In this document: piece by piece, positions 1 through 64,000 of the stretch
How positions within the stretch are numbered: position 1 is the stretch's first letter
How the letters are laid out: every line of letters starts with the position of its first letter
NCBI GenBank assembly: GCA_004297985.1
Contig: SCRA01000033.1
Coordinates: 1 to 64,000, forward strand
Source: a bacterium
Lineage (GTDB): Bacteria; Vulcanimicrobiota; Vulcanimicrobiia; Vulcanimicrobiales; SCRA01
Length of the DNA stretch: 64,000 bases
Direction of reading: 5' to 3'
Translations under genes and position numbers: made by a program
The notes under the pieces: model-generated
The model's database searches: none
Told to the model about the DNA's origin: nothing
What the model saw: only the letters and a program-made list of their open reading frames with translations

Positions 1-91
1 AAATTGCTCCCCGAGTGATAGCAACGGCGCGTGTCCTTTCCGAGCCCGAAAGTTGACGACCGTTTTAGCGGCACAAAGCGAGAATCCTGTC

Positions 92-1168
92 ATGTCCAAG
101 CGCGAACGCGTCGTCGCCGCAATGAGCGGCGGCGTCGACTCCGCCGTTGCGGCGGCGATGCTGGTGGAGGCCGGCTACGAGGTGATCGGCGTCACCATGC
201 GGCTCTACGAGCAAACTCGCACCGAACGCAGAGCCAAGAGCTGTTGCGGAGTCGACGACTTCGACGACGCGCGTCGCTCGGCGGCGGCCATCGGCATCAA
301 GCACTACGTGGTGAACTTCGAAGAAGCGTTCCGGCGCGAAGTCATCGACCGCTTCGCCACGGAGTACCTGCGCGGCCGGACCCCCAACCCCTGCGTCCTC
401 TGCAACAACAATCTGAAGCTGGGCACGCTCTGGCGCTATGCCAAGCACCTCGGAGCCAGCTACGTGGCCACCGGCCACTACGCCCGACTCGTGCAGGACC
501 AAGAGGGGCCGCGCCTCTACCGCGCCGTCGACCATGCCAAGGACCAGTCGTATGCTCTGGCGCAGCTCAGCCGCGAGCAGCTCGCCTCGCTTCTTCTGCC
601 CCTAGGGGGCCAAGAGAAGGCGCGCACGCGCGAATTGGCCGCCCAGTTCTCCATGCCGGTGTTCGACAAGCCCGAGTCGCAAGACATCTGTTTCGTGGAG
701 GGCGGCGACTACCGCGACGTGGTCCGCAAGATCCGGCCGGATGCCGAGAGCCCCGGCGAGATCGTCGCCTCAGACGGCCGCGCACTTGGACAGCACGACG
801 GGATCATGTCCTTCACGGTGGGACAGCGCCGGGGCATTCCCGCCAACGCCGGGGGCGATGGACCGTGGTATGTTACGCGCATCGAGCCCACCACGAACAC
901 GGTGGTGGTGGGGCGCCGCGACGAGCTGGCCTCCCAGGGACTGGAGGGCGAGGAGGTCAACCTCATCCGCCCGCTCCCCGAGCGCGTCCTGGCGATGCCG
1001 CGCTACCGCGCCCGGATGGCCCCCGCGCAGGCGCGGATCGAAGGCGATCGCCTCCACCTGCGCTTCGACGAGCCGCAGCGGGCCGTGACCCCGGGGCAGT
1101 TGGTGGCCCTCTATGCCGAGGACGGCGAGGAAGTCATCGGCGCGGCGACCATCGCCTGCGCCGTCTAG
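92..1168 (+). CDS. mnmA: tRNA-specific 2-thiouridylase MnmA
   Basis: This enzyme transfers sulfur to C2 of the wobble uridine (U34) of Lys, Glu and Gln tRNAs, using ATP to activate the base. The 358-residue protein starts with the PP-loop SGGVDS about ten residues in. The pair of catalytic cysteines is visible in NPCVLCN (nucleophile side) and SQDICFV (persulfide-carrying side), and the C-terminal beta-barrel region is complete. An in-frame TTG lies 39 bases upstream, but the ATG at 92 places the PP-loop at the family's usual distance from the N-terminus, so I chose it. The last four bases overlap the end of the convergent LysR gene. Length and motifs are normal. Confidence 0.96.
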   Translation: MSKRERVVAAMSGGVDSAVAAAMLVEAGYEVIGVTMRLYEQTRTERRAKSCCGVDDFDDARRSAAAIGIKHYVVNFEEAFRREVIDRFATEYLRGRTPNPCVLCNNNLKLGTLWRYAKHLGASYVATGHYARLVQDQEGPRLYRAVDHAKDQSYALAQLSREQLASLLLPLGGQEKARTRELAAQFSMPVFDKPESQDICFVEGGDYRDVVRKIRPDAESPGEIVASDGRALGQHDGIMSFTVGQRRGIPANAGGDGPWYVTRIEPTTNTVVVGRRDELASQGLEGEEVNLIRPLPERVLAMPRYRARMAPAQARIEGDRLHLRFDEPQRAVTPGQLVALYAEDGEEVIGAATIACAV

Positions 1169-2076
1169 AGTAAACGTAGGCCGGGGCGCCGCTGGCCGAC
1201 GCCGCGGCGCACGACCTCTTCGAGGATGGCCATCGCGGCGGCGGCAGGCGGCTCCAAAGGGCGTTCGGCGAACCACCCCAACCCCACCACGCGCGAAGGG
1301 GCATCGGCGACGCGCCGCACGGCAAAGCCCGCCGGCGTACGATCGACGACGCCCGCCGCGGGCAGCAGCGTCACACCGCGCACGGCGTGCATCGCCTCCT
1401 CTACCAAGCGGATCGTCTCGTACTCGTAAACCACGTGCGGGCGGAATCCCGCGCGTTCGCAAGCCGCTTCGATCACGCCCCGCAGCGCGTTCTCGCCGCC
1501 GGGAAGGAGCCAGGGGCGCTCCGCCAGCTCTGCCAGACGAAGTTCGCCTCTGCCGGTCCGGTCCGCGGGAAGCACTGCCACCAGCTCCTCGACGAACAAC
1601 GCCTTGGTTCGTACGCTGCGCAACGACGTAGGGAGGTTGATCAGCGCGACATCGAGGTGGCCGACGGCGAGATCGCGCTCCAGCGTCGTGGTGGCCCCCT
1701 CGGTGAGGGTGAGTGCGACGCCTGGATGTTCAGCGGTCATGCGTTCGAGAAACGGCTTGGTTACCAGCGCCACCAGGGTTCCGATGAGGCCGACGCGCGC
1801 GGAGCCGCTGCGCCCCGTGGCCAGCGCCTCCACCTCGCGCGCTGCCGCTTGCAGATGATCTTCGACCGCGCGCGCTGCCTCGAGCAGGACGCTCCCCGCG
1901 GGCGTGGGCTCCACGCCGTGCGCCACCCGCCTGAGCAGTTGGGCGCCCAGCTCACGCTCCAGCGCCCCGACCTGCGCGCTGAGATTGGACTGGCTCGCCT
2001 CGAGCACTCCTGCGGCCTTGGCGAAGCCCCCGGCCTCGCAAACCGCTCGGAAGTAACGCAACTGACGCAACTCCAC
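1165..2076 (-). CDS. LysR-family transcriptional regulator
   Basis: A 303-residue LysR regulator. The N-terminal winged helix-turn-helix (about residues 1-60, beginning MELRQLRYF and containing SQSNLSAQVGALERELG) is followed by a linker helix and a periplasmic-binding-like effector domain from about residue 90. The start is a GTG at 2076 with only a weak ribosome site. LysR proteins usually control a neighbouring divergent gene, but here the upstream neighbour, the GYD protein, is on the same strand, so the target cannot be read from context. The effector is unknown. Confidence 0.92.
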   Translation of the reverse strand: MELRQLRYFRAVCEAGGFAKAAGVLEASQSNLSAQVGALERELGAQLLRRVAHGVEPTPAGSVLLEAARAVEDHLQAAAREVEALATGRSGSARVGLIGTLVALVTKPFLERMTAEHPGVALTLTEGATTTLERDLAVGHLDVALINLPTSLRSVRTKALFVEELVAVLPADRTGRGELRLAELAERPWLLPGGENALRGVIEAACERAGFRPHVVYEYETIRLVEEAMHAVRGVTLLPAAGVVDRTPAGFAVRRVADAPSRVVGLGWFAERPLEPPAAAAMAILEEVVRRGVGQRRPGLRLL

Positions 2077-2124
2077 GGAGCCGTTTCTATCGCGCCCCTG
2101 GAACGAACCCCTGCGCGGCGCGGG

Positions 2125-2412
2125 CTAGAGCGAGGCGATGAACTCCTTCCACGGCGTGCAAACCAGCGTCTCCGTGGCGGAGTGGCCGAAGCCGCGGATG
2201 ATCATCGCGGCGCGCTCGAGCTGCTTGAGATCGTCGCTCTCCACGATGTCGAGCACGTCGAAGCGGCCGAGCATCGCGTAACTCTCGCGCCAGTGAACGG
2301 CGGGGCAACGGCTCTTGATCTCCGCCGAAACCTTGTCGGCGATCACCTTGAACTCGCTGGGATCGGTAAACGCCTGCGGCGAGAAACGGCTGAGGATCGC
2401 ATAGACGGCCAT
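2125..2412 (-). CDS. GYD-domain protein
   Basis: A 95-residue protein matching the GYD/DUF-type single-domain family: a short ferredoxin-like alpha-beta fold with the tail SATETLVCTPWKEF typical of that family. Its biochemical role is not known. A GGAGGT ribosome site lies directly before the ATG at 2412. It sits between the LysR gene and the menaquinone operon, all on the minus strand, with short gaps, so it may be transcribed together with either. No signal peptide, no catalytic motif. Confidence 0.75.
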   Translation of the reverse strand: MAVYAILSRFSPQAFTDPSEFKVIADKVSAEIKSRCPAVHWRESYAMLGRFDVLDIVESDDLKQLERAAMIIRGFGHSATETLVCTPWKEFIASL

Positions 2413-2479
2413 CGGGCACCTCCATTCGGATGATGCCCCGATCTTCGACTCCGTTGCGGGAGGGCCGCCCGAGCGGGCG

Positions 2480-3557
2480 CTACGCCGTGGCGGTTGCCAG
2501 CGCTACGTCGCCCCGCACGTTCCAGTACGTGTCGCGGATGACGGGATTGAAACCGGCGTCGCGGATGGCGCGCTCCAAATCGGCACGCTTAGCCTGGTTG
2601 GTGGCGCCCGCCAGCTTCACCACCTGTTCCTCGAGGATCGTACCACCCATATCGTCGCAGCCGTAGAAGAGAGCGATCTGCCCCATCTTCAGCCCAGGCG
2701 TCAGCCACGAGGCCTGCAGGTGCGCGAGGTTGTCGAGGTAGAGCCGCGAGATGGCCAGCACGCGCAGGTACTCGTAGCCGCTGGCCTCCTCGCCGCGCAG
2801 ATACGTGTTGTACGGCACGTAGTACCACGGAATGAAGGCCGTGAAGCCCCCCGGGTTCTCATCCTGCAGCCGGCGGATGACGTCGAGGTGCTCGATGCGC
2901 TCCTCTTTGGTCTCGACGCTGCCGAACATCATCGTCGCGGTCGTGGGCATCCCCAGGCGCTGCGCCTTGCGCATCACGTCGACCCAGCCTTCAGGGCCTA
3001 CCTTGCGCGCGCTGATGCGCTTGCGCACGCGGTCCACCAGGATCTCCGCGCCGGCGCCGGGCAGGGACTTCATCCCCGACTCCTTGAGGGCGATCAAGAT
3101 CTCCTCGACGCTCTTGCCCTCCACCTTGGCGAGACCCAGGATCTCGGAGACGGAGAGCGAGTGGATGTCGACCTTGGGGAACTGCGCGGCCACCTCGCGG
3201 AAAAGCTGCGTGAACCACTCCAAACGCAGCTCAGGGTTCACGCCGCCCTGGATCATGATCTGCGTGGCGCCCTGCTCGGCAGCGAAGCGCACGTGCTCCA
3301 GCACCTCGTCGTGCGACATCGTGTAGCCTTCCTTCGAGCCTTCGTGGCGGAAGAAGGCGCAGAAGGTGCAGTGGACGTTGCAGATGTTGGTGTAGTTGAT
3401 GGTCGTGTCGATGACGTAGGTGACGTCGTTGCCAGGATGCATCTGCAGGCGCCGGTAGTGCGCGGCGGCACCCAGCTCGTTGAGCGGCGCCTCGAGGTAG
3501 AGGCGCACGCCCTCGTCGTAGGTGAGGCGGCCACCGGTGGCGGCGCGGTCGAGCAAA

Positions 3558-3571
<14 letters not shown>
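2480..3571 (-). CDS. mqnC: Cyclic dehypoxanthinylfutalosine synthase (radical SAM)
   Basis: Radical SAM enzyme of the futalosine menaquinone pathway. It cyclises dehypoxanthine futalosine to the spiro intermediate that MqnD later opens to 1,4-dihydroxy-6-naphthoate. The 4Fe-4S-binding CxxxCxxC is seen in CNVHCTFC, followed by the MqnC-like stretches IMIQGGVNPEL and SLPGAGAEI. I chose the GTG at 3571 because GGAGGA lies just before it and because it gives a 363-residue protein of usual length. It overlaps the end of the upstream mqnE-mqnA fusion by 14 bases, so the two are very likely translated together. mqnB and mqnD are not in this window. Confidence 0.94.
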
Positions 3572-5633
<2,062 letters not shown>

Positions 5634-6263
5634 TTCTTCCTCCAGGTGGACCCGCCCCGATTCGAGATGCTGGGGGCGAGCTCCCGCAGGGCCCAGCGTG
5701 GAGCCGGCTTCGGGCGGTTACGGCGTCGGTGTCGGAACGGGCCTGTTTGTCCTCTCTTCGCAGATGGCCGATTCCTCGCGTTCAGCCGTGGTTAGCCCAT
5801 CGCTACGGCGGTCGCTGTCCAGACCGGCTTGCTTGGGATTCCGAACGGTTTGGGCACAGAGTTCGAACTCCCGAGCGTGATCCTCGGGGCGCCGGCCCGC
5901 TCGGGCCAGCTCGACGACATTATGCGGAGCTCCGGCGGGTGCGAACGAGGGTGCGTGAAACTGACGCCACCACGGGCTTCGACGGCCATGGGCCAGTTTC
6001 GCGCCTCCTCGCACATCAAGAAAGACATAACGCAGGTGCGTACCTGGTCGACCTGACAGATCGTCCTGCTCTCGGTTGTTGGTGGATGTTCGGGCACGGA
6101 GAGGTGGTCCCGAAAAAACGGGGCGAATCGATGGCATTGACGTATTCAGTAGCTCTATCGGGTCCCGTAGCAGATGCCGCATGGGCATTTCCAGACCACG
6201 ACTCTCTTAGCGCTTTTATAAGCACAGCAAACGATGGGTCTGCGCACCGTTGGCATGAGCTGG
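5634..6263 (+). other. Non-coding or decayed region, start of lower-GC island
   Basis: About 630 bases with no supportable gene. Several open frames of 75-190 codons exist on both strands but none has a ribosome site, a recognisable domain or plausible composition. The base composition falls from the typical 65-70% GC of the flanks toward the low 50s over this stretch. The mqn promoter should lie at its left end, just upstream of 5633, but I see no convincing -35/-10 pair. Confidence 0.5.
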
Positions 6264-7952
6264 CTAGCCGCCACCACATGCTGAGGACACGCTCACCGTG
6301 GTGGATACATTGACCTCCGTGGTTCCCGCAAGCGAGCCTGTTTGGGCGAGAAGGTTATTCCACGAGGCTTGATCAGTAAACACTCCAGGAGATGAAATGC
6401 CAAGGCCGACGAATGTATTTTGGAACGGTGCTGCAAGTATGACGTTTCCAGAGCTAGGATCTAACGTTCCTTCCCAAGACATTTGTGATGCAGGAATGGG
6501 CCCCACAGTTCTGGTGTATGTCGGATTACTGCAACCCCCACTACTGAACCCATCCGCGGCCAAGCTCAGCGAAACAGGAGACGTTGTAGGCGGAAGTGGT
6601 TCAGCAAAGCTGCCTTGGGGGCTACGCGCAATACTATCGCCACGCGAGCCATTGACAGAGAGCCCGTCATAGCTTTGATATGGGCCGTAGCCTGTTGGCC
6701 CGAGATTCGCTTGCGAAATAAAGGCGTTCGGATAGTTCTGCGGCCCGCCGTAATAGACCAGCGGATTTGGCGACACGTAAAACGTACAGAGATTTGTACC
6801 GTTGTAACAGTCCGAGCCCCATTCACCGAAAGCCATCTGGTTCCATGAAATCGTGTCTTCATCAGCCACGTCAACGCCAAAGAACGAGCCGTCTATTGAA
6901 TACGTCGATGTGCCGCTTTGGGCGATTGTATCCACTTTTGCGATCGAACAGCGCGAACAAGGGGTATAGACACCAGCTGCGTCGGTTCCGGGCCCCGTCA
7001 CATCGCTAGGCGCAGATGCGAAGAGCCAAGAAGCGTTATTCAGCGAAATGATCTGCGAGCTTATCCACGCGGTCCGCGGATCATAGATGCTCGGCAGCTG
7101 GCCAACCTCAGTGAACAATACCCCTGCTTGTGGTATGGCCCCACTCCAAATTACGAGTTCCTGCCCGCAGCCGTAACGCACGCTATTGTTTTGCATTATG
7201 ATCTGAGGCCCGTTGACTCGAAGCCACGGCGCAATTGAGCTATCGCTATTATACTGTAGGCCTCCCTCAGTCTCAGAAGCCTCAGACCCTGCTGAGCCGG
7301 TGAGCTCAAAATACAAATAGCCGACGTCTCCAGGGGCAAAACTAGACGTTCCACACTCGACGTTCACGAATCCCCAACCTGCACTGAATCCGCACGGCGA
7401 CACAAGTCGGACGTACACTCCTTTGGGGCTCGGCGGTGGATCCGGCGGTGAGCACGCGGATGAATAACCCATCGGCCGGACCACACGCGAGCGGCTAGCG
7501 GTTTGGCTAAAGCGGTTTGGCGCAGCAGGTTGGGCGGAGCTTACCGGAAGTCCAACTGTGAGCTTAATATACTGAAGGAGAGCGGGGTTGTTGCTTATGA
7601 GGCGGAGAGAAGCCCGATCTAGGTAAACGAAATCGCCGCGTTGATTTGGCGGCATCAATGTCATGAGTTTTCGCGCAAGTTCTCGATCAGAGCCGGTGAC
7701 CGAAGCATCGATGAACGAATCGAGATCTGCCGCTGATAGCGTCTTTCCACGTGCCGCGCCGAAGGCATTCGGGATAGCCGGCGCATACTCTGGAGCTTGC
7801 GACATGGTATGCCGAGATGTCGAAGAAGATTGTGGCACTGATGATTGCAACGTCTTTGGAAGCGTCCCTGCCGCATGCGACGAGCATGCGGCACTACACA
7901 GCAAGAGCGCACAGGCGAAAACAGCCAGCGCAGTCCGAGTGTGGTATGTCAT
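6264..7952 (-). CDS. Large secreted protein of unknown function
   Basis: I do not recognise this 562-residue protein. An N-terminal hydrophobic segment (about residues 8-24) ending in LCSAACSS suggests export, possibly as a lipoprotein, although the lipobox is not perfect. The next 150 residues are Ser/Pro/Ala-rich. The rest is Gly/Ser/Asn-rich with scattered cysteines (for example PCSRCS and GGCSNPTY), as in exported beta-rich proteins. A good ribosome site (AAGGAG) precedes the ATG at 7952. Codon use and GC are clearly lower than in the flanking operons, which suggests horizontal origin. The next gene upstream (8522) is also exported and lies 34 bases away. Confidence 0.7.
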   Translation of the reverse strand: MTYHTRTALAVFACALLLCSAACSSHAAGTLPKTLQSSVPQSSSTSRHTMSQAPEYAPAIPNAFGAARGKTLSAADLDSFIDASVTGSDRELARKLMTLMPPNQRGDFVYLDRASLRLISNNPALLQYIKLTVGLPVSSAQPAAPNRFSQTASRSRVVRPMGYSSACSPPDPPPSPKGVYVRLVSPCGFSAGWGFVNVECGTSSFAPGDVGYLYFELTGSAGSEASETEGGLQYNSDSSIAPWLRVNGPQIIMQNNSVRYGCGQELVIWSGAIPQAGVLFTEVGQLPSIYDPRTAWISSQIISLNNASWLFASAPSDVTGPGTDAAGVYTPCSRCSIAKVDTIAQSGTSTYSIDGSFFGVDVADEDTISWNQMAFGEWGSDCYNGTNLCTFYVSPNPLVYYGGPQNYPNAFISQANLGPTGYGPYQSYDGLSVNGSRGDSIARSPQGSFAEPLPPTTSPVSLSLAADGFSSGGCSNPTYTRTVGPIPASQMSWEGTLDPSSGNVILAAPFQNTFVGLGISSPGVFTDQASWNNLLAQTGSLAGTTEVNVSTTVSVSSACGGG

Positions 7953-7985
7953 AAGTGCTCCTTCTCATCTACCCAGCAAGATGAG

Positions 7986-8522
7986 CTAGCGCGATGTATA
8001 GTAGTCCTTCCAGGGGACCGTCCCGCCTTTTGGATCATTCGGCATCCAGGGGCGCGGCGCGGCGGGGCACCCCGGGGTTGCACCGGTGTGATCGAGATTG
8101 TCGGTTGGGGAATAAGCCTCGTTACAACTACCGTTGAGTACCATATAATTGCCGGGATAACAAGGACCCACACTGGCATTGAACACGATCAACTCGTGGC
8201 CGATGAAAGCGAAGCGAAGGGTCGGCGGTGCGAAGTACCGGGTTATCCTATGGAGCATCGCCACGTCCTTACGGCTTAATTGTGGAACACCTGGACCTCC
8301 GAGGTCACGCACCCTATAGCTCGGTGGCCCGAGCTGCTCGTATCCAGACGACCCGTGCACGTAGCACGCTATACCGTGGCCGACCTTGACACCAGGCCAT
8401 GTTCCATCGCCTAACGAAGGGCGTTGGGAGGGAATACGAGCTTGCGCAACGGCTCCGCGCCCAGTGCAAGACAGTTCACAGATCAGCAGCACAGCGACCG
8501 CCAAGGCGATTCGAAAAGTCAC
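7986..8522 (-). CDS. Small secreted protein of unknown function
   Basis: A 178-residue protein if it starts at the GTG at 8522, which is preceded by GAGG. The frame stays open further upstream, but that start puts the hydrophobic signal segment (IALAVAVLLICEL) at the N-terminus. The mature part contains several cysteines and ends WKDYYTSR. No family was recognised. It shares strand, low GC and spacing with the 562-residue secreted protein that follows, so both may be one transcript and one acquired unit. Confidence 0.6.
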   Translation of the reverse strand: MTFRIALAVAVLLICELSCTGRGAVAQARIPSQRPSLGDGTWPGVKVGHGIACYVHGSSGYEQLGPPSYRVRDLGGPGVPQLSRKDVAMLHRITRYFAPPTLRFAFIGHELIVFNASVGPCYPGNYMVLNGSCNEAYSPTDNLDHTGATPGCPAAPRPWMPNDPKGGTVPWKDYYTSR

Positions 8523-8850
8523 GTGAACCTCGGCCGCGTCAGATCGAATAGGCTCGTGTCTGTCGTCTCTCAACTCCAACAATTATCTCGCGCGACGACT
8601 AGATAAGCGGGTCAATCGTAGCGCCTCAGGCGCCAACCCTCCAATACTCTACGACCAATGTCGGCGCTCCCATGGAACTTGGCGCAGCTTAATTCGAAAA
8701 TCGCCCTCATCTTAATTCTCCACCCGGCAAGAAGAGATCCATCCGATGAGATGAACGCTTTCTCCCTTAAGGTATCAGTACATCTTGGTCCAGTAAATAA
8801 CCGAATGCATGCTCGCTTTTTGCTTCGGAAGCGATCCTCGGCTTGCGCCT
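8523..8850 (+). other. Intergenic region of the low-GC island
   Basis: No gene is supported here. The stretch is relatively AT-rich and contains a short perfect hairpin (GGCGCC flanking a few bases near 8620-8635). It may hold the promoter of the two exported genes to its left and the rest of the decayed ATPase to its right. Confidence 0.4.
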
Positions 8851-9297
8851 CTATAGACGTCTGCGACGATTGCTGCGCAACGTGGGCGGCGCGCCGCGTG
8901 CAATGCGGTTATCTCGGAGACTGGCTCGATGCGATCCAGTTGGCGCCGCAGGAGGCAGATTCGAGGAGCCGGTAAGCAGAAGGTGACCTCTCGTCTCATG
9001 CTGATCTACGATAGACTTGATCGCCAGGAGGAGCTTCGGGACCCGCTGGACCTCGTCTAGGATGGCGTGCGTCGGCAAGCCTGCAAGAAGGCCTTGTGGA
9101 TCGCGCGTCGCGCGATCGAGCACCCCGAGATCGTCGAGGGTCACATACGGCCGGCTCTCGTTCGCGAAGCGCCTGACGAGGGAAGATTTTCCGACCTGCC
9201 GCGCGCCACAGACTGCAACGACGCGGCTGCCCCGTAGCCCATCGCGGACGAGCGCCTCTAGCCTGCGGGGGATATGGTGTCTATTATCGTCCACCAT
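8851..9297 (-). pseudogene. Truncated AAA_14/DUF4143-type ATPase remnant
   Basis: The first 115 codons match the N-terminal half of the AAA_14 ATPases usually linked to a DUF4143 domain: Walker A CGARQVGKSSL, the segment PYVTLDD, Walker B HAILDEVQRVPKLL and sensor motif HLLLTGSSNL. Directly after that motif the frame turns into Arg/Pro-rich sequence and stops at residue 148, whereas intact relatives run to about 380-420 residues. No good continuation is found in the other two frames, so both a frameshift and a deletion are likely. The start is the ATG at 9297. It lies in the low-GC island. Confidence 0.75.
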
Positions 9298-9398
9298 CTG
9301 GACAATTATAGACCATCTAATGGACGATTTTCAGGATTTCAACGGTGCAGATCCGAGCTTCCCTAAGATTCATCCACCTAGTGGTCTAAAATCGTCCA
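9286..9398. repeat. Inverted repeats flanking the ATPase remnant start
   Basis: TGGACGATTTT at 9321-9331 is matched by its perfect complement AAAATCGTCCA at 9388-9398. TAGACCA (9309-9315) is matched by TGGTCTA (9382-9388). A third related copy, ATCGTCCAC followed five bases later by GGAC, is at 9286-9303, covering the ATPase start codon. The arrangement suggests an operator or the end of a former mobile element; I cannot tell which. Confidence 0.5.
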
Positions 9399-9458
9399 CA
9401 AAGCGGACGCCCCTGTCCCGCCAAGCAGCCTCCCTGGAAAGCTGCTTGGTTTCCAGCC

Positions 9459-11615
9459 CTACAGGAGCGTCTGTTCGGGCCTCGGCTCCAGGAGCGGGCG
9501 GAGCTGCTCCAGCTCGCCCAGGCCGATCTGGATCTTGCGCGGCTTGGTCCCTTCGTGGGGGCCCACCACTCTGAATTCCTCGAGCTGCTTCATCAGGCGC
9601 ACGGCGCGCGGGTGGCCAATGGAGAACTGCGACTGCAGTTGCGCCGTCGATGCGTACTGCGTCTCGATGATGAACTTCGCCGCGTCGTAGCAGAGGGGAT
9701 CGACCTGCTTGCCGCCGTTCTTCTCGTCGGCGTCGTCGAGCGGGGTGACCTCCACGTCGAGCAGATTCTCCGGGCGCGCTTGCTGCGCCCAGAACTCCAC
9801 CAGCCGCGCCACCTCGTTGTTGGTGACCAGGGCGCCTTGGCAGCGGATCGGCTTGGGGGCGTCGATGGGCAGGTAGAGCATGTCGCCGCGCCCCAGCAGG
9901 CGTTCCGCTCCCGCCATGTCCAGGATGGTGCGCGAGTCGACCTGCGAGCTAACGGCGAAGGCGATGCGGCTGGGGATGTTCGCCTTGATGATGCCGGTGA
10001 TCACGTCGACGGAGGGGCGCTGCGTGGCCACCACCAGGTGGATGCCCGTGGCGCGCGCCAACTGGGCCAGGCGGCAGATCGTCGTCTCCACCTTCGCCGG
10101 CGCCACGAGCATCAAGTCTGCCAGCTCGTCGATCACCACCACCACGTACGGCAGGCGCTCCTCGGGATACTTGGCGTTGTACTCCTCGATCTTGCGCACA
10201 CCGGCTTTAGCGAAGCGCTCGTAGCGCTGATCCATCTCCTTGGTGATCTCGAAGAGCGCGCCGGCGGCCATGCGCGCATCGGTGATGACGTCTTTGATCA
10301 AGTGGGGGATGCCGTTGTAGACGGTGAGCTCGACGCGTTTGGGATCGATGAAGAGCATCTGCACCTGGTCCGGCGTGGCGCTGACCAAGAGCGAGGCGAT
10401 GATGCCGTTGAGGCAGACGGACTTGCCGGAGCCCGTGGCCCCGGCCACCAGCAAGTGCGGCATCTTGCCGAGGTCGCCGAAGATCGGGCGCCCCGTGATG
10501 TCCTTGCCCAGAGCCATCGGCAGCGGCGGTATCTGGCCGCGATGGGGAAGCGCTTCGAGGATCTCGCGAATTGCCACGATGGAGACGTTGGCGTTGGGCA
10601 CTTCGATGCCCACGGCACTCTTACCGGGAATGGGCGCCTCGATGCGCACGGAAGATGCCGCTAGCGCCAGCGCCAGATCGTCGGCCAACGCGGAGATGCG
10701 CGAAATCTTCACGCCGCGCTCGGGCTTGAGCTCGTAGCGCGTGATCGAGGGGCCGCGCTCGATGTGCACCACCTTCGCGCCAACGCCGAACGAGGCAAGC
10801 GTGTCCTCTAAGAGATGGGCGCGGTTCGATTCGTCGGCCACGCGTACGTCGGGCCGGTCGAAGAGCGCGAGATCGGGGAGGCGATAGACACGCGGGCGTC
10901 CGTCGTCCACCAGCTCGTGCTCGAAGGCAGGCTCCACGTTGCGCGGCGCGGGCGGCGTCGCGACGAGGCGCGTGGGTACGGCCAGCGGGGCCTCGTCCTC
11001 CACGTCGATCTCCTCGATCTCGACTTCTGCGGCGGCGATCTCCTCCGCAGCCGGAGCCGGCGCTAGCGGCACCTTCGCACGCGCCTTGAATCGCGCCGCG
11101 GGCTTGGGCACGCGCGGCATCGCGCGCGCAACTAGGCGGCCCAGCGCGATGCACCACCCGGCGAGCACGCCGATCACGCGTTTGAGCGAGACGCCGGTGA
11201 TCCAGACCAGCACACCGAGCGCGGCCAGCCCGATCACGATGACACGGCCCACGTCGCCCAAGACGCCGGACAGAGCGCTGGAGAGCACGCCGCCCACGAC
11301 GCCGCCCGCCGGCCCCAAGGCCGCCAACGTGAGAAGGTAGAGGGCGCAGGCGGCAGCCCACAGCGTGCGGATCATCTGCGGGACGCTGATCTCGAGGAAG
11401 ACGATGCCGGCCAAGACGGCGACAAGCCCGGGGAAGCCCCCTGCCGCGTGCCCGAAGAGCGTGACGATCCCCCAGCCGATCCAGCCGCCGAGCGCGCCCG
11501 CGTGCTGCGGGGAGACCACCGTGACGGTGAGCAGGGCGGCTATGCCCAACAGAGCGATGCCGACGAGCTCGAAGTTGAGACGGGAAACCGTCGCTCTACG
11601 CCTGACGCGCGCCAT
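9459..11615 (-). CDS. ftsK: DNA translocase FtsK/SpoIIIE
   Basis: A 718-residue septal DNA pump that clears chromosome ends from the division plane. The N-terminus carries about four membrane helices (residues 15-150), then an acidic Pro/Ala linker (about 180-235), the alpha/beta translocase motor with Walker A GATGSGKSV near 392-400 and Walker B VVVVIDELADL near 490-500, and the C-terminal winged-helix gamma domain (about 650-718, YASTAQLQSQFSIGHPRA) that reads the polar KOPS/SRS sequences. The linker is short compared with E. coli FtsK and resembles SpoIIIE-size proteins. No clear ribosome site precedes the ATG. It is divergent from the nuclease gene at 11727. Confidence 0.95.
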   Translation of the reverse strand: MARVRRRATVSRLNFELVGIALLGIAALLTVTVVSPQHAGALGGWIGWGIVTLFGHAAGGFPGLVAVLAGIVFLEISVPQMIRTLWAAACALYLLTLAALGPAGGVVGGVLSSALSGVLGDVGRVIVIGLAALGVLVWITGVSLKRVIGVLAGWCIALGRLVARAMPRVPKPAARFKARAKVPLAPAPAAEEIAAAEVEIEEIDVEDEAPLAVPTRLVATPPAPRNVEPAFEHELVDDGRPRVYRLPDLALFDRPDVRVADESNRAHLLEDTLASFGVGAKVVHIERGPSITRYELKPERGVKISRISALADDLALALAASSVRIEAPIPGKSAVGIEVPNANVSIVAIREILEALPHRGQIPPLPMALGKDITGRPIFGDLGKMPHLLVAGATGSGKSVCLNGIIASLLVSATPDQVQMLFIDPKRVELTVYNGIPHLIKDVITDARMAAGALFEITKEMDQRYERFAKAGVRKIEEYNAKYPEERLPYVVVVIDELADLMLVAPAKVETTICRLAQLARATGIHLVVATQRPSVDVITGIIKANIPSRIAFAVSSQVDSRTILDMAGAERLLGRGDMLYLPIDAPKPIRCQGALVTNNEVARLVEFWAQQARPENLLDVEVTPLDDADEKNGGKQVDPLCYDAAKFIIETQYASTAQLQSQFSIGHPRAVRLMKQLEEFRVVGPHEGTKPRKIQIGLGELEQLRPLLEPRPEQTLL

Positions 11616-11726
11616 GTGGAACGGGGCTTCGCTTGCCAGGCGCGATACTCCTCACCGATAGCGGGCGTCGTTGGCGCCGATGAGGGGGCGGAACGTCGCC
11701 GCTGTGCCACGAACACGGGGAGCGCC

Positions 11727-12650
11727 ATGTTCCGACTTCGTGCGCTCTATGCCTCGGCGATCTTCGTCGCGCTGTGCTGCGGCAGCGCCGCGGCTTGGGG
11801 TGCGCGCGGCCACGAGTTGATCTCGGGCATCGCAGCAGCGCACTTCCCCGCGCAGGTGCCGGCATTCTTGCGTACGCCGCAAGCGGCCACGGCGATCGCG
11901 ATCCTGGCCACCGAGCCGGATCTCGTGAAAGGCCGCGACGACCAAGCGCTGGTGGCGGCCACCTCGCCCGATCACTATCTCGACATCGCCGACGACGGCA
12001 CCGTGGGCGGCATCCCGCTGGGCGATCTCCCGCCGACGCGGCCGGCGTACGTGGCGGCCCTCGAGCACAACGGCGTCGACCCGTACCATGTGGGCTTCCT
12101 TCCGTATGCGATCCTCGAGGGGTACGAGCGCCTGGCCAAGGACTTCGCGCTCTATCGCGCCTATCGCGCGATCGGGAGGAGCGACCGCGTTGCGTTGCGC
12201 GAGCGCATCACGCTGCAGGACCTCGGCGAGTTCAGCCACTTCGTGGGCGACGGCTCGCAGCCGCTTCACGCGACCATCCACTTCAACGACGGCGGCGCCC
12301 ATGCGAAGTTCGAGGAAGGCGTGGTCGAGCGCTACGTCACACGAGGCGGCGTCGAGCGTGAGCTGCGTTCCACGCGGCTCTTGCCGGCGAACCTGCTGCT
12401 CTCCATCGAAGCCTACCTGCGCACGACCAACGCCGCCTACCCGAAGGTCTACGCCCTCTATCACCGCGGGCGCTTCGGCCCCGGCGCCGGCCCGCTGGCC
12501 ACGTCGCAGCTCGCGCGCGGTGCCAACTTCCTCGACGATCTCGTCTACACCGCATGGGTGCGCAGCGACGACGAGTCGGTCGGCTATCCGCCCGTACCCG
12601 TACGCGACTTGGAGTCGCACGCGGCGCCGCCCGGTGCGTTCCACGTGTGA
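11727..12650 (+). CDS. Secreted S1/P1-type nuclease-like protein
   Basis: A 307-residue exported protein of the zinc-dependent phospholipase C / S1-P1 nuclease superfamily. After a signal peptide (about residues 1-24, ending AAA) the mature chain begins WGARGHE, matching the Trp and first His ligands of this fold. The later motif EFSHFVGDGSQPLHA carries further His/Asp ligands. Family members cleave single-stranded nucleic acids or phosphodiesters outside the cytoplasm, with three zinc ions. The ATG at 11727 is preceded by GGGGAG. It stands alone between divergent ftsK and the dehydrogenase gene. Confidence 0.8.
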   Translation: MFRLRALYASAIFVALCCGSAAAWGARGHELISGIAAAHFPAQVPAFLRTPQAATAIAILATEPDLVKGRDDQALVAATSPDHYLDIADDGTVGGIPLGDLPPTRPAYVAALEHNGVDPYHVGFLPYAILEGYERLAKDFALYRAYRAIGRSDRVALRERITLQDLGEFSHFVGDGSQPLHATIHFNDGGAHAKFEEGVVERYVTRGGVERELRSTRLLPANLLLSIEAYLRTTNAAYPKVYALYHRGRFGPGAGPLATSQLARGANFLDDLVYTAWVRSDDESVGYPPVPVRDLESHAAPPGAFHV

Positions 12651-12696
12651 CCACCGCGTTGTCCACTCCATCAAAGAGAAAGGTCTACGTTCAATC

Positions 12697-13776
12697 ATGT
12701 CTACCAAGCCGACGATCGTCGTCCTCGAAGGCGACGAAACCGGGCAGGAGCTGCTCGAGGAGTCGCTGCGCGTCCTCGAGCCGAGCGTCACGGGCGTTGA
12801 GGTGGAGCTCAAGCGCTTCGACCTCTCGCTGAGCCATCGCCGCGCCACGCAGAACGGCGTGGTCCACGAGGCGGCGGCAGCGATGAAGGCCTGCGGCCAC
12901 GGCCTCAAGGCGGCCACCATCACCCCCGAGGCAAAGAACGACGTCGGCTCTCCCAACGCCATCTTGCGCAAAGAACTCGACGGCACGGTGATCCTGCGCA
13001 CCGGGCGCCGCATCCCCGGCGTACGCCCCGTCGCCGGCATCCACGCCCCCATCTCCGTGGTACGCATGGCCGTCGGCGACGCCTATGGCGCCAAGGAGTG
13101 GCGCGAGGGCGAGGGTCTCGACGAAGTCGCCCACCGCACCGAGACGATCTCGCGCAGGGTCTGCCGGCTAGTCGCCGAGTTCGCCTTCTCCCACGCGCGG
13201 CGCACCGGCGCGCGCGTCTTCGGCGGACCGAAGTACACCGTCTCCCCGGTCTACGAAGGCATGTTGAAAGAGGAGATGGACGCCGCGGCCGCCCGATACC
13301 CCGATGTCAAGTACGAGCCGCAATTGATCGACGCCACCTACGCCTTGCTGATCTCCTCGTCCGGCGACTCGCTGGTGATCCCCTCGCTCAACCGCGACGG
13401 CGACTGCCTCTCGGATCTGGTGATGCAGCTCTTCGGCTCGATCGCCGGCGCCGAGTCGCTGCTCTTCTCCTTCGATGCCGAGCTCAAGCCGTACGTGGTG
13501 ATGGCCGAGGCTCCGCACGGCACGGCACCGCGTCTCTTCGGCAAGAACGTCGCCAACCCGATGGCGATGATCCTCGCCGTCGCCGCGCTCCTCTCGTACC
13601 TTCACGAACCGGGATCCGAGAAAGCCTCGCGGGCCGTCTACGAGTCGACGCTGGAAGTGGTGGCCGACGGCATCGCCACCAGCGACCTCGGTGGCCACGC
13701 CTCGACCACCGAGTTCACCGATGCGGTGATCGGCAAGGTCAAGAACAAGCTCGAAGTCTGGTCCTCACTAGCATGA
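12697..13776 (+). CDS. Isocitrate/isopropylmalate dehydrogenase-family protein
   Basis: A 359-residue beta-decarboxylating dehydrogenase homologue. It shows the family metal-binding signature NRDGDCLSDL, the nucleotide-site motif HGTAPRLFGKNVANP and an N-terminal Rossmann-like start (VVLEGDETG in place of the usual GDGIG). The substrate-binding arginine region near residues 92-111 keeps LRKELD but continues with an Arg-rich stretch (LRTGRRIPGVRPV), longer than in typical members. Substrate (isocitrate, isopropylmalate, homoisocitrate or tartrate) cannot be assigned. The ATG follows AAAGG. Its stop overlaps the ATG of the M23 peptidase gene in ATGA, an odd partner for a metabolic enzyme. Confidence 0.85.
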   Translation: MSTKPTIVVLEGDETGQELLEESLRVLEPSVTGVEVELKRFDLSLSHRRATQNGVVHEAAAAMKACGHGLKAATITPEAKNDVGSPNAILRKELDGTVILRTGRRIPGVRPVAGIHAPISVVRMAVGDAYGAKEWREGEGLDEVAHRTETISRRVCRLVAEFAFSHARRTGARVFGGPKYTVSPVYEGMLKEEMDAAAARYPDVKYEPQLIDATYALLISSSGDSLVIPSLNRDGDCLSDLVMQLFGSIAGAESLLFSFDAELKPYVVMAEAPHGTAPRLFGKNVANPMAMILAVAALLSYLHEPGSEKASRAVYESTLEVVADGIATSDLGGHASTTEFTDAVIGKVKNKLEVWSSLA

Positions 13777-14609
13777 GCGACATCGGTGCGCTCGTCGTCG
13801 CCAGCCCCTTCATCCCGCTGGTAGGCATCGTTGCGGCTTCAATCGCCATCGTGCCGTATCGCACGGCAACATTGGGGCCGCGCATGCTCTTCGCAATGTT
13901 CGCGGTGGTGATCGGCGCGATGTTCGCCTCGTTCAAGGGGCTCTCTCCGGTTAGCGTCAACGCCGGCTTCCTGGGGGCCTGCATCTTGATCTCCTTGTGG
14001 CCGCTCTACTACGTGATCCGCGCACGCGCGGCACGCACTCTCGAGGGCGCGGTCGAGATCGCGCCACCGTTTGCGGGGCGCTGGCGCTGTGCCGCCGGCG
14101 GGCCGCTCAAGGAGCTCAACCACCACGTGGGTTCTGCCCCGGAGCAGTTCGCCTACGACTTCTACGTCCCCAACGCCTTGGGTTGGCCTGCGCTGCCGTG
14201 GGCGCGCACCAATGAAGCCTACCTGGCCTACGGCAAGGATGTCCTCGCCCCCGCCGACGGTACGGTCATGCGCGTGGTCGACGGCCAACCCGAGGGATCC
14301 CCGCCGCGCAGCGCACCCGAGGGAGAGAAGAAGCCGGCCGGCAATCACGTGGTGATCCAGATCGAAGGCGGCTTCCTCGTCCTCGCGCACCTCAAGCCGG
14401 GGAGCGTGGTCGTGAAATCGGGGCAGCACCTGCGGCGCGGCGACCGCATCGCGTCCTGCGGCAACAGCGGCCGCTCCACGATGCCCCATCTCCATATCCA
14501 TCTTCAGCAGAAGCCGGGCGCCGGTAAGGGTAAAGGCGTTCCGCTCGTCTTCCGCGATGCCCGCGGCAGGCGCGCGGCACCCGTGACCGGAGAGTTCCTG
14601 ATCGCCTGA
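13773..14609 (+). CDS. Membrane-anchored M23-family peptidase (LytM domain)
   Basis: A 278-residue protein with three hydrophobic N-terminal helices (about residues 7-85) followed by an M23/LytM domain. The zinc ligands of this family appear as HHVGSAPEQFAYD (His and Asp) and the HLHIH motif near the C-terminus. Members cleave peptide bridges in cell-wall peptidoglycan or act as non-catalytic activators of such enzymes. The duplicated lysostaphin-type context (YGKDVLAPADGTV, GNHVVIQ, GRSTMPHLH) is complete, so activity is plausible. Start overlaps the preceding gene's stop by 4 bases. Confidence 0.85.
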   Translation: MSDIGALVVASPFIPLVGIVAASIAIVPYRTATLGPRMLFAMFAVVIGAMFASFKGLSPVSVNAGFLGACILISLWPLYYVIRARAARTLEGAVEIAPPFAGRWRCAAGGPLKELNHHVGSAPEQFAYDFYVPNALGWPALPWARTNEAYLAYGKDVLAPADGTVMRVVDGQPEGSPPRSAPEGEKKPAGNHVVIQIEGGFLVLAHLKPGSVVVKSGQHLRRGDRIASCGNSGRSTMPHLHIHLQQKPGAGKGKGVPLVFRDARGRRAAPVTGEFLIA

Positions 14610-14629
14610 GGTCGAGGACCTGCTTCGCG

Positions 14630-15187
14630 CTAGCGGCGCAGCCAGACTGCTCGCGGGAGTTGGAAGCGGTGCTCGTCGCTGACGCGACCCTTGTAGAAGT
14701 CGGCTTGGCGCACCGTCTGCGCGAGTCGAAAGCCGAGCGCTCGTAACAGCGCGATGGAGCGTGCGTTGCGCGTGTCGACGAGCGCGGCGGCACACACGAC
14801 GCCGTACTCCTCGAAGAGCAGGCGGAGCACGCGCGAGAGCCCCTCGCGCGCATACCCGCGGCCCCAATGGGCGGGAAAGAGAAGATATGCGACGATCGCT
14901 GGAGCCTCCGCGCGAACGGTGGCCTGCAGTAAGCCGATCGCTTCACCCGTCGTCGCCAGGCGCACCACCCAGTTGAGCCAACGCTCGTTGCCGTCGGGCG
15001 AGACGCGCCGTTCCCAAAGGTGATAGCGTATGGCCAGCGCCTCCGGCGTGCCCGGCGGATCCTCCGGCATGTAGGTGAAGATGCGCGCATCCTGCAGCGG
15101 CGCGAAGAGCTCGCGCGCATGCAGCTCGCGCACGGGCTCGAGGACCAGCCGCTCGGTGAGCAGGAACGCCTCGATTTTGACGGTCAT
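14630..15187 (-). CDS. GNAT-family N-acetyltransferase (RimJ/RimL-like)
   Basis: A 185-residue acetyltransferase of the group that modifies N-termini of ribosomal and other proteins or small amines. The order of motifs is typical: TERLVLEPV at the N-terminus, the acetyl-CoA pyrophosphate loop HWGRGYAREGL, and the ARSIALLRALGF motif near the end. I place the start at the ATG at 15187 rather than an earlier frame opening, because it starts just before TERL and follows the upstream gene's stop by 16 bases. Substrate unknown. Confidence 0.85.
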   Translation of the reverse strand: MTVKIEAFLLTERLVLEPVRELHARELFAPLQDARIFTYMPEDPPGTPEALAIRYHLWERRVSPDGNERWLNWVVRLATTGEAIGLLQATVRAEAPAIVAYLLFPAHWGRGYAREGLSRVLRLLFEEYGVVCAAALVDTRNARSIALLRALGFRLAQTVRQADFYKGRVSDEHRFQLPRAVWLRR

Positions 15188-15203
15188 CGCCAATCGAGCG
15201 CTC

Positions 15204-16199
15204 CTACAGGAACTCCAGCCCGCTCGACGTGGGCATGAGATCGTTCTCGCGCAGCCACGCGTCATCGTAGAGACGCGATTGGTAGCGCTGGCCGCCGTCG
15301 CAGAGGATCGTCGCGACGCGCGAGCTCTCGGGGAGCGTGAGCGCCAAGCGCGCCGCACCGACCACGTTGAGCGCCGCCGATCCGCCCAAGAAAAGGCCCT
15401 CGTTGCGCAGCAGCCAGTGGGCCATCTCGATCGCCTCGCGATCCTCGACGCGCAGCGCTCGATCGATCGGGGCCCCCGCTAGATTTTTCGTGATGCGCTT
15501 GATGCCGATGCCTTCGATGGTGGAGTCGCCCTCGACGTCGAGCGTTCCGCTGGTGACGTGTGAGTAGAGCGCCGAGCCCATCGGATCGCAGAGCACGGTC
15601 AGTAGCGTGGCGGCGCGTACTTTGAGGGCGATGGAGACCCCCGCCAGCGTCCCTCCCGTGCCGGCCGCGGCGATGAAGGCATCGAGACGCCCCTGACACT
15701 GCTCCCAGATCTCGGGTCCGGTCGTCTCCTCGTGGGCGCGGCGGTTGGCCAGGTTCTCGAACTGATCGGCCCAGATCGCCCCCTGCGTCCCTTCGGCGAT
15801 GCGCCGCGCGACGTGGTAGTAGTTCTCGGGTTCGGCGAAGGCCACAGCGGGAACCACATGCACGTCGGCGCCGAAAGTCTGCAGAAGCGATATCTTCTCC
15901 GGCGCCTGGTCGTCGGGGATGACGATGATGCAGCGGTAGCCGCGTTCGTTGGCGGCCAACGCGAGCGCGATGCCCGTGTTCCCCGCCGTTCCTTCGACGA
16001 TCGTGCCGCCGGGCCGCAAGGTGCCGCGCCGCTCCGCGTCGTCGACGATGAATTTCGCGGCACGATCCTTGACCGAGCCGCCCGGATTGAGGAACTCCGC
16101 CTTTCCGAGAATCGTCCGCCGGAGCGCGCGCGATAGACGCGTCAACTCGATCAGCGGCGTATTGCCGACGGTACCCGAGAAACTCGAAGTCGTAGCCAT
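15204..16199 (-). CDS. Cysteine synthase family PLP enzyme
   Basis: A 331-residue fold-type II PLP enzyme that replaces the acetyl group of O-acetylserine (or a similar group) with sulfide. The PLP lysine lies in NPGGSVKDRAA, the substrate loop is EGTAGNTGIALA, and the phosphate-binding loop is AAGTGGTLAGV. The C-terminus DDAWLRENDL is typical for proteins called cysteine synthase A. O-acetylserine versus O-phosphoserine or cystathionine use cannot be read from the sequence. ATG at 16199, with AAAGAAGT upstream as a modest ribosome site. No cysE is adjacent. Confidence 0.88.
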   Translation of the reverse strand: MATTSSFSGTVGNTPLIELTRLSRALRRTILGKAEFLNPGGSVKDRAAKFIVDDAERRGTLRPGGTIVEGTAGNTGIALALAANERGYRCIIVIPDDQAPEKISLLQTFGADVHVVPAVAFAEPENYYHVARRIAEGTQGAIWADQFENLANRRAHEETTGPEIWEQCQGRLDAFIAAAGTGGTLAGVSIALKVRAATLLTVLCDPMGSALYSHVTSGTLDVEGDSTIEGIGIKRITKNLAGAPIDRALRVEDREAIEMAHWLLRNEGLFLGGSAALNVVGAARLALTLPESSRVATILCDGGQRYQSRLYDDAWLRENDLMPTSSGLEFL

Positions 16200-16228
16200 A
16201 GTGCCGACTTCTTTTAGCGCGACGGCGT

Positions 16229-17107
16229 TTATTTCATCTTCGGGTCGAGCGCGTCGCGCAGGCCATCGCCGAAGAGGTTGAAGGCCAGCACGGTGACGGT
16301 GATGGCCAGTCCGGGGAAGATCAGCGCCCACGGTGCATTCAGCCAGTAGTCGCGCGCGTCGTTGAGCATCGCACCCCACTCCGGCGCGGGGGGACGCGCC
16401 CCTAGACCCAGGTAGGAGAGCCCCGCTGCCTCCAGCTCCGCGGTAGCGATACCCAGCGTCGCCTGCACCAGCAGCGGCGCAAGGATGTTCGGGAGGATGT
16501 GGCGGCCGATCAGCCTCACGCTGCGCGCGCCGACGGCACGGGCCGCCTCCACGAACTCCATCTCCTTCACTTGCAGCACGCTCGAGCGCGCCAAGCGCGC
16601 GTACTGAGGCACGTAGACCACGCCGATGGCGATCATCAGGTTCGTGACGCTCGGCCCCAGCACGGTGGTGATGCCTATCGCCAAGATGATCGAGGGGAAG
16701 GCCAGCATGACATCCATCAGCCCCATCAGCGCGGCGTCGAGCGCGCCGCCGGCGTAGCCGGCCACGGTGCCGATCAGCGTGCCGGCCGTGATGGCGATCC
16801 CCACGGCTACGAAGCCGATGCGGATCGAGATGCGTGCTCCGAAGACGATACGCGCGAAGAGATCGCGTCCCAGCTTATCGGTGCCAAGGAGATGCTGACC
16901 CGAAGGCGCGGAGGAGCCCAAGGCGAGGTTCTGCGCCAGCGGATCCTGGTGTGCCACGAGCGGTGCGAAGGCGGCGGTCAGAAAGAGGAGCGCGATGATC
17001 GCGGCGCCGAGCAACGCAGCCGGATTGGCGCGAAAGCGTCGCCAGACGTCTTGGGCGAATCCGCGCGGTGCCGGTTCGTCCAGGGCCCGCGGTGCCGTGG
17101 CGATCAC
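16229..17107 (-). CDS. DppC/OppC-type ABC transporter permease
   Basis: A 292-residue inner-membrane permease of the dipeptide/oligopeptide importer class. It has an N-terminal helix after about 30 residues, a periplasmic loop containing HLLGTDKLGRD, and five further helices. The EAA-loop sequence EAARAVGARSVRLIGRHILPN contacts the ATPase. GTG start with GGAGG upstream, 8 bases after the RNase J stop. Oddly, the matching DppB, substrate-binding protein and two ATPases are all absent here, so this half of a heterodimeric channel must work with subunits encoded elsewhere. Confidence 0.88.
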   Translation of the reverse strand: MIATAPRALDEPAPRGFAQDVWRRFRANPAALLGAAIIALLFLTAAFAPLVAHQDPLAQNLALGSSAPSGQHLLGTDKLGRDLFARIVFGARISIRIGFVAVGIAITAGTLIGTVAGYAGGALDAALMGLMDVMLAFPSIILAIGITTVLGPSVTNLMIAIGVVYVPQYARLARSSVLQVKEMEFVEAARAVGARSVRLIGRHILPNILAPLLVQATLGIATAELEAAGLSYLGLGARPPAPEWGAMLNDARDYWLNAPWALIFPGLAITVTVLAFNLFGDGLRDALDPKMK

Positions 17108-17115
17108 CGGTGTCT

Positions 17116-18843
17116 CTACACCTCCATGACGACCGGGACGATCACCGGCCGGCGCTTGGTGCGCTCGTAGACCAGGCGCGAGATCGACTCGCGGAGGCGC
17201 TCGCGCACGGTCTGGGCGTCGCCCATGCCCTCCACGCTGCAGGCCGCCAGCGCCTCGTCGGCGGCGGTGCGCAGGTCCTCGAGCAGCTCGTCGGACTCGG
17301 GCACGTAGAAGACGCCCTTGGTCATCACGTCGGGGCCGGCCACGACGCGCGAATCCTCGGCGTCGATCGAGACGACGATCATCACGATGCCGTCGCTCGA
17401 GAGCAGACGGCGGTCGCGCAGCACGGCGGCACCGACGTCACCGACGCCCGATCCGTCCACCAGTACGTTACCGCCGTAGGTCTTCCCGATCTTTCCGGCC
17501 TCGCTCGCCGTGAACTCCACGACGTCACCGTTCTCCACCACGAAGGCGTTCTCCGGAGCCACTCCGGCACGCTCGGCCAGGCGCGCGTGGCTGACCAGCA
17601 TGCGGTACTCGCCGTGCACCGGGATGAAGTACTTGGGGCGCACCAAGTTGAGCATCAGCAGCAGCTCTTCCTGGGAGCCGTGGCCGCTGACGTGGGCGCC
17701 TGCTCCGTGGAAGACGTGGGCCCCCAAGCGGTAGAGGTTGTTGATCGTCTTCGAGACGCTCTTCTCGTTGCCGGGGATCGGCGTAGCGGAGATCACCACC
17801 GTGTCGCCCGGTACGATCTTCGCCTTGGGGTGCTCGCGCAGGCTCATGCGCGTCAGCGCCGACATCGGCTCGCCCTGCGATCCGGTGGTCATGATGACCA
17901 CCTCTTCCGGCGGGTAGGAGTCGACGTCCTCGATGCGGATGACGTGCTCCTGCGGTAGGTGCAGATAGCCCAGCTCCGTGGCGAAGTGCACGACGTTCTG
18001 CAGCGAGCGCCCAAGGAACGCCACCTTGCGGCTGAAGCGCAGCGCTTGATCGACCACTTGCTGGATGCGCGGCACGTTCGAGGCGAACGAGGCGACGATA
18101 ATGCGCCCCGCGGCCCGCGCGAAGATATTGCTGAAGGCCTCGGTGACGGTGCGCTCCGAGGGCGTGTGCCCAGCGCGCTCTGCGTTGGTGGAGTCGGAGA
18201 GCAGGCAGAGCACGCCCTGCGAGCCGTAGCGCGCGATCGCCGCGAAGTCCGCCGGCCTGCCGTCGAGCGGCGTCTGGTCGAACTTGAAGTCGCCCGTGTG
18301 GAAGATCAGGCCCAGGGGCGTGGAGATGGCCAGTGAGCAAGCGCCAGCGAGGCTGTGCGTCATGTGGACGAACTCGGCCTGCACACCGCCCAGCGTAACC
18401 ACCTCACCGGGCTGCACGGTGCGCAGCTCGACGTCGCCCACCTTATGCTCGCGAAACTTCGCCTTGACCAAGGCCAGCGAGAGCGCCGTGCCGATGACCG
18501 GCACCTGCGGGAACTCTCGCAGAAAATAAGGGATGCCGCCGATGTGGTCCTCGTGGCCGTGAGTCACCAGCAGCCCGCGCACCTTCTCTACCCGCTCGCG
18601 CACGTAGCTGAAGTCGCTGATGACGATGTCCACCCCGAACATCTCTTCGTCGGGGAACATCAGGCCGCAGTCGACAACGACGATGTCATCGTTGGTCTCG
18701 ATCACCGTCATGTTGCGGCCGATCTCTGAACAGCCGCCTAACGGGACGATGCGGAGGTACGGCTCGGCCGGGGCCTCGGGGACGATGCGGACGTCGGCGA
18801 CGAGTTTGCCGCCGGGTGGGGAGAGTGCTCCGTTGGTAGTCAA
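17116..18843 (-). CDS. rnj: Ribonuclease J
   Basis: A beta-CASP metallo-beta-lactamase nuclease with endo- and 5'-exonuclease activity in RNA decay. The zinc motif HGHEDHIGG is at about residues 95-103, the second His motif is HMTHS, and the Asp/His motifs of the metal site (HTGDFKFD, SDSTNAE) follow. The C-terminal dimerisation domain is present (575 residues in total, normal). The open frame runs much further upstream, but that part is out of character and overlaps the divergent small gene. I therefore use the TTG at 18843, the first start codon before the conserved region; no strong ribosome site supports it. Confidence 0.9.
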   Translation of the reverse strand: MTTNGALSPPGGKLVADVRIVPEAPAEPYLRIVPLGGCSEIGRNMTVIETNDDIVVVDCGLMFPDEEMFGVDIVISDFSYVRERVEKVRGLLVTHGHEDHIGGIPYFLREFPQVPVIGTALSLALVKAKFREHKVGDVELRTVQPGEVVTLGGVQAEFVHMTHSLAGACSLAISTPLGLIFHTGDFKFDQTPLDGRPADFAAIARYGSQGVLCLLSDSTNAERAGHTPSERTVTEAFSNIFARAAGRIIVASFASNVPRIQQVVDQALRFSRKVAFLGRSLQNVVHFATELGYLHLPQEHVIRIEDVDSYPPEEVVIMTTGSQGEPMSALTRMSLREHPKAKIVPGDTVVISATPIPGNEKSVSKTINNLYRLGAHVFHGAGAHVSGHGSQEELLLMLNLVRPKYFIPVHGEYRMLVSHARLAERAGVAPENAFVVENGDVVEFTASEAGKIGKTYGGNVLVDGSGVGDVGAAVLRDRRLLSSDGIVMIVVSIDAEDSRVVAGPDVMTKGVFYVPESDELLEDLRTAADEALAACSVEGMGDAQTVRERLRESISRLVYERTKRRPVIVPVVMEV

Positions 18844-18916
18844 GGTCTTGACGTTGCTTTCATGGGCGTGATTGACGATTGCCGGCACGAGGTGCCGGCA
18901 AGGAGGAACCCGATCG

Positions 18917-19225
18917 ATGAGAGGCGCCATGACCATCTCGGCGCTGGCGGCGCTCCTGCTGACGGTGACCGGGGCGGCCATCGCCGGCCAGGCCACGGGC
19001 AAGCATACCACATCCGAGGCCGCTCGCCCCCCTTGCGCGCCGGCGGACGAGGCCCTGCTCTCGCCCAGCGCCCGCCGCGCCGAGCTCAATCTGCTGAAGG
19101 TACGCCTTCTGCTCCTGCGCGAGGAGGAGCTGGCCCGCCTGCGCAGCCGCGTCGAGGCGCAGATCGAGGCCCGAGAGGCGCAGATGGGGGCGCGGGAGAG
19201 CGACCGAGCGCTAAATCTTCCCTGA
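18917..19225 (+). CDS. Small exported coiled-coil protein of unknown function
   Basis: A 102-residue protein with a strong AAGGAGG ribosome site. It has a hydrophobic signal segment (ISALAALLLTVTGAAIA), a short Thr/Ala/Pro linker, then a charged region rich in Leu, Arg and Glu (residues about 50-95) with heptad-like spacing, likely one long helix. No family is recognised. It is divergent from RNase J and lies directly upstream of the HtrA-type protease, which may act on it or share its promoter. Both functions are guesses. Confidence 0.65.
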   Translation: MRGAMTISALAALLLTVTGAAIAGQATGKHTTSEAARPPCAPADEALLSPSARRAELNLLKVRLLLLREEELARLRSRVEAQIEAREAQMGARESDRALNLP

Positions 19226-19231
19226 AGGTAC

Positions 19232-19249
19232 GCTGAAGCGCGCTTCAGC
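19232..19249. promoter_or_regulatory. Perfect 18-bp palindrome before htrA
   Basis: GCTGAAGCG is followed directly by its complement CGCTTCAGC, between the small exported gene (stop 19225) and the protease start. No T-run follows, so a factor-independent terminator is unlikely. The lack of a loop fits a dimeric regulator's operator better. Confidence 0.5.
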
Positions 19250-19265
19250 CGCCCGTCCGCGTGTG

Positions 19266-19271
19266 TACAAT
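19266..19271 (+). promoter_or_regulatory. Possible -10 element of the HtrA-type protease gene
   Basis: TACAAT lies 6 bases before the ATG at 19278, with a poor -35 candidate (TTCAGC, 19244-19249) 16 bases away. If used, transcription would begin at or near the ATG, giving a leaderless message. The GGGAG between the two could instead be a ribosome site, in which case this is not the promoter. Confidence 0.35.
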
Positions 19272-19277
19272 GGGAGC

Positions 19278-20465
19278 ATGACGCATTCACGCTACTCTTC
19301 GGCAATCTTCGCGCTGGTCGGCGCGTTGATCGGGAGCTTGGCGATGCTCGCCTACGCCAGCACCCACATCGCGCAGATCCAAGCGGCCTCGACGGTCGGC
19401 GTGGCCTCCGCCGCGCCGCTGCAGAGCGGCGCCTCCGATCAGGATCGCATCGTGGCAGCGGTCAAGCGCGCCGAGCCCTCCGTCGTGGCACTCCAAGTGG
19501 TCATCAACGGACAGGTCGTCAACCCGTTCAACGAGCTCTTCGGCATGGGGCCGCCTGTGCAGAACTATCGCGCGCTGGCTTCCGGCTCGGGCTTCGTCTA
19601 CGACCAAAGCAGCGGGCTCATTTTGACCAACTCTCACGTGGTCCACGGGGCCTCGGCGATCACCGTGGTCTTCTCGAACAACCGCCGAGAGAAGGCCACC
19701 GTCTACGCGGACAATCCCAAGATCGACCTTGCCCTGGTCAAGGTGCAGAACGCGAAGGACTTGCCCCAGGCCCTGCCCCTCGGCGATAGCACGAAGTTGA
19801 GCCGTGGGCAGTGGGCGATCGCGATCGGTGAGCCTCTGGAGCTCCAGCAGTCGGTGACTGTGGGGGTCGTCTCCGGCTTCAATCGCGAGGAGACGGTGGC
19901 CCCCGAACAGCCGGGCGCATCACCGCGAACTTTCAAGGGCCTGCTGCAGACCTCGGCCCCGATCAACCCTGGGAACTCCGGCGGCCCGCTGCTCGACATG
20001 AGCGGTGACGTCATCGGCGTCAACCAAATCGTGGCCAGCCCCTCCGCCGGGGCCCAGGGTATCGGCTTCGCGATCCCTGTCAACGTGGTCAAGACGGTAG
20101 CCGCGGACATGGTCCGCCACCCCGGCGTCACAGCGGGTGAGGCAGGCACGGCCGGCTTCGTGGGGATCTACATGAGCGATCTCAACGACCAGGTCCGCTC
20201 CCAGCTTAACTACCACGGCCCTGCGGGCGTGGTGGTCAACGCCGTCCTCAACGGCTCCCCGGCCGACCAGGCGGGCCTTGAGCCGGGTGACGTGATTCAG
20301 GAGGTGGCCGGGAAGCGCGTGAGCTCCACCAAGCAGCTCCAGCAGATCATCCAAGGCACGCAGCCCGGTAAGACCCTCTCGATGGTCCTCTGGCGCTACG
20401 GCAACAAGGTCCTGGCCAACGTCAAGGTTGGGCAGGCCCCGACAGGCTTGAATCCAAACCAGTGA
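19278..20465 (+). CDS. HtrA/DegP-type serine protease with PDZ domain
   Basis: A 395-residue envelope quality-control protease. One N-terminal membrane anchor (about residues 7-28) is followed by a trypsin-like domain with the triad His in NSHVVHG, Asp in KIDLALVKV and Ser in INPGNSGGPL. A C-terminal PDZ domain (about 290-385; GSPADQAGLEPGDVI) follows. The single PDZ and membrane anchor resemble HtrA/DegS-like proteins of Gram-positive type rather than periplasmic DegP. The ATG at 19278 has GGGAG close by. The 18-bp palindrome at 19232 is a candidate control site. Confidence 0.93.
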   Translation: MTHSRYSSAIFALVGALIGSLAMLAYASTHIAQIQAASTVGVASAAPLQSGASDQDRIVAAVKRAEPSVVALQVVINGQVVNPFNELFGMGPPVQNYRALASGSGFVYDQSSGLILTNSHVVHGASAITVVFSNNRREKATVYADNPKIDLALVKVQNAKDLPQALPLGDSTKLSRGQWAIAIGEPLELQQSVTVGVVSGFNREETVAPEQPGASPRTFKGLLQTSAPINPGNSGGPLLDMSGDVIGVNQIVASPSAGAQGIGFAIPVNVVKTVAADMVRHPGVTAGEAGTAGFVGIYMSDLNDQVRSQLNYHGPAGVVVNAVLNGSPADQAGLEPGDVIQEVAGKRVSSTKQLQQIIQGTQPGKTLSMVLWRYGNKVLANVKVGQAPTGLNPNQ

Positions 20466-20571
20466 AAACCGGGTAATACGAAGCAGAAGGCAGTCTCTGA
20501 GATGGGTCGCCCCCACATGGGCCGGCCCGTCTCGAGAGGCGAGGCCTTCGCGAGAGTAATTTTAGCAAGAG

Positions 20572-20654
20572 GATGAGCCGGCCGGTGCGGTAAGCCGCAA
20601 GGCCCCGGAGGCGCGCGAGCGCCCGGGGATGGTGCATGGCCGGAGCGGTTCATC
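20572..20654 (+). promoter_or_regulatory. Predicted three-way-junction leader of the dnaK operon
   Basis: Immediately upstream of the dnaK ribosome site the sequence can form a closed junction. The outer stem pairs GATGA (20572-20576) with TCATC (20650-20654) and CCGGCC (20578-20583) with GGCCGG (20638-20643). Hairpin one pairs TGCGG (20586) with CCGCA (20595) across TAAG. Hairpin two pairs CCCCGG-GGCGC (20603-20614) with GCGCC-CGGGG (20619-20628) across GCGA. The unpaired strand ATGGTGCAT lies before the last arm. The GAGGAGG ribosome site starts right after the outer stem. It matches no riboswitch class I know; a thermosensor or regulator target is possible. Confidence 0.5.
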
Positions 20655-20670
20655 GAGGAGGATTCACTTC

Positions 20671-22521
20671 ATGGCCAAGGTGGTCGGTATCGACCTCGGT
20701 ACCACCAACTCCGTGGTCGCCGTCATGGAAGGTAACCAGCCGACGGTGATCACCAACAGCGAGGGCAGCCGGCTCACGCCGTCGGTCGTCGCTTTCACCA
20801 AGACGGGGGAGCGTCTGGTCGGTCAGTTGGCGAAGCGCCAGGCAATTACCAACCCTGACCGCACGATCAGCTCTATCAAGCGCCACATGGGCACGGACTT
20901 CACGGTCAAGATCGACGGCAAGGACTACACGCCGCAAGAGATCTCGGCCATGGTCCTCCAGAAGCTGGTCAACGATGCCTCGACGTATCTCGGCGAGCGC
21001 GTCACCCAGGCCGTGATCACCGTCCCGGCTTACTTCAACGACGCTCAGCGTCAGGCCACGAAGGACGCCGGGCGCATCGCCGGCGTCGAGGTGCTGCGCA
21101 TCATCAATGAGCCGACCGCCGCGGCGCTAGCCTACGGCCTCGACAAGAAGGCCAACGAGACGATTCTGGTGTGGGACCTCGGGGGTGGCACGTTCGACGT
21201 CTCCGTCCTCGAAGTGGGCGACGGCGTCTTCGAAGTCAAGTCCACCTCGGGCGATACCCGTCTGGGTGGCGACGACTACGACCATCGCATCGTCGAGTTT
21301 CTTGCCGCCGAGTTCCGTAAGGAGCAGGGCCTCGACCTCAGCGGCGATCGTCAGGCGATGCAACGCCTTACCGAGGCTGCAGAGAAGGCCAAGATCGAGC
21401 TCTCGTCGATGGTCACGACGAACATCAACCTGCCGTTCATCACCGCCGATCAGAACGGCCCCAAGCACCTCGACGTCACGCTGACACGCGCAAAGTTCGA
21501 GGAGCTCACGAGCGACCTCACCGATCGCTGCATCGGCCCATTCCGCCAGGCGCTCTCCGACGCGAAGCTGGACGTTGGGCAGATCGTAGAGGTCGTGCTC
21601 GTCGGCGGGTCGACGCGCATGCCCGTCATCCAGGAGCTCGTGAAGAAGCTCACGGGGAAAGACCCGCACCAGGGCGTCAACCCCGATGAGGTCGTGGCCG
21701 TCGGCGCCGCGATTCAGGCCGGCGTGCTCGCCGGCGAGGTGCGCGACGTCGTGCTCCTCGACGTGACCCCGCTCTCCCTCGGCCTCGAGACGCTGGGCGG
21801 CGTGATGACGAAGTTGATCGAGCGCAACACCACGATCCCCACGCGCAAGACGCAGGTCTTCACCACGGCCGAAGACGGGCAGACGTCGGTGGACATTCAC
21901 GTGCTCCAGGGCGAGCGCGAGATGGCAAACGACAACAAGACGCTCGGGCGCTTCCGCCTCGAGGGTCTGCCGCCGGCTCCGCGCGGCGTACCGCAGATCG
22001 AAGTAACGTTCGACATCGACGCCAACGGCATCGTGCACGTCGCCGCCAAGGACCTCGGCACCGGTAGGGAGCAGAAGATCCAGATCACCGCCTCGACCAA
22101 TCTCAACAAAGAAGAAGTCGAGCGCATGGTCAAGGATTCGGAGCGCTTTGCCGCCGAGGACCGCAAACGCCGCGAGGAGATCGAGATCCGCAATCAGGCG
22201 GACAGCCTCACCTACTCGACCGAGAAGTCACTCAAAGAAGTGGGTGATAAACTCTCCGCCGAGGACCGTAAGGCCACCGAGGACGCCCTCGAAGAGCTCA
22301 AGCGCGTATCCAAGAACGGCACGGCCGATGAAGTCAAGAAGGCCGTCGAGGCGCTGCGGGAAGCCAGCTACAAGATGGCCCAGGTGCTCTACCAGCGCAC
22401 GGGCGGCGCGGCCGCAGGCGACGGCACGACCGAAGGAGCCACGGCAGGGGCGCAGAGCAACGGCGCCGCGCACGAGGCTTCCGACGACGTCATCGACGCC
22501 GAATTCAAGGAAGCAAAGTAA
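20671..22521 (+). CDS. dnaK: Chaperone DnaK (Hsp70)
   Basis: A 616-residue Hsp70 that binds and releases unfolded segments in an ATP-driven cycle with DnaJ and GrpE. The ATPase domain starts [11 protein letters not shown], with the phosphate loops [11 protein letters not shown] and [10 protein letters not shown]. The substrate-binding domain begins about residue 385 ([14 protein letters not shown]), and the lid ends in the typical tail [22 protein letters not shown] is a strong ribosome site before the ATG at 20671. It is first in a dnaK-grpE-dnaJ operon. No CIRCE element was found upstream. Confidence 0.98.
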
Positions 22522-22591
22522 CGACCGGAGCGGCGGCGCACGCCGCCGCTCCGCCGCACGCCGCTACCGATGAGGCACGCCGTAACAAACC

Positions 22592-23101
22592 ATGTCTGAA
22601 ATGAACGATACCACGGTTCAGCCGGCCGCCGTGGAGGCGCCCGATCTTGCCGGAGAGCTCGCCGCGGCCAGAGCCAAGGCGGATGAAAACTACCAGAAGT
22701 ATCTCTATGCCGTCGCCGATCTCGAGAACTACAAGAAGCGCATCGAGCGGCAGTTCACGGAGATCGCCCTTCACGGGAAGAAGGCGTTTCTCGAGAGACT
22801 GCTTCCCATCGTCGACAACCTCGAGCGAGCGCTCAAGGCAGGCGACAACGTCGAGGCGCTCCACGCGGGCGTCACGCAGACGTTGCGCGGCTTCGAGAGC
22901 GTGTTGGCGCAGGAAGGCGTCAAGGCACTCGATCTCACCGGCAAGCCCTTCAACCCGCGTTTCGCGGAGGCCATCGGCACCGTCGAGAGTCCTGGTGCCG
23001 AGGAGAACAGCGTCGTCGAAGTGGCGCAGAAAGCCTACCTGATCGGCGACGACATCCTGCGCGAAGCCAAAGTCATCGTAGCCAAGCCAACGCAAGGATG
23101 A
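22592..23101 (+). CDS. grpE: Nucleotide exchange factor GrpE
   Basis: A 169-residue GrpE that opens the DnaK nucleotide site to release ADP. The N-terminal half is a long charged helix (about residues 25-85, with [14 protein letters not shown]). The C-terminal beta domain contains [20 protein letters not shown] and the ending VIVAKPTQG. It lies 70 bases after dnaK and its stop overlaps the dnaJ start as ATGA, so GrpE and DnaJ are translationally coupled. Confidence 0.95.
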
Positions 23102-24099
23102 ACTATAAGGACTACTACCAGATCCTGGGCGTCCCCAAGGGCGCCCCGGAGAAGGACATCAAATCGGCCTACCGGCGGCTGGCACGAAAGTGGCACCCCG
23201 ACGTCAACCCTGACAGCCGCGCCGAGGCCGAGGAGAAATTCAAGGAGATCCAAGAGGCCTACGAGGTGCTCGGCGACGCCGAGAAGCGCCGTAAGTACGA
23301 TGCCCTAGGCAGCGATTGGCAGAGCGCTGCCGCGCAGGCGGAGGCCCAGCGACGCTATCGGCAGCAGGCCGGGGGCCACTTCGACAACTTCGACTTCTCC
23401 GCGGGCGGCTCCGGCTTCTCGGATTTCTTCGAGGAGTTCTTCGGGCGCATGGGCGGCGGCGGGCGCCGCCGTTCCGGCGGCTTCACCTACGCGCAGAAGG
23501 GGCAAGATTTAGAGACCAGCATCGAGCTGACGCTCCACGAAGCGTATAACGGCGGCAAGAAGACCGTCTCGCTGCAGGTAGAGGATGTCTGCTCGAAGTG
23601 CACAGGCACGGGGACGGAGCGCGGGCGTCTCTGCGCGAACTGCCACGGCACCGGACGCACCATCGCCATACGCAAATTCGAGGTCTCCATCCCACGCGGC
23701 GTCAAGGACGGCCAGCGTATCCGCCTGGCGGGGCAAGGCGGTGCGGGCAGCGGCGGCGGCACCAATGGGGACCTCTACCTCGTGGTCCATCTGTTGCGGG
23801 ACCCGCACTTCGAGCGGACGGGCGACGATCTCGGCGTGGAGCTTCCCGTCTCGATCTACGATTTGGTGCTCGGCGGCGAGGTGCGCGTACCCACGATGAC
23901 CGGTGAGGTCACGATGACCCTCCCCGCGGGTACGCAGAACGGTGCTCGCTTGCGTCTGGGCGGCAAGGGCATGCCAAAGCGTGACGGCAAGTTCGGCGAC
24001 GAGTTCGTGCGCGTGGTAGGAAAGCTGCCTACCGATCTCTCCAAGCGCGAGCTCGAGCTCTTCAAAGAGCTGGCAGCCTTGCGCAACGGCAAGCCTTAG
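23098..24099 (+). CDS. dnaJ: Chaperone DnaJ with a half-size zinc region
   Basis: A 333-residue Hsp40 that delivers clients to DnaK and stimulates its ATPase. The J domain (residues 1-68) has the essential HPD in WHPDVN, followed by a Gly/Phe-rich region (about 85-125). The cysteine-rich region has only two CxxCxGxG repeats (CSKCTGTG and CANCHGTG), whereas standard DnaJ has four and two zinc ions. Only one zinc site can form. The two C-terminal substrate-binding domains are present ([27 protein letters not shown]). Coupled to grpE by a 4-base overlap. Confidence 0.93.
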
Positions 24100-24133
24100 C
24101 TTCTTCCCTATGCCCACCCGGCGGGGTATCGTA

Positions 24134-24160
24134 GACGTACGCTCTCGTACGTCCTTGTTC
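24134..24160 (+). terminator. Probable terminator of the dnaK-grpE-dnaJ operon
   Basis: The perfect arms GACGTACG (24134-24141) and CGTACGTC (24146-24153) enclose a CTCT loop and are followed by the T-rich CTTGTTCTTC. It lies 35 bases after the dnaJ stop and before the ribosome site of the next gene. Confidence 0.6.
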
Positions 24161-24177
24161 TTCATTGAGGAGGGCCC

Positions 24178-25386
24178 ATGCGACGCACCCGTTTTCTCGC
24201 TGGCGGCCTTGCGGCAGGCGGCCTTCTCTCGCTCACCGGCTCACCCGTGCGAGCCGCCGGCCAAACGATCACGCTGCCGTTCGCTAACGGCATGCGACCG
24301 ATCGTGGCCTATCCCCAGAAGCGGCCCCTGATTCTCTTGACTTCGCGGCCCCCGCAACTCGAGACGCCGCTCGCCGTCTTCGACGAAGGCGACGCCTTCA
24401 CGCCGAACGACGCGTTCTTCGTGCGCTGGCACTTGGCAGGCATCCCAACGAGCATCGATGGAGACGCCTTCCGCATCAACGTCCACGGCGCCGTCGAGCG
24501 CGAGCTCTCGCTGAGCCTGGGTGACTTGCGCCGCGACTTCGAGCCCGTCGAGATAGCGGCGGTCTGCCAATGCTCCGGCAATAGCCGCGGCTACTTCTCG
24601 CCGCGCGTGCCGGGTGGGCAATGGTCGAACGGCGCGATGGGCAACGCTCAGTGGCGCGGCGTGCGCCTGGGCGACGTGCTCAAACGCGCTGGCATCAAGG
24701 CCGGTGCCGTGCAAGTGCGCTTCAACGGCCTCGAGACTCCCACGCTCTCCACCACGCCCGACTTCCTGAAGTCGCTGGACGTCGAACTTGCCGCCTCCCC
24801 CGACGTGATCGTCGCCTATGCGATGAACGGCGCAGACTTGCCACTGCTCAACGGCTTCCCCGTGCGCTTGATCGTACCGGGATACTTCGCCACGTACTGG
24901 GTGAAGATGCTCGACGACGTCGAAGTGCTAACCGAGCCCGATCAGAACTTCTGGATGAAGACCGCCTACCGCATCCCCACGGCCGGCAACGGTTGCATCT
25001 CGCCCGGAGAGAAGACGGAGACGGTTCCCATCGGCCGCATGCGCGTCCGCTCCTTCATTACCAACCTGACCGACGGCCAACACGTTGCGGCCGGTTCGGG
25101 ACAGCGCCTGCGCGGCATCGCCTTCGACGGCGGAAGCGGTATCGAGCGCGTCGACGTCTCGACCGATGGCGGCGCAACGTGGCGCGCGGCGAAGCTCAAC
25201 CGCGACTACGGAAAGTACAGCTTTCGCCGCTGGGAGACGACCTTCGACGCGGCGGCGGGACAAACGTACCGTTTGGCCAGCCGCGCCACCGCCGGCGACG
25301 GCTCGGTTCAGACCACGGCGGTCTGCTGGAACCCCAGCGGTTACCTGCGCAACGCCATCGAGCTCGTGACGGTGAGCGTCTCGTGA
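24178..25386 (+). CDS. Sulfite dehydrogenase (SorA-like) molybdopterin subunit
   Basis: A 402-residue sulfite oxidase-family molybdoenzyme. An N-terminal RRTRFLAGG signal of twin-arginine type fits export of a folded cofactor protein. The molybdenum-ligating Cys lies in CQCSGNSRGYF, the first domain has VPGGQWSNGAMGNAQWRGV, and the C-terminal dimerisation domain (about residues 285-400) contains GIERVDVSTDGG. The ribosome site GAGGAGG precedes the ATG. The next gene, 14 bases later, encodes a small cytochrome c, the arrangement of SorAB sulfite:cytochrome c oxidoreductases. Sulfite as substrate is inferred from that pair. Confidence 0.87.
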   Translation: MRRTRFLAGGLAAGGLLSLTGSPVRAAGQTITLPFANGMRPIVAYPQKRPLILLTSRPPQLETPLAVFDEGDAFTPNDAFFVRWHLAGIPTSIDGDAFRINVHGAVERELSLSLGDLRRDFEPVEIAAVCQCSGNSRGYFSPRVPGGQWSNGAMGNAQWRGVRLGDVLKRAGIKAGAVQVRFNGLETPTLSTTPDFLKSLDVELAASPDVIVAYAMNGADLPLLNGFPVRLIVPGYFATYWVKMLDDVEVLTEPDQNFWMKTAYRIPTAGNGCISPGEKTETVPIGRMRVRSFITNLTDGQHVAAGSGQRLRGIAFDGGSGIERVDVSTDGGATWRAAKLNRDYGKYSFRRWETTFDAAAGQTYRLASRATAGDGSVQTTAVCWNPSGYLRNAIELVTVSVS

Positions 25387-25400
25387 GGGAGGCTGCTACG

Positions 25401-25709
25401 ATGAGGACGTTGGCCTTTGCGCTTGCCGCTGCGGTGCTCGCCGCCGGTACGCCGCTTGCCGCACGGACGGTCTCGGTCACCATGCCGCCCGAACGCCAGC
25501 TCTTCAAGGACGCCCCTGGTGCCGACCTCGCGCGCGGCAAGTGCCAGACCTGTCACTCCTCGGACTATATCTTCACGCAGCCGCCGATGACCAAGGCGCA
25601 GTGGCTCGCCGAAGCCTCGAAGATGAAGAACGTTTACGGCGCCCCGCTCGAGGAGAGTCAACTCGAGCCGATCGCGGCATACTTGGTCACGCAAAACGGC
25701 AAGGAGTAG
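25401..25709 (+). CDS. SorB-like small c-type cytochrome
   Basis: A 102-residue exported monoheme cytochrome c: signal peptide (about residues 1-22), one heme-binding CQTCH near residue 50 and a likely Met axial ligand in QPPMTKAQW. It would accept electrons from the preceding sulfite dehydrogenase and pass them to the respiratory chain. GGGAGG before the ATG. Size and position match SorB subunits. Confidence 0.85.
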   Translation: MRTLAFALAAAVLAAGTPLAARTVSVTMPPERQLFKDAPGADLARGKCQTCHSSDYIFTQPPMTKAQWLAEASKMKNVYGAPLEESQLEPIAAYLVTQNGKE

Positions 25710-25748
25710 CGCGGGAAACTTCGCACGCGGCGCGGGAGTCTAGGGGGT

Positions 25749-27572
25749 ATGTTCGGCGGCGGATCGACCCCCATGCACTTGATGTGGTCCTCGCAGTTCG
25801 ATCCCAAGCGGCCCCAGGCCCCGCGGGTCGATCTGCGCCGCGTCCTGCGCTTCTTCGCACCGTACTGGCGCCAAGAGGCGTTGGTGCTGGTATGTATTCT
25901 GGTCACCAGTGCCCTAGGCCAGCTCCCACCGCTCTTCACGAAGTGGATCATCGACGGCGCCATCGCAGGTAAGGACCTGCACGGGCTCTCCCTCGACGTG
26001 GGCGGCATGATCGCCTCGGCCGTCGGGGGCAGCGCGATCGGCGCCTGGCAGGGCTATTTGAACGCCTATGTCGGCGAAGGGATCATGCGCGACATGCGCG
26101 ATCGCCTCGTCCAGCATCTGCATACGATGTCGCTGGCCTTCTTCACGTCAACGAAGACCGGTGAGATCATGAACCGCGTCTCCAGCGACGTCGATGCCGT
26201 CGACAACGTCGTGACGGGGACGCTCGTCACCATCGTCACCAACATCACGATCATCCTGACGACTCTCGTAGCGATCTTCCTGCTCGATTGGCGCTTAGCG
26301 CTGATCTCATTGGCCGTGGTGCCCTTCATGGTCTTCCCCCTGCGCCCCGTGGGGCGCGCCATGTACGAGGTCCGCAAGCGCACTCGCGTACAGCGCGACC
26401 GCATCGAGAGTTTGATGCAGGAGACGCTCTCGCTCTCCGGGATCACACTGATCAAGTCGTTCGTCCGCGAGCGTCAGGAGGCGCGGCGCTTCCACGAGGC
26501 CGGGACGACGCTGATGGGGCTGGAGATTCGCCTCGCCATGGTCGGCCGCTGGTTCATCGCGCTGGTCGGTGCGATGGTCATCGTCGGCCCGGCGATCGTC
26601 TGGTTCGGCGGCGGGTGGCTGGCGATCGAGCGCGGGCTCCAGATCGGTACCATCGTAGCCTTCGTGGCCTATTTGGGCCGGCTCTATGGTCCGGCATCGG
26701 CTCTCGTAGGCGTTCAGGTGCAGTTGGTGAGCGCGCTGGCCGTCTTCGAGCGCATCTTCGACTACCTCGACATGGCGCCCGAGGCACCGCAGCGATCCGA
26801 TGCCGTCGAACTCGGTGCGGCACGTGGGGCGATCGCCTTCGAGGACGTCAACTTTCGCTACGTGTCCGATCGCAGCACGCTCGAGCACGTCTCCTTCCAC
26901 GTCGAACCGGGTCAATTGGCCGCCTTCGTCGGCCCCAGCGGTGCGGGGAAGACCACTATCATGCAGCTCGTCCCGCGCTTCTACGACCCGCAGACGGGCC
27001 GCGTCACGATCGACGGCTACGACCTGCGCGACCTGAGCCTCGACTCGCTGCGCCGCAATATCGGTATCGTGACGCAAGAGACCTATCTCTTCCATGCCAC
27101 GATCGGCGAGAATCTTCGCTACGGAAAGCCCGATGCGAGCGAGGCCGAGCTGATTGCGGCCTGCCGCGCCGCTAACGTCTACGACGTGATCGAGCGGCTC
27201 CCGGAGCGCTTCGATACGATTGTCGGAGAACGCGGTCAGAAGCTCTCCGGAGGCGAGCGTCAGCGCATCGCCATCGCCCGCGTGCTGCTGAAGGATCCTT
27301 GCATCTTAATCCTCGACGAGGCAACGAGCTCCCTGGACTCGGCCTCGGAGAAGCTGATCCAAGAGGCGCTCGAGCCATTGATGCACGGGCGCACGAGCCT
27401 GGTGATCGCGCATCGCCTCTCGACGATCCTCCAGGCGGATGTCATCTTCGTCGTCGAGCGAGGGAAGATCGTCGAGTCCGGTACCCACAACGAGCTCCTC
27501 GAGAGCAATGGCCTCTACGCCATGCTCTACCACGAACAGTTCCGCGAGCCGGAGGCCACGGCCGCGGAGTAG
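25749..27572 (+). CDS. ABC exporter, fused membrane and ATPase domains
   Basis: A 607-residue half-transporter of the lipid/multidrug exporter (MsbA/BmrA) class, expected to work as a homodimer. The N-terminal part has six membrane helices (about residues 45-330) with the coupling segment FFTSTKTGEIMNRV. The ATPase domain carries Walker A GPSGAGKTT, Q-loop VTQETYLF, signature LSGGERQRIAIARVLL, Walker B CILILDEATSSLDS and the H-loop IAHRLST. GGGGGT lies upstream of the ATG. The substrate is not predictable from sequence. Confidence 0.93.
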   Translation: MFGGGSTPMHLMWSSQFDPKRPQAPRVDLRRVLRFFAPYWRQEALVLVCILVTSALGQLPPLFTKWIIDGAIAGKDLHGLSLDVGGMIASAVGGSAIGAWQGYLNAYVGEGIMRDMRDRLVQHLHTMSLAFFTSTKTGEIMNRVSSDVDAVDNVVTGTLVTIVTNITIILTTLVAIFLLDWRLALISLAVVPFMVFPLRPVGRAMYEVRKRTRVQRDRIESLMQETLSLSGITLIKSFVRERQEARRFHEAGTTLMGLEIRLAMVGRWFIALVGAMVIVGPAIVWFGGGWLAIERGLQIGTIVAFVAYLGRLYGPASALVGVQVQLVSALAVFERIFDYLDMAPEAPQRSDAVELGAARGAIAFEDVNFRYVSDRSTLEHVSFHVEPGQLAAFVGPSGAGKTTIMQLVPRFYDPQTGRVTIDGYDLRDLSLDSLRRNIGIVTQETYLFHATIGENLRYGKPDASEAELIAACRAANVYDVIERLPERFDTIVGERGQKLSGGERQRIAIARVLLKDPCILILDEATSSLDSASEKLIQEALEPLMHGRTSLVIAHRLSTILQADVIFVVERGKIVESGTHNELLESNGLYAMLYHEQFREPEATAAE

Positions 27573-27601
27573 CGGCCGGCACTCGGCTCCTCCGCAACCT
27601 G

Positions 27602-27874
27602 TCAGTGGTAGAAATAGGGATCGAGGACTCGCACTTCGGTGACCGCGTCGATCGGTAGGCTATTGGACTCCGCAGCCTCGCGTATCGCTGCCTCGTTGGG
27701 ACCGTCGTACACGCAGAACGTCTTTCGCTTGTCGTTCGAGACGTAAGAGTGGACCCACGTCACGCCCAGATTACCGTTCTTGCCGACGACGCCAAGGCAC
27801 GCATTTGCGCCTTCCGATGTCATTGGCACTTGTAGGCCGTTGGGGAAGGTCCGCTCGATCATGAAACGCGGCAT
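27602..27874 (-). CDS. DUF4242-like small protein
   Basis: A 90-residue protein of the small ferredoxin-like DUF4242 group (relatives bind nickel in some actinobacteria). Visible elements are MPRFMIERTFPNG at the start, NLGVTWVHSYV in the middle and the acidic/aromatic tail RVLDPYFYH. The start at 27874 follows GGAGG; the frame's earlier ATG lacks one. It lies upstream of no gene on its strand within 27 bases, so it is probably monocistronic. Function unknown. Confidence 0.7.
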   Translation of the reverse strand: MPRFMIERTFPNGLQVPMTSEGANACLGVVGKNGNLGVTWVHSYVSNDKRKTFCVYDGPNEAAIREAAESNSLPIDAVTEVRVLDPYFYH

Positions 27875-27931
27875 GTCTGACCCTCCATGGACGATTCGTC
27901 GACGCATGCGACGAACCGAGCGCTTGTACTT

Positions 27932-28774
27932 CTACATGGCGGCGCGGAGCAGATCGCTCATCTCCGCGTGGGTGATGATACCCGCCGCGAAGGTGAACGT
28001 ACCGGGACCTTGCAGCTCCTCGGCGACGCGGCGCACTACGGTGAGCGCGGCGCGCGCCAACGACCCGCCGACGCTCACGCGCGCCACACCTAGGCGAGCT
28101 AGCTCCGGCAACGGAGGAGTTGCCGGCCCGGCGAGCACGTTCAGCGGCCCCGAGATCGCCTTTGCCAATCTTCCGATCAGCACGCCGTCGGCCACCGCCG
28201 GAACGAAGAGCGAATCGGCGCCGGCCTGGCGATAGGCATTGACGCGGCGCACCGCCTCCGCGAATGCCTCCTCGCCGCGCCCCCCGAGCAGGAAGACGTC
28301 CGTTCGCGCGTTGATCACCAGATGAACGCCTTCGGCATCGGCAGCGGAACGCGCCGCGCTGATGCGCATCGAGGCCTCCGGCAGCGGCAGCAGACCGTCG
28401 CGACGCGCGTCCTCGAGGTTGATGCCTACCGCACCTGCGGCAATGGTACGGCGTACCGTCTCCGCTACGTCGCTCGCGGCTGGCCCGTAGCCTGCCTCCA
28501 TGTCTGCCGTCACGGGTACCGCCACGGCCGCTGCGATGCGCTCGACCACCGCGAGCATCTCGTCGCGCCCGATGAACTCACCGTCGGGATAGCCTAACGC
28601 ATTGGCCACGCCGGAACTGGTGGTCGCCACGGCGGGGAAGCCGGCCGCCTCGATCAGGCGCGCGCTGGCGACATCCCAGGCGTTGGCCAGCACCAGCGGC
28701 GGCGAATCATGATGTAACGCCAAGAGACGTGCGGCTTTGGCCTGCGCGGCTCCCCGTTCGATCGTCGGTTTCAT
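27932..28774 (-). CDS. Isocitrate lyase/PEP mutase-family protein
   Basis: A 280-residue TIM-barrel protein of the PEP mutase/isocitrate lyase superfamily. Family sites visible are NAWDVASARLIEAAGF, the metal-site TADMEAGYG and INLEDARRDG, and the INARTDVFL strand. The catalytic loop typical of methylisocitrate lyase (KKCGH) is missing, which points to an oxaloacetate decarboxylase or C-C lyase of the short-loop group; the exact reaction is not assigned. There is no ribosome site before the ATG at 28774; a TGGTACGTT stretch just upstream could be an extended -10, giving a very short leader. Confidence 0.85.
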   Translation of the reverse strand: MKPTIERGAAQAKAARLLALHHDSPPLVLANAWDVASARLIEAAGFPAVATTSSGVANALGYPDGEFIGRDEMLAVVERIAAAVAVPVTADMEAGYGPAASDVAETVRRTIAAGAVGINLEDARRDGLLPLPEASMRISAARSAADAEGVHLVINARTDVFLLGGRGEEAFAEAVRRVNAYRQAGADSLFVPAVADGVLIGRLAKAISGPLNVLAGPATPPLPELARLGVARVSVGGSLARAALTVVRRVAEELQGPGTFTFAAGIITHAEMSDLLRAAM

Positions 28775-28954
28775 GGTGACAAACGTACCACACCGCTATG
28801 GCAAACGTCTATGCGCACTCGCTTCACGGCGCGTGTCGAGCATGCACCCGATTGTTGCCGGCCCATCACGGTACGCCTAGAATCACCGTGCAAGTGTGCC
28901 GCGTACCGCACGCGGCCTCGTGTTTTCGGAGCGTCCCGCGAAAGGAGATGCACC

Positions 28955-30118
28955 GTGACAACTAGGCAGCTTCCACCGAACATCGACACCTCGATGATGC
29001 AAACGGTAACGCGCGATATCGAGTCGATGAGCATCCTCACCAAACCCGGCATGGAGGACGTGGTGCGCGCGCGCATCGCGTCACTACCGATGCGTGCCGG
29101 AGTCGGCTTCGACTACCCCGCCACGCTGCGCGGTTCGACACCGCACTTCAACGTCTACTATGACCCGGCTCTCGCCGCCGGACCGGCCGTCGCCGACGGC
29201 GTTCTCGCCACGTGCGAGCGCGACTACGACACGATGCAATGGTACTTCGGCGGCATCGCGCCTCCAGGGCTCCCCTTCAACGTGGTCATCGCCCCGCTCG
29301 ACCCTTCGGGGCGGGGCTATGGCGGTGCCTACCACTACGGTTGCGCCGCCGTCGATCTCTACCTCGATGCGAAGACCGTGCCCAGCCTCGACATCGACTA
29401 CACACGCTTCCTGCTGATCGCAGAGGCCGTCGAGGTCTTCTCCGCGGCGCAAGGCGCCGGCTGGAACTGCGGAGCGAGCAACGGCGAGGGCCTCTCGCGG
29501 GTGCTGGCAACGAATATCTATTCGGCGCAACTCGATGGTTACACGACAGCGGGCATTTGGCTCGATGCACCAGGACGCCCCGACTACGTCAACGTCACCG
29601 ATCCCACGGATCGCAACGCCGTTTCGACGGGCTGCGCCGTGCTCTTCCTCAACTACCTGCGCTACCAGGAGGACTTCACGTGGCCGGAGATCGTCGCCGC
29701 CGCCGGCGCGACGCTCCAGCAGACCTACCAACATCTCACCAAGCAGCCCGATGGCTTCACGCCCTTCAAGAACCTTCTCCAGCGCTTCTATCCCATGGGC
29801 CGCGCCTCGGGATTGACGACCGACAACCCGTTCCCGCTCATGGGGCGCATGGCGTTCCCGTTCTGCGGCGTTCAATTCCGCGGCTCCGTGCAGGCGGGCT
29901 CCACCAGCACCTGGTTCACCTACAACTGGCCGGTGCTCTGGCACGTCGAATGGAACGTCGTTCCCACGAACGTCAACACCGCGGGCCCGCAGCTCACGTG
30001 GAACGTACGCGTCCAGAAGACCGCGGGCGACTATCTCACCTACTGGATCGCCATCACCAACACGAGCTCGGCGCAGGTCGACGTCGAGGCACGCTACGCC
30101 GTGCTCGGCGCGCTCTAG
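28955..30118 (+). CDS. Conserved-looking protein of unknown function (387 residues)
   Basis: Not recognised. The GTG at 28955 follows AAAGGAGATG and is preferred over earlier starts. There is no signal peptide or membrane helix. The middle contains LIAEAVEVFSAAQGAGWNC, then a Gly/Glu stretch GEGLSRVLA, with spacing resembling a metallopeptidase helix but with HExxH replaced by AEAVE, so zinc catalysis is unlikely. The C-terminal 110 residues look like a beta-sandwich (Trp/Tyr-rich, ending YAVLGAL). GC matches the chromosome. An Ala-rich small gene follows 18 bases later, probably in the same transcript. Confidence 0.7.
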   Translation: MTTRQLPPNIDTSMMQTVTRDIESMSILTKPGMEDVVRARIASLPMRAGVGFDYPATLRGSTPHFNVYYDPALAAGPAVADGVLATCERDYDTMQWYFGGIAPPGLPFNVVIAPLDPSGRGYGGAYHYGCAAVDLYLDAKTVPSLDIDYTRFLLIAEAVEVFSAAQGAGWNCGASNGEGLSRVLATNIYSAQLDGYTTAGIWLDAPGRPDYVNVTDPTDRNAVSTGCAVLFLNYLRYQEDFTWPEIVAAAGATLQQTYQHLTKQPDGFTPFKNLLQRFYPMGRASGLTTDNPFPLMGRMAFPFCGVQFRGSVQAGSTSTWFTYNWPVLWHVEWNVVPTNVNTAGPQLTWNVRVQKTAGDYLTYWIAITNTSSAQVDVEARYAVLGAL

Positions 30119-30136
30119 CGCGCGGAGGAGAACGTG

Positions 30137-30457
30137 ATGATTCGCATCATCATCGAGACCGACGACGCCGCGCGCGGCACCGCGCAGGCGCAGGGCCTCG
30201 CGACAACCGCCACAACGGCTGGAATGGCTGCCCCCATCTCCGCCGGTGAGCCTGCTTCGTATCTCCACCACATGGTGGCCACTCAGACGGGCGCGGCCAA
30301 CGTCCTAGCCGTCACGCCGAGCATGGCGCAGGCGCAACCCGCTGTCCCGCTGGCGGCCATCGACGCGGGCGCCGCACCGACGTGGCTCAGCGAAGCCGTG
30401 AAGGAGGCCACCGTTCGCGCAGCCGAGGAGATCTTGCGAAGAGGCGAGGGCATCTGA
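30137..30457 (+). CDS. Small Ala-rich protein of unknown function
   Basis: A 106-residue protein with GGAGGAG upstream of the ATG at 30137 (a GTG 3 bases earlier is too close to the ribosome site). It starts with MIRIIIET, has a low-complexity Ala/Thr/Gln middle, and ends in a short amphipathic helix (AVKEATVRAAEEILRRGEG). No domain is recognised. It follows the 387-residue unknown gene closely. Its stop codon overlaps the first bases of the palindromic repeat at 30457. Confidence 0.6.
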   Translation: MIRIIIETDDAARGTAQAQGLATTATTAGMAAPISAGEPASYLHHMVATQTGAANVLAVTPSMAQAQPAVPLAAIDAGAAPTWLSEAVKEATVRAAEEILRRGEGI

Positions 30458-30563
30458 AACGATCTCCGATCTACGCCATCCCATCGTTGCCAAGAGGCTC
30501 GTGTACGTGGAGCACACCGCGCCTCTTGGCGCCTTGGTCTGAACGTAGATCAGAAGATCGTTT
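30457..30563. repeat. Palindromic repeat, copy 1 (convergent intergenic)
   Basis: About 107 bases that fold as one long interrupted hairpin and fill the gap between two convergent genes. Outer arms are AAACGATCTCCGATCTACG (30457-30475) and its near-complement at 30544-30563. Inner arms are GCCAAGAGG (30489-30497) and CCTCTTGGC (30522-30530). An apical stem pairs GTGTAC with GCACAC except for one mismatch. The minus strand reads AGACCAAGGCGCC before the inner stem and GGCAACG after it, identical to the copy at 49149. It could act as a bidirectional terminator or be a REP-like dispersed repeat. Confidence 0.75.
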
Positions 30564-30565
30564 CT

Positions 30566-31222
30566 CTACGCAGCCATCTCCTTGATGTCTGGGGCCTTGA
30601 TGAGCTTAGCCTGCGTCGCGGCCTGCACATCGTCGAACGTGAGCCCCGCGGCGATCTCCTTGATCAGCATGCCCTGCGGCGTTACTTCGAAGTAGCCCAT
30701 CTCGGTGATGACCACGTCGACCACGCCCTTACCGGTCAGGGGCAGCGTGCACCGCTCGAGGATCTTCGGCGCGCCGCCCTTGGCGGTATGCTCCATCGTT
30801 ACGATGAGCTTCTTGGCGCCGGCCACCAGGTCCATCGCGCCGCCCATGCCCTTGATCATCTTCCCGGGGATCATCCAGTTGGCGAGATCGCCGTTGGCGG
30901 CTACCTCCATTGCGCCCAAGATCGAGAGATCGATATGACCTCCGCGGATCATGCCGAAGGAGTCGGAGCTCGAGAAGAATGCGGTGCCATTGATCTCGGT
31001 CACCGTCTCCTTACCCGCGTTGATGAGGTCCGGATCGGCGTGGCCCTCGACGGGATAGGGGCCGATGCCCAGCATCCCGTTCTCGCTCTGAAAAATGACT
31101 TCCATCCCCGCGGGAACGAGATTCGCCACCATCGTCGGCATGCCGATGCCGAGATTGACGTAGAAGCCGTCGCGCAGCTCCTTAGCCGCCCGGCGCACGA
31201 TCACTTCGCGCTTATCTGCCAT
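30566..31222 (-). CDS. scoB: 3-oxoacid CoA-transferase subunit B
   Basis: A 218-residue beta subunit of a succinyl-CoA:3-ketoacid (or acetate/acetoacetate) CoA-transferase. The catalytic Glu lies in [10 protein letters not shown], and the oxyanion region is GGAMDLV. The reaction moves CoA between acyl donors and acetoacetate-like acceptors, in ketone body or butyrate-type metabolism. TAGGAG lies before the ATG at 31222. The A subunit gene precedes it by 10 bases. SCO- and Ato-type specificity cannot be told apart here. Confidence 0.92.
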
Positions 31223-31232
31223 GATGTAACTC

Positions 31233-31925
31233 CTACGCCTTGCGAGTCGTGAGGCGCTCGATGCGCTTCTCGGCCTTGCCGACGATGATGCGGTTGACGA
31301 AGACGCTCGGCGTATGGATGAGATCAGGGTCGAGCTCGCCCGGCTCCACCAGCTCCTCCACCTCGGCGATCGTCACCTTACCAGCGGTGGCTACCATGGG
31401 GTTGAAGTTGCGCGCGGTCTTGCGATAGACCAAGTTGCCGAAGCGGTCGCCCTTCCATGCGTGCACGAACGCGAAGTCGGTCGTAATACCGCGCTCCATG
31501 ACGTAGGTGCGGCCGTCGAACTCGCGAGTCTCCTTGCCGTCGGCGATCACCGTGCCAAAGCCCGTAGGCGTGAAGAAGGCCGCAACGCCGGCCCCGCCGG
31601 CGCGCAGACGCTCGGCCAAGGTCCCCTGCGGATTGAACTCGAGATCCAGCTTGCCTTCTAGGGCCAGCTTCTCGAAGTACTTGTTCTCACCGACGTAACT
31701 GGCGACCATCTTCTTCACCTGGCCAGCCTCGAGCATCAGCCCGATGCCCCAGCCGTCCACGCCGGCGTTGTTCGAGATGATCGTATGGCTCTTGGTGCCC
31801 TTACGTACCACGGCTTGGATCACGTCCTGAGGGATGCCGCAGAGGCCGAAGCCGCCTATGGCGATCGAGGCGCCGTCGAAGAGGTCCTTGACCGCCTCGT
31901 CGGCGCTATCCACCACTTTCTTCAT
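31233..31925 (-). CDS. scoA: 3-oxoacid CoA-transferase subunit A
   Basis: The 230-residue alpha subunit partner of the preceding enzyme. It starts [18 protein letters not shown] and contains GGFGLCGIP, the [11 protein letters not shown] loop and [10 protein letters not shown]. Both subunits are full length, so the heterodimeric transferase is complete. It is divergent from an acyl-CoA dehydrogenase with only 93 bases between them, suggesting a shared control region for fatty-acid or ketoacid breakdown. Confidence 0.92.
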
Positions 31926-32018
31926 GGGCGGGGTATTAGTGCAAGGGGCGTCCAGAGCCCTCCGCGAACGCTGTCCCCGCTTACGCGCAATTTTTTCGCT
32001 CTACGGAGAACGCGAACC

Positions 32019-33209
32019 ATGACCACCGCCGCGCCGATTTCGCTGCTGGAACCCCAGAGCGACGAAGAGGCGATGATGCTCGACATCGTCCGGAAAATTG
32101 TCGCGGAAAAGGTCGCACCGCGCGCGGCCGAGATCGACCTCAACGCCGAATACCCCGACGATATCAAAGCCGTCTTCGCCGAGAACGACCTGCTCGGCGT
32201 CCCGATTCCATCCGAGTACGGCGGGCTCGGCGGCAGCTTCTTGACCTACGTCAAAGTCGTCGAGGAGATCGCCAAAGCCTGCGCAGCGAGCTCGCTCATC
32301 GTCGCCGTGCAGGAGCTTGGAATGCTGCCCGTGATGATCGGCGGAAGCGAGGACCAGAAGAAACGGTGGCTGCCGAAGTTCGCCTCCGGCGAGTGGATCG
32401 CCGCTTACGCGCTCACGGAGCCCGGCAGCGGCTCCGACGCCGCCGGCTCGATGCGCATGCGCGCCGAACGCGTCGAGGGCGGCTACAAGCTCAACGGAAC
32501 GAAGATCTTCATCACACACGGTAACGTCGCCGACGCCATCGCCTTCTTCGCGGTGACCGACCCGACCAAGGGACCAAACGGTATTACCGCCTTCCTCGTA
32601 GAGAAGGACTTTCCCGGCTTCAAAGTCGGCAGGCGCGAGCATAAGATGGGCATCAAGGGCTCGCCGACCGTGGAACTGATCCTAGAAGATTGCTTCGTTC
32701 CGGACTCGCACCGTATCGGCGCCGAAGGTGAAGGCTTCAAGATCGCCATGAAGGTGCTCGACAAGTCGCGGCCGGGCGTCGCCGCACAGGCGCTTGGTAT
32801 CGCCGAGGGCGCGCTCGCTTTCGCCACCAATTACACGAAGGAGCGCATGGCGTTCGGCAAGCCGATCTCGCAGCAGCAAGGCTTGCAATTCATGCTCGCC
32901 GACATGCGCACGGAAGTCGAGTGCGCACGCCTGATGCTCTACGAGGCGGCCCGCAAGTGCGACGAGGGCGCCGCCGACATCACCTACTGGTCGGCCATGG
33001 CGAAGCTGAAATGCGGCGATGTGGCGATGAGCGTGACGACCGACGCCGTCCAACTGCTGGGCGGCTACGGCTACTGCACCGACTACCCGGTAGAGCGCAT
33101 GATGCGCGACGCCAAGATCACCCAAATCTACGAAGGCACGCAGCAGATCCAGCGCCTGGTGATCGCCCGCAACTTGGTGGGCAAATGGAAGCCCGCGGGC
33201 AAGGGCTAG
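32019..33209 (+). CDS. Acyl-CoA dehydrogenase
   Basis: A 396-residue FAD enzyme catalysing alpha,beta-dehydrogenation of acyl-CoA. The family signatures ALTEPGSGSD and QLLGGYGYCTDYPVERMMRDAKI are visible, and the catalytic Glu is in IYEGTQQIQR near the C-terminus, the position of short-/medium-chain enzymes. CGGAGAA precedes the ATG at 32019. It is divergent from scoAB. Chain-length preference is not readable, and no electron-transfer flavoprotein genes are nearby. Confidence 0.92.
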   Translation: MTTAAPISLLEPQSDEEAMMLDIVRKIVAEKVAPRAAEIDLNAEYPDDIKAVFAENDLLGVPIPSEYGGLGGSFLTYVKVVEEIAKACAASSLIVAVQELGMLPVMIGGSEDQKKRWLPKFASGEWIAAYALTEPGSGSDAAGSMRMRAERVEGGYKLNGTKIFITHGNVADAIAFFAVTDPTKGPNGITAFLVEKDFPGFKVGRREHKMGIKGSPTVELILEDCFVPDSHRIGAEGEGFKIAMKVLDKSRPGVAAQALGIAEGALAFATNYTKERMAFGKPISQQQGLQFMLADMRTEVECARLMLYEAARKCDEGAADITYWSAMAKLKCGDVAMSVTTDAVQLLGGYGYCTDYPVERMMRDAKITQIYEGTQQIQRLVIARNLVGKWKPAGKG

Positions 33210-33325
33210 GGATAGCGGCCTAGAGGGAGCACCTCCGCGGCGTCGAATCGGCCGCCACCCGGAGAGCCTTTTCGATCATTGGCGGCTCGCCCGGTGCATC
33301 ATACCGTTCTCTTGGAGGTTACCTC

Positions 33326-33556
33326 ATGAAGAAGCTTCTCGCTGCCCTCGTCACGGCGGCATTCCTTTCGACGGGCGTCGCGTTCGCCGCCAACTCATCC
33401 ACCGCCGCCAAGCCGGCCGCCACCGCTGCCGCCGCGAAGACGGCGAAGACCACCAAGTCGACCAAGGCCGTGAAGACGACCAAGGCTGTGAAGACGACCA
33501 AGGCCGCGAAATCGACCAAGAAGGCCGCCGCCACGAAGAGCAAGACCGCGAAGTAA
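33326..33556 (+). CDS. Small exported Lys/Ala/Thr-repeat protein
   Basis: A 76-residue protein: a good signal peptide (residues 1-22, cleaved after AFA) and then a low-complexity tail of KTTKAVKTTKA-like repeats (Lys, Thr, Ala and Ser only). Histone H1-like basic repeats of this type bind polyanions. Outside the cytoplasm that could be DNA, teichoic-like polymers or the cell wall; this is inference. A strong GGAGGT ribosome site and a good terminator at 33580 show that it is a real, separately expressed gene. Confidence 0.75.
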   Translation: MKKLLAALVTAAFLSTGVAFAANSSTAAKPAATAAAAKTAKTTKSTKAVKTTKAVKTTKAAKSTKKAAATKSKTAK

Positions 33557-33579
33557 CCGTCGCGATCTCTCGAAGTTAC

Positions 33580-33610
33580 GGGCCGGTCACCGACCGGCCC
33601 GCTTCTTTTT
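33580..33610 (+). terminator. Factor-independent terminator of the Lys-rich protein gene
   Basis: GGGCCGGTC (33580-33588) and GACCGGCCC (33592-33600) form a 9-bp stem with a 3-base loop, followed by GCTTCTTTTT. It also covers the stop codon of the convergent nth gene. Confidence 0.8.
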
Positions 33611-34273
33611 GAGCACCAGCGGCGCCGTGGGACAGACGTCGGCCACGGGGCAGATGCCGCACAACGGCATCGGTGCCTTGCAGATTTGGCGCCCGTGGAG
33701 GATCAGCCAGTGGTGCGCATGGCGCCACTTCTCGCGCGGGAGCAGCGCCGTCACGTCGCGCTCCACGTCCAACGGCGTTTTGCCCAGCGTGAGGCCGAGC
33801 CGATGCGCAACGCGGAAGACGTGCGTGTCGACGGCGAACGCCGCCTCCCCGAAGGCCACGGCCAACACCACGCTTGCCGTCTTTCGCCCCACGCCCGGCA
33901 GCGCCTCGAGCGCAACGCGCTCGCTGGGCACCTCGCCCCCGTGCCGCTCGACCAGCGCCTGCGCTGCGGCTACGATGTTGCGCGCCTTCGCGCGGTAGAA
34001 GCCGCACGACTTGATGATGCGCTCGACGTCGTCGAGCTTCGCGTTGGCCAGCGCCTTCGCGTCCGGGTAGCGCGCGAAGAGTGCGGGCGTCGTCAGGTTG
34101 ACGCGCGCATCGGTGCACTGGGCGCTGAGCGCGACCGCCACCAGCAGCTCGTACGGATCGCGGAACTCCAACGCCGTCTGCGCTTGAGGGTACATCTCTT
34201 CCAGGCGCGCCAGCATCTGCTTGGCCGTCGCCCGCGTTACTTTCTTGGTGGGGAACGGTATCTTCACCATCAC
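33587..34273 (-). CDS. nth: Endonuclease III
   Basis: A 228-residue bifunctional glycosylase/AP lyase for oxidised pyrimidines. The helix-hairpin-helix with catalytic Lys is LPGVGRKTAS, the catalytic Asp is in AVDTHVFR, and the C-terminal 4Fe-4S cluster is bound by CKAPMPLCGICPVADVC (spacing 6-2-5, standard). GTG at 34273 and ATG at 34270 are equivalent candidates. It is divergent from the molybdoenzyme gene. The organism has mutY nearby too, so base-excision repair genes cluster here. Confidence 0.94.
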   Translation of the reverse strand: MMVKIPFPTKKVTRATAKQMLARLEEMYPQAQTALEFRDPYELLVAVALSAQCTDARVNLTTPALFARYPDAKALANAKLDDVERIIKSCGFYRAKARNIVAAAQALVERHGGEVPSERVALEALPGVGRKTASVVLAVAFGEAAFAVDTHVFRVAHRLGLTLGKTPLDVERDVTALLPREKWRHAHHWLILHGRQICKAPMPLCGICPVADVCPTAPLVLKKKRAGR

Positions 34274-34353
34274 CGCTTGCCTTGGCTCTCCGCGCTCCAG
34301 TACCTCGTACCTTCTCGGGAGAGATTGCGGGCGGCCCCACCGAAGGAGTTCCG

Positions 34354-34950
34354 ATGCCGTTCTTCAGAGCGTCAGATCCCACCGTGCCCCCAGGCCAAAC
34401 GGTGACCGACGGCTTCCCCATCCTCCACGTCGGCGACGTCCCGACGTTCGACCCCGCTACGTGGCGGCTGCGCTTCTTCGGCCTCTGTACGCATCCGTAC
34501 GAGCTGAACTGGGATCAGTTGCGTGCGTTGCCGGTCACGGAGTGGCACGGCGATATCCACTGCGTGACGCGTTGGACCAAGAAGGCCACCCAGTGGAGGG
34601 GCGTGCGCTTCCGTACGCTGGTCGAGCGCGCCGGGACGCTGCCTTCCGTCACGCACGTGCTGCAGTATGCCGAGAACGACTACACGACCAATCTCCCGTT
34701 CGAGGTCATGCTCGGCGACGACGTGCTGATCGCGTACGAGTACGGCGGCCGGCCTATCGAGGCGATCCACGGCGGCCCCGTGCGCATGCTCGTACCCAAG
34801 CGTTACTTTTGGAAGAGCGCGAAGTGGCTGACCGGCATCGAGTTTCTCGAAGGCGATCGCCCGGGGTTCTGGGAGGTGCGCGGCTACCACAACGACGGCG
34901 ACCCGTGGAAGGAAGAGCGTTACGCGGATATGCCGGCATGGATGGCATGA
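34354..34950 (+). CDS. Sulfite oxidase-family molybdopterin protein (YedY-like)
   Basis: A 198-residue single-domain molybdopterin oxidoreductase. The cofactor Cys lies in DIHCVTRWTKK, followed by the family's YAENDYTTNLP and HGGPVRMLVPKRYFWKSAKW. Unlike MsrP/YedY it has no Tat signal and unlike SorA no dimerisation domain, so it is probably cytoplasmic. GAAGGAGTT precedes the ATG at 34354; earlier starts in the frame lack a ribosome site. Its stop overlaps the nitroreductase start as ATGA. Substrate unknown. Confidence 0.85.
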   Translation: MPFFRASDPTVPPGQTVTDGFPILHVGDVPTFDPATWRLRFFGLCTHPYELNWDQLRALPVTEWHGDIHCVTRWTKKATQWRGVRFRTLVERAGTLPSVTHVLQYAENDYTTNLPFEVMLGDDVLIAYEYGGRPIEAIHGGPVRMLVPKRYFWKSAKWLTGIEFLEGDRPGFWEVRGYHNDGDPWKEERYADMPAWMA

Positions 34951-35525
34951 CGACGCGCACCGATGATATCCATCGCGTCATACGCGCGCGGCGCAGCATC
35001 GGCAAGATGCGCGAGGATGCGCCGCCGCGCGAGACCGTCGAGCGCATCGTGGAGGCGGCCACCTGGGCGCCATTTCACAAGTGTCACGAGCCTTGGCGCT
35101 TCGTGATCCTGTGCGGCGAGGGGCGCGCGCGCCTGGGCGAGATCGCGGCGCGCACAGCCGATCTGTCGCGTCTCCCCGTCGAGGTCCACGAGCGGGTCCA
35201 GGCCAAGGAGCGCGGCAAGTTCGCGCGCGCCCCGTACGTGGTGGCCGTGATCGCCGAAGGCAGCGAGAACCCCATCGACGCCGAAGAGAACTACGCCTCC
35301 GCGGCGGCCGCCACGCAGAACATGCTGCTCGCGGCCTACGCCGAGGGGCTCGGCGGCTACTGGAGGACGGGGCGCCTAGCGCGCCAGCCCGAGATCCTTA
35401 CGGCCCTGGGCGCCTCGACGGGGGAGCGGATCGCCGCCTTCGTCTACTTGGGCTACCCGGCCATCGCCCCAGCCGTCGCCACGCGTTCGCCGCTAGCAGT
35501 CAAGGCGCGCTGGCTCGACGCCTAG
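34947..35525 (+). CDS. Nitroreductase-family protein
   Basis: A 192-residue FMN-dependent reductase. The N-terminal RARRSIGKM motif and APFHKCHEPWRFVI contact FMN, and AYAEGLGGYWRTG is the typical glycine stretch. Members reduce nitro, quinone or thiazolidine substrates; the true substrate is unknown. Translation is coupled to the molybdoenzyme by a 4-base overlap. The frame's earlier ATG at 34938 would overlap the preceding gene further. Confidence 0.85.
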   Translation: MTTRTDDIHRVIRARRSIGKMREDAPPRETVERIVEAATWAPFHKCHEPWRFVILCGEGRARLGEIAARTADLSRLPVEVHERVQAKERGKFARAPYVVAVIAEGSENPIDAEENYASAAAATQNMLLAAYAEGLGGYWRTGRLARQPEILTALGASTGERIAAFVYLGYPAIAPAVATRSPLAVKARWLDA

Positions 35526-35532
35526 CGGACGT

Positions 35533-36528
35533 TCAGGGAAGCCGGACGCGCCCGCCTTCGACGGCTGCCAACCCATCGCGCTGGAGGCCATCCACCAGCG
35601 CCGAGACGTCCGTGCGACCCAGCAGATCGCACAATTGTGCGACGCTCGCGCTCGCACCGTGAGGCAGCGCGCGCAAGTGATCGACGATCCTGCCACGCGC
35701 GTAGCGCGTCGTCTCCTCGAACTTCAAGCGCGCCTGGGGGCCACGCGCGCGAGCATGTTTCCGCGCCGCCTCCTGGAGTGCGGCGGGATCGATGGGCGCC
35801 GCCAGGCAGTGGGCGCGCAGCGGACACACCAGACACTTCGGAGCACGCGCGGTGCAGATCGTGGCGCCGAGATCCATCATCGCCGAGCTCCAGGCGCGTC
35901 CTTCGCCCGGCGCAGCCAGCGTTACCGCCAAGCGCGCAAGGCTCCGCTCGTCGACACGCGGCGGGTGCTCGAGGCCGAAGGCGATGCGATGGACCACCCG
36001 GCGTACGTTGGTGTCCACGGGCGCATCGTCATCGTTGAAGGCAAAGGCACGCAACGCGGCCGCCGTATAGCTCCCGACGCCCGGCAGCGCCAAGAGTTCC
36101 TCCGTGGTGCGCGGGATCTGCCCGTCGTGGCGTTCGGCCACGGCGCGTGCGAGAGCGTGCAGGCGGACGGCACGCCGGTTGTAGCCAAGCCCCTGCCAGA
36201 GACGCACCGCTTCGGCAACGGGAGCCGAGGCGAGCGCCGCTAGCGTCGGGAACCGTGCGAGGAACGCCTCGAACTTGGGAACCACCCGCTCGACTTGCGT
36301 CTGCTGGAGCATGATTTCGCTGACCAGCACGCGGTAGGGATCAACGCGCTCTCGCCAGGGCAATCTGCGCCCATGCGAGCGGTACCATGCCAGCAGATCG
36401 CGCCGCACTTCAGAGATTGCCAACGATGGAGATTTGTTGCGCGTTTCGTCGGCTCCGTTGCGCGAGTTTTTCACGATGTCTCTCGCAGCAGGACGGTTCT
36501 CGAACCGAGCCAAAGGAGAGGCCGCCAT
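35533..36528 (-). CDS. mutY: A/G-specific adenine glycosylase MutY, without the NUDIX-like domain
   Basis: Removes adenine mispaired with 8-oxoguanine. The catalytic Glu is in SEIMLQQTQV, the helix-hairpin-helix is LPGVGSYTAAA, the catalytic Asp is in PVDTNVRR, and the 4Fe-4S ligands are CTARAPKCLVCPLRAHC. After the cluster only about 90 residues remain; they resemble a winged helix rather than the MutT/NUDIX-like domain that recognises 8-oxoguanine in E. coli MutY, as in many actinobacterial enzymes. The start is uncertain: the ATG at 36528 has no ribosome site, and an in-frame TTG at 36423 would leave space for the divergent pdhA control region. Confidence 0.9.
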   Translation of the reverse strand: MAASPLARFENRPAARDIVKNSRNGADETRNKSPSLAISEVRRDLLAWYRSHGRRLPWRERVDPYRVLVSEIMLQQTQVERVVPKFEAFLARFPTLAALASAPVAEAVRLWQGLGYNRRAVRLHALARAVAERHDGQIPRTTEELLALPGVGSYTAAALRAFAFNDDDAPVDTNVRRVVHRIAFGLEHPPRVDERSLARLAVTLAAPGEGRAWSSAMMDLGATICTARAPKCLVCPLRAHCLAAPIDPAALQEAARKHARARGPQARLKFEETTRYARGRIVDHLRALPHGASASVAQLCDLLGRTDVSALVDGLQRDGLAAVEGGRVRLP

Positions 36529-36549
36529 CTACTACGTGGGAGGTTACTC

Positions 36550-37644
36550 GTGGCCGCGCCGTTCAAACCGTTCACCGATTCGCCTATTGCGTATGTCGAC
36601 AACGACGGGAATTCCGTCGCGAAGATGAAGTCCAACTTCAGCGACGACGATCTGAAGAAACTCTACCGCTTGATGGTGCTCTGCCGCGCTATCGACGACC
36701 GCGGCTACATCATGGTGCGCCAGGGCCGCGCCGGCTTCCTCGCGCAGACGGCCGGGCAGGAGGCTGCGCAGATCGGCAGCGCCTTCATGCTCAAGAAGAA
36801 GGACTGGGTCTTCACCACCCACCGCGAGCTGGGCGCCGCGCTGACCAAGGGTATGACCCCGGGGCAGCTCCTGGCGCACGTCCTGGGTAAAGACCTCGAC
36901 CCCAGCAAGGGGCGCAACATGCCTAGCCACTACGGAGACGGCGAGCTGAACATCGTCACCCCTTCCTCGGTGGTCGGCAACAAGACCCCCGCCGCCGTGG
37001 GCGTCGGGATGGCCGCCGCGATCCGTAAGACCGGTCAGGTTGCGATGTGCTACATGGGCGACGGCGCCACCTCGGAGGGCGACACGCTGGCCGCCTTCAA
37101 CTTCGCCGGCGTCTTCAACGCACCGACGATCTTTGCGTTGCAGAACAACCAATACGCTATCTCGATCGACGTGAAGCACCAAACCAAGAGCCGCACCTTC
37201 GCAGAGAAGGCGGCCGCCTTCGGCTTCGATGGCTACCTGGTCGACGGTAACGACGTCATCGCCTGTGCTGAGGTCTCGAAGTTCGCCATCGACAAGGCGC
37301 GCACCGGCGGCGGGCCCACGCTCATCGAGTTCCTCACCTATCGCTATGGTCCGCACTCCTCGGCCGATGATGACTCCCGCTACCGCAAGAAAGAGGAGAT
37401 CGAGCTTTGGCGCAACACGCGCGACCCGATCATGCGTATGCGGAAGTTCCTCACCAAGCAGGGCCTCTTGGACGACACGTCCGAGGCGAAGATGCAAGAA
37501 GAGATCAAGCAGGCGGTCGAGGAGGGGCTCACTGAGGCAGAGGCCTCGCCGCTGCCCGCCCCGGAGACGGTCTTCGACCACGCCTACGCCACGCTGTTGC
37601 CCCACCAGATCGACGAGAAGATCGAGATCTTCGGCCACGCATAG
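36550..37644 (+). CDS. pdhA: 2-oxoacid (pyruvate) dehydrogenase E1 alpha subunit
   Basis: A 364-residue thiamine diphosphate subunit of the 2-oxoacid dehydrogenase complex. The ThDP motif begins YMGDGATSEGD and ends FALQNN. The HRELGAAL segment and GRNMPSHYG loop are also typical. The GTG at 36550 follows GGGAGGTT. It is first of a six-gene operon (E1a, E1b, E2, E3, lipB, lipA). Pyruvate is the likely substrate, given that the lipoylation genes follow, but branched-chain or acetoin forms are sequence-similar. Confidence 0.9.
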   Translation: MAAPFKPFTDSPIAYVDNDGNSVAKMKSNFSDDDLKKLYRLMVLCRAIDDRGYIMVRQGRAGFLAQTAGQEAAQIGSAFMLKKKDWVFTTHRELGAALTKGMTPGQLLAHVLGKDLDPSKGRNMPSHYGDGELNIVTPSSVVGNKTPAAVGVGMAAAIRKTGQVAMCYMGDGATSEGDTLAAFNFAGVFNAPTIFALQNNQYAISIDVKHQTKSRTFAEKAAAFGFDGYLVDGNDVIACAEVSKFAIDKARTGGGPTLIEFLTYRYGPHSSADDDSRYRKKEEIELWRNTRDPIMRMRKFLTKQGLLDDTSEAKMQEEIKQAVEEGLTEAEASPLPAPETVFDHAYATLLPHQIDEKIEIFGHA

Positions 37645-37662
37645 GATCGGATAGAGAGAACG

Positions 37663-38655
37663 ATGCCAATTGAAACCGCAACCAAGACGATGACCATGGT
37701 GCAAGCCGTGCGCGAGGCGATGCTCGAAGAGATGCGCCTCGACGACACGGTCTGCATCCTTGGCGAGGACGTAGGGCCGCGCGGCGGAGTCTTCCTCTGT
37801 ACGGAGGGTCTGCACGCGGAGTTCGGTCCCGATCGCGTGATCGACACGCCGCTCTCCGAGGCCGGGATTCTCGGCAGCGCTCTCGGCATGGCGATGAACG
37901 GCCTGCGCCCGGTCGCCGAGATCCAGTTCATCGACTTCCTGTTCCCCGGCTACGACCAGCTCTATAGCGAGATTGCCAAGATGCGCTATCGCTCTGCCGG
38001 CATGTTCAAGGCACCGATGGTCATCCGCGGACCCTACGGCGGCGGCGTGCGCGGCGGCGTCTACCACTCGCAGTCCCCGGAGGAGCTCTTCGCCCACATC
38101 CCGGGCCTCAAGGTCGTCATCCCCTCCAACCCGTACGACGCCAAAGGGCTATTGATTGCCGCCATCCGAGACGAGGATCCCGTCGTCTTCCTGGAGCCCA
38201 AACGCATCTATCGCGGAGTCAAGAGCGAGGTTCCGGGGGGCGCCTACACGGTGCCGATCGGCAAGGCCAACGTCGTCCGGGAAGGCAGCGATGCCACCCT
38301 GATCTCCTACGGCGCCATGCTGCACGTAGCGCTCGAAGCCGCCGACCGTCTCGCTGCCGAAGGCAAGAACGTCGAAGTAATCGACTTGCGCTCACTCGTG
38401 CCGTATGATGGCGAGACGATCCTGACCAGCGTCAAGAAGACCGGTCACGCCGTCGTCGTGGTCGAGGCTCCCAAGCTGGGCAGCTTCGCCAACGAGATCA
38501 GCGCGTACATCGCCGAGAAGGCGATCGAATATCTGGAGGGGCCGATCATGCGCGTCGCTTCGATCGACACCTCTGTTCCGTACAACCTCGAGAAGTATTA
38601 CCTCCCCGATGCCGACCGCATCGTGAAGGCGACGAAGAAGACGCTCGAGTTCTAG
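37663..38655 (+). CDS. pdhB: 2-oxoacid (pyruvate) dehydrogenase E1 beta subunit
   Basis: A 330-residue beta subunit that completes the heterotetrameric E1. It includes the [10 protein letters not shown] stretch, [20 protein letters not shown] and the dehydrogenase phosphate region [16 protein letters not shown]. The C-terminal domain (about residues 200-330) contains [12 protein letters not shown]. It is 18 bases after E1 alpha. The complete pair, plus E2 and E3, shows that the whole complex is encoded here. Confidence 0.92.
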
Positions 38656-38691
38656 ACCCCCATCGAGGCTGCGAGGTGGGGAGGAGTATCC

Positions 38692-40023
38692 ATGGCTGAA
38701 GTCTACGAGATGCCGGAGCTGGCAGAGAGCGTCGTCGAGGGCGAAGTTCTCCGTTGGATCAAGCAGGAAGGCGAACGCGTCGAACGCGATGAGCCGTTCG
38801 TCGAGATCATGACGGAGAAGGTGACCGTGGAGGTCCCCGCTCCCCATGCCGGTACGCTGATCAAGCTGCTGGCAAAGGAGGGCCAGGTGCTCCCGGTCGG
38901 TGCGCCGTTGGCCGTCTTCGGCGAGCCCGGCGAGGACGTCGAGGCGCTGCTGAAGCGTTTCAAACCCTCCCACGGCGGTCAAGCCGCAGCCCCGGTGCCC
39001 GCTCCCGCCGAACCGCCAGCAACGCTGGCCGCCCCGCCCGTCCAGGCGATCGTCGTGCCGCCCAACGTTCCCGCGGCGCTTCCCGCCAACGGCGCGGCCT
39101 CACCGCAGCCGGTACATCGTGAGGGACGCCCGCTGGCTGCCCCGGCCATTCGCCTCTACGCCCGGCAGAACGATGTCGACCTAACGTTTGTCGAGGGCTC
39201 CGGCCCCTCCGGACGGATCCGCCGCGAAGACGTCGACCGCTTCCTCAGCGGCCGCGCAGGGGTCACCGCCGCACCAGCCCTCGCTCCGGCTCCTGCTGCG
39301 CCGGCTGCCATCTGGCGCGGTCCCAACGACCGCGCCGAGCCCCTCAAGGGCTTGCGCCGCGTGATCGCGCAGCGGATGCCGCAGTCGAAGCACACCTCGG
39401 CGCACACGCTCAACGTCGACGAAGCCGACATGACGGCGCTGGTCGAGTTGCGTAAGCGCCTGAAGCCCGCCGCCGAGGCGCAGGGAGTCAAGCTCACCTA
39501 TCTGGCGTTCTTCGTCAAAGCAACGGTCGCCGCACTCAAGAAGCACCCGTACGTCAACGCCAGCCTCGACGAGGCAGCGCGCGAGATCATCCTGCGCGGC
39601 GACTACAACGTCGGCATCGCGGTCGACACCGAACAGGGCCTCACCGTGCCGGTGATCCATCATACCGATCGCCGCTCGGTGCTCGATATCGCGAGCGAGA
39701 TCGCGCGTCTGGCGGAGGCGGCCCGCGGTGGAAAGCTCACTCCGGCGGACGTGGAGCGCGGCACGTTCACGATCAGCAACTCCGGCTCGATCGGCGGCCT
39801 CTTCACGGCGCCGGTGATCAACCAGCCGGAGGTAGCGATCCTCGGCGTCCATCCCATCAAACTGCGGCCAGTCGTGCGCGAAGGAGCGATCGTCGCGCGC
39901 GAGATGACCTACGTCTCGCTCACGTACGATCACCGCCTGGTTGACGGCGCGCTTGCCGTACGCTTCTTGAGCGACATCATTCGTCTGCTCGAGAGCCCCG
40001 AGATGTTGCTCATCGAAGGGTAG
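38692..40023 (+). CDS. pdhC: Dihydrolipoamide acyltransferase (E2)
   Basis: A 443-residue core subunit with one lipoyl domain (about residues 1-80; the lipoylated Lys is in MTEKVTVEVP), a Pro/Ala-rich flexible linker (about 95-140), a peripheral subunit-binding domain (about 143-180, APAIRLYARQNDVDL) and a catalytic domain (about 215-440) with the active-site motif DHRLVDGA. The substrate-recognition loop does not separate pyruvate from branched-chain type. A strong hairpin follows the stop, before the E3 gene. Confidence 0.92.
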   Translation: MAEVYEMPELAESVVEGEVLRWIKQEGERVERDEPFVEIMTEKVTVEVPAPHAGTLIKLLAKEGQVLPVGAPLAVFGEPGEDVEALLKRFKPSHGGQAAAPVPAPAEPPATLAAPPVQAIVVPPNVPAALPANGAASPQPVHREGRPLAAPAIRLYARQNDVDLTFVEGSGPSGRIRREDVDRFLSGRAGVTAAPALAPAPAAPAAIWRGPNDRAEPLKGLRRVIAQRMPQSKHTSAHTLNVDEADMTALVELRKRLKPAAEAQGVKLTYLAFFVKATVAALKKHPYVNASLDEAAREIILRGDYNVGIAVDTEQGLTVPVIHHTDRRSVLDIASEIARLAEAARGGKLTPADVERGTFTISNSGSIGGLFTAPVINQPEVAILGVHPIKLRPVVREGAIVAREMTYVSLTYDHRLVDGALAVRFLSDIIRLLESPEMLLIEG

Positions 40024-40051
40024 CGCAAAGGCGTTACGCCACCTGAAAACA

Positions 40052-40085
40052 GAGCCCCCGGGCGCGACGTGGCGTCTGGGGGTTC
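40052..40085 (+). terminator. Hairpin between E2 and E3 genes (attenuator or partial terminator)
   Basis: GAGCCCCC (40052-40059) pairs with GGGGGTTC (40078-40085) with one wobble, extended by CGC/GCG, with a GACGTG loop. A short T-containing run (TTCTTG) follows. The position inside an operon suggests partial termination or a stability element that sets the amount of E3 relative to E2. Confidence 0.5.
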
Positions 40086-40159
40086 TTGCACCGCGACGTC
40101 GAAACCGCCGCGTGGCAAGTCGAATCGAACCGAATCGAACGCATGAAGGAGCTTGAATC

Positions 40160-41602
40160 GTGGCTGAACAGCAGGTAGACGCAGTCGTCATCGGCGCCGG
40201 GCCGGGCGGATACCATGCGGCGATCCGTTTGGGTCAACTCGGCAAGAAGGTGGTCTGCGTCGACCGCGACGCAGTCGGCGGCGTCTGCTTGAACTGGGGC
40301 TGCATCCCTACCAAGGCGCTGCTGCATGTCAGCGAAGTCGCGCGCCACGCCCGCAACGGCGCGGAGATCGGCATCGAGGTCCCGCAGGTCAACGTGAATA
40401 TAGCTGGAGTTCAGAAGTTCACGATGGACGTCGTGACGGCGAACGTCAAGGGCGTGGAGACGCTCTTCAAGGGCAACAATGTGCAGTGGGCGATCGGCGA
40501 GGGCTCCTTCGTCGACAAGAACACCGTCAAAGTTACCAAGAAAGACGGCTCCAGCGAGACCTATAAGGCCAGAGACGTCGTCATCGCCACCGGCGGCGCC
40601 CCGGTCGACGTGAAGGCGTGGCCGCGCGACGGCAAGCTCATCCTGAACTCGGACGACGCGGTGCGTCTGCCGAGCGTGCCAAAGCGCCTGCTGGTGATCG
40701 GCGGCGGCGTGATCGGCCTCGAATTCGCTACCGTGTACAATCGCATGGGCGCCGCGGTAACCGTCGTCGAGATGATGCCCAATCTGCTTACCGGAACCGA
40801 TCTCGAGATCTCCAAGACGATGGGGCGTATTCTCAAGAAGCAGAAGATCGAGGTGCTCACCAACACCAAGGTCGAGAAGCTCGAGAAGGGCGCCTCCACG
40901 GTGAAGGCGACGATCAACGGCGAGGGTACCGCCAACAAGCCCGAGACCCGCGAGTACGATCAGGTGCTGGTGGCCGTCGGGCGACGCCCCGTCACGGACA
41001 ATCTCGGACTGGAGAAAGCCGGCCTAGCCCTAGACGAGAAGGGCTTCATCAACGTCGACGCTCAGCGCCGCACGAGCGTGCCGGGTATCTGGGCGATCGG
41101 CGACATCACCGGCGGCCCGCTGCTGGCGCACAAAGCCATGAAGGAGGGCGTAGTCGCCGCCGAGGCGATCGCGGGGCTCCCCGGCGTGGCCTACGATCCC
41201 GTTGCCGTGCCAAACTGCGTCTACACCGACCCAGAGATCGCCACCGTGGGCCTCTCCGAAGAGGAGGCGAAGGCCCAAGGATACGAGCTGCGCATCGGCA
41301 AGTTCCCGCTGGCGGCTAGCGGGCGCGCGCGCTCGATGCACGAGAGCGACGGCATGATCAAACTCATCGGCGACAAGAAGACCGATGTGCTGCTGGGCAT
41401 GCACATCATCGCGCCGCAGGCCGAGTCGCTGATCGGCGAAGGCGTGATCGCGCTGGAGATGGGAGCCACCCTCGAGGACATCGGCCTCTCCATCCACCCG
41501 CACCCCACGCTCACCGAGAGCATCCAGGATGCCGCCGAGGCCGCCCACGGCAAGGCGATCCACATCATGAACCCAAAGCCGGCGGCGGCCGCCGCCAAAT
41601 AG
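40160..41602 (+). CDS. lpdA: Dihydrolipoamide dehydrogenase (E3)
   Basis: A 480-residue FAD disulfide reductase that reoxidises the lipoyl groups with NAD+. The N-terminal FAD fingerprint GAGPGGYHAAI, the redox-active cysteines in GGVCLNWGCIPTK, the NAD-binding VIGGGVIGLEFA, and the C-terminal catalytic base region IHPHPTLTES are all present. The GTG at 40160 follows AAGGAGC. It can also serve other 2-oxoacid complexes or the glycine cleavage system. Confidence 0.95.
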   Translation: MAEQQVDAVVIGAGPGGYHAAIRLGQLGKKVVCVDRDAVGGVCLNWGCIPTKALLHVSEVARHARNGAEIGIEVPQVNVNIAGVQKFTMDVVTANVKGVETLFKGNNVQWAIGEGSFVDKNTVKVTKKDGSSETYKARDVVIATGGAPVDVKAWPRDGKLILNSDDAVRLPSVPKRLLVIGGGVIGLEFATVYNRMGAAVTVVEMMPNLLTGTDLEISKTMGRILKKQKIEVLTNTKVEKLEKGASTVKATINGEGTANKPETREYDQVLVAVGRRPVTDNLGLEKAGLALDEKGFINVDAQRRTSVPGIWAIGDITGGPLLAHKAMKEGVVAAEAIAGLPGVAYDPVAVPNCVYTDPEIATVGLSEEEAKAQGYELRIGKFPLAASGRARSMHESDGMIKLIGDKKTDVLLGMHIIAPQAESLIGEGVIALEMGATLEDIGLSIHPHPTLTESIQDAAEAAHGKAIHIMNPKPAAAAAK

Positions 41603-41612
41603 GATTCGCGAG

Positions 41613-42410
41613 ATGTCCGAGCGAGAGCCCGCGCGGGGAACCCCGGCGGGCTCTCCGCGTGCTCTGGAGCCCGTGAGCGACGTACCCCACTTCGCGCGCC
41701 TCGTCGACCTCGGTCGCAAGCGCTTCGGCCCGGTGCTCGAGCTGCAGCGCCGTCTCCATGCGGCGCGAGTCGCCGACGAGATCCCCGACACCTGGCTACT
41801 CGTCGAACACGAGCCGGTGATCACTCTCGGGCGCAACGCGCAAGAGGAGAATCTGCTCCTGCCGCGGCCGCTGTTGGAGCGCCACGGCGTGGAGGTTTTC
41901 GAGATCGAGCGGGGCGGCGACGTGACCTACCACGGGCCCGGCCAACTGGTGGTCTATCCAATCCGCAAGCTGGCTCGTTTCCGCGAGATCGTCCCGCTTG
42001 TGCGCTCCCTAGAGGGCGCGGTGATCGAGGCACTGGCGGTCTTCGGGATCGCGGGTGAGCGCTGGAGCGAACACGCCGGCGTCTGGGTCCATGACGAGCA
42101 GATCTGTGCCGTCGGCCTCGCCGTCCAGAAGATGGTCTCGCTCCACGGGATCGCGCTGAACGTCTCGACCGATCTCTCCTACCCGCAACTCATCAATCCA
42201 TGCGGCCTCCCGGATCGCGGCGTCACGTCGATCGCGCGAGAGACGGGGCGTGCCGTGAGTCTTGCCGAGGCCAAGCTGGCCCTCGTGCCCGCGCTCGGAA
42301 AAGCCTTCCACGCAGCTTTCGTCGAGACGCCGCTGGCGGAAGCCGACCCTGACCTGAGACCAAACTCGCAAGGCGAGTCTCCACCATCCGCGAAAAATAG
42401 CCCGCTGTGA
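41613..42410 (+). CDS. lipB: Octanoyltransferase LipB
   Basis: Transfers octanoyl groups from acyl carrier protein to the lipoyl domains. The signature [18 protein letters not shown], the catalytic Cys in [12 protein letters not shown] and the conserved Lys in [12 protein letters not shown] are present. The 265-residue protein has longer N- and C-terminal tails than usual; the N-terminal 20 residues are Pro/Arg/Ser-rich, so an inner start is possible. Its stop overlaps the lipA start (GTGA), coupling the two steps of lipoate synthesis. Confidence 0.93.
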
Positions 42411-43261
42411 TCACGCAAAAGCCGGACTGGCTCAAAGTCAAGCTCCCCACGGGTGACACCTACAACAACCTCCGCGAACACGTAAAGGGTCTCAAACTCC
42501 ACACGGTCTGCCAGGAGGCGCGCTGCCCGAACATCGCTGAATGTTGGGGCCGCGGCACGGCGACGATCATGATCCTCGGCGATACGTGCACCCGCGGCTG
42601 CCGCTTCTGCGCCGTCAAGACGGGCAATCCAAAGAAGATGGTCGACTGGGACGAGCCGCGGCGCGTCGCCGAAGCCTGCGTCGAGCTCAACTGGAAGTAC
42701 GTCGTGCTGACCTCCGTCGACCGCGACGACCTCCACGACGGCGGCGCCGCCATCTTCGCGGAGACCGTGCGCCAGATCCACGAGCGATTGCCCGAGACGA
42801 AGGTCGAGTGCCTCACCGGCGACTTTCGCGGCAACCTGGAGCAAGTCAAGATCGTCCTCGACTCCGGGATGGATGTCTTCGCGCACAATCTCGAGACGTG
42901 CCGCCGGCTGACGCCCAGCGTGCGCGATCGCCGTGCCTCGTTCGATCAAACGCTCAAGGTGCTGAAGTACGCCAAGGGGACGGAGTTGGCGCACTTCGTG
43001 AAGACGTCGCTCATGCTGGGCTTGGGCGAGACCGAAGACGAGATCGAGCAGACCATGGACGAGGCGCACGCCATCGGCGTCGACATCTTCACCATGGGGC
43101 AGTATCTTCAGCCGACCAAGAAGCATCTGCCGGTGATCGAGTTCGTGCCTCCCGAGAAGTTCCAGCGCCTCAAGAAGCTCGGTCTCTCGAAAGGCTTCCG
43201 CCAAGTCGTCGCCGGCCCGCTCGTTCGCTCTTCGTACCACGCCGAAGAGGCGTTCCAGTAG
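42407..43261 (+). CDS. lipA: Lipoyl synthase LipA
   Basis: A 284-residue radical SAM enzyme that inserts two sulfurs into protein-bound octanoate. The auxiliary cluster ligands [12 protein letters not shown] (4-5 spacing), the radical SAM motif CTRGCRFC and the C-terminal auxiliary-cluster serine in RSSYHAEE are all seen, so it should be active. The GTG start is inside the lipB end. It is the last gene of the operon; a terminator follows at 43282. Confidence 0.95.
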
Positions 43262-43281
43262 ATTCTCTCTATCGCACATGA

Positions 43282-43312
43282 GAAAGGCGCCCGCTGCGCG
43301 CGGGCACCTTTC
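43282..43312. terminator. Probable bidirectional terminator after lipA
   Basis: GAAAGGCGCCCGC (43282-43294) and GCGGGCACCTTTC (43300-43312) form a long stem with one mismatch. On the plus strand CTTCGTTGT follows; on the minus strand A/T-rich AAAG at the stem base serves the convergent osmC-like gene. Confidence 0.65.
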
Positions 43313-43333
43313 TTCGTTGTGCCTTATCGGCGG

Positions 43334-43762
43334 TTAGGCAGCCGAGAGCAGCTTCGCCTGAAGAGAGATCTTCGCCCCCGCCAGAGCCTTGGAGACGGGG
43401 CAGCCCTCCTTGGCGTCGTTCGCGCACTTCTGGAACGCCTTCTCGTCGATGCCTGGCACCTCTGCTTCGGTCGTGAGATCGATCGTGGTAATCGAGAGCG
43501 TCTCGATGTCGATCGTAACCTTCGCCGTGGTGTGGATGCGCTTGGGCGTGAATCCGGCCTTCCCGAGAATGAGCGAGAGCGCCATGCTGAAGCAGCCCGC
43601 GTGCGCCGCGCCGATCAGCTCCTCGGGGTTGGTCCCCGCGGCGCTCTCGAAGCGCGAGCCAAACGAATAGACACCCGAGAAGGCGCCGCTTCCGAGCTTC
43701 AGTGAGCCGCTGCCCTGCTTGACATCACCCTTCCACTCGGCCTCTGCCGTACGAACCGTCAT
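43334..43762 (-). CDS. OsmC-family peroxiredoxin
   Basis: A 142-residue OsmC/Ohr-fold protein that reduces organic hydroperoxides with two cysteines. They are visible in AAHAGCFSMALS and KEGCPVSKAL, at the family's distance. The start TAEAEWKGD and SRFESAAGTNPEELI match the OsmC rather than the Ohr subgroup. GGAGGTATGAT precedes the ATG at 43762. In peroxiredoxins of this kind a lipoylated partner with dihydrolipoamide dehydrogenase can be the electron source, which fits the neighbouring operon, but that link is inference. Confidence 0.9.
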   Translation of the reverse strand: MTVRTAEAEWKGDVKQGSGSLKLGSGAFSGVYSFGSRFESAAGTNPEELIGAAHAGCFSMALSLILGKAGFTPKRIHTTAKVTIDIETLSITTIDLTTEAEVPGIDEKAFQKCANDAKEGCPVSKALAGAKISLQAKLLSAA

Positions 43763-43782
43763 ATCATACCTCCGACCATATC

Positions 43783-45042
43783 CTACGCGTAGACGCCGCG
43801 AATCTTGAGCGACTTCACCACGCGGTCGATCGCCGTCATATAGGCTGCGGTGCGCAACGGAACGTTGCGCGTCTTAGCCATCGCGTGGATCGTGGCGAAG
43901 TTGCTCTCGAGGATATCTTTGAGACGCTCGTTGACCTCGGACTCCTTCCAAAAGTAGCCCATGCGGTCTTGCGCCCACTCGAAGTACGAGACGGTGACGC
44001 CGCCGGCGTTGGCAACGATGTCCGGGACCACCGTCACGCCTCTCGACTGCAGCACATGAGCGGCCTCGGGCGTCGTGGGACCGTTTGCTCCCTCGACCAC
44101 GAGACGGGCCTGAATGCGGGCCGCGTTCTCACCGGTGAGCTGCTTCTCCAGCGCCGCCGGCACGAGGATGTCGCAGGGCAGTTCCAGCGTCTGGGCGTTG
44201 GAGATGCGCTCTCCGCCACGGAAGCCGTCCAGCGAGTGGTGCTCCTGCGCGTAAGCGATCGCCGACTTGACGTCGACGCCCTTCTCATTGACGTAACCGC
44301 CCGTGACGTCGGAGATGCCGACGATCTTCGCGCCCTGCTCCTCCAGCAGCATCGCGGCGACCGAGCCGACGTTGCCGAAGCCCTGCACGACGATCCGCTG
44401 CCCTTTGAGCGTGCGGTTCTCCGTCGCCAGTTGCGCCGCGGTCACGAGCATCACGCCGCGGCCGGTGGCCTCAACGCGTCCGCGTGAGCCGCCGATCTCC
44501 AGCGGCTTGCCGGTCACGACGCCGGGCACGGACATGCGCACGTGCATCGAGTAAGTGTCCATGAACCAGGCCATCGTCTGCGGATTGGTACCGACGTCGG
44601 GGGCCGGAACGTCCTTATCCGGGCCCACGATCTCCACCAGCTCCGCCGCGTATCGACGCGTGATGCGCTCGAGCTCCCCCTGCGAGAGGACGTTCGGGTC
44701 ACAGGTGACCCCGCCCTTACCGCCGCCGAACGGGATGTCGACCGCAGCGCACTTCCAGGTCATCCAGAAGGCGAGCGCGGTAACTTCGTCGAGCGTCACG
44801 CCGGGATGGTAGCGGATACCACCCTTGGCCGGACCGCGAGTGAAATTGTATTGAACACGGTACCCCGTGTAGACCTCGATCTCGCCGTTATCGCGCTGAA
44901 AAGGGATCGAAACGATAACCTGGCGCGAGGGATGCGTCAAGATGCGACGCATCCCTTCTTCGATCTCGAGGTTCGCGGCGGCCTCGTTGAAATACTGAAT
45001 TGCGTCTCCGAAAACGGAGACTTCACGCACTGCAGTGCTCAT
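43783..45042 (-). CDS. gdhA: Glutamate dehydrogenase (Glu/Leu/Phe/Val family)
   Basis: A 419-residue hexameric dehydrogenase converting glutamate to 2-oxoglutarate and ammonia. The catalytic region GPAKGGIRYHP and GGGKGGVTCDP (with the catalytic Lys) and the nucleotide-binding VVQGFGNVGSVAA are present, as is APDVGTNPQTMAWFMDTYS. Coenzyme preference is not clear. The ribosome site GGAGG lies unusually far (about 14 bases) before the ATG at 45042. The osmC-like gene follows on the same strand after a short gap. Confidence 0.93.
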   Translation of the reverse strand: MSTAVREVSVFGDAIQYFNEAAANLEIEEGMRRILTHPSRQVIVSIPFQRDNGEIEVYTGYRVQYNFTRGPAKGGIRYHPGVTLDEVTALAFWMTWKCAAVDIPFGGGKGGVTCDPNVLSQGELERITRRYAAELVEIVGPDKDVPAPDVGTNPQTMAWFMDTYSMHVRMSVPGVVTGKPLEIGGSRGRVEATGRGVMLVTAAQLATENRTLKGQRIVVQGFGNVGSVAAMLLEEQGAKIVGISDVTGGYVNEKGVDVKSAIAYAQEHHSLDGFRGGERISNAQTLELPCDILVPAALEKQLTGENAARIQARLVVEGANGPTTPEAAHVLQSRGVTVVPDIVANAGGVTVSYFEWAQDRMGYFWKESEVNERLKDILESNFATIHAMAKTRNVPLRTAAYMTAIDRVVKSLKIRGVYA

Positions 45043-45143
45043 GATGGGAATGGACGAACCTCCCTCGACATGGTCAAAACATCACGCCGTTCGCGTGCGC
45101 GTCCACCGGCCCCTGTCTCGGGAGCGACGGCCAAGCGAGCGGA

Positions 45144-46238
45144 CTACACGTTGAAGCGGAAGTTCACCACGTCGCCCTCTTGCATCACGTACTCCTTACC
45201 CTCGGAACGCAAGAGGCCGGCGGCACGCACCGCCTCGAGACTCCCTAAGCGAACGAGATCGTCGTACGAAGCGATCTCCGCCCGTATGAATCCGCGCTCG
45301 ATGTCGGAGTGGATCACCCCGGCGGCATGCGGGGCCTTGGTGCCCTTATGAATCGGCCATGCGCGGGTCTCTTTCTCCCCTGCCGTCAGGAACGTCGCCA
45401 GGCCAAGCAGGTCGTAGGCTGCCATTGCCATCCTGTCCAGGCCGCTCTCGCAGGCGCCCAACTCCTCGAGGAAGGCCTCCGCCTCCTCCGGCGGGAGGCT
45501 AGCCAGCTCCGACTCGATCTTGCCGGAGAGGGCGACCATCCTTGAGCCCTCGCCATCGGCGATCGCGCGCAGAACGCCGACCATCGGTCCCGGTGCGGCG
45601 AGTTGCGCTTCGTCGACGTTCGCGACGTACATCAGCGGTTTGACCGTCAGCAGGCCGACCTCGTTCGCGATCTCCCGCTCGAGGCTTCCAGCAGGGAAGC
45701 GGCGTGCCGCCTGGCCGTGTTCTAGAGCCTCCTGGAGGCGCTTAGCACCCTCCAAGCGTGATGCCAGCTTGGGATCGGCCCGCACCAGGCGCTCCAGCTT
45801 CGGAATGTGTCGCTCGAGCGTCCCGAGGTCGGCCAGCGCCATCTCCAAGGCGATGATCTCGACGTCGCGCGCGGGATCCGGGGCACCCTCCACGTGGACG
45901 ACGTCGTCGTCTTCGAAGCAGCGCACGACCATCGCGACGGCATCCGTGTTGCGGATGTGGCTGAGGAAGGCGTTGCCGAGACCCTCACCTTTACTGGCGC
46001 CGCGCACGAGGCCCGCGATGTCGATGAACTCGGTGGTGGCCGGGACGATCTTCTGCGAATGGAAGAGCTTGCCCAGCACTTCGAGCCGCTTATCGGGAAC
46101 GGGGACGACGCCCACGTTGGGATCGATCGTGCAGAACGGGTAGTTGGCGGCGGCAGCCGCCGCCGATCGCGTCAAGGCATTGAAGATGGTCGACTTCCCG
46201 ACGTTGGGGAGACCGACGATGCCGCAAGAGAGGCTCAA
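45144..46238 (-). CDS. ychF: Redox-regulated ATPase YchF (Obg family)
   Basis: A 364-residue P-loop NTPase of the OBG family that prefers ATP and associates with ribosomes. The start is the TTG at 46238, giving MSLSCGIVGLPNVGKSTIFNALT, the family's usual beginning. G2/G3 sequences PNVGVVPVPD and DIAGLVRGASKGEGLGN follow, then the coiled-coil insertion, and a C-terminal TGS domain ends VVNFRFNV. The TTG overlaps the TGA of the mscS-type gene (TTGA), so it is coupled to it. Confidence 0.94.
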   Translation of the reverse strand: MSLSCGIVGLPNVGKSTIFNALTRSAAAAAANYPFCTIDPNVGVVPVPDKRLEVLGKLFHSQKIVPATTEFIDIAGLVRGASKGEGLGNAFLSHIRNTDAVAMVVRCFEDDDVVHVEGAPDPARDVEIIALEMALADLGTLERHIPKLERLVRADPKLASRLEGAKRLQEALEHGQAARRFPAGSLEREIANEVGLLTVKPLMYVANVDEAQLAAPGPMVGVLRAIADGEGSRMVALSGKIESELASLPPEEAEAFLEELGACESGLDRMAMAAYDLLGLATFLTAGEKETRAWPIHKGTKAPHAAGVIHSDIERGFIRAEIASYDDLVRLGSLEAVRAAGLLRSEGKEYVMQEGDVVNFRFNV

Positions 46239-46981
46239 GTAGGAAACAGCTTCCAGCCGCGCTTCTGGAGTGCGGCGACGAGGGTGAGGCGGATACGGGA
46301 GACGGCGTCCGGTGTGGGCATGGCGTACGAGAACTGGGCGGCGAGCCAACCGTAGCCGCCCTCCACCTTGGAGAGCGTGACGGTAGCGTCTCCCAGGCCC
46401 TGCGAGGCGATGCAGGAACGTACATCTTCGCAGAGGGCGGCTACGTCGACGTCCTTCAGCGGCAAGGCGAACTCGACGCTCGCCATGCTGCTGCGCGTGT
46501 AGTTGGTCAGCGTGGTGATCTGGCCGTTGGGAATGATCACCATCCGCCCACGTGAATCGCGAAGATGCGTTGAGCGCAGGCCGATCGAGACCACCTGCCC
46601 CTCCGCCCCTGCCGTGGCCACATAGTCGTCGATACCCATCTGGTTCTCGGCTAGGATAAAGAAGCCGGCAAGCCAGTCGCGGATGAGTGTCTGCGCCCCC
46701 AGCGCCACCGCGATACCCGCGATGCCCGCCGCCTCCAACAGCGCGGTCAAGTCGATGCCGAACACATTGAGCACGGCAGCAACACCGGCCAACGCGATGC
46801 CGTAGTACCAAAGCGAGGAGGCCACGGCGGCGATCGTCGCAGCCCGCGGCACCAGGCGTGCGGCGAGACGCTGCCCAAAGAGGCGACGGATCAGAACCGC
46901 GCCCAGCCGCCCTGCGAGTAGTGCCGCGGCGAATTCGAGGGCAGCTACGATCCAGTGCTCGTGAAGGAGATCGGGTAGCAA
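46235..46981 (-). CDS. MscS-family mechanosensitive channel
   Basis: A 248-residue small-conductance tension-gated channel that releases solutes on osmotic downshock. Three membrane helices cover about residues 10-120. The pore helix is Gly/Ala-rich (EAAGIAGIAVALGAQTLIRDWLAGFFIL), followed by the beta domain (VVSIGLRSTHLRDSRGRMVIIPNG). The start is uncertain: the TTG at 46981 places the first helix at the N-terminus, and no strong ribosome site is seen. Divergent from the nuclease-domain gene. Confidence 0.87.
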   Translation of the reverse strand: MLPDLLHEHWIVAALEFAAALLAGRLGAVLIRRLFGQRLAARLVPRAATIAAVASSLWYYGIALAGVAAVLNVFGIDLTALLEAAGIAGIAVALGAQTLIRDWLAGFFILAENQMGIDDYVATAGAEGQVVSIGLRSTHLRDSRGRMVIIPNGQITTLTNYTRSSMASVEFALPLKDVDVAALCEDVRSCIASQGLGDATVTLSKVEGGYGWLAAQFSYAMPTPDAVSRIRLTLVAALQKRGWKLFPT

Positions 46982-47072
46982 GGCGAGGCACCAATTTCGG
47001 GGGCGGGCGCCGGCTTCCCTACGCGGGAAGCGGCAACCAGGAATCGGCGCGGAAGCCGAGGGAAAAGCCCGC

Positions 47073-47546
47073 ATGCGGCAGATGAAAGTGGACAAGCTGG
47101 GCATCGATCTGCTTACCCACGATCCCGTGGTCATCCTCAAGGACATCGAGGGGAAGCGGTATCTGCCCATCCTCATCGGCCCGTTCGAGGCGACGGCGAT
47201 CGCACTCGCGCTCGAGGGCACGCAAGCGCCGCGCCCACTCTCCCACGACTTGATGAAGAGCATCCTCGAGACGCTCGAAGCCAAACTCGTCCAAGTCGTC
47301 GTTCACGACATCAAGGACTCGACGTTCTACGCGCGCCTGGTCATCGAGACCGACGGCGAGACCGAGGAGATCGATGCACGCCCGTCCGACGCTATCGCGC
47401 TTGCGCTGCGCGTCGGTGCCCCGATTTACGTTTCCGACAAGATTGCCTTGGAGGAGACGGTGTATGACAAGAAGGCCGAGGCCGAGGAGAAGCAGCGCTT
47501 CCAAAAGTTCATCGAAGAGCTCAAGCCCTCCGATTTTCGCGATTGA
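47073..47546 (+). CDS. Bifunctional nuclease-domain (BFN/DUF151) protein
   Basis: A 157-residue protein of the BFN family, members of which have RNase and DNase activity in plants and are widespread but little studied in bacteria. The family features are PVVILKDIEGKRYLPILIG, IALALEG, RPLSHDLM and the acidic DARPSDAIALALR. The ATG at 47073 and that at 47082 are both possible behind GAGGGA. The C-terminal 25 residues are a charged helix. Confidence 0.85.
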   Translation: MRQMKVDKLGIDLLTHDPVVILKDIEGKRYLPILIGPFEATAIALALEGTQAPRPLSHDLMKSILETLEAKLVQVVVHDIKDSTFYARLVIETDGETEEIDARPSDAIALALRVGAPIYVSDKIALEETVYDKKAEAEEKQRFQKFIEELKPSDFRD

Positions 47547-47582
47547 TCGCGTTCCACTACCTGCGACCGTAAGGAGACATCG

Positions 47583-48392
47583 TTGCTAAACGAGCATGCC
47601 GAGATCGGCGTTTTCGGCGGATCCGGCTTCTACTCGCTGTTGGATACCATCAAAGAAGTGGTCATCGAGACCCCGTACGGCCCGCCGAGCGACGCTTTCG
47701 CGATCGGCGAGGTAGCGGGAAGGCGCGTGGCCTTCCTGCCGCGCCACGGCAAGGACCATCGCTATCCGCCCCACATGATCAACTATCGTGCAAACCTCTG
47801 GGCGATGAGGGAGCTGGGCGTCACGCGCATCATCGGGCCGTGTGCCGCGGGCTCGCTCGACGCCGCCTGCGCCCCCGGCCACTTCGTGGTGGCCGATCAG
47901 CTCGTCGACCGCACCAACGCGCGCAAGGATACGTTCTACGACGGGCCCATCACCACGCACGTCTCCTTCGCCGACCCGTACTGTCCACAGCTCCGGCCGG
48001 TCGCTGTGCAGGCATGCAAAGACGTCGGCGTGACCACGCACGAGAGCGGCACGATCGTCACCATTCAGGGCCCGCGCTTCTCCACGCGCGCCGAGTCGCA
48101 GTGGTATGCCGGCACCGGCTGGCAGGTCATCAACATGACACAGTATCCAGAGGCCTATCTGGCGCGCGAGCTGGAGATGTGCTACGTCAACATCTCGCTG
48201 ATCACGGACTACGACGTCGGCCTCGACGGGGAGGCTGGGATCGAGCCGGTGACGCACGCCGGGGTGATCGAAATCTTCGACAAGAACAATGCTCGCGTGC
48301 GCGATGCCATCCTCAAGATCATCGAGCGAATGCCGGCCGAGCGTACCTGCAGTTGCGGATCGGCGCTGCTCGGCGCACGCATCGGACATTAG
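47583..48392 (+). CDS. mtnP: S-methyl-5'-thioadenosine phosphorylase
   Basis: A 269-residue purine phosphorylase cleaving methylthioadenosine to adenine and methylthioribose-1-phosphate in methionine salvage. The phosphate loop GVFGGSGFYSLL, PRHGKDHRYPPHMINYRAN and the substrate pocket VINMTQYPEAYLARE are typical of MTAP rather than PNP. TTG start behind AAGGAG at 47583. It follows the BFN gene by 36 bases. In organisms with the futalosine pathway MTA phosphorylases can also recycle SAM-derived nucleosides; that role is inference. Confidence 0.92.
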   Translation: MLNEHAEIGVFGGSGFYSLLDTIKEVVIETPYGPPSDAFAIGEVAGRRVAFLPRHGKDHRYPPHMINYRANLWAMRELGVTRIIGPCAAGSLDAACAPGHFVVADQLVDRTNARKDTFYDGPITTHVSFADPYCPQLRPVAVQACKDVGVTTHESGTIVTIQGPRFSTRAESQWYAGTGWQVINMTQYPEAYLARELEMCYVNISLITDYDVGLDGEAGIEPVTHAGVIEIFDKNNARVRDAILKIIERMPAERTCSCGSALLGARIGH

Positions 48393-48400
48393 GAGATACG

Positions 48401-49105
48401 ATGCGGCGCATCGAGCTCGACGGCTACGCAAAAGGGCTAGGGCTCTTGATCACCAATCCCGTGGTGATCGTGCCCCCGCTGCTGGCGGACATGACGGCAA
48501 AACTGTTGAGCTATGCGCTGCTGGGTGGGCCCACAGGCATCGTCGGCTCGATCAGCGGCGGCTTCGCCTCGCTGCTGATCTTCATCATCGAGTGCTTCGG
48601 CTTCGGCGTCGCGATGATCGTGGCGTCGTATGCCTGGCGCATGGGGCGCGCACGCATCGACGTGGCATGGGATGATGCGCGGCGCAAGTTCGGCGAAGTG
48701 GCGATGGCCGCTCTGGGTTTGAACTTCGCGCTTTGGATCGCCGGCATGATCGGCGGCTTTCTGGTCCCCTTCTACGGCGCGCTCGCGCTGACGGTCGTCG
48801 CGGCCTACTTCTTCATCTACACGCTGCCCGCGGCGGCCGTCGGTGGTACGCCCGGTTTCTCCGCGCTGGGCTCATCGGTCGACCGTGCGCGCTCCAATGC
48901 GCCCGCAGCGCTCGTGCTCACGGCTGTCTCCACGGTATTGATCATCCTGCCGCAGCGCTATCTGTTCGGCTGGGCCTACCAGTTCGGCGCCGTCGCGGAG
49001 CTCGCGTTCGAGACGCTCGTGACCGCGATCGTCTTCGGGTATCTGGCCATCGTCACCGTGCGCGTCTACGAGGACACGGCCTTCTCGTTCTGGCGCCGCT
49101 ACTAA
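48401..49105 (+). CDS. Polytopic membrane protein of unknown function
   Basis: A 234-residue inner-membrane protein with about five hydrophobic helices (near residues 15-35, 45-80, 105-150, 170-190 and 200-222). It has no catalytic motif and no family I can name, though the organisation recalls DUF4013-like proteins. AGGAGATACG directly precedes the ATG at 48401, 8 bases after mtnP, so it belongs to that transcript. The palindromic repeat block begins ten bases after its stop. Confidence 0.75.
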   Translation: MRRIELDGYAKGLGLLITNPVVIVPPLLADMTAKLLSYALLGGPTGIVGSISGGFASLLIFIIECFGFGVAMIVASYAWRMGRARIDVAWDDARRKFGEVAMAALGLNFALWIAGMIGGFLVPFYGALALTVVAAYFFIYTLPAAAVGGTPGFSALGSSVDRARSNAPAALVLTAVSTVLIILPQRYLFGWAYQFGAVAELAFETLVTAIVFGYLAIVTVRVYEDTAFSFWRRY

Positions 49106-49114
49106 AGTAAACCA

Positions 49115-49147
49115 CGCCGCTCGGCAACGGTGGGATGGCGCAAGTCA
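49115..49147. repeat. Half copy of the palindromic repeat
   Basis: GCCGCTCGGCAACG, then GGGATGGCGCAA and TCA, match the 3' half of the full copy at 49210-49240 with few differences. Its CCGCTCGGC can pair with the inner 5' arm at 49178-49186, an alternative to the pairing inside the full copy. Confidence 0.65.
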
Positions 49148-49148
49148 A

Positions 49149-49249
49149 GGAATCGCTGATTTCCGTCAGACCAAGGCGCCGAGCGGTGAGGTGTACTTCT
49201 CGTACATGAGCCGCTCGGCAACGCAGGGACGGCGCAAATCAGCGACTCC
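49149..49249. repeat. Palindromic repeat, copy 2 (convergent intergenic)
   Basis: A 101-base inverted-repeat element ending on the base before the holB stop codon. Outer arms are GGAATCGCTGATTT (49149-49162) and AAATCAGCGACTCC (49236-49249), one mismatch. CCGTC/GACGG extends the stem. Inner arms are GCCGAGCGG (49178-49186) and CCGCTCGGC (49211-49219), perfect. The apical stem is TGTAC/GTACA. The core GACCAAGGCGCC before the inner stem and GGCAACG after it equal copy 1, which lies in opposite orientation near 30.5 kb. Confidence 0.78.
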
Positions 49250-50248
49250 TTAAGCTAACTGGACGCGGAGCCAGTCCAGCACGAAGCCCGGCGGCACATT
49301 GGTCGCGGCCATCTCCTGCGCCTCACCGGCGGCCGCGAGGGCAACCATGATCCTCGCCGGGTCGCGGCGCGGCCAGCTCGCAAGGCGGGCACTCTCGTCG
49401 GCTACCAGGGCCCGCTGGGCGTCGCCCGAGGCGCACACCACCAGCCAGTCGCGCAGCAGGCGCTTGATCTCGCGCAGCACGCCCTCGAGGTTGTCGCGCG
49501 CCACCCACTCCGCCTCGACCATTCCCCCGCGCAGCGCGCCGTCGAGCCACTCCGCCGCCTGACGGCGCAAGTCGGCAAAGGCGCCGCCTTCAACGGCCGC
49601 CAGCGCACGCGAGAGATCTCCCTGGGCAAGCCCCGCCGCCGTGCGGGCCTGGTCGGCGCCGGCTCCGCGCGCGCGCAGCAGCGCTTCGATCTCGGTACCG
49701 CCGACCGGGCCGAAGCGCACGCCGATCATGCGCGAGCGAATGGTCGCGAGGAGGCGCTCGGGGACATCGGTGGTGAGGATCATCAACACCTGCGGCGGCG
49801 GCTCCTCGAGGAACTTCAAGAGCGCATTGGCGGCCTCGTGCGTTGCGAACTCGATGTCGCCCAGGATCACCACGCGCCAGCCTCCTGAGTAGGAGCGCAG
49901 CGACATCTGTCGCACCAGATCGCGCGCCGTCATCTCCTCGCTTTCGTGGAAACCGGCGCCGCCCGTGCCCATCCTCACGATCCCAACGGAGACGAAGAGG
50001 TCGGGGTGAGTGCCGGCCTCCACTTGCACGCAGGACGGACAGCAGCCGCAGTATCCGACGACGCCCGCCTTGGGTTCGGTACAGAGCAGCGACTTGGCCA
50101 ACAGCTTTGCGAAGGTCTTCTTGCCTACACCGGGAGGGCCGTGAAAGAGGTACCCGTGCGCCAGCCGCTCTGGACGGAGCCGCTCGAAGAGCGCGCGTGG
50201 TCCCGCCTGGCCGATCACCTCGAACGAGAGCGTGCGCCCCGCACTCAC
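49250..50248 (-). CDS. holB: DNA polymerase III delta' subunit (clamp loader)
   Basis: A 332-residue AAA+ clamp-loader subunit. It keeps a P-loop (GPPGVGKKTF) and has the zinc-binding cluster CGCCPSC, the linker-like MSLRSYSGGWRVVIL, and sensor-1 motif LMILTTDVPERLLATIRSR. Together with DnaX it loads the beta clamp. Its GTG overlaps the tmk stop by four bases (GTGA). The order R3H ATPase-tmk-holB resembles the tmk-holB pairing found in many bacteria. Ends against the palindromic repeat. Confidence 0.88.
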   Translation of the reverse strand: MSAGRTLSFEVIGQAGPRALFERLRPERLAHGYLFHGPPGVGKKTFAKLLAKSLLCTEPKAGVVGYCGCCPSCVQVEAGTHPDLFVSVGIVRMGTGGAGFHESEEMTARDLVRQMSLRSYSGGWRVVILGDIEFATHEAANALLKFLEEPPPQVLMILTTDVPERLLATIRSRMIGVRFGPVGGTEIEALLRARGAGADQARTAAGLAQGDLSRALAAVEGGAFADLRRQAAEWLDGALRGGMVEAEWVARDNLEGVLREIKRLLRDWLVVCASGDAQRALVADESARLASWPRRDPARIMVALAAAGEAQEMAATNVPPGFVLDWLRVQLA

Positions 50249-50895
50249 CGCGCCGCCCCCTGAACTCCCCCACGGCGCTCGATCTCCGCGAGCGCCTGGG
50301 CCGCCAGCGCCTCAGACGGCTGGCGCGCATCGAGCACCACGAAGCGCTCGGAGAAGCGGCGAGCGAGCGCGGCGTAGCCCTCCGCCACGCGACGGTGAAA
50401 GGCTTCCGACTCGAGTTCCATGCGGTCGAGTTCGCCATCGCGCGCGTGCATCCGCCGCTGCGCCTCCTCCTGCGGTAGATCGAGCAGCAGCGTAAGATCG
50501 GGAGCCAGGTCCTCCGTCGCGATGCGGTTGAGCGCAAGAACGCAGTCGGCGCCCAGGCTGCGGCCGTAGCCCTGGTAGGCCACGCTAGCGTCCCAAAATC
50601 GGTCGCAGAGGACGAACGCTCCGCGCTCCAGCGCGGGGCGGATCACAACGCGCACCAACTGCGCGCGCGAGGCGGCCATCAGCATCGCCTCGGCCAACGG
50701 ATCGATGGCCGCCGCGCGGTCGAGAAAGAGCGCGCGCACGCGTTCCCCTAGCGGCGTGCCGCCGGGCTCCCGGGTCACCAGGGGCTCGACGCCGCGTCCA
50801 CGCAGCGCTTCCGCCAGCACGGCGACGAGGGTGCTCTTGCCGGCACCCTCCACTCCTTCGACGGTCACGAACACGTGACGCTTACTACCCCTCAC
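50245..50895 (-). CDS. tmk: Thymidylate kinase
   Basis: A 216-residue kinase converting dTMP to dTDP. The P-loop EGVEGAGKST, the thymidine-site TREPGGTPLGERVR and the DRFWDASVAYQGYGR motif are all present. The GTG at 50895 overlaps the end of the R3H ATPase by 11 bases and a further GTG lies seven codons later; the exact start is open. It shares an operon with holB, both being DNA replication supply functions. Confidence 0.94.
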   Translation of the reverse strand: MRGSKRHVFVTVEGVEGAGKSTLVAVLAEALRGRGVEPLVTREPGGTPLGERVRALFLDRAAAIDPLAEAMLMAASRAQLVRVVIRPALERGAFVLCDRFWDASVAYQGYGRSLGADCVLALNRIATEDLAPDLTLLLDLPQEEAQRRMHARDGELDRMELESEAFHRRVAEGYAALARRFSERFVVLDARQPSEALAAQALAEIERRGGVQGAAR

Positions 50896-52498
50896 CGCGG
50901 AAGATCTGCACGCGACGGTTGGGTTCGGCCCCGGTGCTGCGTGACTGCAGACGGTACTTCTCCGCCAACTGGTGCTGCATGCGCCGGATGTAGGACGTCT
51001 GCGGGGAGAGCTCCACGGTCTGCGCGTCGAGCAGGACCTGATAGACCGCCTCCTCCGCCTCGCGCAGGGCGATCTCCTCGGAGTCGATGCTCCCGAGATT
51101 GAAGAGGTCCTTCAAGCAATTCTGAAGCTGCGCCGTCGTGTTCGTCTTGATCGAATAGATGGGCACGTTCTCCGAGGCGATCTCGCGCAAGCGCGAAGTC
51201 TCCTTACGCTCCAGCGTCTTCAGCGTGATCACCACGTCGGCATCGTCCCACTTGCGCGCGATCGCGGCATTGACGCGCAGGTTCTGGATCGCCCGCTCGA
51301 TCTTGTTGCGCGAAACACCGTAAGGAAAGATCATCTTGGGGCGCTCACGCTCGCCTTCTTCGCGATCCTCCTCCCACAGCTCGCGATCGAGGCCCATATG
51401 GCCGTCGCGCACCACGGGCTGCATCTCGGCAACCTGCACGACCTCGACGATGCCGCTGGCGCTGCGTTGGCGCACCTCGGGCTGGGGTGTGTAGCCGCGC
51501 AGCAGCGCATCGACGACGTCGGCGACGTTGCCGTGGATGGCCAGACGATCGCGTTCTTGGATCTCGATGAGCACGTCGAAGGTTGGCGGTGCCTTGCGCT
51601 CGAGCACCGTCTTACGGGTGCCGCGCCGGCGTGCCTCCTCATCCGAGAGCGTCACCGCGCTGATTCCGCCCATGAGGTCCGAAAGCGTAGGGTTCATCAG
51701 CAGGTTCTCGAGCGACTGGCCGTGGGCCGTACCGATCAACTGCACGCCGCGCTCGGCGATCGTGCGCGAGGCCATCGCCTCCGCTTCGGTACCGATCTCG
51801 TCGATGACCACCACCTGCGGCATGTGGTTCTCGACGGCCTCGATCATCACGGCGTGCTGGAGCGCCGGCTCCGCCACCTGCATGCGCCGAGCGTGGCCGA
51901 TGCCCGGATGCGGAATGTCGCCATCACCGGCGATCTCATTGGAGGTATCGACGATCACCACGCGGCGCCGATCTTCGGAGAGCACGCGCGCGATCTCACG
52001 GAGCATCGTAGTTTTGCCTACGCCGGGACGTCCCAGCAGGCAGATCGACTTACCGCTGCGCACGACGTCGAGGATGAGATCGATGGTGCCGTAGACGGCG
52101 CGCCCGACGCGGCAGGTGAGGCCCACCACCGTGCCGGTGCGGTTGCGGATCGCCGAGATGCGGTGGAGGGTCATCGCGATGCCGGCACGGTTGTCTTTGC
52201 CAAAGGGACTGAGGCGCCCGATGACGTGCTCGAGGTCCTCTTGCGTGACCGGCTCGTTCGAGAGATAGACGAAGTCTTCGGAGAAGCGCGCCTCGGGGAG
52301 ACGGCCGAGATCCAGGACGACCTCGATGATCGCCTCGAGGTCGTGGAGACGAATCAGTGCCTGCCGGATCGGGAGGGGAAAGATATCGAGGAGCTGTCTG
52401 AGCTCCAGTGATGGAGAAATGCTCTCAGGTTGCACCGCCAACGTATCGCCACCTCTGTTTCCGACGCGAGCGAGAAGCGGGAAGTCGTGCTGTACCAT
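50885..52498 (-). CDS. R3H-domain AAA ATPase (Ycf45/SpoIIIAA-like)
   Basis: A protein of up to 537 residues. The AAA ATPase domain (about residues 110-340) has Walker A GRPGVGKTTMLREIA and Walker B VVVIDEIGTEAEA, as in SpoIIIAA-type ATPases. The C-terminal R3H domain, which binds single-stranded nucleic acid, has RRMQHQLAEKYRLQS and RRVQIF. Members occur in plastids and cyanobacteria (Ycf45) and many bacteria; the role is not established. The ATG at 52498 lacks a ribosome site, whereas GAGGTGG precedes an in-frame TTG at 52441, the more likely start. Head of an operon with tmk and holB. Confidence 0.87.
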   Translation of the reverse strand: MVQHDFPLLARVGNRGGDTLAVQPESISPSLELRQLLDIFPLPIRQALIRLHDLEAIIEVVLDLGRLPEARFSEDFVYLSNEPVTQEDLEHVIGRLSPFGKDNRAGIAMTLHRISAIRNRTGTVVGLTCRVGRAVYGTIDLILDVVRSGKSICLLGRPGVGKTTMLREIARVLSEDRRRVVIVDTSNEIAGDGDIPHPGIGHARRMQVAEPALQHAVMIEAVENHMPQVVVIDEIGTEAEAMASRTIAERGVQLIGTAHGQSLENLLMNPTLSDLMGGISAVTLSDEEARRRGTRKTVLERKAPPTFDVLIEIQERDRLAIHGNVADVVDALLRGYTPQPEVRQRSASGIVEVVQVAEMQPVVRDGHMGLDRELWEEDREEGERERPKMIFPYGVSRNKIERAIQNLRVNAAIARKWDDADVVITLKTLERKETSRLREIASENVPIYSIKTNTTAQLQNCLKDLFNLGSIDSEEIALREAEEAVYQVLLDAQTVELSPQTSYIRRMQHQLAEKYRLQSRSTGAEPNRRVQIFRGEG

Positions 52499-52556
52499 CT
52501 ACACGCCTGCTCAACTCCTCCTCTCTCCGCTTGGAACGCGGCGGTTCGGTGCCTGG

Positions 52557-52584
52557 TTGCGCCGCATCTTCGTGAGCGGCGCAA
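52557..52584. promoter_or_regulatory. Perfect hairpin between decarboxylase and R3H ATPase genes
   Basis: TTGCGCCGC (52557-52565) and GCGGCGCAA (52576-52584) form a perfect 9-bp stem with a 10-base loop, 12 bases beyond the decarboxylase stop. No T-run follows, so termination is uncertain. Confidence 0.45.
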
Positions 52585-52595
52585 CTCCGGCCTGC

Positions 52596-54077
52596 TCACG
52601 CGACGACGCGGATGGTCTTGAGCTCGGGATCAGCGGGCCCCTGCATGTGCACACCGGCCTTCACTTCGAGTGCCAGATACTCGATGATCTCCTTGGTGAC
52701 GCGTTCCCCCGGCGCAATGATGGGAATGCCCGGCGGATACGGCGTGATCACTTCGGCGCAGATGCGGCCGGCGGACTGGCGGAATCTCACTTTCTCCGTC
52801 TGCGCGAGGAAGGCTTCGCGCGGCGTCATCGCCATCGGGGGAATGGGCGGAAAGTTGTAGGTTCCGGTCTTCAGCCGGCGCTCCAAGACGCCCGATGGCG
52901 AGAAGATGTCGACGGGGCGATCTTCGCGCGCCAGCTCGCGTACGCCGTGTACAAGCTTCTCGGCGGCGGCGGCATCTGTTCCGATGGTGAAGAGTGCCAG
53001 CACGTTGAACAGATCGGCGAGCTCGCACTGCACATTGTAGCGATAGCGCAGGATCTCGTTGGCCTCGTAACCCGTGTAGCCGAGCCGCTTGACGGTGATC
53101 GTGATCTTGGTGGGATCGAAGCCCGCCACGCCGGGGCGCCCGATCATCTCGTCGCCGAAACAATAGACGTCCTTGATCTCATTCAAGCGCGCACGCGTGG
53201 TATTGGAGAGCTCGATAGTCCGCGAAAGCAACGCCGGCCCCTCCGTGGCCATCTGCATGCGCGCCACGTCGAGCGAAGCTACCAGAACCAGATTGGGCGA
53301 GGTGGAGAGGAACATTCTGAGGACGGCGCGCAGGCGGTCGGTGTCGACGCGCTTGCCGATCTGGTGGAGCATGGATGCCTGCGACATCGCCGCGAGCATC
53401 TTGTGCGTCGAGTTGACGACGAGATCGGCGCCGATCTCGGTAGCCGAGAGCGGCAGCGCCGGGTGGAAGTGCAGGTGAGGCCCCCAGGCCTCGTCGACCA
53501 GCAGCACCTTGTTGCGCTCGTGGACGATGCGCTCGATGGCCTGGAGATCGGCCGTGGCGCCGTAATACGTGGGGCTGACGATGAAGATGGCCTTGACGTC
53601 CGGGTTGCCTTCGAGCGTCTGCTCTACGGTTTCCGGCGTGACCGTGTGATCCATGTGGAGTTGCTCGTCGACTTCCGGCTTCATGTAGACGGGGATCGCC
53701 CCGCTCATCACGAGCGCCCCGACGCAGCTCTTGTGCGCGTTGCGCGGGATGGCGATCTTCTCACCGGGGTTGAGCGCGGCCATCATCATCGCCTGATTGC
53801 CGCTGGTTGAGCCGTTGATCAGGAAGAACGTGTGGTCGGCGCCGTACGCCTCAGCGGCTAGCGCCTCGGCCTGGGCGATGGCATCCCGCGGTTCCAGCAG
53901 GTCGTCTAGCCCGAGGATTTGCGTGAGGTCGATGGCCAGCACGTTGTCGCCCACGAATTCGCGCAGGAGGCGGTGCATCCCCAGACCCTGCTTGTGCCCG
54001 GGGGTGTGGAAAGGCGTGGTGCCCGAGTCGACGTAGTCGAGAAGGACTTGGAAGTACGGCGTCTTGGTTTGGTCCAC
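52596..54077 (-). CDS. Orn/Lys/Arg decarboxylase, fold type I
   Basis: A 493-residue PLP decarboxylase of the aminotransferase-like group (SpeA of Bacillus type), making cadaverine, agmatine or putrescine-type amines. The start has FHTPGHKQG, the PLP Lys is in NSTHKMLAAMSQASML, and LINGSTSGNQAM is the phosphate-binding loop. I use the GTG at 54077, as the frame's earlier TTG at 54128 overlaps the divergent bicupin gene's leader. Lys versus Arg versus Orn specificity is not visible. The polyamine pathway partners are not nearby. Confidence 0.87.
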   Translation of the reverse strand: MDQTKTPYFQVLLDYVDSGTTPFHTPGHKQGLGMHRLLREFVGDNVLAIDLTQILGLDDLLEPRDAIAQAEALAAEAYGADHTFFLINGSTSGNQAMMMAALNPGEKIAIPRNAHKSCVGALVMSGAIPVYMKPEVDEQLHMDHTVTPETVEQTLEGNPDVKAIFIVSPTYYGATADLQAIERIVHERNKVLLVDEAWGPHLHFHPALPLSATEIGADLVVNSTHKMLAAMSQASMLHQIGKRVDTDRLRAVLRMFLSTSPNLVLVASLDVARMQMATEGPALLSRTIELSNTTRARLNEIKDVYCFGDEMIGRPGVAGFDPTKITITVKRLGYTGYEANEILRYRYNVQCELADLFNVLALFTIGTDAAAAEKLVHGVRELAREDRPVDIFSPSGVLERRLKTGTYNFPPIPPMAMTPREAFLAQTEKVRFRQSAGRICAEVITPYPPGIPIIAPGERVTKEIIEYLALEVKAGVHMQGPADPELKTIRVVA

Positions 54078-54136
54078 GGCGGGCCGCGTTTCGACGGAGG
54101 CGGGTGCCCGCCTGCAAGGAGCGAACAATCGCCGCT

Positions 54137-54982
54137 ATGGCTGACGAAGCGAGAAAGTACTGGCTTCGCCTGGAAGAGGTGCCCGAAGCCGGTACCGATC
54201 CCAGCGAGGACAAGGCGGGCAGCGGCCGCTGGCGCGATCTCTCGGCGGTTCTGCAGACGCGCGCCTTCGGCGTCGACGTGCATACGGTGTGGCCGGGACA
54301 GTACACCTCGAAGTACCACCGTCACAGTCAGCGCCTGGAGTTCTACGCCATCCTCGCCGGTCGTGGCCACGTGCTCGTCGGCCAGGAACGCCATGCCGTG
54401 CGCGCAGGCGACTGCCTCTACGTTCCGCCCGGAATCTCGCACACGCTGCACAACTCCAGCGAGCTGCCGCTCTCGGCGCTCGTGTTCGGTACGCGGGAAG
54501 ATGGCGATGCCACCGAGTACCCATTCCCTCCCACCGCACCTTTGGAGCCTGCTAAGCGCAGCACGCTGATCGCGCGCATCGAGGACATCGGCGAAGAGAA
54601 CACCCGCTTCCAAGGGCATCCGTGGGGGCCGCGCTACGTGCGCCCGGTAGGCAAAACGCTGGGCGTGCGCGACTTCGAGGTCGACGCTCAGGACGTGGCG
54701 CCCGGCGCCTACAACGCCAGTCACCATCGCCATGGCGTGATCGAGGAGCTCTTCTTCGTGCTCTCCGGCAACGTCACGGTGCTCGACGAAGGCGAAGAGG
54801 TGCCGCTCGACCGCTGGTGCGCGTACTACGCCCCCCCGGGACGCCGGCACACGATCCGCAACTCGGGCACGAAGGATGCGCGCCTCTTGATCTTCTCCGA
54901 TCCACAGCCACCGGACGAGTTCGTCGTCTACTTCGATCTTCAAGGCAAAGAGATCGCCAAGCCCCAGCCGTCGGTACGCTGA
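54137..54982 (+). CDS. Bicupin protein
   Basis: A 281-residue protein of two cupin barrels, one at about residues 40-125 (motif YHRHSQRLEFYAILAGRG with His ligands, and GDCLYVPPGISHTLHN) and the other at about 175-265 (HHRHGVIEELFFVLSGN, YYAPPGRRHTIRN). Each has the metal-binding His/Glu/His set, so two metal centres are possible. Function unknown; relatives are dioxygenases, isomerases or sugar epimerases. It starts 59 bases from the divergent decarboxylase gene, suggesting shared control. Confidence 0.8.
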   Translation: MADEARKYWLRLEEVPEAGTDPSEDKAGSGRWRDLSAVLQTRAFGVDVHTVWPGQYTSKYHRHSQRLEFYAILAGRGHVLVGQERHAVRAGDCLYVPPGISHTLHNSSELPLSALVFGTREDGDATEYPFPPTAPLEPAKRSTLIARIEDIGEENTRFQGHPWGPRYVRPVGKTLGVRDFEVDAQDVAPGAYNASHHRHGVIEELFFVLSGNVTVLDEGEEVPLDRWCAYYAPPGRRHTIRNSGTKDARLLIFSDPQPPDEFVVYFDLQGKEIAKPQPSVR

Positions 54983-54986
54983 GCCG

Positions 54987-55514
54987 CTACTCGACGCGCT
55001 CCTCGACGGAGACGTTGTAGAGAAACAGGAACTTGTGCCACTCGCCGGGGAGCGTGTTGCGCTTGATGCGGATCCACGGGATGTAGCGCGGCTGCTTCGG
55101 CCGCCGCTTGAGCTGCATGTTCGCGTCTTCCGGCGTGCGGTTGTTCTTGCGGTTGTTACAGCGAACGCAGGCCGCCACCAAGTTCTCCCAGGTCGACGGA
55201 CCGCCTTTGCTGCGGGGAGACACGTGGTCCACCGTCATCAGCCGCTCGCCGCGCACGCTACAGTACTGACAGGTGTAGTCGTCGCGCAGCAGCACGTTCT
55301 TCTTCGTGAGCGCCACCTTCTGCATCGGGCGCTTGATGTAGTAGAGCATGCGGATGATCGAGGGCATGCGCAAAGTGATCGACGTCGAGCGAATGGCCGC
55401 CTCGCGTCCGTGGACCATCTCGGCCTTGCCGCTGAAGAGGAGCTTCACCGCGCGCTGGAACGACGTGATGTTCAGCGCTTCGTAGGTGAAGTTGAGGACC
55501 AGCACCTCACTCAT
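54987..55514 (-). CDS. HNH endonuclease-domain protein
   Basis: A 175-residue protein of a widespread group with the HNH fold in the second half: zinc-like CQYC and CVRCN cysteines around DHVSPRSKGG and the final Asn. The first 80 residues (SEVLVLNFTYEALNIT) are typical of this conserved, uncharacterised family of presumed housekeeping nucleases. It is not linked to a methylase or integrase here. A 220-base leader with a hairpin precedes it. Confidence 0.85.
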   Translation of the reverse strand: MSEVLVLNFTYEALNITSFQRAVKLLFSGKAEMVHGREAAIRSTSITLRMPSIIRMLYYIKRPMQKVALTKKNVLLRDDYTCQYCSVRGERLMTVDHVSPRSKGGPSTWENLVAACVRCNNRKNNRTPEDANMQLKRRPKQPRYIPWIRIKRNTLPGEWHKFLFLYNVSVEERVE

Positions 55515-55534
55515 CGCGGCTCATCCCGCAAACG

Positions 55535-55565
55535 ATGAGAGGCGAGCAGACGCTCGCCTCTTCAT
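55535..55565 (-). promoter_or_regulatory. Stable hairpin in the HNH gene leader
   Basis: GAGGCGAGC (55539-55547) and GCTCGCCTC (55552-55560) form a perfect 9-bp stem with an AGAC loop, extended by ATGA/TCAT-type pairing. It ends about 20 bases before the HNH start and could be an attenuator, or the terminator of the pdxT transcript. Confidence 0.5.
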
Positions 55566-55695
55566 GAAGATGCCTCGACTGCGTAGTGATGCTGCGCGGT
55601 TCAATCGATCGCTGGACACGCGCAGAGGCCGGCCGGGGCTCGGCCAGCCTGGTGGACCAAACGGCGGCCACCGCGTACAGCATCATGACGGAGAT

Positions 55696-55701
55696 ATTGT
55701 A
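55696..55701 (-). promoter_or_regulatory. Candidate extended -10 promoter for the HNH gene
   Basis: The minus strand reads TGGTACAAT, an extended -10 (TGnTACAAT) with no good -35. It would give a leader of about 175 bases containing the hairpin at 55535-55565. Confidence 0.35.
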
Positions 55702-55735
55702 CCACGCCGGGGGCAGGCCTCTCCTTGTCCTGCGA

Positions 55736-56332
55736 TTAGGCCGCGCTCTTCGCGCGCATGCACCAGTCGGCAAACCAACGATGCATGCGCCCGTCGCGCG
55801 TCAGCTCCGGATGGAACGAGGTACCCAGGATGTTGCCCTGGCGCACCATGACCGCCTTACCCTGGAGGTGACAGAGAACCTCGACGCCCTCGCCGACGCG
55901 CTCCACCCACGGCGCGCGGATGAAGACGCCGGGGAACGGCGACCCTCCCAGCGCCGGGATATCCAACGGCACCTCGGCGCTCTCCACCTGGCGCCCGAAG
56001 GCGTTGCGGAGCACCGCCACGTCGAGCACGCCCAGCGTCGGCTGATCGGGCATCCCCACGATCTCCGTGGAGAGCACGATCATGCCCATACACGTTCCCC
56101 AGGTAGGCATGCCGCCGCGGATGCGGGCAACCAGCGGCTCGCGCAACGCGAAGCGATCGAGCAGCTTTGCCACCGTGGTCGACTCACCGCCTGGGATGAT
56201 GAGAGCATCGACGCGCTGCAGTTCCTCGCGCGTCTTGACTTCCAGTCCCGCCAAGCCGGCCCGGTGCAACGCCTCGAGATGCTCGATGACGTCGCCCTGC
56301 AGGCCAAGGACGCCAACGCTGGTCTTGCCCAT
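55736..56332 (-). CDS. pdxT: Pyridoxal 5'-phosphate synthase, glutaminase subunit PdxT
   Basis: A 198-residue class I glutaminase that feeds ammonia to PdxS. The catalytic Cys is in WGTCMGMI, the His/Glu pair in SFHPE, and PGGEST is the glycine loop. The ATG at 56332 shares one base with the pdxS stop (TGATG); a GTG three bases earlier is also possible. The complete PdxS/PdxT pair shows the deoxyxylulose-independent route to vitamin B6. Confidence 0.95.
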   Translation of the reverse strand: MGKTSVGVLGLQGDVIEHLEALHRAGLAGLEVKTREELQRVDALIIPGGESTTVAKLLDRFALREPLVARIRGGMPTWGTCMGMIVLSTEIVGMPDQPTLGVLDVAVLRNAFGRQVESAEVPLDIPALGGSPFPGVFIRAPWVERVGEGVEVLCHLQGKAVMVRQGNILGTSFHPELTRDGRMHRWFADWCMRAKSAA

Positions 56333-57228
56333 CACACGCCCCGGACGTTGAGTAGTTCATTCTGCGGAATCTTCGAGATCTCCAGGCCCGGCATCGCCGT
56401 CCCCTCCAGCGAGCGGGAAGCCTCCGCGACCGCTTTGGGGTCGTTGAAGTAGGTGGTCGCCTCGACGATAGCCTTGGCGAACTTGGCGGGGTTCGACGAC
56501 TTGAAGATGCCGCTGCCGACGAATATGCCTTCGGCCCCGAGCTGCATCATGAGCGCCGCATCGGCGGGCGTGGAGACGCCGCCGGCGCAGAAGTTTACGA
56601 CGGGCAGACTCTTCGTGCGCGCCACGTCCTTGAGCAGCTCGAGGGGCACGCCCAGATCGCGCGCGCGCACCACCAGCTCCTCGGCAGGCACGGCGGCGAC
56701 GACGGCGATCTCGTCGCGCACGGCGCGCATGTGCTTGACAGCCTCGACGATATTACCGGAGCCCGCCTCGCCTTTGGTGCGGATCATCGCGGCGCCCTCG
56801 GCGATGCGGCGTAGGGCCTCGCCTAGATCGCGCGCACCGCAGACGAACGGCACGGTGAACGCGTGCTTGTCGACGTGATACTTGTCGTCGGCCGGCGTCA
56901 GCACTTCCGATTCATCGATGAAGTCGACGCCGATCTCCTGGAGCACCTGCGCTTCGGCGAAGTGACCGATGCGCACCTTGGCCATGACGGGAATGGTGAC
57001 GGCATCCATGATCTTCTGAACGATCGAGAGATCGCTCATGCGGGCGACGCCGCCGGCGGCGCGGATGTCGGCGGGGATGCGCTCGAGCGCCATGACTGCG
57101 ACGGCGCCGGCTTCCTGGGCGATGACGGCCTGCTCCGCCGTGGTGACGTCCATGATGACGCCGCCCTTGAGCATTTGCGCGAGGCCGCGCTTCACCTTGA
57201 TCGTGCCCGTCGAACCCTTCTCTGCCAC
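56332..57228 (-). CDS. pdxS: Pyridoxal 5'-phosphate synthase, PdxS subunit
   Basis: The 298-residue synthase that builds PLP from ribose-5-phosphate, glyceraldehyde-3-phosphate and ammonia. The sequence [48 protein letters not shown] (with one Schiff-base Lys) and [15 protein letters not shown] are diagnostic. The GTG at 57228 follows GGGAGGAAG; the frame runs further upstream without a start of the right context. One of the most conserved proteins in the window. Confidence 0.97.
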
Positions 57229-57328
57229 AACTTCCTCCCTCGGACCGCCTATCGGCCCATCAGCGTCTCTATCGTAGCAGCGAGAGACAATGATGACATT
57301 AGAGACATTGGGACTCAATCCTCCGGGG

Positions 57329-57784
57329 TCAGGGTCCGGCGTTGGGATTGCGGAGCGGGGTAGGCGGCGTCTCCAGCGGCGGCGTGGAGAGTCCGCTGGC
57401 CGAGGCGCCCGTTGTGGCGCCGCCTGTGCCGGCCGGCGAGGCGGACGGACGGGTCGGCGCGGATGGCGGAACGGCCGTACGCACCGGTTGCGGAGTGGGC
57501 GGCGGGGGCGGAGGAGGCGCCGTGACGTGCGGATCGGGGAAGCGCGGATCGGGAGCGACGCGCACGATCGTGTCCGACTTCCAGTTGCGCACTTGGAACG
57601 GCGCGAGCGAATCCTGGGGATGCGGCGTATAGCGTACGACGGGGACCACCGGAATCTGCTCCACGGCCTTGGCCAGGATACGGAAGCCCAGCAGGCGCCC
57701 CGCCTCGATGCTGATCAGTAGGACCGCCGCTGCGATCAGCAGCATGCGCGCCCAACCGGGGCGCGGATCAGGCGCTCGTCTCAC
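57329..57784 (-). CDS. Membrane-anchored Pro-rich protein of unknown function
   Basis: A 151-residue protein with one N-terminal helix ([19 protein letters not shown]) and a long Pro/Ala/Thr tail after about residue 75 containing an unbroken run of seven prolines. It resembles an extracytoplasmic spacer or TonB-like linker, but lacks the TonB C-terminal domain. The GTG at 57784 follows GAGGA and lies within the end of galT (17-base overlap). Function is unknown; the context links it to galT and the glycosidase. Confidence 0.6.
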
Positions 57785-58769
57785 GCAAAATCCTCGCCGC
57801 ATCCTCGGGGATGGTGGGATTGATATACATGCCGCTGCCCCACTCGAAGCCGGCGATCGAAGTCAGGCGCGGCACGACTTCGATGTGCCAATGAAAGTAC
57901 GGCTCACGCTCGCGCTCGAACACCACTGGTGCCGTCTGTAGGATGAAGTTGTACGGCGGATCGGCCAAGGCGGTGTGCATACGCCGCATCACCAGGGAGA
58001 GCAGGGCCGCCAGCTCGCCGATCTCGGCGCGTTCGATGGAGGCGAAGGAAGCGTGGTGGCGGCGCGGCATCACCCATGTCTCGAAGGGGAAGCGTGAAGC
58101 GAAGGGCGTCAACGCAATGAAGCGCTCGTTCTCGGCCACGACTCGCTCGCCGTCGGCGCGGTCCTGCGCTACCACATCGCACCAGACGCAGCGCTCGCGA
58201 AATCCGTAGTAGGCTTTGGCGCCCTCGATCTTCTCCGCCACGGCGCGCGGCACGATCGGCGTTGCGATCAGCTGAGAATGCGGATGCTCCAGCGTGGCGC
58301 CCGCGGCGCGTCCGTGGTTCTTGAAGATGAGTACGTAGCGTAAGTTCTCGACGCCGGCCAAACGCTGATGGCGATCGCGGTACGCCCAGAGGATCTCCTC
58401 GATCTGCTCGACGGCCATCGTCGCGAGATTGGCCTCGTGCTCCGGACACTCCACGATCACCTCGTGGCGCCCCACGCCGTTCATCGCATCGTAAATGCCC
58501 ACGCCCGAGCGCCCCGCATGACCGCTGGCCAAGGCTGGATACTTGTTCGGCACGCAACGCACCCACCAGCCCGGCGCGTTAGCCGGCGAGTTGTGTTCGC
58601 GGAAGGCCAGCACCTCCGGCGGCGTCATCGACTCATTGCCGGGACAGAGCGGACACGGCTCAGTGCGCGGCAGCTCGCGCTCCACAGCATAGTCCGACGG
58701 CCGGGCAGCACGCTCCGTAGCGATGATGACCCAGCGGGAGGTGATGGGATCCTTCCTCAGTTCGGGCAT
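57768..58769 (-). CDS. galT: Galactose-1-phosphate uridylyltransferase
   Basis: A 333-residue HIT-superfamily enzyme of the Leloir pathway, exchanging UMP between UDP-glucose and galactose-1-phosphate. The zinc motif CPLCPG, the active-site HPHSQ (the His that forms the uridylyl intermediate) and the C-terminal HWHIEVVPR are present. ATG at 58769, 13 bases inside the end of the glycosidase gene, so the two are coupled. galK and galE are absent here, so other phosphorylated sugars (ADP-sugar phosphorylase-like activity) are possible. Confidence 0.9.
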   Translation of the reverse strand: MPELRKDPITSRWVIIATERAARPSDYAVERELPRTEPCPLCPGNESMTPPEVLAFREHNSPANAPGWWVRCVPNKYPALASGHAGRSGVGIYDAMNGVGRHEVIVECPEHEANLATMAVEQIEEILWAYRDRHQRLAGVENLRYVLIFKNHGRAAGATLEHPHSQLIATPIVPRAVAEKIEGAKAYYGFRERCVWCDVVAQDRADGERVVAENERFIALTPFASRFPFETWVMPRRHHASFASIERAEIGELAALLSLVMRRMHTALADPPYNFILQTAPVVFEREREPYFHWHIEVVPRLTSIAGFEWGSGMYINPTIPEDAARILRETSA

Positions 58770-61210
58770 GTATCGGGGGGACGCTTCTTCGACGAGGGCG
58801 CGCGTCCTTGAGGCGCCTCCCCCGTAGGAGTGAGCGTGGGCTGCCCGATGACGATCTGACGCATCGCGCCCGCTTCGAGCCGCTCGCGGTAGCGTCTCCC
58901 TCGAAACGCAACCGCCGTATCACGGGGTACATCCGAGACGTTCAGCAGGAAGATGCGCACTCCGTCCTCGGTCTCGAAGGCGATCGCCCCGACATCGATC
59001 GGCGTGATCTCGACGTCGCGGGAGACGTCGCGGCCTGCGTAGAGCGCACGCAGCGGCGGCTCCGCGCTGGCATCCTTTACGTCGCAGTAGACCACTCGCT
59101 CGCGCAGATCGACGACGTAACTGCAGAGGCGTCCGCCGTGATGTACGCGCCCGGCCGCCACCCATTCCCACTCGGGCGGCACCAGCGGCGCGATGTGCAA
59201 GCGCCCCGAAGTCCGATAGCCGTCGAGGCCGCAGAGCGTCTCGGCCACGGCCCACACGTACTTGGCACCCGTCCACGGCGAGAGGTACATGCCGCGGTTG
59301 GTCAGCGAGCCGCCGTCGAACCACTCGGCGAACTGCCCCGGGACGGTGTTCGAGCGATTGCCCATCTCCATGGTGGCATAGACGCGCCGCAGCCATTCCG
59401 CGCACTCACGCACCATGCCGTTACGCGCCAAGGCCACGGCGAACCACAGCGTGAGGTCGGGCCAGACGCCGCCCAGCAAACCAAAGCCGTGCGACGGGAA
59501 GTACCAGGAGTCGGCAATCGAGATGGTGCGCAGCCCCACCGGCGTCGTGAAGTCGTCCTCCTGGAGACGCTGCAGAATTGCTCGGCTGTGCTGCGCGTCG
59601 GCCACCCCAAAGAGCACGGGGAAGACTTCATCGGCCGTGAAGTTGTCTTGATAGTTCTGGGCTTGGTCGTAGTTGAGGACGAAGCCGCCGGTATCTGCGT
59701 TGAACAGGTGCGCCATCATCTTCTCTCGCAACGCCGTGGCTGCGTCTCCGAAGTGCCGCCAGTCCTCGCCGATCCCGAGCACCGCCGCCATCTTGGCCAT
59801 AGCCTCCAGCGCGAAGTAGCCCTCCGCGTTGATCTCCGTGACCGCGCCGTCCAGGTTGTACTGAGGGATGATGTTACGCCACGATGAGATGCCGAAGAGC
59901 TCGACGCCGCGCGCCTGGCAGAAGAGCAGGCCATTCTGATCGCGCTGTGAGAGCATGTACTCCGTGATCCTACGGCAGAGCGGGTAGACCTCGCGCAGCC
60001 AGTCGTCGTCGAGCGTGCAGTTGTAGTGGTGGAGGGTAGCCACAAGATGCAGCGGCGTGTCGTCGTTGATGTTCAGTTCGTAGTTGGTCTTGTAGCCGCT
60101 GACGCCACGCACGTACTCGACAACTTGACCGCTGGGCTCGAGACAGCGGTTGAAGACTTCCAGCGCATCGCGGCTGAACTGCGGCCAAAGATAGTCGTAA
60201 CCGTGCACGAACCATGACGTATCGCGCGAGACGAGGATATCGGACGGCGGCGAGTTGGTCGATCCCCAGCCTTGCGGATACTCCTTGGCCACGCGCAGCA
60301 TGTTGGCTTTGGCCCAGACCACACCGCGCGCGATCTCCGGGGAGGGCACCATGAAGCGAGCTTGGGCGAGCAGATCGGCGTAGAAGGCGGCCGTCTTCTG
60401 TTGCACTTGGCGATCGGCGAGGATGGCCTCGAAGCCAGCCTCCGCGACGGCCGTGCCTTCGCGGTGGAAGCAGACGACGAGGCGCAACTCTTCGCGTTCG
60501 CGCGGCGCGACATCCACCCGATACTCGAAGGCGCCGAAGATGCGCCGGCTCACGAACTCCGCCAGCGAAGGCGTCACCACGTCGAGCCGCGCGCCGTCGG
60601 TCAGCGCGCCACGCTCCATGCTCGAGAGCAGTACCTGCTCGCGAAGCGCCAGCATGCACTCGTGCGGATCGCGGTCGGCACCCCAGATGCGCGCGGCCCC
60701 CGTCACTTCGTTGACGGCGCGGATGCGCCGCCCGTCGCTCTGCGCGCGGACCTCCGGCTCGGGCTCGCCATAGAAGCGCTGGCCGACCAGCAGCGCCCAG
60801 GGAAAGACGGCCACGCGCAAAGGACTGTCGCTGCGGTTGTGCACCACCACGTCGACGACGAAGGCGACGCGGCGTCCATGCTCGTCGCCGTGCGGAACGA
60901 AGAAGGTCTCGGTGACTTGCACGCGTTCGCCCACGCGAAACTGCGCAACCTGCGCGTATGGCAGGAATGTGAACTCTCGCGCCATTTGGCGCGGGAAGAG
61001 CGTAGGCTCTCCCTCGACGCGGTAGGCGATCTGATGGGAGCCGAAGATGATCTGATCCGTATCGGCATCCCAGAGCCCGCGCACGTTCCCCTTGGGCGTG
61101 CAGGAGGCGAACGTCTTGTAGTTTCCGAGCGTCGCGCCGAACGGGATATCCGGCTCCGCCGCCACGTAGGCGCAATACTCGTTCCGCTGGGCGTCGTACG
61201 TAAAGTCCAT
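58757..61210 (-). CDS. Six-hairpin glycosidase-superfamily protein
   Basis: An 817-residue protein with an N-terminal beta-sandwich (about residues 1-270), an (alpha/alpha)6 barrel of the GH-L/GH94-GH15-like type (about 275-680) and a C-terminal jelly-roll (about 690-800). The barrel contains TNSPPSDILVSRDTSWFVHGYDY, YNLDGAVTEINAEGYFAL and WFDGGSLTNRGMYLSPW. Acid residues in these stretches are candidates for catalysis, but the family (hydrolase or phosphorylase) is not resolved. No signal peptide, so it acts inside the cell. ATG at 61210 faces the divergent ispE start. Confidence 0.8.
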   Translation of the reverse strand: MDFTYDAQRNEYCAYVAAEPDIPFGATLGNYKTFASCTPKGNVRGLWDADTDQIIFGSHQIAYRVEGEPTLFPRQMAREFTFLPYAQVAQFRVGERVQVTETFFVPHGDEHGRRVAFVVDVVVHNRSDSPLRVAVFPWALLVGQRFYGEPEPEVRAQSDGRRIRAVNEVTGAARIWGADRDPHECMLALREQVLLSSMERGALTDGARLDVVTPSLAEFVSRRIFGAFEYRVDVAPREREELRLVVCFHREGTAVAEAGFEAILADRQVQQKTAAFYADLLAQARFMVPSPEIARGVVWAKANMLRVAKEYPQGWGSTNSPPSDILVSRDTSWFVHGYDYLWPQFSRDALEVFNRCLEPSGQVVEYVRGVSGYKTNYELNINDDTPLHLVATLHHYNCTLDDDWLREVYPLCRRITEYMLSQRDQNGLLFCQARGVELFGISSWRNIIPQYNLDGAVTEINAEGYFALEAMAKMAAVLGIGEDWRHFGDAATALREKMMAHLFNADTGGFVLNYDQAQNYQDNFTADEVFPVLFGVADAQHSRAILQRLQEDDFTTPVGLRTISIADSWYFPSHGFGLLGGVWPDLTLWFAVALARNGMVRECAEWLRRVYATMEMGNRSNTVPGQFAEWFDGGSLTNRGMYLSPWTGAKYVWAVAETLCGLDGYRTSGRLHIAPLVPPEWEWVAAGRVHHGGRLCSYVVDLRERVVYCDVKDASAEPPLRALYAGRDVSRDVEITPIDVGAIAFETEDGVRIFLLNVSDVPRDTAVAFRGRRYRERLEAGAMRQIVIGQPTLTPTGEAPQGRAPSSKKRPPDTCPN

Positions 61211-62141
61211 GCTAGCCCGCACTTTCTACCCGAAGGCCCCCGTTCCCGACCGGCGAAGCCGACTGCTCGTGTTGCTCCGCGCGCCCGCTAAACTGAACTT
61301 GACGCTCGAGGTACTCGATCGCCTCGACGACGGGTACCATCGGATCCGCAGCGTGATGGTGCCCATTGCCCTCTGGGACGAGATCGCCGTCGAAGGTACG
61401 GCCGATGCCGGCGCCTTCATCGCGCGGCCCGGCGAGTTGGGTAACGAAAGCAACCTGGTCGTCCGTGCCATGGACGTCGGCGGCGTCGACCGCGCGCACC
61501 TCCGTGTCACGCTCAACAAGGGGATTCCCATGGGTGCCGGGTTGGGGGGCGGCTCCAGCGATGCGGCCGCGATCCTGCTCGCCGTGCGCGACGGCCGTCT
61601 GGCCGGGGGGGCCGCGCAGCCGTGGCCGGCGGTGGCGCGCAGCCTGGGGAGCGACGTCCCCTTCTTCCTCGCGGGGGGCCCCGCGCTCGTAGAGGCCACG
61701 GGCGAACGGGTCACGCCGGCCGGCTCGGCACCCCCGTGGTGGGCGCTGGTGGCGATGCCGCACGAGAGCATCGCCACGGCCGAGGCCTACGAGCTGCTGG
61801 ACCAGGCGCGCCGGAGCGCGCCCCGGGTGCGCGGATCGCGCTTGGAGAGCCGCTCGATCCGCGCGCTGGAGGCCCTCCAACGCGCGGACTTCGCCGCACT
61901 CACGAGCCTCCTCGGCAACGACTTCCAGGAGCCGATCTGCGCGGCGCATCCGGCGATCGCCGAAGCCGCACTCGCCCTTGAGTCCGCCGCCGGACGCCCG
62001 GCCATCTTGACGGGGAGCGGCGCGGCGCTCTTCGTGCTCTTCGAGCAGGAGAACGCGGCGCGCGCGGCCGCCGCCCGCCTCGCCGGCGTGTACGGAGAGA
62101 CCTTCGTAGCCGCCTTGACCGACGATGGGAGCTGGCGATGA
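61209..62141 (+). CDS. ispE: 4-diphosphocytidyl-2-C-methyl-D-erythritol kinase
   Basis: A GHMP kinase of the methylerythritol phosphate route to isoprenoids. The ATP loop PMGAGLGGGSSDAAA and the start APAKLNLTLEVLDRLDDGYH are diagnostic, as is SDVPFFLAGG and the C-terminal TGSGAALF. Two starts are possible: the ATG at 61209, or GTG at 61269, which gives the more usual start RAPAKLNL with no long tail. Neither has a clear ribosome site. The next gene overlaps as ATGA. Confidence 0.92.
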   Translation: MLARTFYPKAPVPDRRSRLLVLLRAPAKLNLTLEVLDRLDDGYHRIRSVMVPIALWDEIAVEGTADAGAFIARPGELGNESNLVVRAMDVGGVDRAHLRVTLNKGIPMGAGLGGGSSDAAAILLAVRDGRLAGGAAQPWPAVARSLGSDVPFFLAGGPALVEATGERVTPAGSAPPWWALVAMPHESIATAEAYELLDQARRSAPRVRGSRLESRSIRALEALQRADFAALTSLLGNDFQEPICAAHPAIAEAALALESAAGRPAILTGSGAALFVLFEQENAARAAAARLAGVYGETFVAALTDDGSWR

Positions 62142-62905
62142 GAGCGGTGGTTCTCGCGGGCGGACCAGCCGACGATGAAGTTGCCAAGCTCCAGCCCGGG
62201 GCGGCGAGCAAAGCATTCGTACGGGTGGCGGGGTTGACGCTGGTGGAGCGGGTACTGCGCGGGCTGCGCGAAGCGGAGACCATCGACGCGATCCGCGTCG
62301 TTGCCCCCAAAGAGGCGTTCGGCCACCCTGCGCTCACCGGCGTGGAGGTCCGCCCTTCGGGGGAGCGGATGGTCGAGAGCCTGCGCAGCGCGCTGGAGGA
62401 CCTCGATCCCCAGACCGCGGTGCTCGCCACAGCCAGCGACGTGGCCCTGCTCTCAGGCGAAGTCGTCGATGCCTTCGTGCGCGATGCCACGGCGCTGGAC
62501 GCCGATCTCGTCTACGCCATGGTACGCCGTGAGACGCATCTGGCCCGCTACCCGGAGCTCCCGCACACCTGGGCGCCGCTGCGCGAAGGCACCTTCTGCG
62601 GCGGCGGCTTCGTGCTGCTCAAGCCGCGCGCGCTGCCCAGCATCTTCGAGGCGGTGGAGACCTTCGGCGCGGCCCGCAAGAGCCCACTGCGGCTGGCACG
62701 CTTGTTGGGGTGGGGAACGATCTGGCGCTTCGCGCTGCGTCGCCTGAGCGTGGCCTACGTCGAGCGCCGCGTTCGCGGGCTGACGGGCATCGATGCGCGC
62801 GCGCTGGAATGCCGTTACGCCGAGGCCGCGGTCAACGTCGACCGGGCAAGCGACGTCGCTGCCGTGGAGTCACTCATCGCACAGCGGCGCACGCCCGTCC
62901 CGTAA
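62138..62905 (+). CDS. Nucleotidyltransferase-family (MobA/CobY-like) protein
   Basis: A 255-residue protein with the NTP-transferase start AVVLAGG, the Lys-binding KAFVRVAGLTLVERVLRGL and the ASDVALL metal-site Asp. It groups with glycosyltransferase-A-fold enzymes that attach nucleotides to cofactors or sugars. The middle (RRETHLARYPELPHTWAPLREGTFCGGGFVLL) matches an uncharacterised branch of such proteins. Coupled to ispE by a 4-base overlap. Although ispD is also a nucleotidyltransferase, this protein lacks that family's typical arginines, so I do not call it IspD. Confidence 0.78.
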   Translation: MRAVVLAGGPADDEVAKLQPGAASKAFVRVAGLTLVERVLRGLREAETIDAIRVVAPKEAFGHPALTGVEVRPSGERMVESLRSALEDLDPQTAVLATASDVALLSGEVVDAFVRDATALDADLVYAMVRRETHLARYPELPHTWAPLREGTFCGGGFVLLKPRALPSIFEAVETFGAARKSPLRLARLLGWGTIWRFALRRLSVAYVERRVRGLTGIDARALECRYAEAAVNVDRASDVAAVESLIAQRRTPVP

Positions 62906-62926
62906 TGGGGCGGGCGCGCGGCTCGG

Positions 62927-64000
62927 CTAAGGAATCGTACGGCGGCCGATCTGGTTGGCCCTAGCCTCGGTGAACCAGAGCGCATTGTCGGGCCCGATCA
63001 CGGCGGAGGTCGGATTGCTCGAACTCGTGGGGATTCCGTACTCCGTGATCGCCGGAGTCGCCGACGGCGTCGGCGCAGGCGGCACGACGTTGGCCACCTG
63101 GTTCGCACCAGACTCGAGCAGCCAGAGCGTGTTGGTGGTCGGCGCCGTGACGATTCCATCGGGGAGGCTTCTGCTCACCGTGGGCAACGCGTATTCGGTG
63201 ATCGCGCCGGCCGTGGTGATCTGCGCGACGCGCCCGATGGTGTACTCCGTGAACCACAGCGTGTTCGAGCCCGCCGGTCCCGAGGTGATAAATGCGGGGC
63301 CGCTGGGGGAGCTGGGCGTGCTGAACTCGGTGATCGCGCCGGCCGGCGTGATTTGGCCGATCTTACCTTGGGTCTGCAGGGTGTTGGGGGCGGCGGCCGA
63401 CTCCGTGAACCAGAGGTTGCCATCCGGTCCGGCGGTGATGCTCACGGGCCACGCTGCGGCCGTTGGAATCGGGTATTCGGTGATCACCCCGCTGGTGGTG
63501 ATGCGTCCGATCTTGTCGGCATTGGCCTCGGTAAACCACAGATTGCCGTCGGGGCCCGCGGTGATCCCGAAGGGATCGCTGCCGGCGGCCGGCAAGGGGT
63601 ACTCACCGACCATCGTTCCGCTGGTCGAGATCCGGCCGATCTTGTTCCCGTTACCCTCGGTGAACCAGAGGTTTCCGTCCGGCCCCGCTGCGATACCGTA
63701 GGGCTGGCTGCTGGCAGTGGGAATGGGGTAGTCCGCTATCGCCCCGCCGACGGTGATCTTGCCGATCTTGTTGCCGGCGTTCTCCGTGAACCAGAGATTG
63801 TTGTCGGGTCCCTTGGTGATTCCGTAGGGCACACTGTTCGACGTGGTGATCGCGTACTCGTTGTAGCCGGTGGGCGTCGGCGTAGGACTCCCCACGGGAG
63901 TCGGCGAGGGGGACGGGGAGAGGACGGACGAGCCGCCGCCGCAGGCCGCCAGAGCGGCCGCGAGCACGAGCCCGCCCAGCGCAAGGCCAAAGGATCGCAA
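62927..64000 (-). CDS. Seven-bladed beta-propeller lipoprotein (Vgb-like), edge of window
   Basis: At least 357 residues. The N-terminus is a lipoprotein signal with lipobox LAAC followed by GGGSS and a Ser/Pro/Thr linker. Seven blades follow, each with the motif GPDGNLWFTE (or a variant) and KIGRIT; the last is ALWFTEARANQ. This is the virginiamycin B lyase-like fold, but there is not one histidine in the protein, so the lyase's catalytic His is missing. It probably serves as a surface or periplasmic binding module. The first codon read is a TTG at the window edge (64000), so the true start may lie beyond. Confidence 0.82.
   Translation of the reverse strand: MRSFGLALGGLVLAAALAACGGGSSVLSPSPSPTPVGSPTPTPTGYNEYAITTSNSVPYGITKGPDNNLWFTENAGNKIGKITVGGAIADYPIPTASSQPYGIAAGPDGNLWFTEGNGNKIGRISTSGTMVGEYPLPAAGSDPFGITAGPDGNLWFTEANADKIGRITTSGVITEYPIPTAAAWPVSITAGPDGNLWFTESAAAPNTLQTQGKIGQITPAGAITEFSTPSSPSGPAFITSGPAGSNTLWFTEYTIGRVAQITTAGAITEYALPTVSRSLPDGIVTAPTTNTLWLLESGANQVANVVPPAPTPSATPAITEYGIPTSSSNPTSAVIGPDNALWFTEARANQIGRRTIP

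Follow-up and report, generated by a model that had tools for sequence, protein, structure and literature searches.

A variable insertion slot between ftsK and mqnEA in an Eremiobacterota genome, and the apparently exported protein pair that it holds

The junction between ftsK and mqnEA is a variable insertion slot. Among near relatives it is almost empty, holds an ATPase gene and an AIPR gene, or holds other genes. In the genome described here (the window is the whole 64,000-nucleotide stretch that was analysed), the slot probably received an operon of two genes, p198 and p562, which is intact, lies beside the stump of the ATPase gene, has a constrained p562 and would form an exchangeable surface module. 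In their behaviour the p198 and p562 families resemble mobile accessory surface genes, occurring at unrelated sites, with differing partners and differing C-terminal domains. Their loci are a defined set for tests of what moves them, what they do at the surface and what a genus-specific C-terminal domain means. The slot and its flanks contain the following features.

3558..5633, minus strand: flank, fused mqnE-mqnA, 691 aa; matches TIGR03700 (NCBIfam) over residues 12-362, below cut-off, and PF02621 at the C-terminus (E 4.5e-63)
5839..5954, minus strand: IS3-like orfA relic; 90% identical in nucleotides (117 columns) with the end of contig C47
6264..7952, minus strand: p562, exported protein and probable lipoprotein, 562 aa; Cys23 invariant in 7/7 aligned rows
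6267..6611, minus strand: C-terminal domain of p562, ending ACGGG (alignment A5)
7986..8528, minus strand: p198, small exported protein, 180 aa from GTG 8528; signal peptide by reading of the sequence
8529..8951, no strand: non-coding stretch from p198 to the ATPase stump, 55.1% GC; the alignment to G001 stops at about 8952
8952..9297, minus strand: first 114 codons of an AAA_14/DUF4143 ATPase gene (5' remnant); Pfam AAA_14 (E 8.9e-17), PADLOC PDC-S01
9279..9408, no strand: imperfect repeats around a TATAAT box in the upstream region of the ATPase gene; similar repeats in G001
9459..11615, minus strand: flank, ftsK; NCBIfam PRK10263 match, below cut-off; 95% identical in G003

Contents of the slot in relatives

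The initial annotation saw an acquired block here, and proposed looking for a close relative in which mqnE and ftsK adjoin. In the nearest genome, G003, the two genes are about 100 bp apart and the flanking proteins are 97% and 95% identical to those of the window. This junction, plus the empty site of a sister copy of the pair in two relatives (see below), supports acquisition. G002 was left out of the empty-site test at ftsK-mqnEA since its contig ends there. The short junction of G003 starts with an 11-mer, a length reached by 4 and 13 of 2000 mononucleotide shuffles. Because the same 11-mer is found upstream of the ATPase gene, G003 may have lost an older insert by deletion, rather than having a site that was never filled.

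Other relatives have filled slots. G001 has an intact AAA_14/DUF4143 ATPase gene and an AIPR gene (Pfam match), G008 has a PIN/Phd pair, and four f2 genomes carry related frames, that of G044 being PAP2. Such contents could point to a small defence island, in which p198/p562 would be an envelope-level defence or antagonism module replacing the ATPase-AIPR genes; the PADLOC match of the ATPase, the AIPR gene and the PIN/Phd pair all fit this reading. However, neither p198 nor p562 matches the PADLOC defence models at E 0.01 or PHROGs at E 1, the AIPR protein likewise has no PADLOC match, and the frames of the f2 genomes, PAP2 included, also speak against it. A defence island is considered improbable.

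The junction resembles hotspots (variable insertion slots of chromosomes) and small genomic islands in its conserved flanks, its contents that vary among close relatives, the defence-type genes among these contents and its odd composition. It differs from them in that neither an integrase nor a tRNA was found, nor any direct repeat of 14 nt or more at the two ends; it is also only about 3.8 kb long, and its contents are a pair of exported proteins.

Base composition and ends of the block

The region 5640-9450 had been described as low in GC, and it is: it has 57.3% GC compared with 66.2% for the remaining contig, and in a sliding-window analysis its core (6100-8799; 55.3%) lies under every other 2.7-kb window of the contig (n=1446; their minimum is 62.5%). 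The limits need correction on the left, where 5640-6000 has 67.3% GC and the fall begins near 6000. Among 42 heuristically chosen ORFs of the window (at least 200 aa), p562 has the lowest GC3 (54.4%); the runner-up has 64.9%. The long non-coding stretches that had been noted are present at 5640-6263 and 8529-8951.

Low GC makes a weak case for a foreign donor, because at 7/7 loci measured p562 has a lower GC content than the locus around it and because the p562 of the window bears a domain found only in its genus. The earlier reading of an acquired and decaying block holds in part (on decay, see below): acquisition is supported by empty sites, but low GC is weak evidence for it. No relatives of p562 were found in viral contigs (pattern scan) or in plasmids (tblastn).

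The ends of the block are blurred. No repeat of at least 14 nt joins the junctions; exact words common to the junction neighbourhoods reach at most 8 nt at the window and 7 nt at C9. As first reported, no tRNA marks the ends (ARAGORN finds none in the whole 64 kb) and there is no integrase gene by Pfam scans of the block's four larger candidate ORFs, but the IS3-like orfA relic had been overlooked.

ATPase stump and IS3-like relic

The ATPase gene is broken, as the initial annotation stated. The 114 residues of the stump align with 88% amino acid identity to a 420-aa AAA_14/DUF4143 protein of G001. The stump resembles the AAA_14/DUF4143 ATPases (PADLOC PDC-S01), but differs in that 114/420 residues are left: it keeps the start of AAA_14 only and lacks DUF4143, whereas the intact G001 relative has both domains. 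The inverted repeats that had been assigned to the block do exist around 9279-9408; since similar repeats precede the intact ATPase gene of G001, they are part of that gene's upstream region. There is a promoter-like site at 9334-9305, and the promoter scan gave a total of 3, which is not above chance (2.0, sd 1.2). The operon would have inserted into the ATPase gene with loss of most of that gene, or taken its place, and IS3 copies may have helped. Its transcription would run the same way as that of the flanking genes and might start at the old promoter of the ATPase.

The relic at 5839-5954 is taken to be IS3 OrfA on the basis of a motif; a Pfam scan of its ORF gave no match. Further matches to it (54 bp) lie at the ends of contigs C8 and C83. 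It is like IS3-family insertion sequences in being orfA-like with relatives at three contig ends. It differs in being a fragment: only a piece of orfA was found, and neither orfB nor terminal repeats were identified there.

The draft state of the genome, with 90 contigs, and the copies of the IS3-like repeat at contig ends would fit an assembly artefact, in which a foreign or chimeric stretch was joined to the contig. Such an artefact is very improbable here: the ATPase stump is continuous with both flanks and all three match G001, and a second, diverged copy of the pair lies on a different contig, where its flanks match those of relatives.

The p198/p562 pair

p198 stands 33 bp upstream of p562, and the two form an intact operon. 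Ribosome sites can be read ahead of both start codons, GAGG for p198 (GTG 8528) and AAGGAG for p562 (ATG 7952), and the invariant Cys23 of p562 is a candidate lipobox cysteine. The earlier description of two exported proteins with ribosome sites is thus borne out, with signal peptides judged from the sequence by eye. From these sequence features, p562 is probably a surface lipoprotein and p198 its exported partner. p562 would leave the cytoplasm through Sec and receive a lipid at Cys23, and its cysteine-rich part would fold outside; together with p198 it would make up the exchangeable surface module.

The two p562 copies of this genome differ by dN of 0.22-0.24 and dS of 1.1-1.5 (dN/dS roughly 0.15-0.2). 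p562 is intact and under purifying selection relative to its paralogue. The block had also been called decaying; this applies to the stump of the ATPase gene and to the IS3-like relic, but not to the exported pair, which is intact and in which p562 is constrained.

Searches of Pfam, PADLOC, PHROGs and PDB sequences gave no significant match for either protein; for p562 this extends to NCBIfam. The two AlphaFold2 models, built from 6 and 3 sequences, have pLDDT values of 34 and 53 and are too poor to use; a PDB search with the p198 model found nothing at E below 0.001. A Neprosin-like fold, guessed by eye, found no support from PF03080 (Neprosin peptidases): there was no Pfam match in 7 members of alignment A1, and a scan gave 0/147 genomes, with control genomes likewise at 0 and hence no positive control.

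Relatives of p198 occur at 29 places in 18/61 genomes, including this one. p562 has a patchy distribution, being present in 11/149 genomes of the phylum (its own included), three of these with weak partial matches. Nine near-complete p562 loci were found; extra pieces at two contig ends of G044 were not counted. A one-peptide-pattern scan of named genomes gave 5 loci, apparently those of G036, G081, G049, G020 and G008. The two families, defined here, are paired at 5 loci in 4 Eremiobacterota genomes, in either gene order. Within the searches made, both are so far found only in this one mostly uncultured phylum. No description of the pair was found among the matches listed for Eremiobacterota genomes and lipoproteins, DUF4143 AAA proteins and hotspots, to the extent that this literature was accessible, which is no proof of its being unpublished.

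Partners and C-terminal domains

The C-terminal domain that ends in ACGGG is about 110 residues long and is found at 6 places in 3/61 genomes, all of genus g1. Besides p562, a prepilin-like protein and one more protein of the genus carry it. Several other p562 relatives have a C-terminus that ends like FGDPNLP, whereas the p562 of the window has the genus-only domain instead.

The two p562 of this genome are sisters (96/96) in a tree of 8/9 loci (G008 left out). Their p198 neighbours are not sisters; they belong to different groups in a tree of 12 rows from the 29 places (G008b and G013 left out). For this difference an AU test gave p 0.0087; it is post hoc, made after seeing the tree. Partner genes and C-terminal domains seem to have been exchanged, and genes, partners and domains shuffled. 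It is a speculative and improbable extension that Eremiobacterota have phylum-restricted, mobile, mix-and-match surface lipoprotein cassettes, in which the ACGGG domain would serve as an interchangeable tag for sorting or docking, by which different cargo reaches a single type IV pilus-related surface machine.

Empty sites at other p562 loci

Around the second p198/p562 copy, the flanking genes abut in G001 (0 bp) and are separated by 40 bp in G002, versus about 3.5 kb with the pair in this genome. At the G036 site, the flanks are 67 bp apart in G019 and 30 bp in G054; at the G044 site they are 130-520 bp apart in G042, G049, G089 and G057. Flanks are therefore together in at least one near relative at 4/4 loci tested (the window, the second copy, G036 and G044), out of the nine near-complete ones; G049, G030, G020, G081 and G008 (broken) were left out. 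Two rows were unusable, G003 at the second site (contig end) and G059 at the G036 site (one flank).

Could the pair be an old resident? In that case the genes would be ancestral and fast-evolving, AT-richer through weak expression and weak codon selection, and the empty sites would be deletions. The low GC that goes with p562 at all measured loci, the genus-only domain joined to it and the possible deletion scar in G003 agree with this. Deletion would, however, have had to restore the flanks to 0 and 40 bp around the second copy and to 67 and 30 bp around the G036 copy, in two genomes each time, and the p198 copies of this genome belong to separate groups. Old residence is thus regarded as unlikely, if less so than a defence island, and insertion of the operon is preferred.

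No mover was identified; BLAST among six inserts finds shared similarity confined to coding stretches, and the inserts have no common DNA beyond these. G058 is not empty at the G036 site. There, the same leader precedes a similar signal peptide, but the protein that follows is a different one, which fits the preferred reading; the other flank is on a separate contig. The leader before the G036 p562 has no Rfam match at E 0.5. Related stretches are found ahead of other lipoprotein-like genes of that genus.

The ftsK-mqnEA slot

The window's own draft genome (G000) comprises 3.19 Mb in 90 contigs, and the window lies on contig C18. Between mqnE-mqnA and ftsK the GC content is 57.3%, versus 66.2% for the remainder of the contig. 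The initial annotation described a low-GC block with an unknown exported pair at 5640-9450, and this observation stands: the core (6100-8799) has a GC content of 55.3%, and all 1446 other contig windows of the same size are higher (minimum 62.5%). The initial 360 bases of the interval do not have low GC. Export, signal peptides and ribosome sites were judged by eye from the sequence. In the reading direction from ftsK, the features are:

9459-11615, minus strand: ftsK, flank of the block
9279-9408: repeat-rich stretch with a promoter-like site
ending at about 8952, minus strand: stump (first 114 codons) of an AAA_14/DUF4143 ATPase gene
between the stump and p198: gene-free stretch of 423 bp
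GTG 8528 to 7986, minus strand: p198, small, apparently exported protein (180 aa), 33 bp before p562
7952-6264, minus strand: p562, apparently exported protein of 562 aa
5839-5954: IS3-like orfA relic, the last feature of the block
3558-5633, minus strand: fused mqnE-mqnA gene, flank of the block

The proposal that the block was acquired is supported by the relative G003, in which mqnEA and ftsK are only about 100 bp apart (MqnEA 97% and FtsK 95% identical to those of the window). In G001 (91% and 89% identical), the slot is 3.2 kb long and contains an intact 420-aa AAA_14/DUF4143 protein (PADLOC PDC-S01) as well as one that matches AIPR. The window's ATPase stump is 88% identical to this intact ATPase, and similar repeats lie upstream of both; the ATPase therefore either occupied the slot already when the lineages of the window and G001 diverged, or was gained twice. 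The G003 junction starts with an 11-mer also present upstream of the ATPase, which hints at a deletion there; this length was reached in 4 and 13 of 2000 simple shuffles. The window's insertion slot holds an intact operon under constraint, which would have inserted into the ATPase gene or taken its place.

The slot is variable beyond the window's genus (g1), as gaps and contents differ. In four genomes of family f2 (G044, G049, G036 and G020), the gap measures 675-731 bp and contains related open frames, that of G044 being a PAP2 protein. G008 has a PIN-domain gene and a Phd/YefM antitoxin gene (L065 4435-5147), G031 has a larger gap (1771 bp), and ftsK and mqnE lie further apart in G004 and G030; G002 was not judgeable. 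MqnE and MqnA form one fused 691-aa protein in the window, G001 and G003. They are two adjacent matching pieces in seven other-family genomes examined and a single matching stretch with an internal TGA in G031.

The p198 and p562 families

At E 0.001, 11 of the phylum's 149 genomes, G000 among them, have p562 relatives; in three of these (G031, G055 and G122) there are only weak partial matches. For p198, 18 of 61 genomes have relatives. Five loci with p562 relatives came from a scan of named genomes. We observed nine near-complete p562 loci, of which that in G008 is broken. The two genes occur together, in either order, at five loci in four genomes (the window, contig C9 of G000, G044, G036 and G049). 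Searches of Pfam, PHROGs, PADLOC and PDB sequences gave no significant match for either protein, and those of viral contigs and plasmids gave none for p562. The C9 locus (L053 8123-11179) also has degenerate second pieces of both genes, as after tandem duplication, and G008 has two very similar p198 genes about 1.7 kb apart (L114 4864-7092).

Invariant cysteines in the p562 alignment suggest that it is a lipoprotein (Cys23) with an outer part that may be disulfide-bonded (Cys 200, 262, 332, 335, 382 and 389); p198 would be its exported partner. The favoured reading is a cell-surface module varying between strains. A variable slot with accessory surface genes is of a known kind; the p198 and p562 families and a genus-specific C-terminal domain are new here.

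Empty sites

Four p562 loci were tested for an empty site, and every one has such a site in one or more near relatives (G003 for the window locus). The C9 flanks, which we read as apt and otnK, are 0 bp apart in G001 and 40 bp in G002. Those of the G036 locus, read as flagellar genes, are 67 bp apart in G019 and 30 bp in G054. The G044 site, in our reading behind gyrA, spans 130-520 bp in G042, G049, G089 and G057, versus about 3.2 kb in G044. At the G036 site, G058 shares the leader and carries a similar signal peptide, but a different protein follows; the gene body looks to have been replaced. Related leader stretches (L066 5440-5800, L145, L147, L148 and L137) precede p562 in G036, further lipoprotein-like genes of its genus and, at the site in G058, that different protein.

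Constraint and composition

The two p562 copies of G000 have 69% amino-acid identity over 557 codons and differ 132, 100 and 280 times at codon positions 1, 2 and 3. Estimates of dN and dS are 0.22 and 1.51 (NG86) or 0.24 and 1.13 (YN00); dN/dS is about 0.15-0.2, a rough ratio because dS is near saturation. This shows that p562 is under constraint. The block had also been described as decaying, which holds for the ATPase and IS3-like pieces but not for the p198/p562 pair.

GC content is below that of the locus for p562 at 7/7 loci and clearly so for p198 at 4/5 (about equal at C9), although one p198 in G055 has a GC3 of 0.84. Composition thus largely goes with the gene family across hosts that differ in GC. 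This is compatible both with repeated movement within the phylum and with weak codon selection, and it points to no particular donor.

Probable exchange of domains and partners

Among 61 genomes, the domain made up of the C-terminal 110 residues of p562 occurs at six places in three, all from genus g1. The carriers are both p562 copies, a prepilin-like protein, which is near-complete in G000 and G001 and a piece at a contig end in G003, and a further protein (contig C2 of G000). The prepilin-like carrier on contig C36 of G000 has an N_methyl match. This protein and another g1 protein share the domain with its ending ACGGG (L055 3548-4927, L057 3412-5283 and L054 582-1694). In several p562 relatives the C-terminus is a different one, with an ending like FGDPNLP. 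The two p562 of G000 are sisters (96/96), yet the neighbouring p198 genes belong to separate groups, and a tree constrained to unite them was rejected (AU p 0.0087) in a test made after inspection of an earlier tree. These trees are small and their branches long. Together with the domain distribution, they make exchange of partners and domains well supported.

Possible movers

The relic, which we take to be IS3 OrfA on the basis of a motif, is 90% identical over 117 columns to the end of contig C47, and C8 and C83 each end in a matching stretch of 54 bp; copies of a repeat that interrupts assembly would be expected at such positions. No common ends or target duplication were found. An IS3-type transposase gene (rve, HTH_21) adjoins a p198 in G019 and a resolvase adjoins the broken p562 in G008, and IS3 copies may thus have aided the operon's entry.

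Follow-up and report, generated by a model that had tools for sequence, protein, structure and literature searches.

A family of hairpin repeats of about 100 bases abutting stop codons in one order of Eremiobacterota

Palindromic repeats in bacterial genomes are usually explained by the action of RAYT or DDE transposases. The attC sites of integrons form another class of folded sites: they follow stop codons, always in the same orientation, their folded strand is the antisense one, pairing is preserved over sequence, and no target duplication is produced. REPs are dispersed intergenic palindromes that occur between convergent or codirectional genes and form degenerate mosaics (PMC3733652; for REPINs, PMC3116915). 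Most of them lie within 20 bp of the 3' ends of open reading frames, and REPs of the GTAG type often provide TAG stop codons (PMC3733652). Bacterial MITEs (e.g. ERIC, NEMIS/Correia, and RUP) are non-coding elements of 70-300 bp that fold when transcribed, and intrinsic terminators consist of a GC-rich hairpin located 3' of a stop codon. For RNA genes, compensatory changes of several bases at once have been described to arise by template switching, a mutation mechanism in which both arms of a hairpin are altered together (PMC8794818). The element presented here belongs among the dispersed palindromes of bacteria, whereas an assignment to MITEs, attC sites, or terminators fails in each case on a defining feature.

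Two copies of the element are found in the window, i.e. the whole stretch of 64,000 nucleotides that was analysed (Table 1). Copy 1 is a nested hairpin of 101 nt. The segment 49147-49251 folds with -57.8 kcal/mol (z = -7.8), a value equalled by none of 200 shuffled sequences, and the copy matches the covariance model of the family with 91.8 bits. An earlier, sequence-only reading had described this inverted repeat with its outer, inner, and apical stems; the nested architecture is borne out, with a short middle stem in addition. The lack of a T-run asserted there also holds, as none was found on either side of copy 1 when both strands of the window were read. The last base of the repeat indeed adjoins the holB stop codon, but the exact fit between the two genes that had been claimed is wrong: the membrane protein gene of that reading ends 43 nt before the repeat, and this interval holds a right-half fragment of another copy, of which 49116-49147 align to element positions 64-95 (BLAST). 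A Pfam search with this convergent gene gave no match. The layout of a half copy plus a full copy beside holB is kept in the sister species G003 (L040) and is missing in G001 (L278), where only a few bases lie between the two genes.

The recurrence of the core near 30457-30563 proved real as well. Copy 2, on the opposite strand, folds with -67.5 kcal/mol (z = -11.1; none of 200 shuffles equals it) and matches the covariance model with 88.4 bits. The conserved blocks that are identical between the copies are 15-18 nt long; GGCAACGNNGGGAYGGCG and TCAGACCAAGGCGCC are common to both with zero mismatches. The gene that ends directly before copy 2 had no match in a Pfam search. At the orthologous site of G003, copy 2 is absent and a short palindrome is found instead.

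Table 1. Coordinates of the two element copies and of neighbouring features in the window
Feature	Position	Strand	Remark
'Sense' gene of copy 2	30137-30457	+	106 aa
Stop codon of this gene	30455-30457	+	TGA, directly before copy 2
Copy 2	30458-30562	-	fold-favoured orientation on - strand
Convergent gene	48401-49105	+	stop TAA 49103-49105; membrane protein according to the sequence-only reading
Right-half fragment of another copy	49110-49147	+	same orientation as copy 1
Copy 1	49149-49249	+	fold-favoured orientation on + strand
Copy 1, outer stem	49147-49162 with 49236-49251		
Copy 1, middle stem	49164-49167 with 49231-49234		short
Copy 1, conserved internal-loop strands	~49174-49177 and ~49220-49225		
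Copy 1, inner stem	49178-49187 with 49210-49219		
Copy 1, apical stem	49191-49196 with 49202-49207		
holB stop codon	49250-49252	-	TAA, distance 0 from copy 1
holB-like gene	49250-50248	-	DNA polymerase III delta' subunit, PF13177; 'sense' gene of copy 1

It is well supported that both copies are members of a previously undescribed family of hairpins of about 100 bases in one bacterial order. A covariance model (R1), built from 28 sequences, matched 72 of the 103 genomes of this order of the phylum Eremiobacterota at E <= 0.001; at E <= 1e-6, 64 of the 103 were matched versus none of 46 genomes of the phylum outside this order. Element-carrying genomes harbor from one to more than 60 copies, numbers that are lower bounds since the order-wide searches scored a limited set of candidates per genome; most of the genomes sampled are metagenome assemblies. 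The window's own genome contains four full copies together with degenerate ones (BLAST) and yields seven matches to R1. In G012, the element-richest genome, 60 exact core 13-mers and 59 right-half 18-mers were counted, compared with two and zero for the respective reversed controls. Core identity is 0.87 within genomes, an average dominated by G012, versus 0.64 between genera, and all 62 cores of G012 have their closest relative in G012 itself. Thus, the family amplifies within lineages. The genome G067 differs, with the closest relative in its own genome for one of its seven cores only.

The copies are multiple and unlinked, share a conserved fold, and exhibit compensatory changes. Rfam yielded no match in the window at the gathering score, and the best match of a permissive search reached 14.4 bits (E 2.5), in agreement with the earlier statement that no known RNA family shows such a layout. 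No described repeat in Eremiobacterota was found in the literature. Pattern matches beyond this phylum (Azotobacter, Burkholderia, Paracoccus, and others, as well as one viral contig) are ascribed to chance, since the best of them scored 23.6 bits with the covariance model. The covariance-model search proposed by the sequence-only reading, which had considered a new dispersed repeat, a bidirectional terminator, or a regulatory RNA, did return further copies and conservation. The first of these identities is strongly supported by the many copies, their order-wide occurrence, the lack of an Rfam match, and presence/absence differences between relatives.

The better-folding strand of each copy is denoted '+' in the following. 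On this strand, an outer stem of 16-20 bp, the sequence of which varies from copy to copy, is followed by a middle stem (CAG.CC / GG..TGG) and by an internal loop, in which AGG(C/A)GC lies opposite GC(A/G)ACGA; the variable positions of this loop appear to covary, C being combined with A and A with G. The inner stem, a second internal loop (GAA / GA), and a GTGTAC-like apical stem complete the structure, and the consensus of the variable ends reads GGAAGC/GCTTCC. Among the 104 copies outside G012, standard pairs account for 94.8% of the pair cells versus 66.2% in shuffled data, double-changed cells number 1068 versus 253, and covariation is seen at 37 of the 39 stem pairs, figures that lean towards the model because the alignments were fitted to it. 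When the partners are slid by one column, pairing falls below 40%. Two structural variants were encountered: one copy (L141, G034:C23:164286-164403) has its apical hairpin duplicated (GAAGTTTACTATGGTACCGAAGTTTACTGTGGTAAA), and at L103 591-844 (DAHUXH010000013.1) the element core and flank are repeated in tandem with a period of 87 nt.

The placement of 174 copies from 48 genomes was determined relative to genes predicted by a custom codon-usage gene caller, not a curated annotation. When read on the strand opposite to '+', 148 copies follow a co-oriented gene and 18 a gene of the other orientation. Of the 148, 126 lie within about 16 nt of the stop codon of that gene (46 of 54 in G012 and 80 of 94 in the other 47 genomes), and 98 of 157 copies lie between -3 and +6 nt from this sense stop, compared with 31.3 +/- 3.6 expected if they were placed uniformly in their gaps and oriented at random. 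Convergent gaps hold 77 copies, codirectional gaps 79, and divergent gaps 3. In the convergent gaps, the element's own side alone touches a stop codon in 57 cases and the other side alone in none (p = 1.4e-17; copies within one genome are not independent, and p-values over copies are indicative). The stop-codon link that the sequence-only reading mentioned in passing is a real signal: contact with a stop codon is family-wide and restricted to one particular side, while the convergent gap seen at holB is no general feature. TAA, TAG, and TGA are all abutted, about half of the stops being other than TAG. An enrichment of TAG is evident in G012 (30 of 46 stops versus a background of 32%, p = 1e-6) and not clear in the other genomes (p = 0.23).

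Base pairing of the stem has a tendency to run on for a few pairs into the stop codon. About ten copies carry the terminating TGA of the gene within their outer arm (distance -11), and in several of the copies located beyond about 16 nt, a duplicated right half intervenes between the stop codon and the full copy (L117, L077, L085, and L088). Three convergent gaps of G012 harbor two full copies in mirror orientation (L099 2257-2531, L102 4593-4833, and L085 1479-1748); at L099 and L102, both copies abut the stop codon of their own gene, and at L085, one does so directly and a half copy intervenes before the other. In G024, three element copies lie within about 700 bp (L162, G024:C35:67671-68388). 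The gene caller found no coding gene in the 3-kb locus L041 of this region, the edge of which resembles the 3' end of a 16S rRNA (AAGGAGGTGATCCAGCCGCACCT), and the L162 copies may be situated behind an rRNA operon.

A bidirectional terminator tied to convergent gaps is rejected as the general identity of the element because 79 copies lie between codirectional genes and contact with a stop codon is single-sided, in one orientation. Like an intrinsic terminator, the element is a GC-rich hairpin 3' of a stop codon; unlike one, it comprises 100 nt, lacks a T-run, shares a core among its copies, and follows few genes only, most genes being devoid of it.

The two strands of the element are not equivalent. 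On '+', 418 G-U pairs stand against 64 A-C mismatches, and after removal of five columns of conserved wobbles, 149 against 56. Outside the wobble columns, the G-U excess is carried by genomes other than G012 (118 versus 34), the difference in G012 (31 versus 22) not being significant. With RNA parameters, '+' folds better in 160 of 171 copies. In a test per genome, which avoids the non-independence of copies although related genomes are still not fully independent, '+' gives the better fold in all 48 genomes under RNA parameters and in 47 of 48 under DNA parameters. The better fold and the G-U excess indicate that structural selection acts on the strand antisense to the followed gene, which counts against a role of the hairpin in the mRNA of this gene as the main selective cause. 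An active antisense strand is compatible with the data as ssDNA and as RNA alike. A regulatory RNA, as suggested earlier, is possible, though the fold-favoured strand is antisense to the followed gene.

These results bear on the main rival of a mobile element, namely a 3'-UTR hairpin under selection that would define or protect mRNA 3' ends, block antisense transcription, or act at translation termination. Such a hairpin would have spread by rare duplication, the survivors being those copies that adjoin stop codons. It would account for the use of all three stop codons, which no simple DNA motif explains, and for the strong covariation of the stems. The followed genes include, besides holB, the housekeeping genes rpsD, nusG, rpoD, clpX, and hisA (identified by eye from sequence), sites can be common to a whole genus, and REPs show a similar proximity to gene ends (PMC3733652). 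Nevertheless, we regard it as unlikely: the mRNA strand, in which G-U pairs of the antisense strand become A-C mismatches, folds worse, a T-run is absent, and no promoter or terminator motif in the flanks is conserved across the family. Furthermore, copy numbers range from 0 to more than 60 among related genomes, and relatives without the element at the same gene have nothing in its place.

Presence and absence of the element at orthologous sites was observed among close relatives. In the genus g4, the sequence TCTAG is followed by the element in G054, whereas it continues directly with GGTAGCC in G034 and with GTCACCC in G044. In G049, an insertion separates two close codirectional genes, and nine species lack the insert. 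The net insert amounts to about 102-110 bp in clean pairs of occupied and empty sites. Other 'empty' sites retain a collapsed stem 3' of the stop codon and represent decayed copies, so that part of the polymorphism is due to loss. Each of eight g13 genomes has a single copy, which lies at the same pstA site in the seven sampled; movement is therefore rare in this genus. The possibility that the outer arms are copied from the host at the insertion site was discarded, as both arms are missing from clean empty sites (L280 and L281 versus L205); at least there, the arms arrive with the element.

Of 50 copies, 13 are flanked by fragments of the element on the side away from the stop codon and four on the side facing it (half copies), while none of 44 control flanks contains any. 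Such a placement would result if new copies inserted next to the stop codon and displaced older ones outward, as they may do. A different arrangement is found in the window's own genome (L006, G000:C35, ~16310-16420), where a short element with a deleted core comes right after a separate, perfect GC-rich hairpin of about 23 bp (GCTGCGACGAGAAGGGGACCGG...).

Inverted-repeat ends, the lack of coding capacity, insertion polymorphism, and a CTAG-like flank in some copies are reminiscent of a MITE mobilized by a DDE-type insertion sequence. However, the termini of the element are its least conserved part (identity in G012 of 0.64 for the arms versus 0.88 for the core), contrary to the conserved terminal repeats of MITEs, and no target-site duplication was found (direct match of 3.78 versus 3.64 +/- 0.09 in permuted data). 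The element also keeps a fixed orientation relative to the stop codon, an asymmetry not expected from a symmetric target. A MITE origin is accordingly judged highly improbable; the search for a partner insertion sequence was not exhaustive.

Within G012, 222 changes relative to the genome consensus pair are double and compensated, 57 are single with pairing retained, and 45 are single with pairing lost. The changes cluster in adjacent runs (65 versus 36.4 +/- 4.3; reached in none of 5000 permutations), and the outer stem of L083 has ten double and no single changes around an untouched core. These arm changes are poorly accounted for by two-step point mutation and well accounted for by template switching from arm to arm. 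Compensatory runs and the joint alteration of both arms are shared with the hairpins maintained by template switching (PMC8794818), a mechanism reported for RNA genes and not for a dispersed, probably mobile family such as this one.

A REP/REPIN family moved by a RAYT, an IS200/IS605-like Y1 HUH transposase, is among the closest described counterparts. The single-strand hairpin, the extragenic position close to the 3' ends of genes in convergent or codirectional gaps, and the dispersed and degenerate copies are common to both, and TAG is frequent just 5' of the hairpin, as seen in G012. In contrast to the units of 20-40 nt of REPs and REPINs, which keep a conserved GTAG or CGTC tag at their end, the element is a single, untagged hairpin of 100 nt that keeps its interior loops and varies at its ends. 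The flanking TAG is the stop codon of the host gene and occurs in about half of the copies only, unlike the REP tag, and the element, unlike REPs, REPINs, and BIMEs, has a single orientation relative to the abutted gene. Genes for Y1 transposases (IS200/RAYT, PF01797) were detected in four of the 103 genomes, none of them rich in the element. Mobilization by a RAYT or another Y1 enzyme is thus largely refuted in these genomes, Y1 being absent where the element is abundant, and this origin is very unlikely.

Two further enzyme classes were searched for. A resident reverse transcriptase of the group-II type was dismissed as the mobilizer: RVT_1 genes are present in 12 of the 103 genomes, are absent from G012, G067, G088, G057, and G000, and show no correlation with the element. 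Nor is there an expanded set of integrases, G012 having just three tyrosine recombinase genes (PF00589). The latter observation also weighs against an attC-like site recombined as ssDNA by a tyrosine recombinase, the least probable of the origins considered. With attC sites, the element shares a long imperfect hairpin with variable arms that stay paired despite sequence change, a functional antisense strand, the fixed orientation directly 3' of stop codons, and the lack of a target duplication. The conserved core sites at the base of an attC hairpin (RYYYAAC ... GTTRRRY, the R and L boxes) are missing, though, conservation is found at the centre and not at the ends, and the copies lie behind chromosomal housekeeping genes, not in cassette arrays. 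A comparison of left-half and right-half matches in G012 gave no evident sign of an autonomous version whose halves enclose a gene, and the searches for Y1, RVT_1, and tyrosine recombinase genes yielded no mobilizing enzyme.

Taken together, the family is probably, though by no means certainly, one of non-autonomous mobile palindromes of about 100 bp, specific to one order of Eremiobacterota, with a REP-like position and an antisense action as a single strand. According to this model, the antisense strand would be the active single strand, either as ssDNA or as RNA, and a putative enzyme would insert a unit of about 105 bp directly behind a stop codon, always in the same orientation and with no target duplication. 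After insertion, the arms would be partly rewritten by arm-to-arm template switching along with selection for pairing. Copies may then decay through loss of the core, leaving short hairpins behind. As a by-product of the insertion, the mRNA of the host gene would carry a very stable 3'-terminal hairpin, as with REPs. A difficulty for mobility is that TAA, TAG, and TGA would all have to be recognised alike by a DNA or RNA transaction. A more specific version, in which a folded single strand is targeted in one orientation and with no target duplication to stop codons as such by an enzyme class novel for bacterial palindromic repeats, is tentative, and the chances are rather against it; if true, the targeting could mean that insertion is linked to the termination of translation or to the 3' ends of mRNAs.

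The family combines an order-wide distribution and strong structural conservation with a position locked to stop codons in one orientation, in genomes where no RAYT-type enzyme was detected. It provides a clear natural case of long stems rewritten on both arms, which bears on the origin of compensatory changes. If its mobility is confirmed, the element would represent a system for inserting about 105 bp beside genes while leaving them intact, and it would offer a route to study how the ends of genes are recognised.
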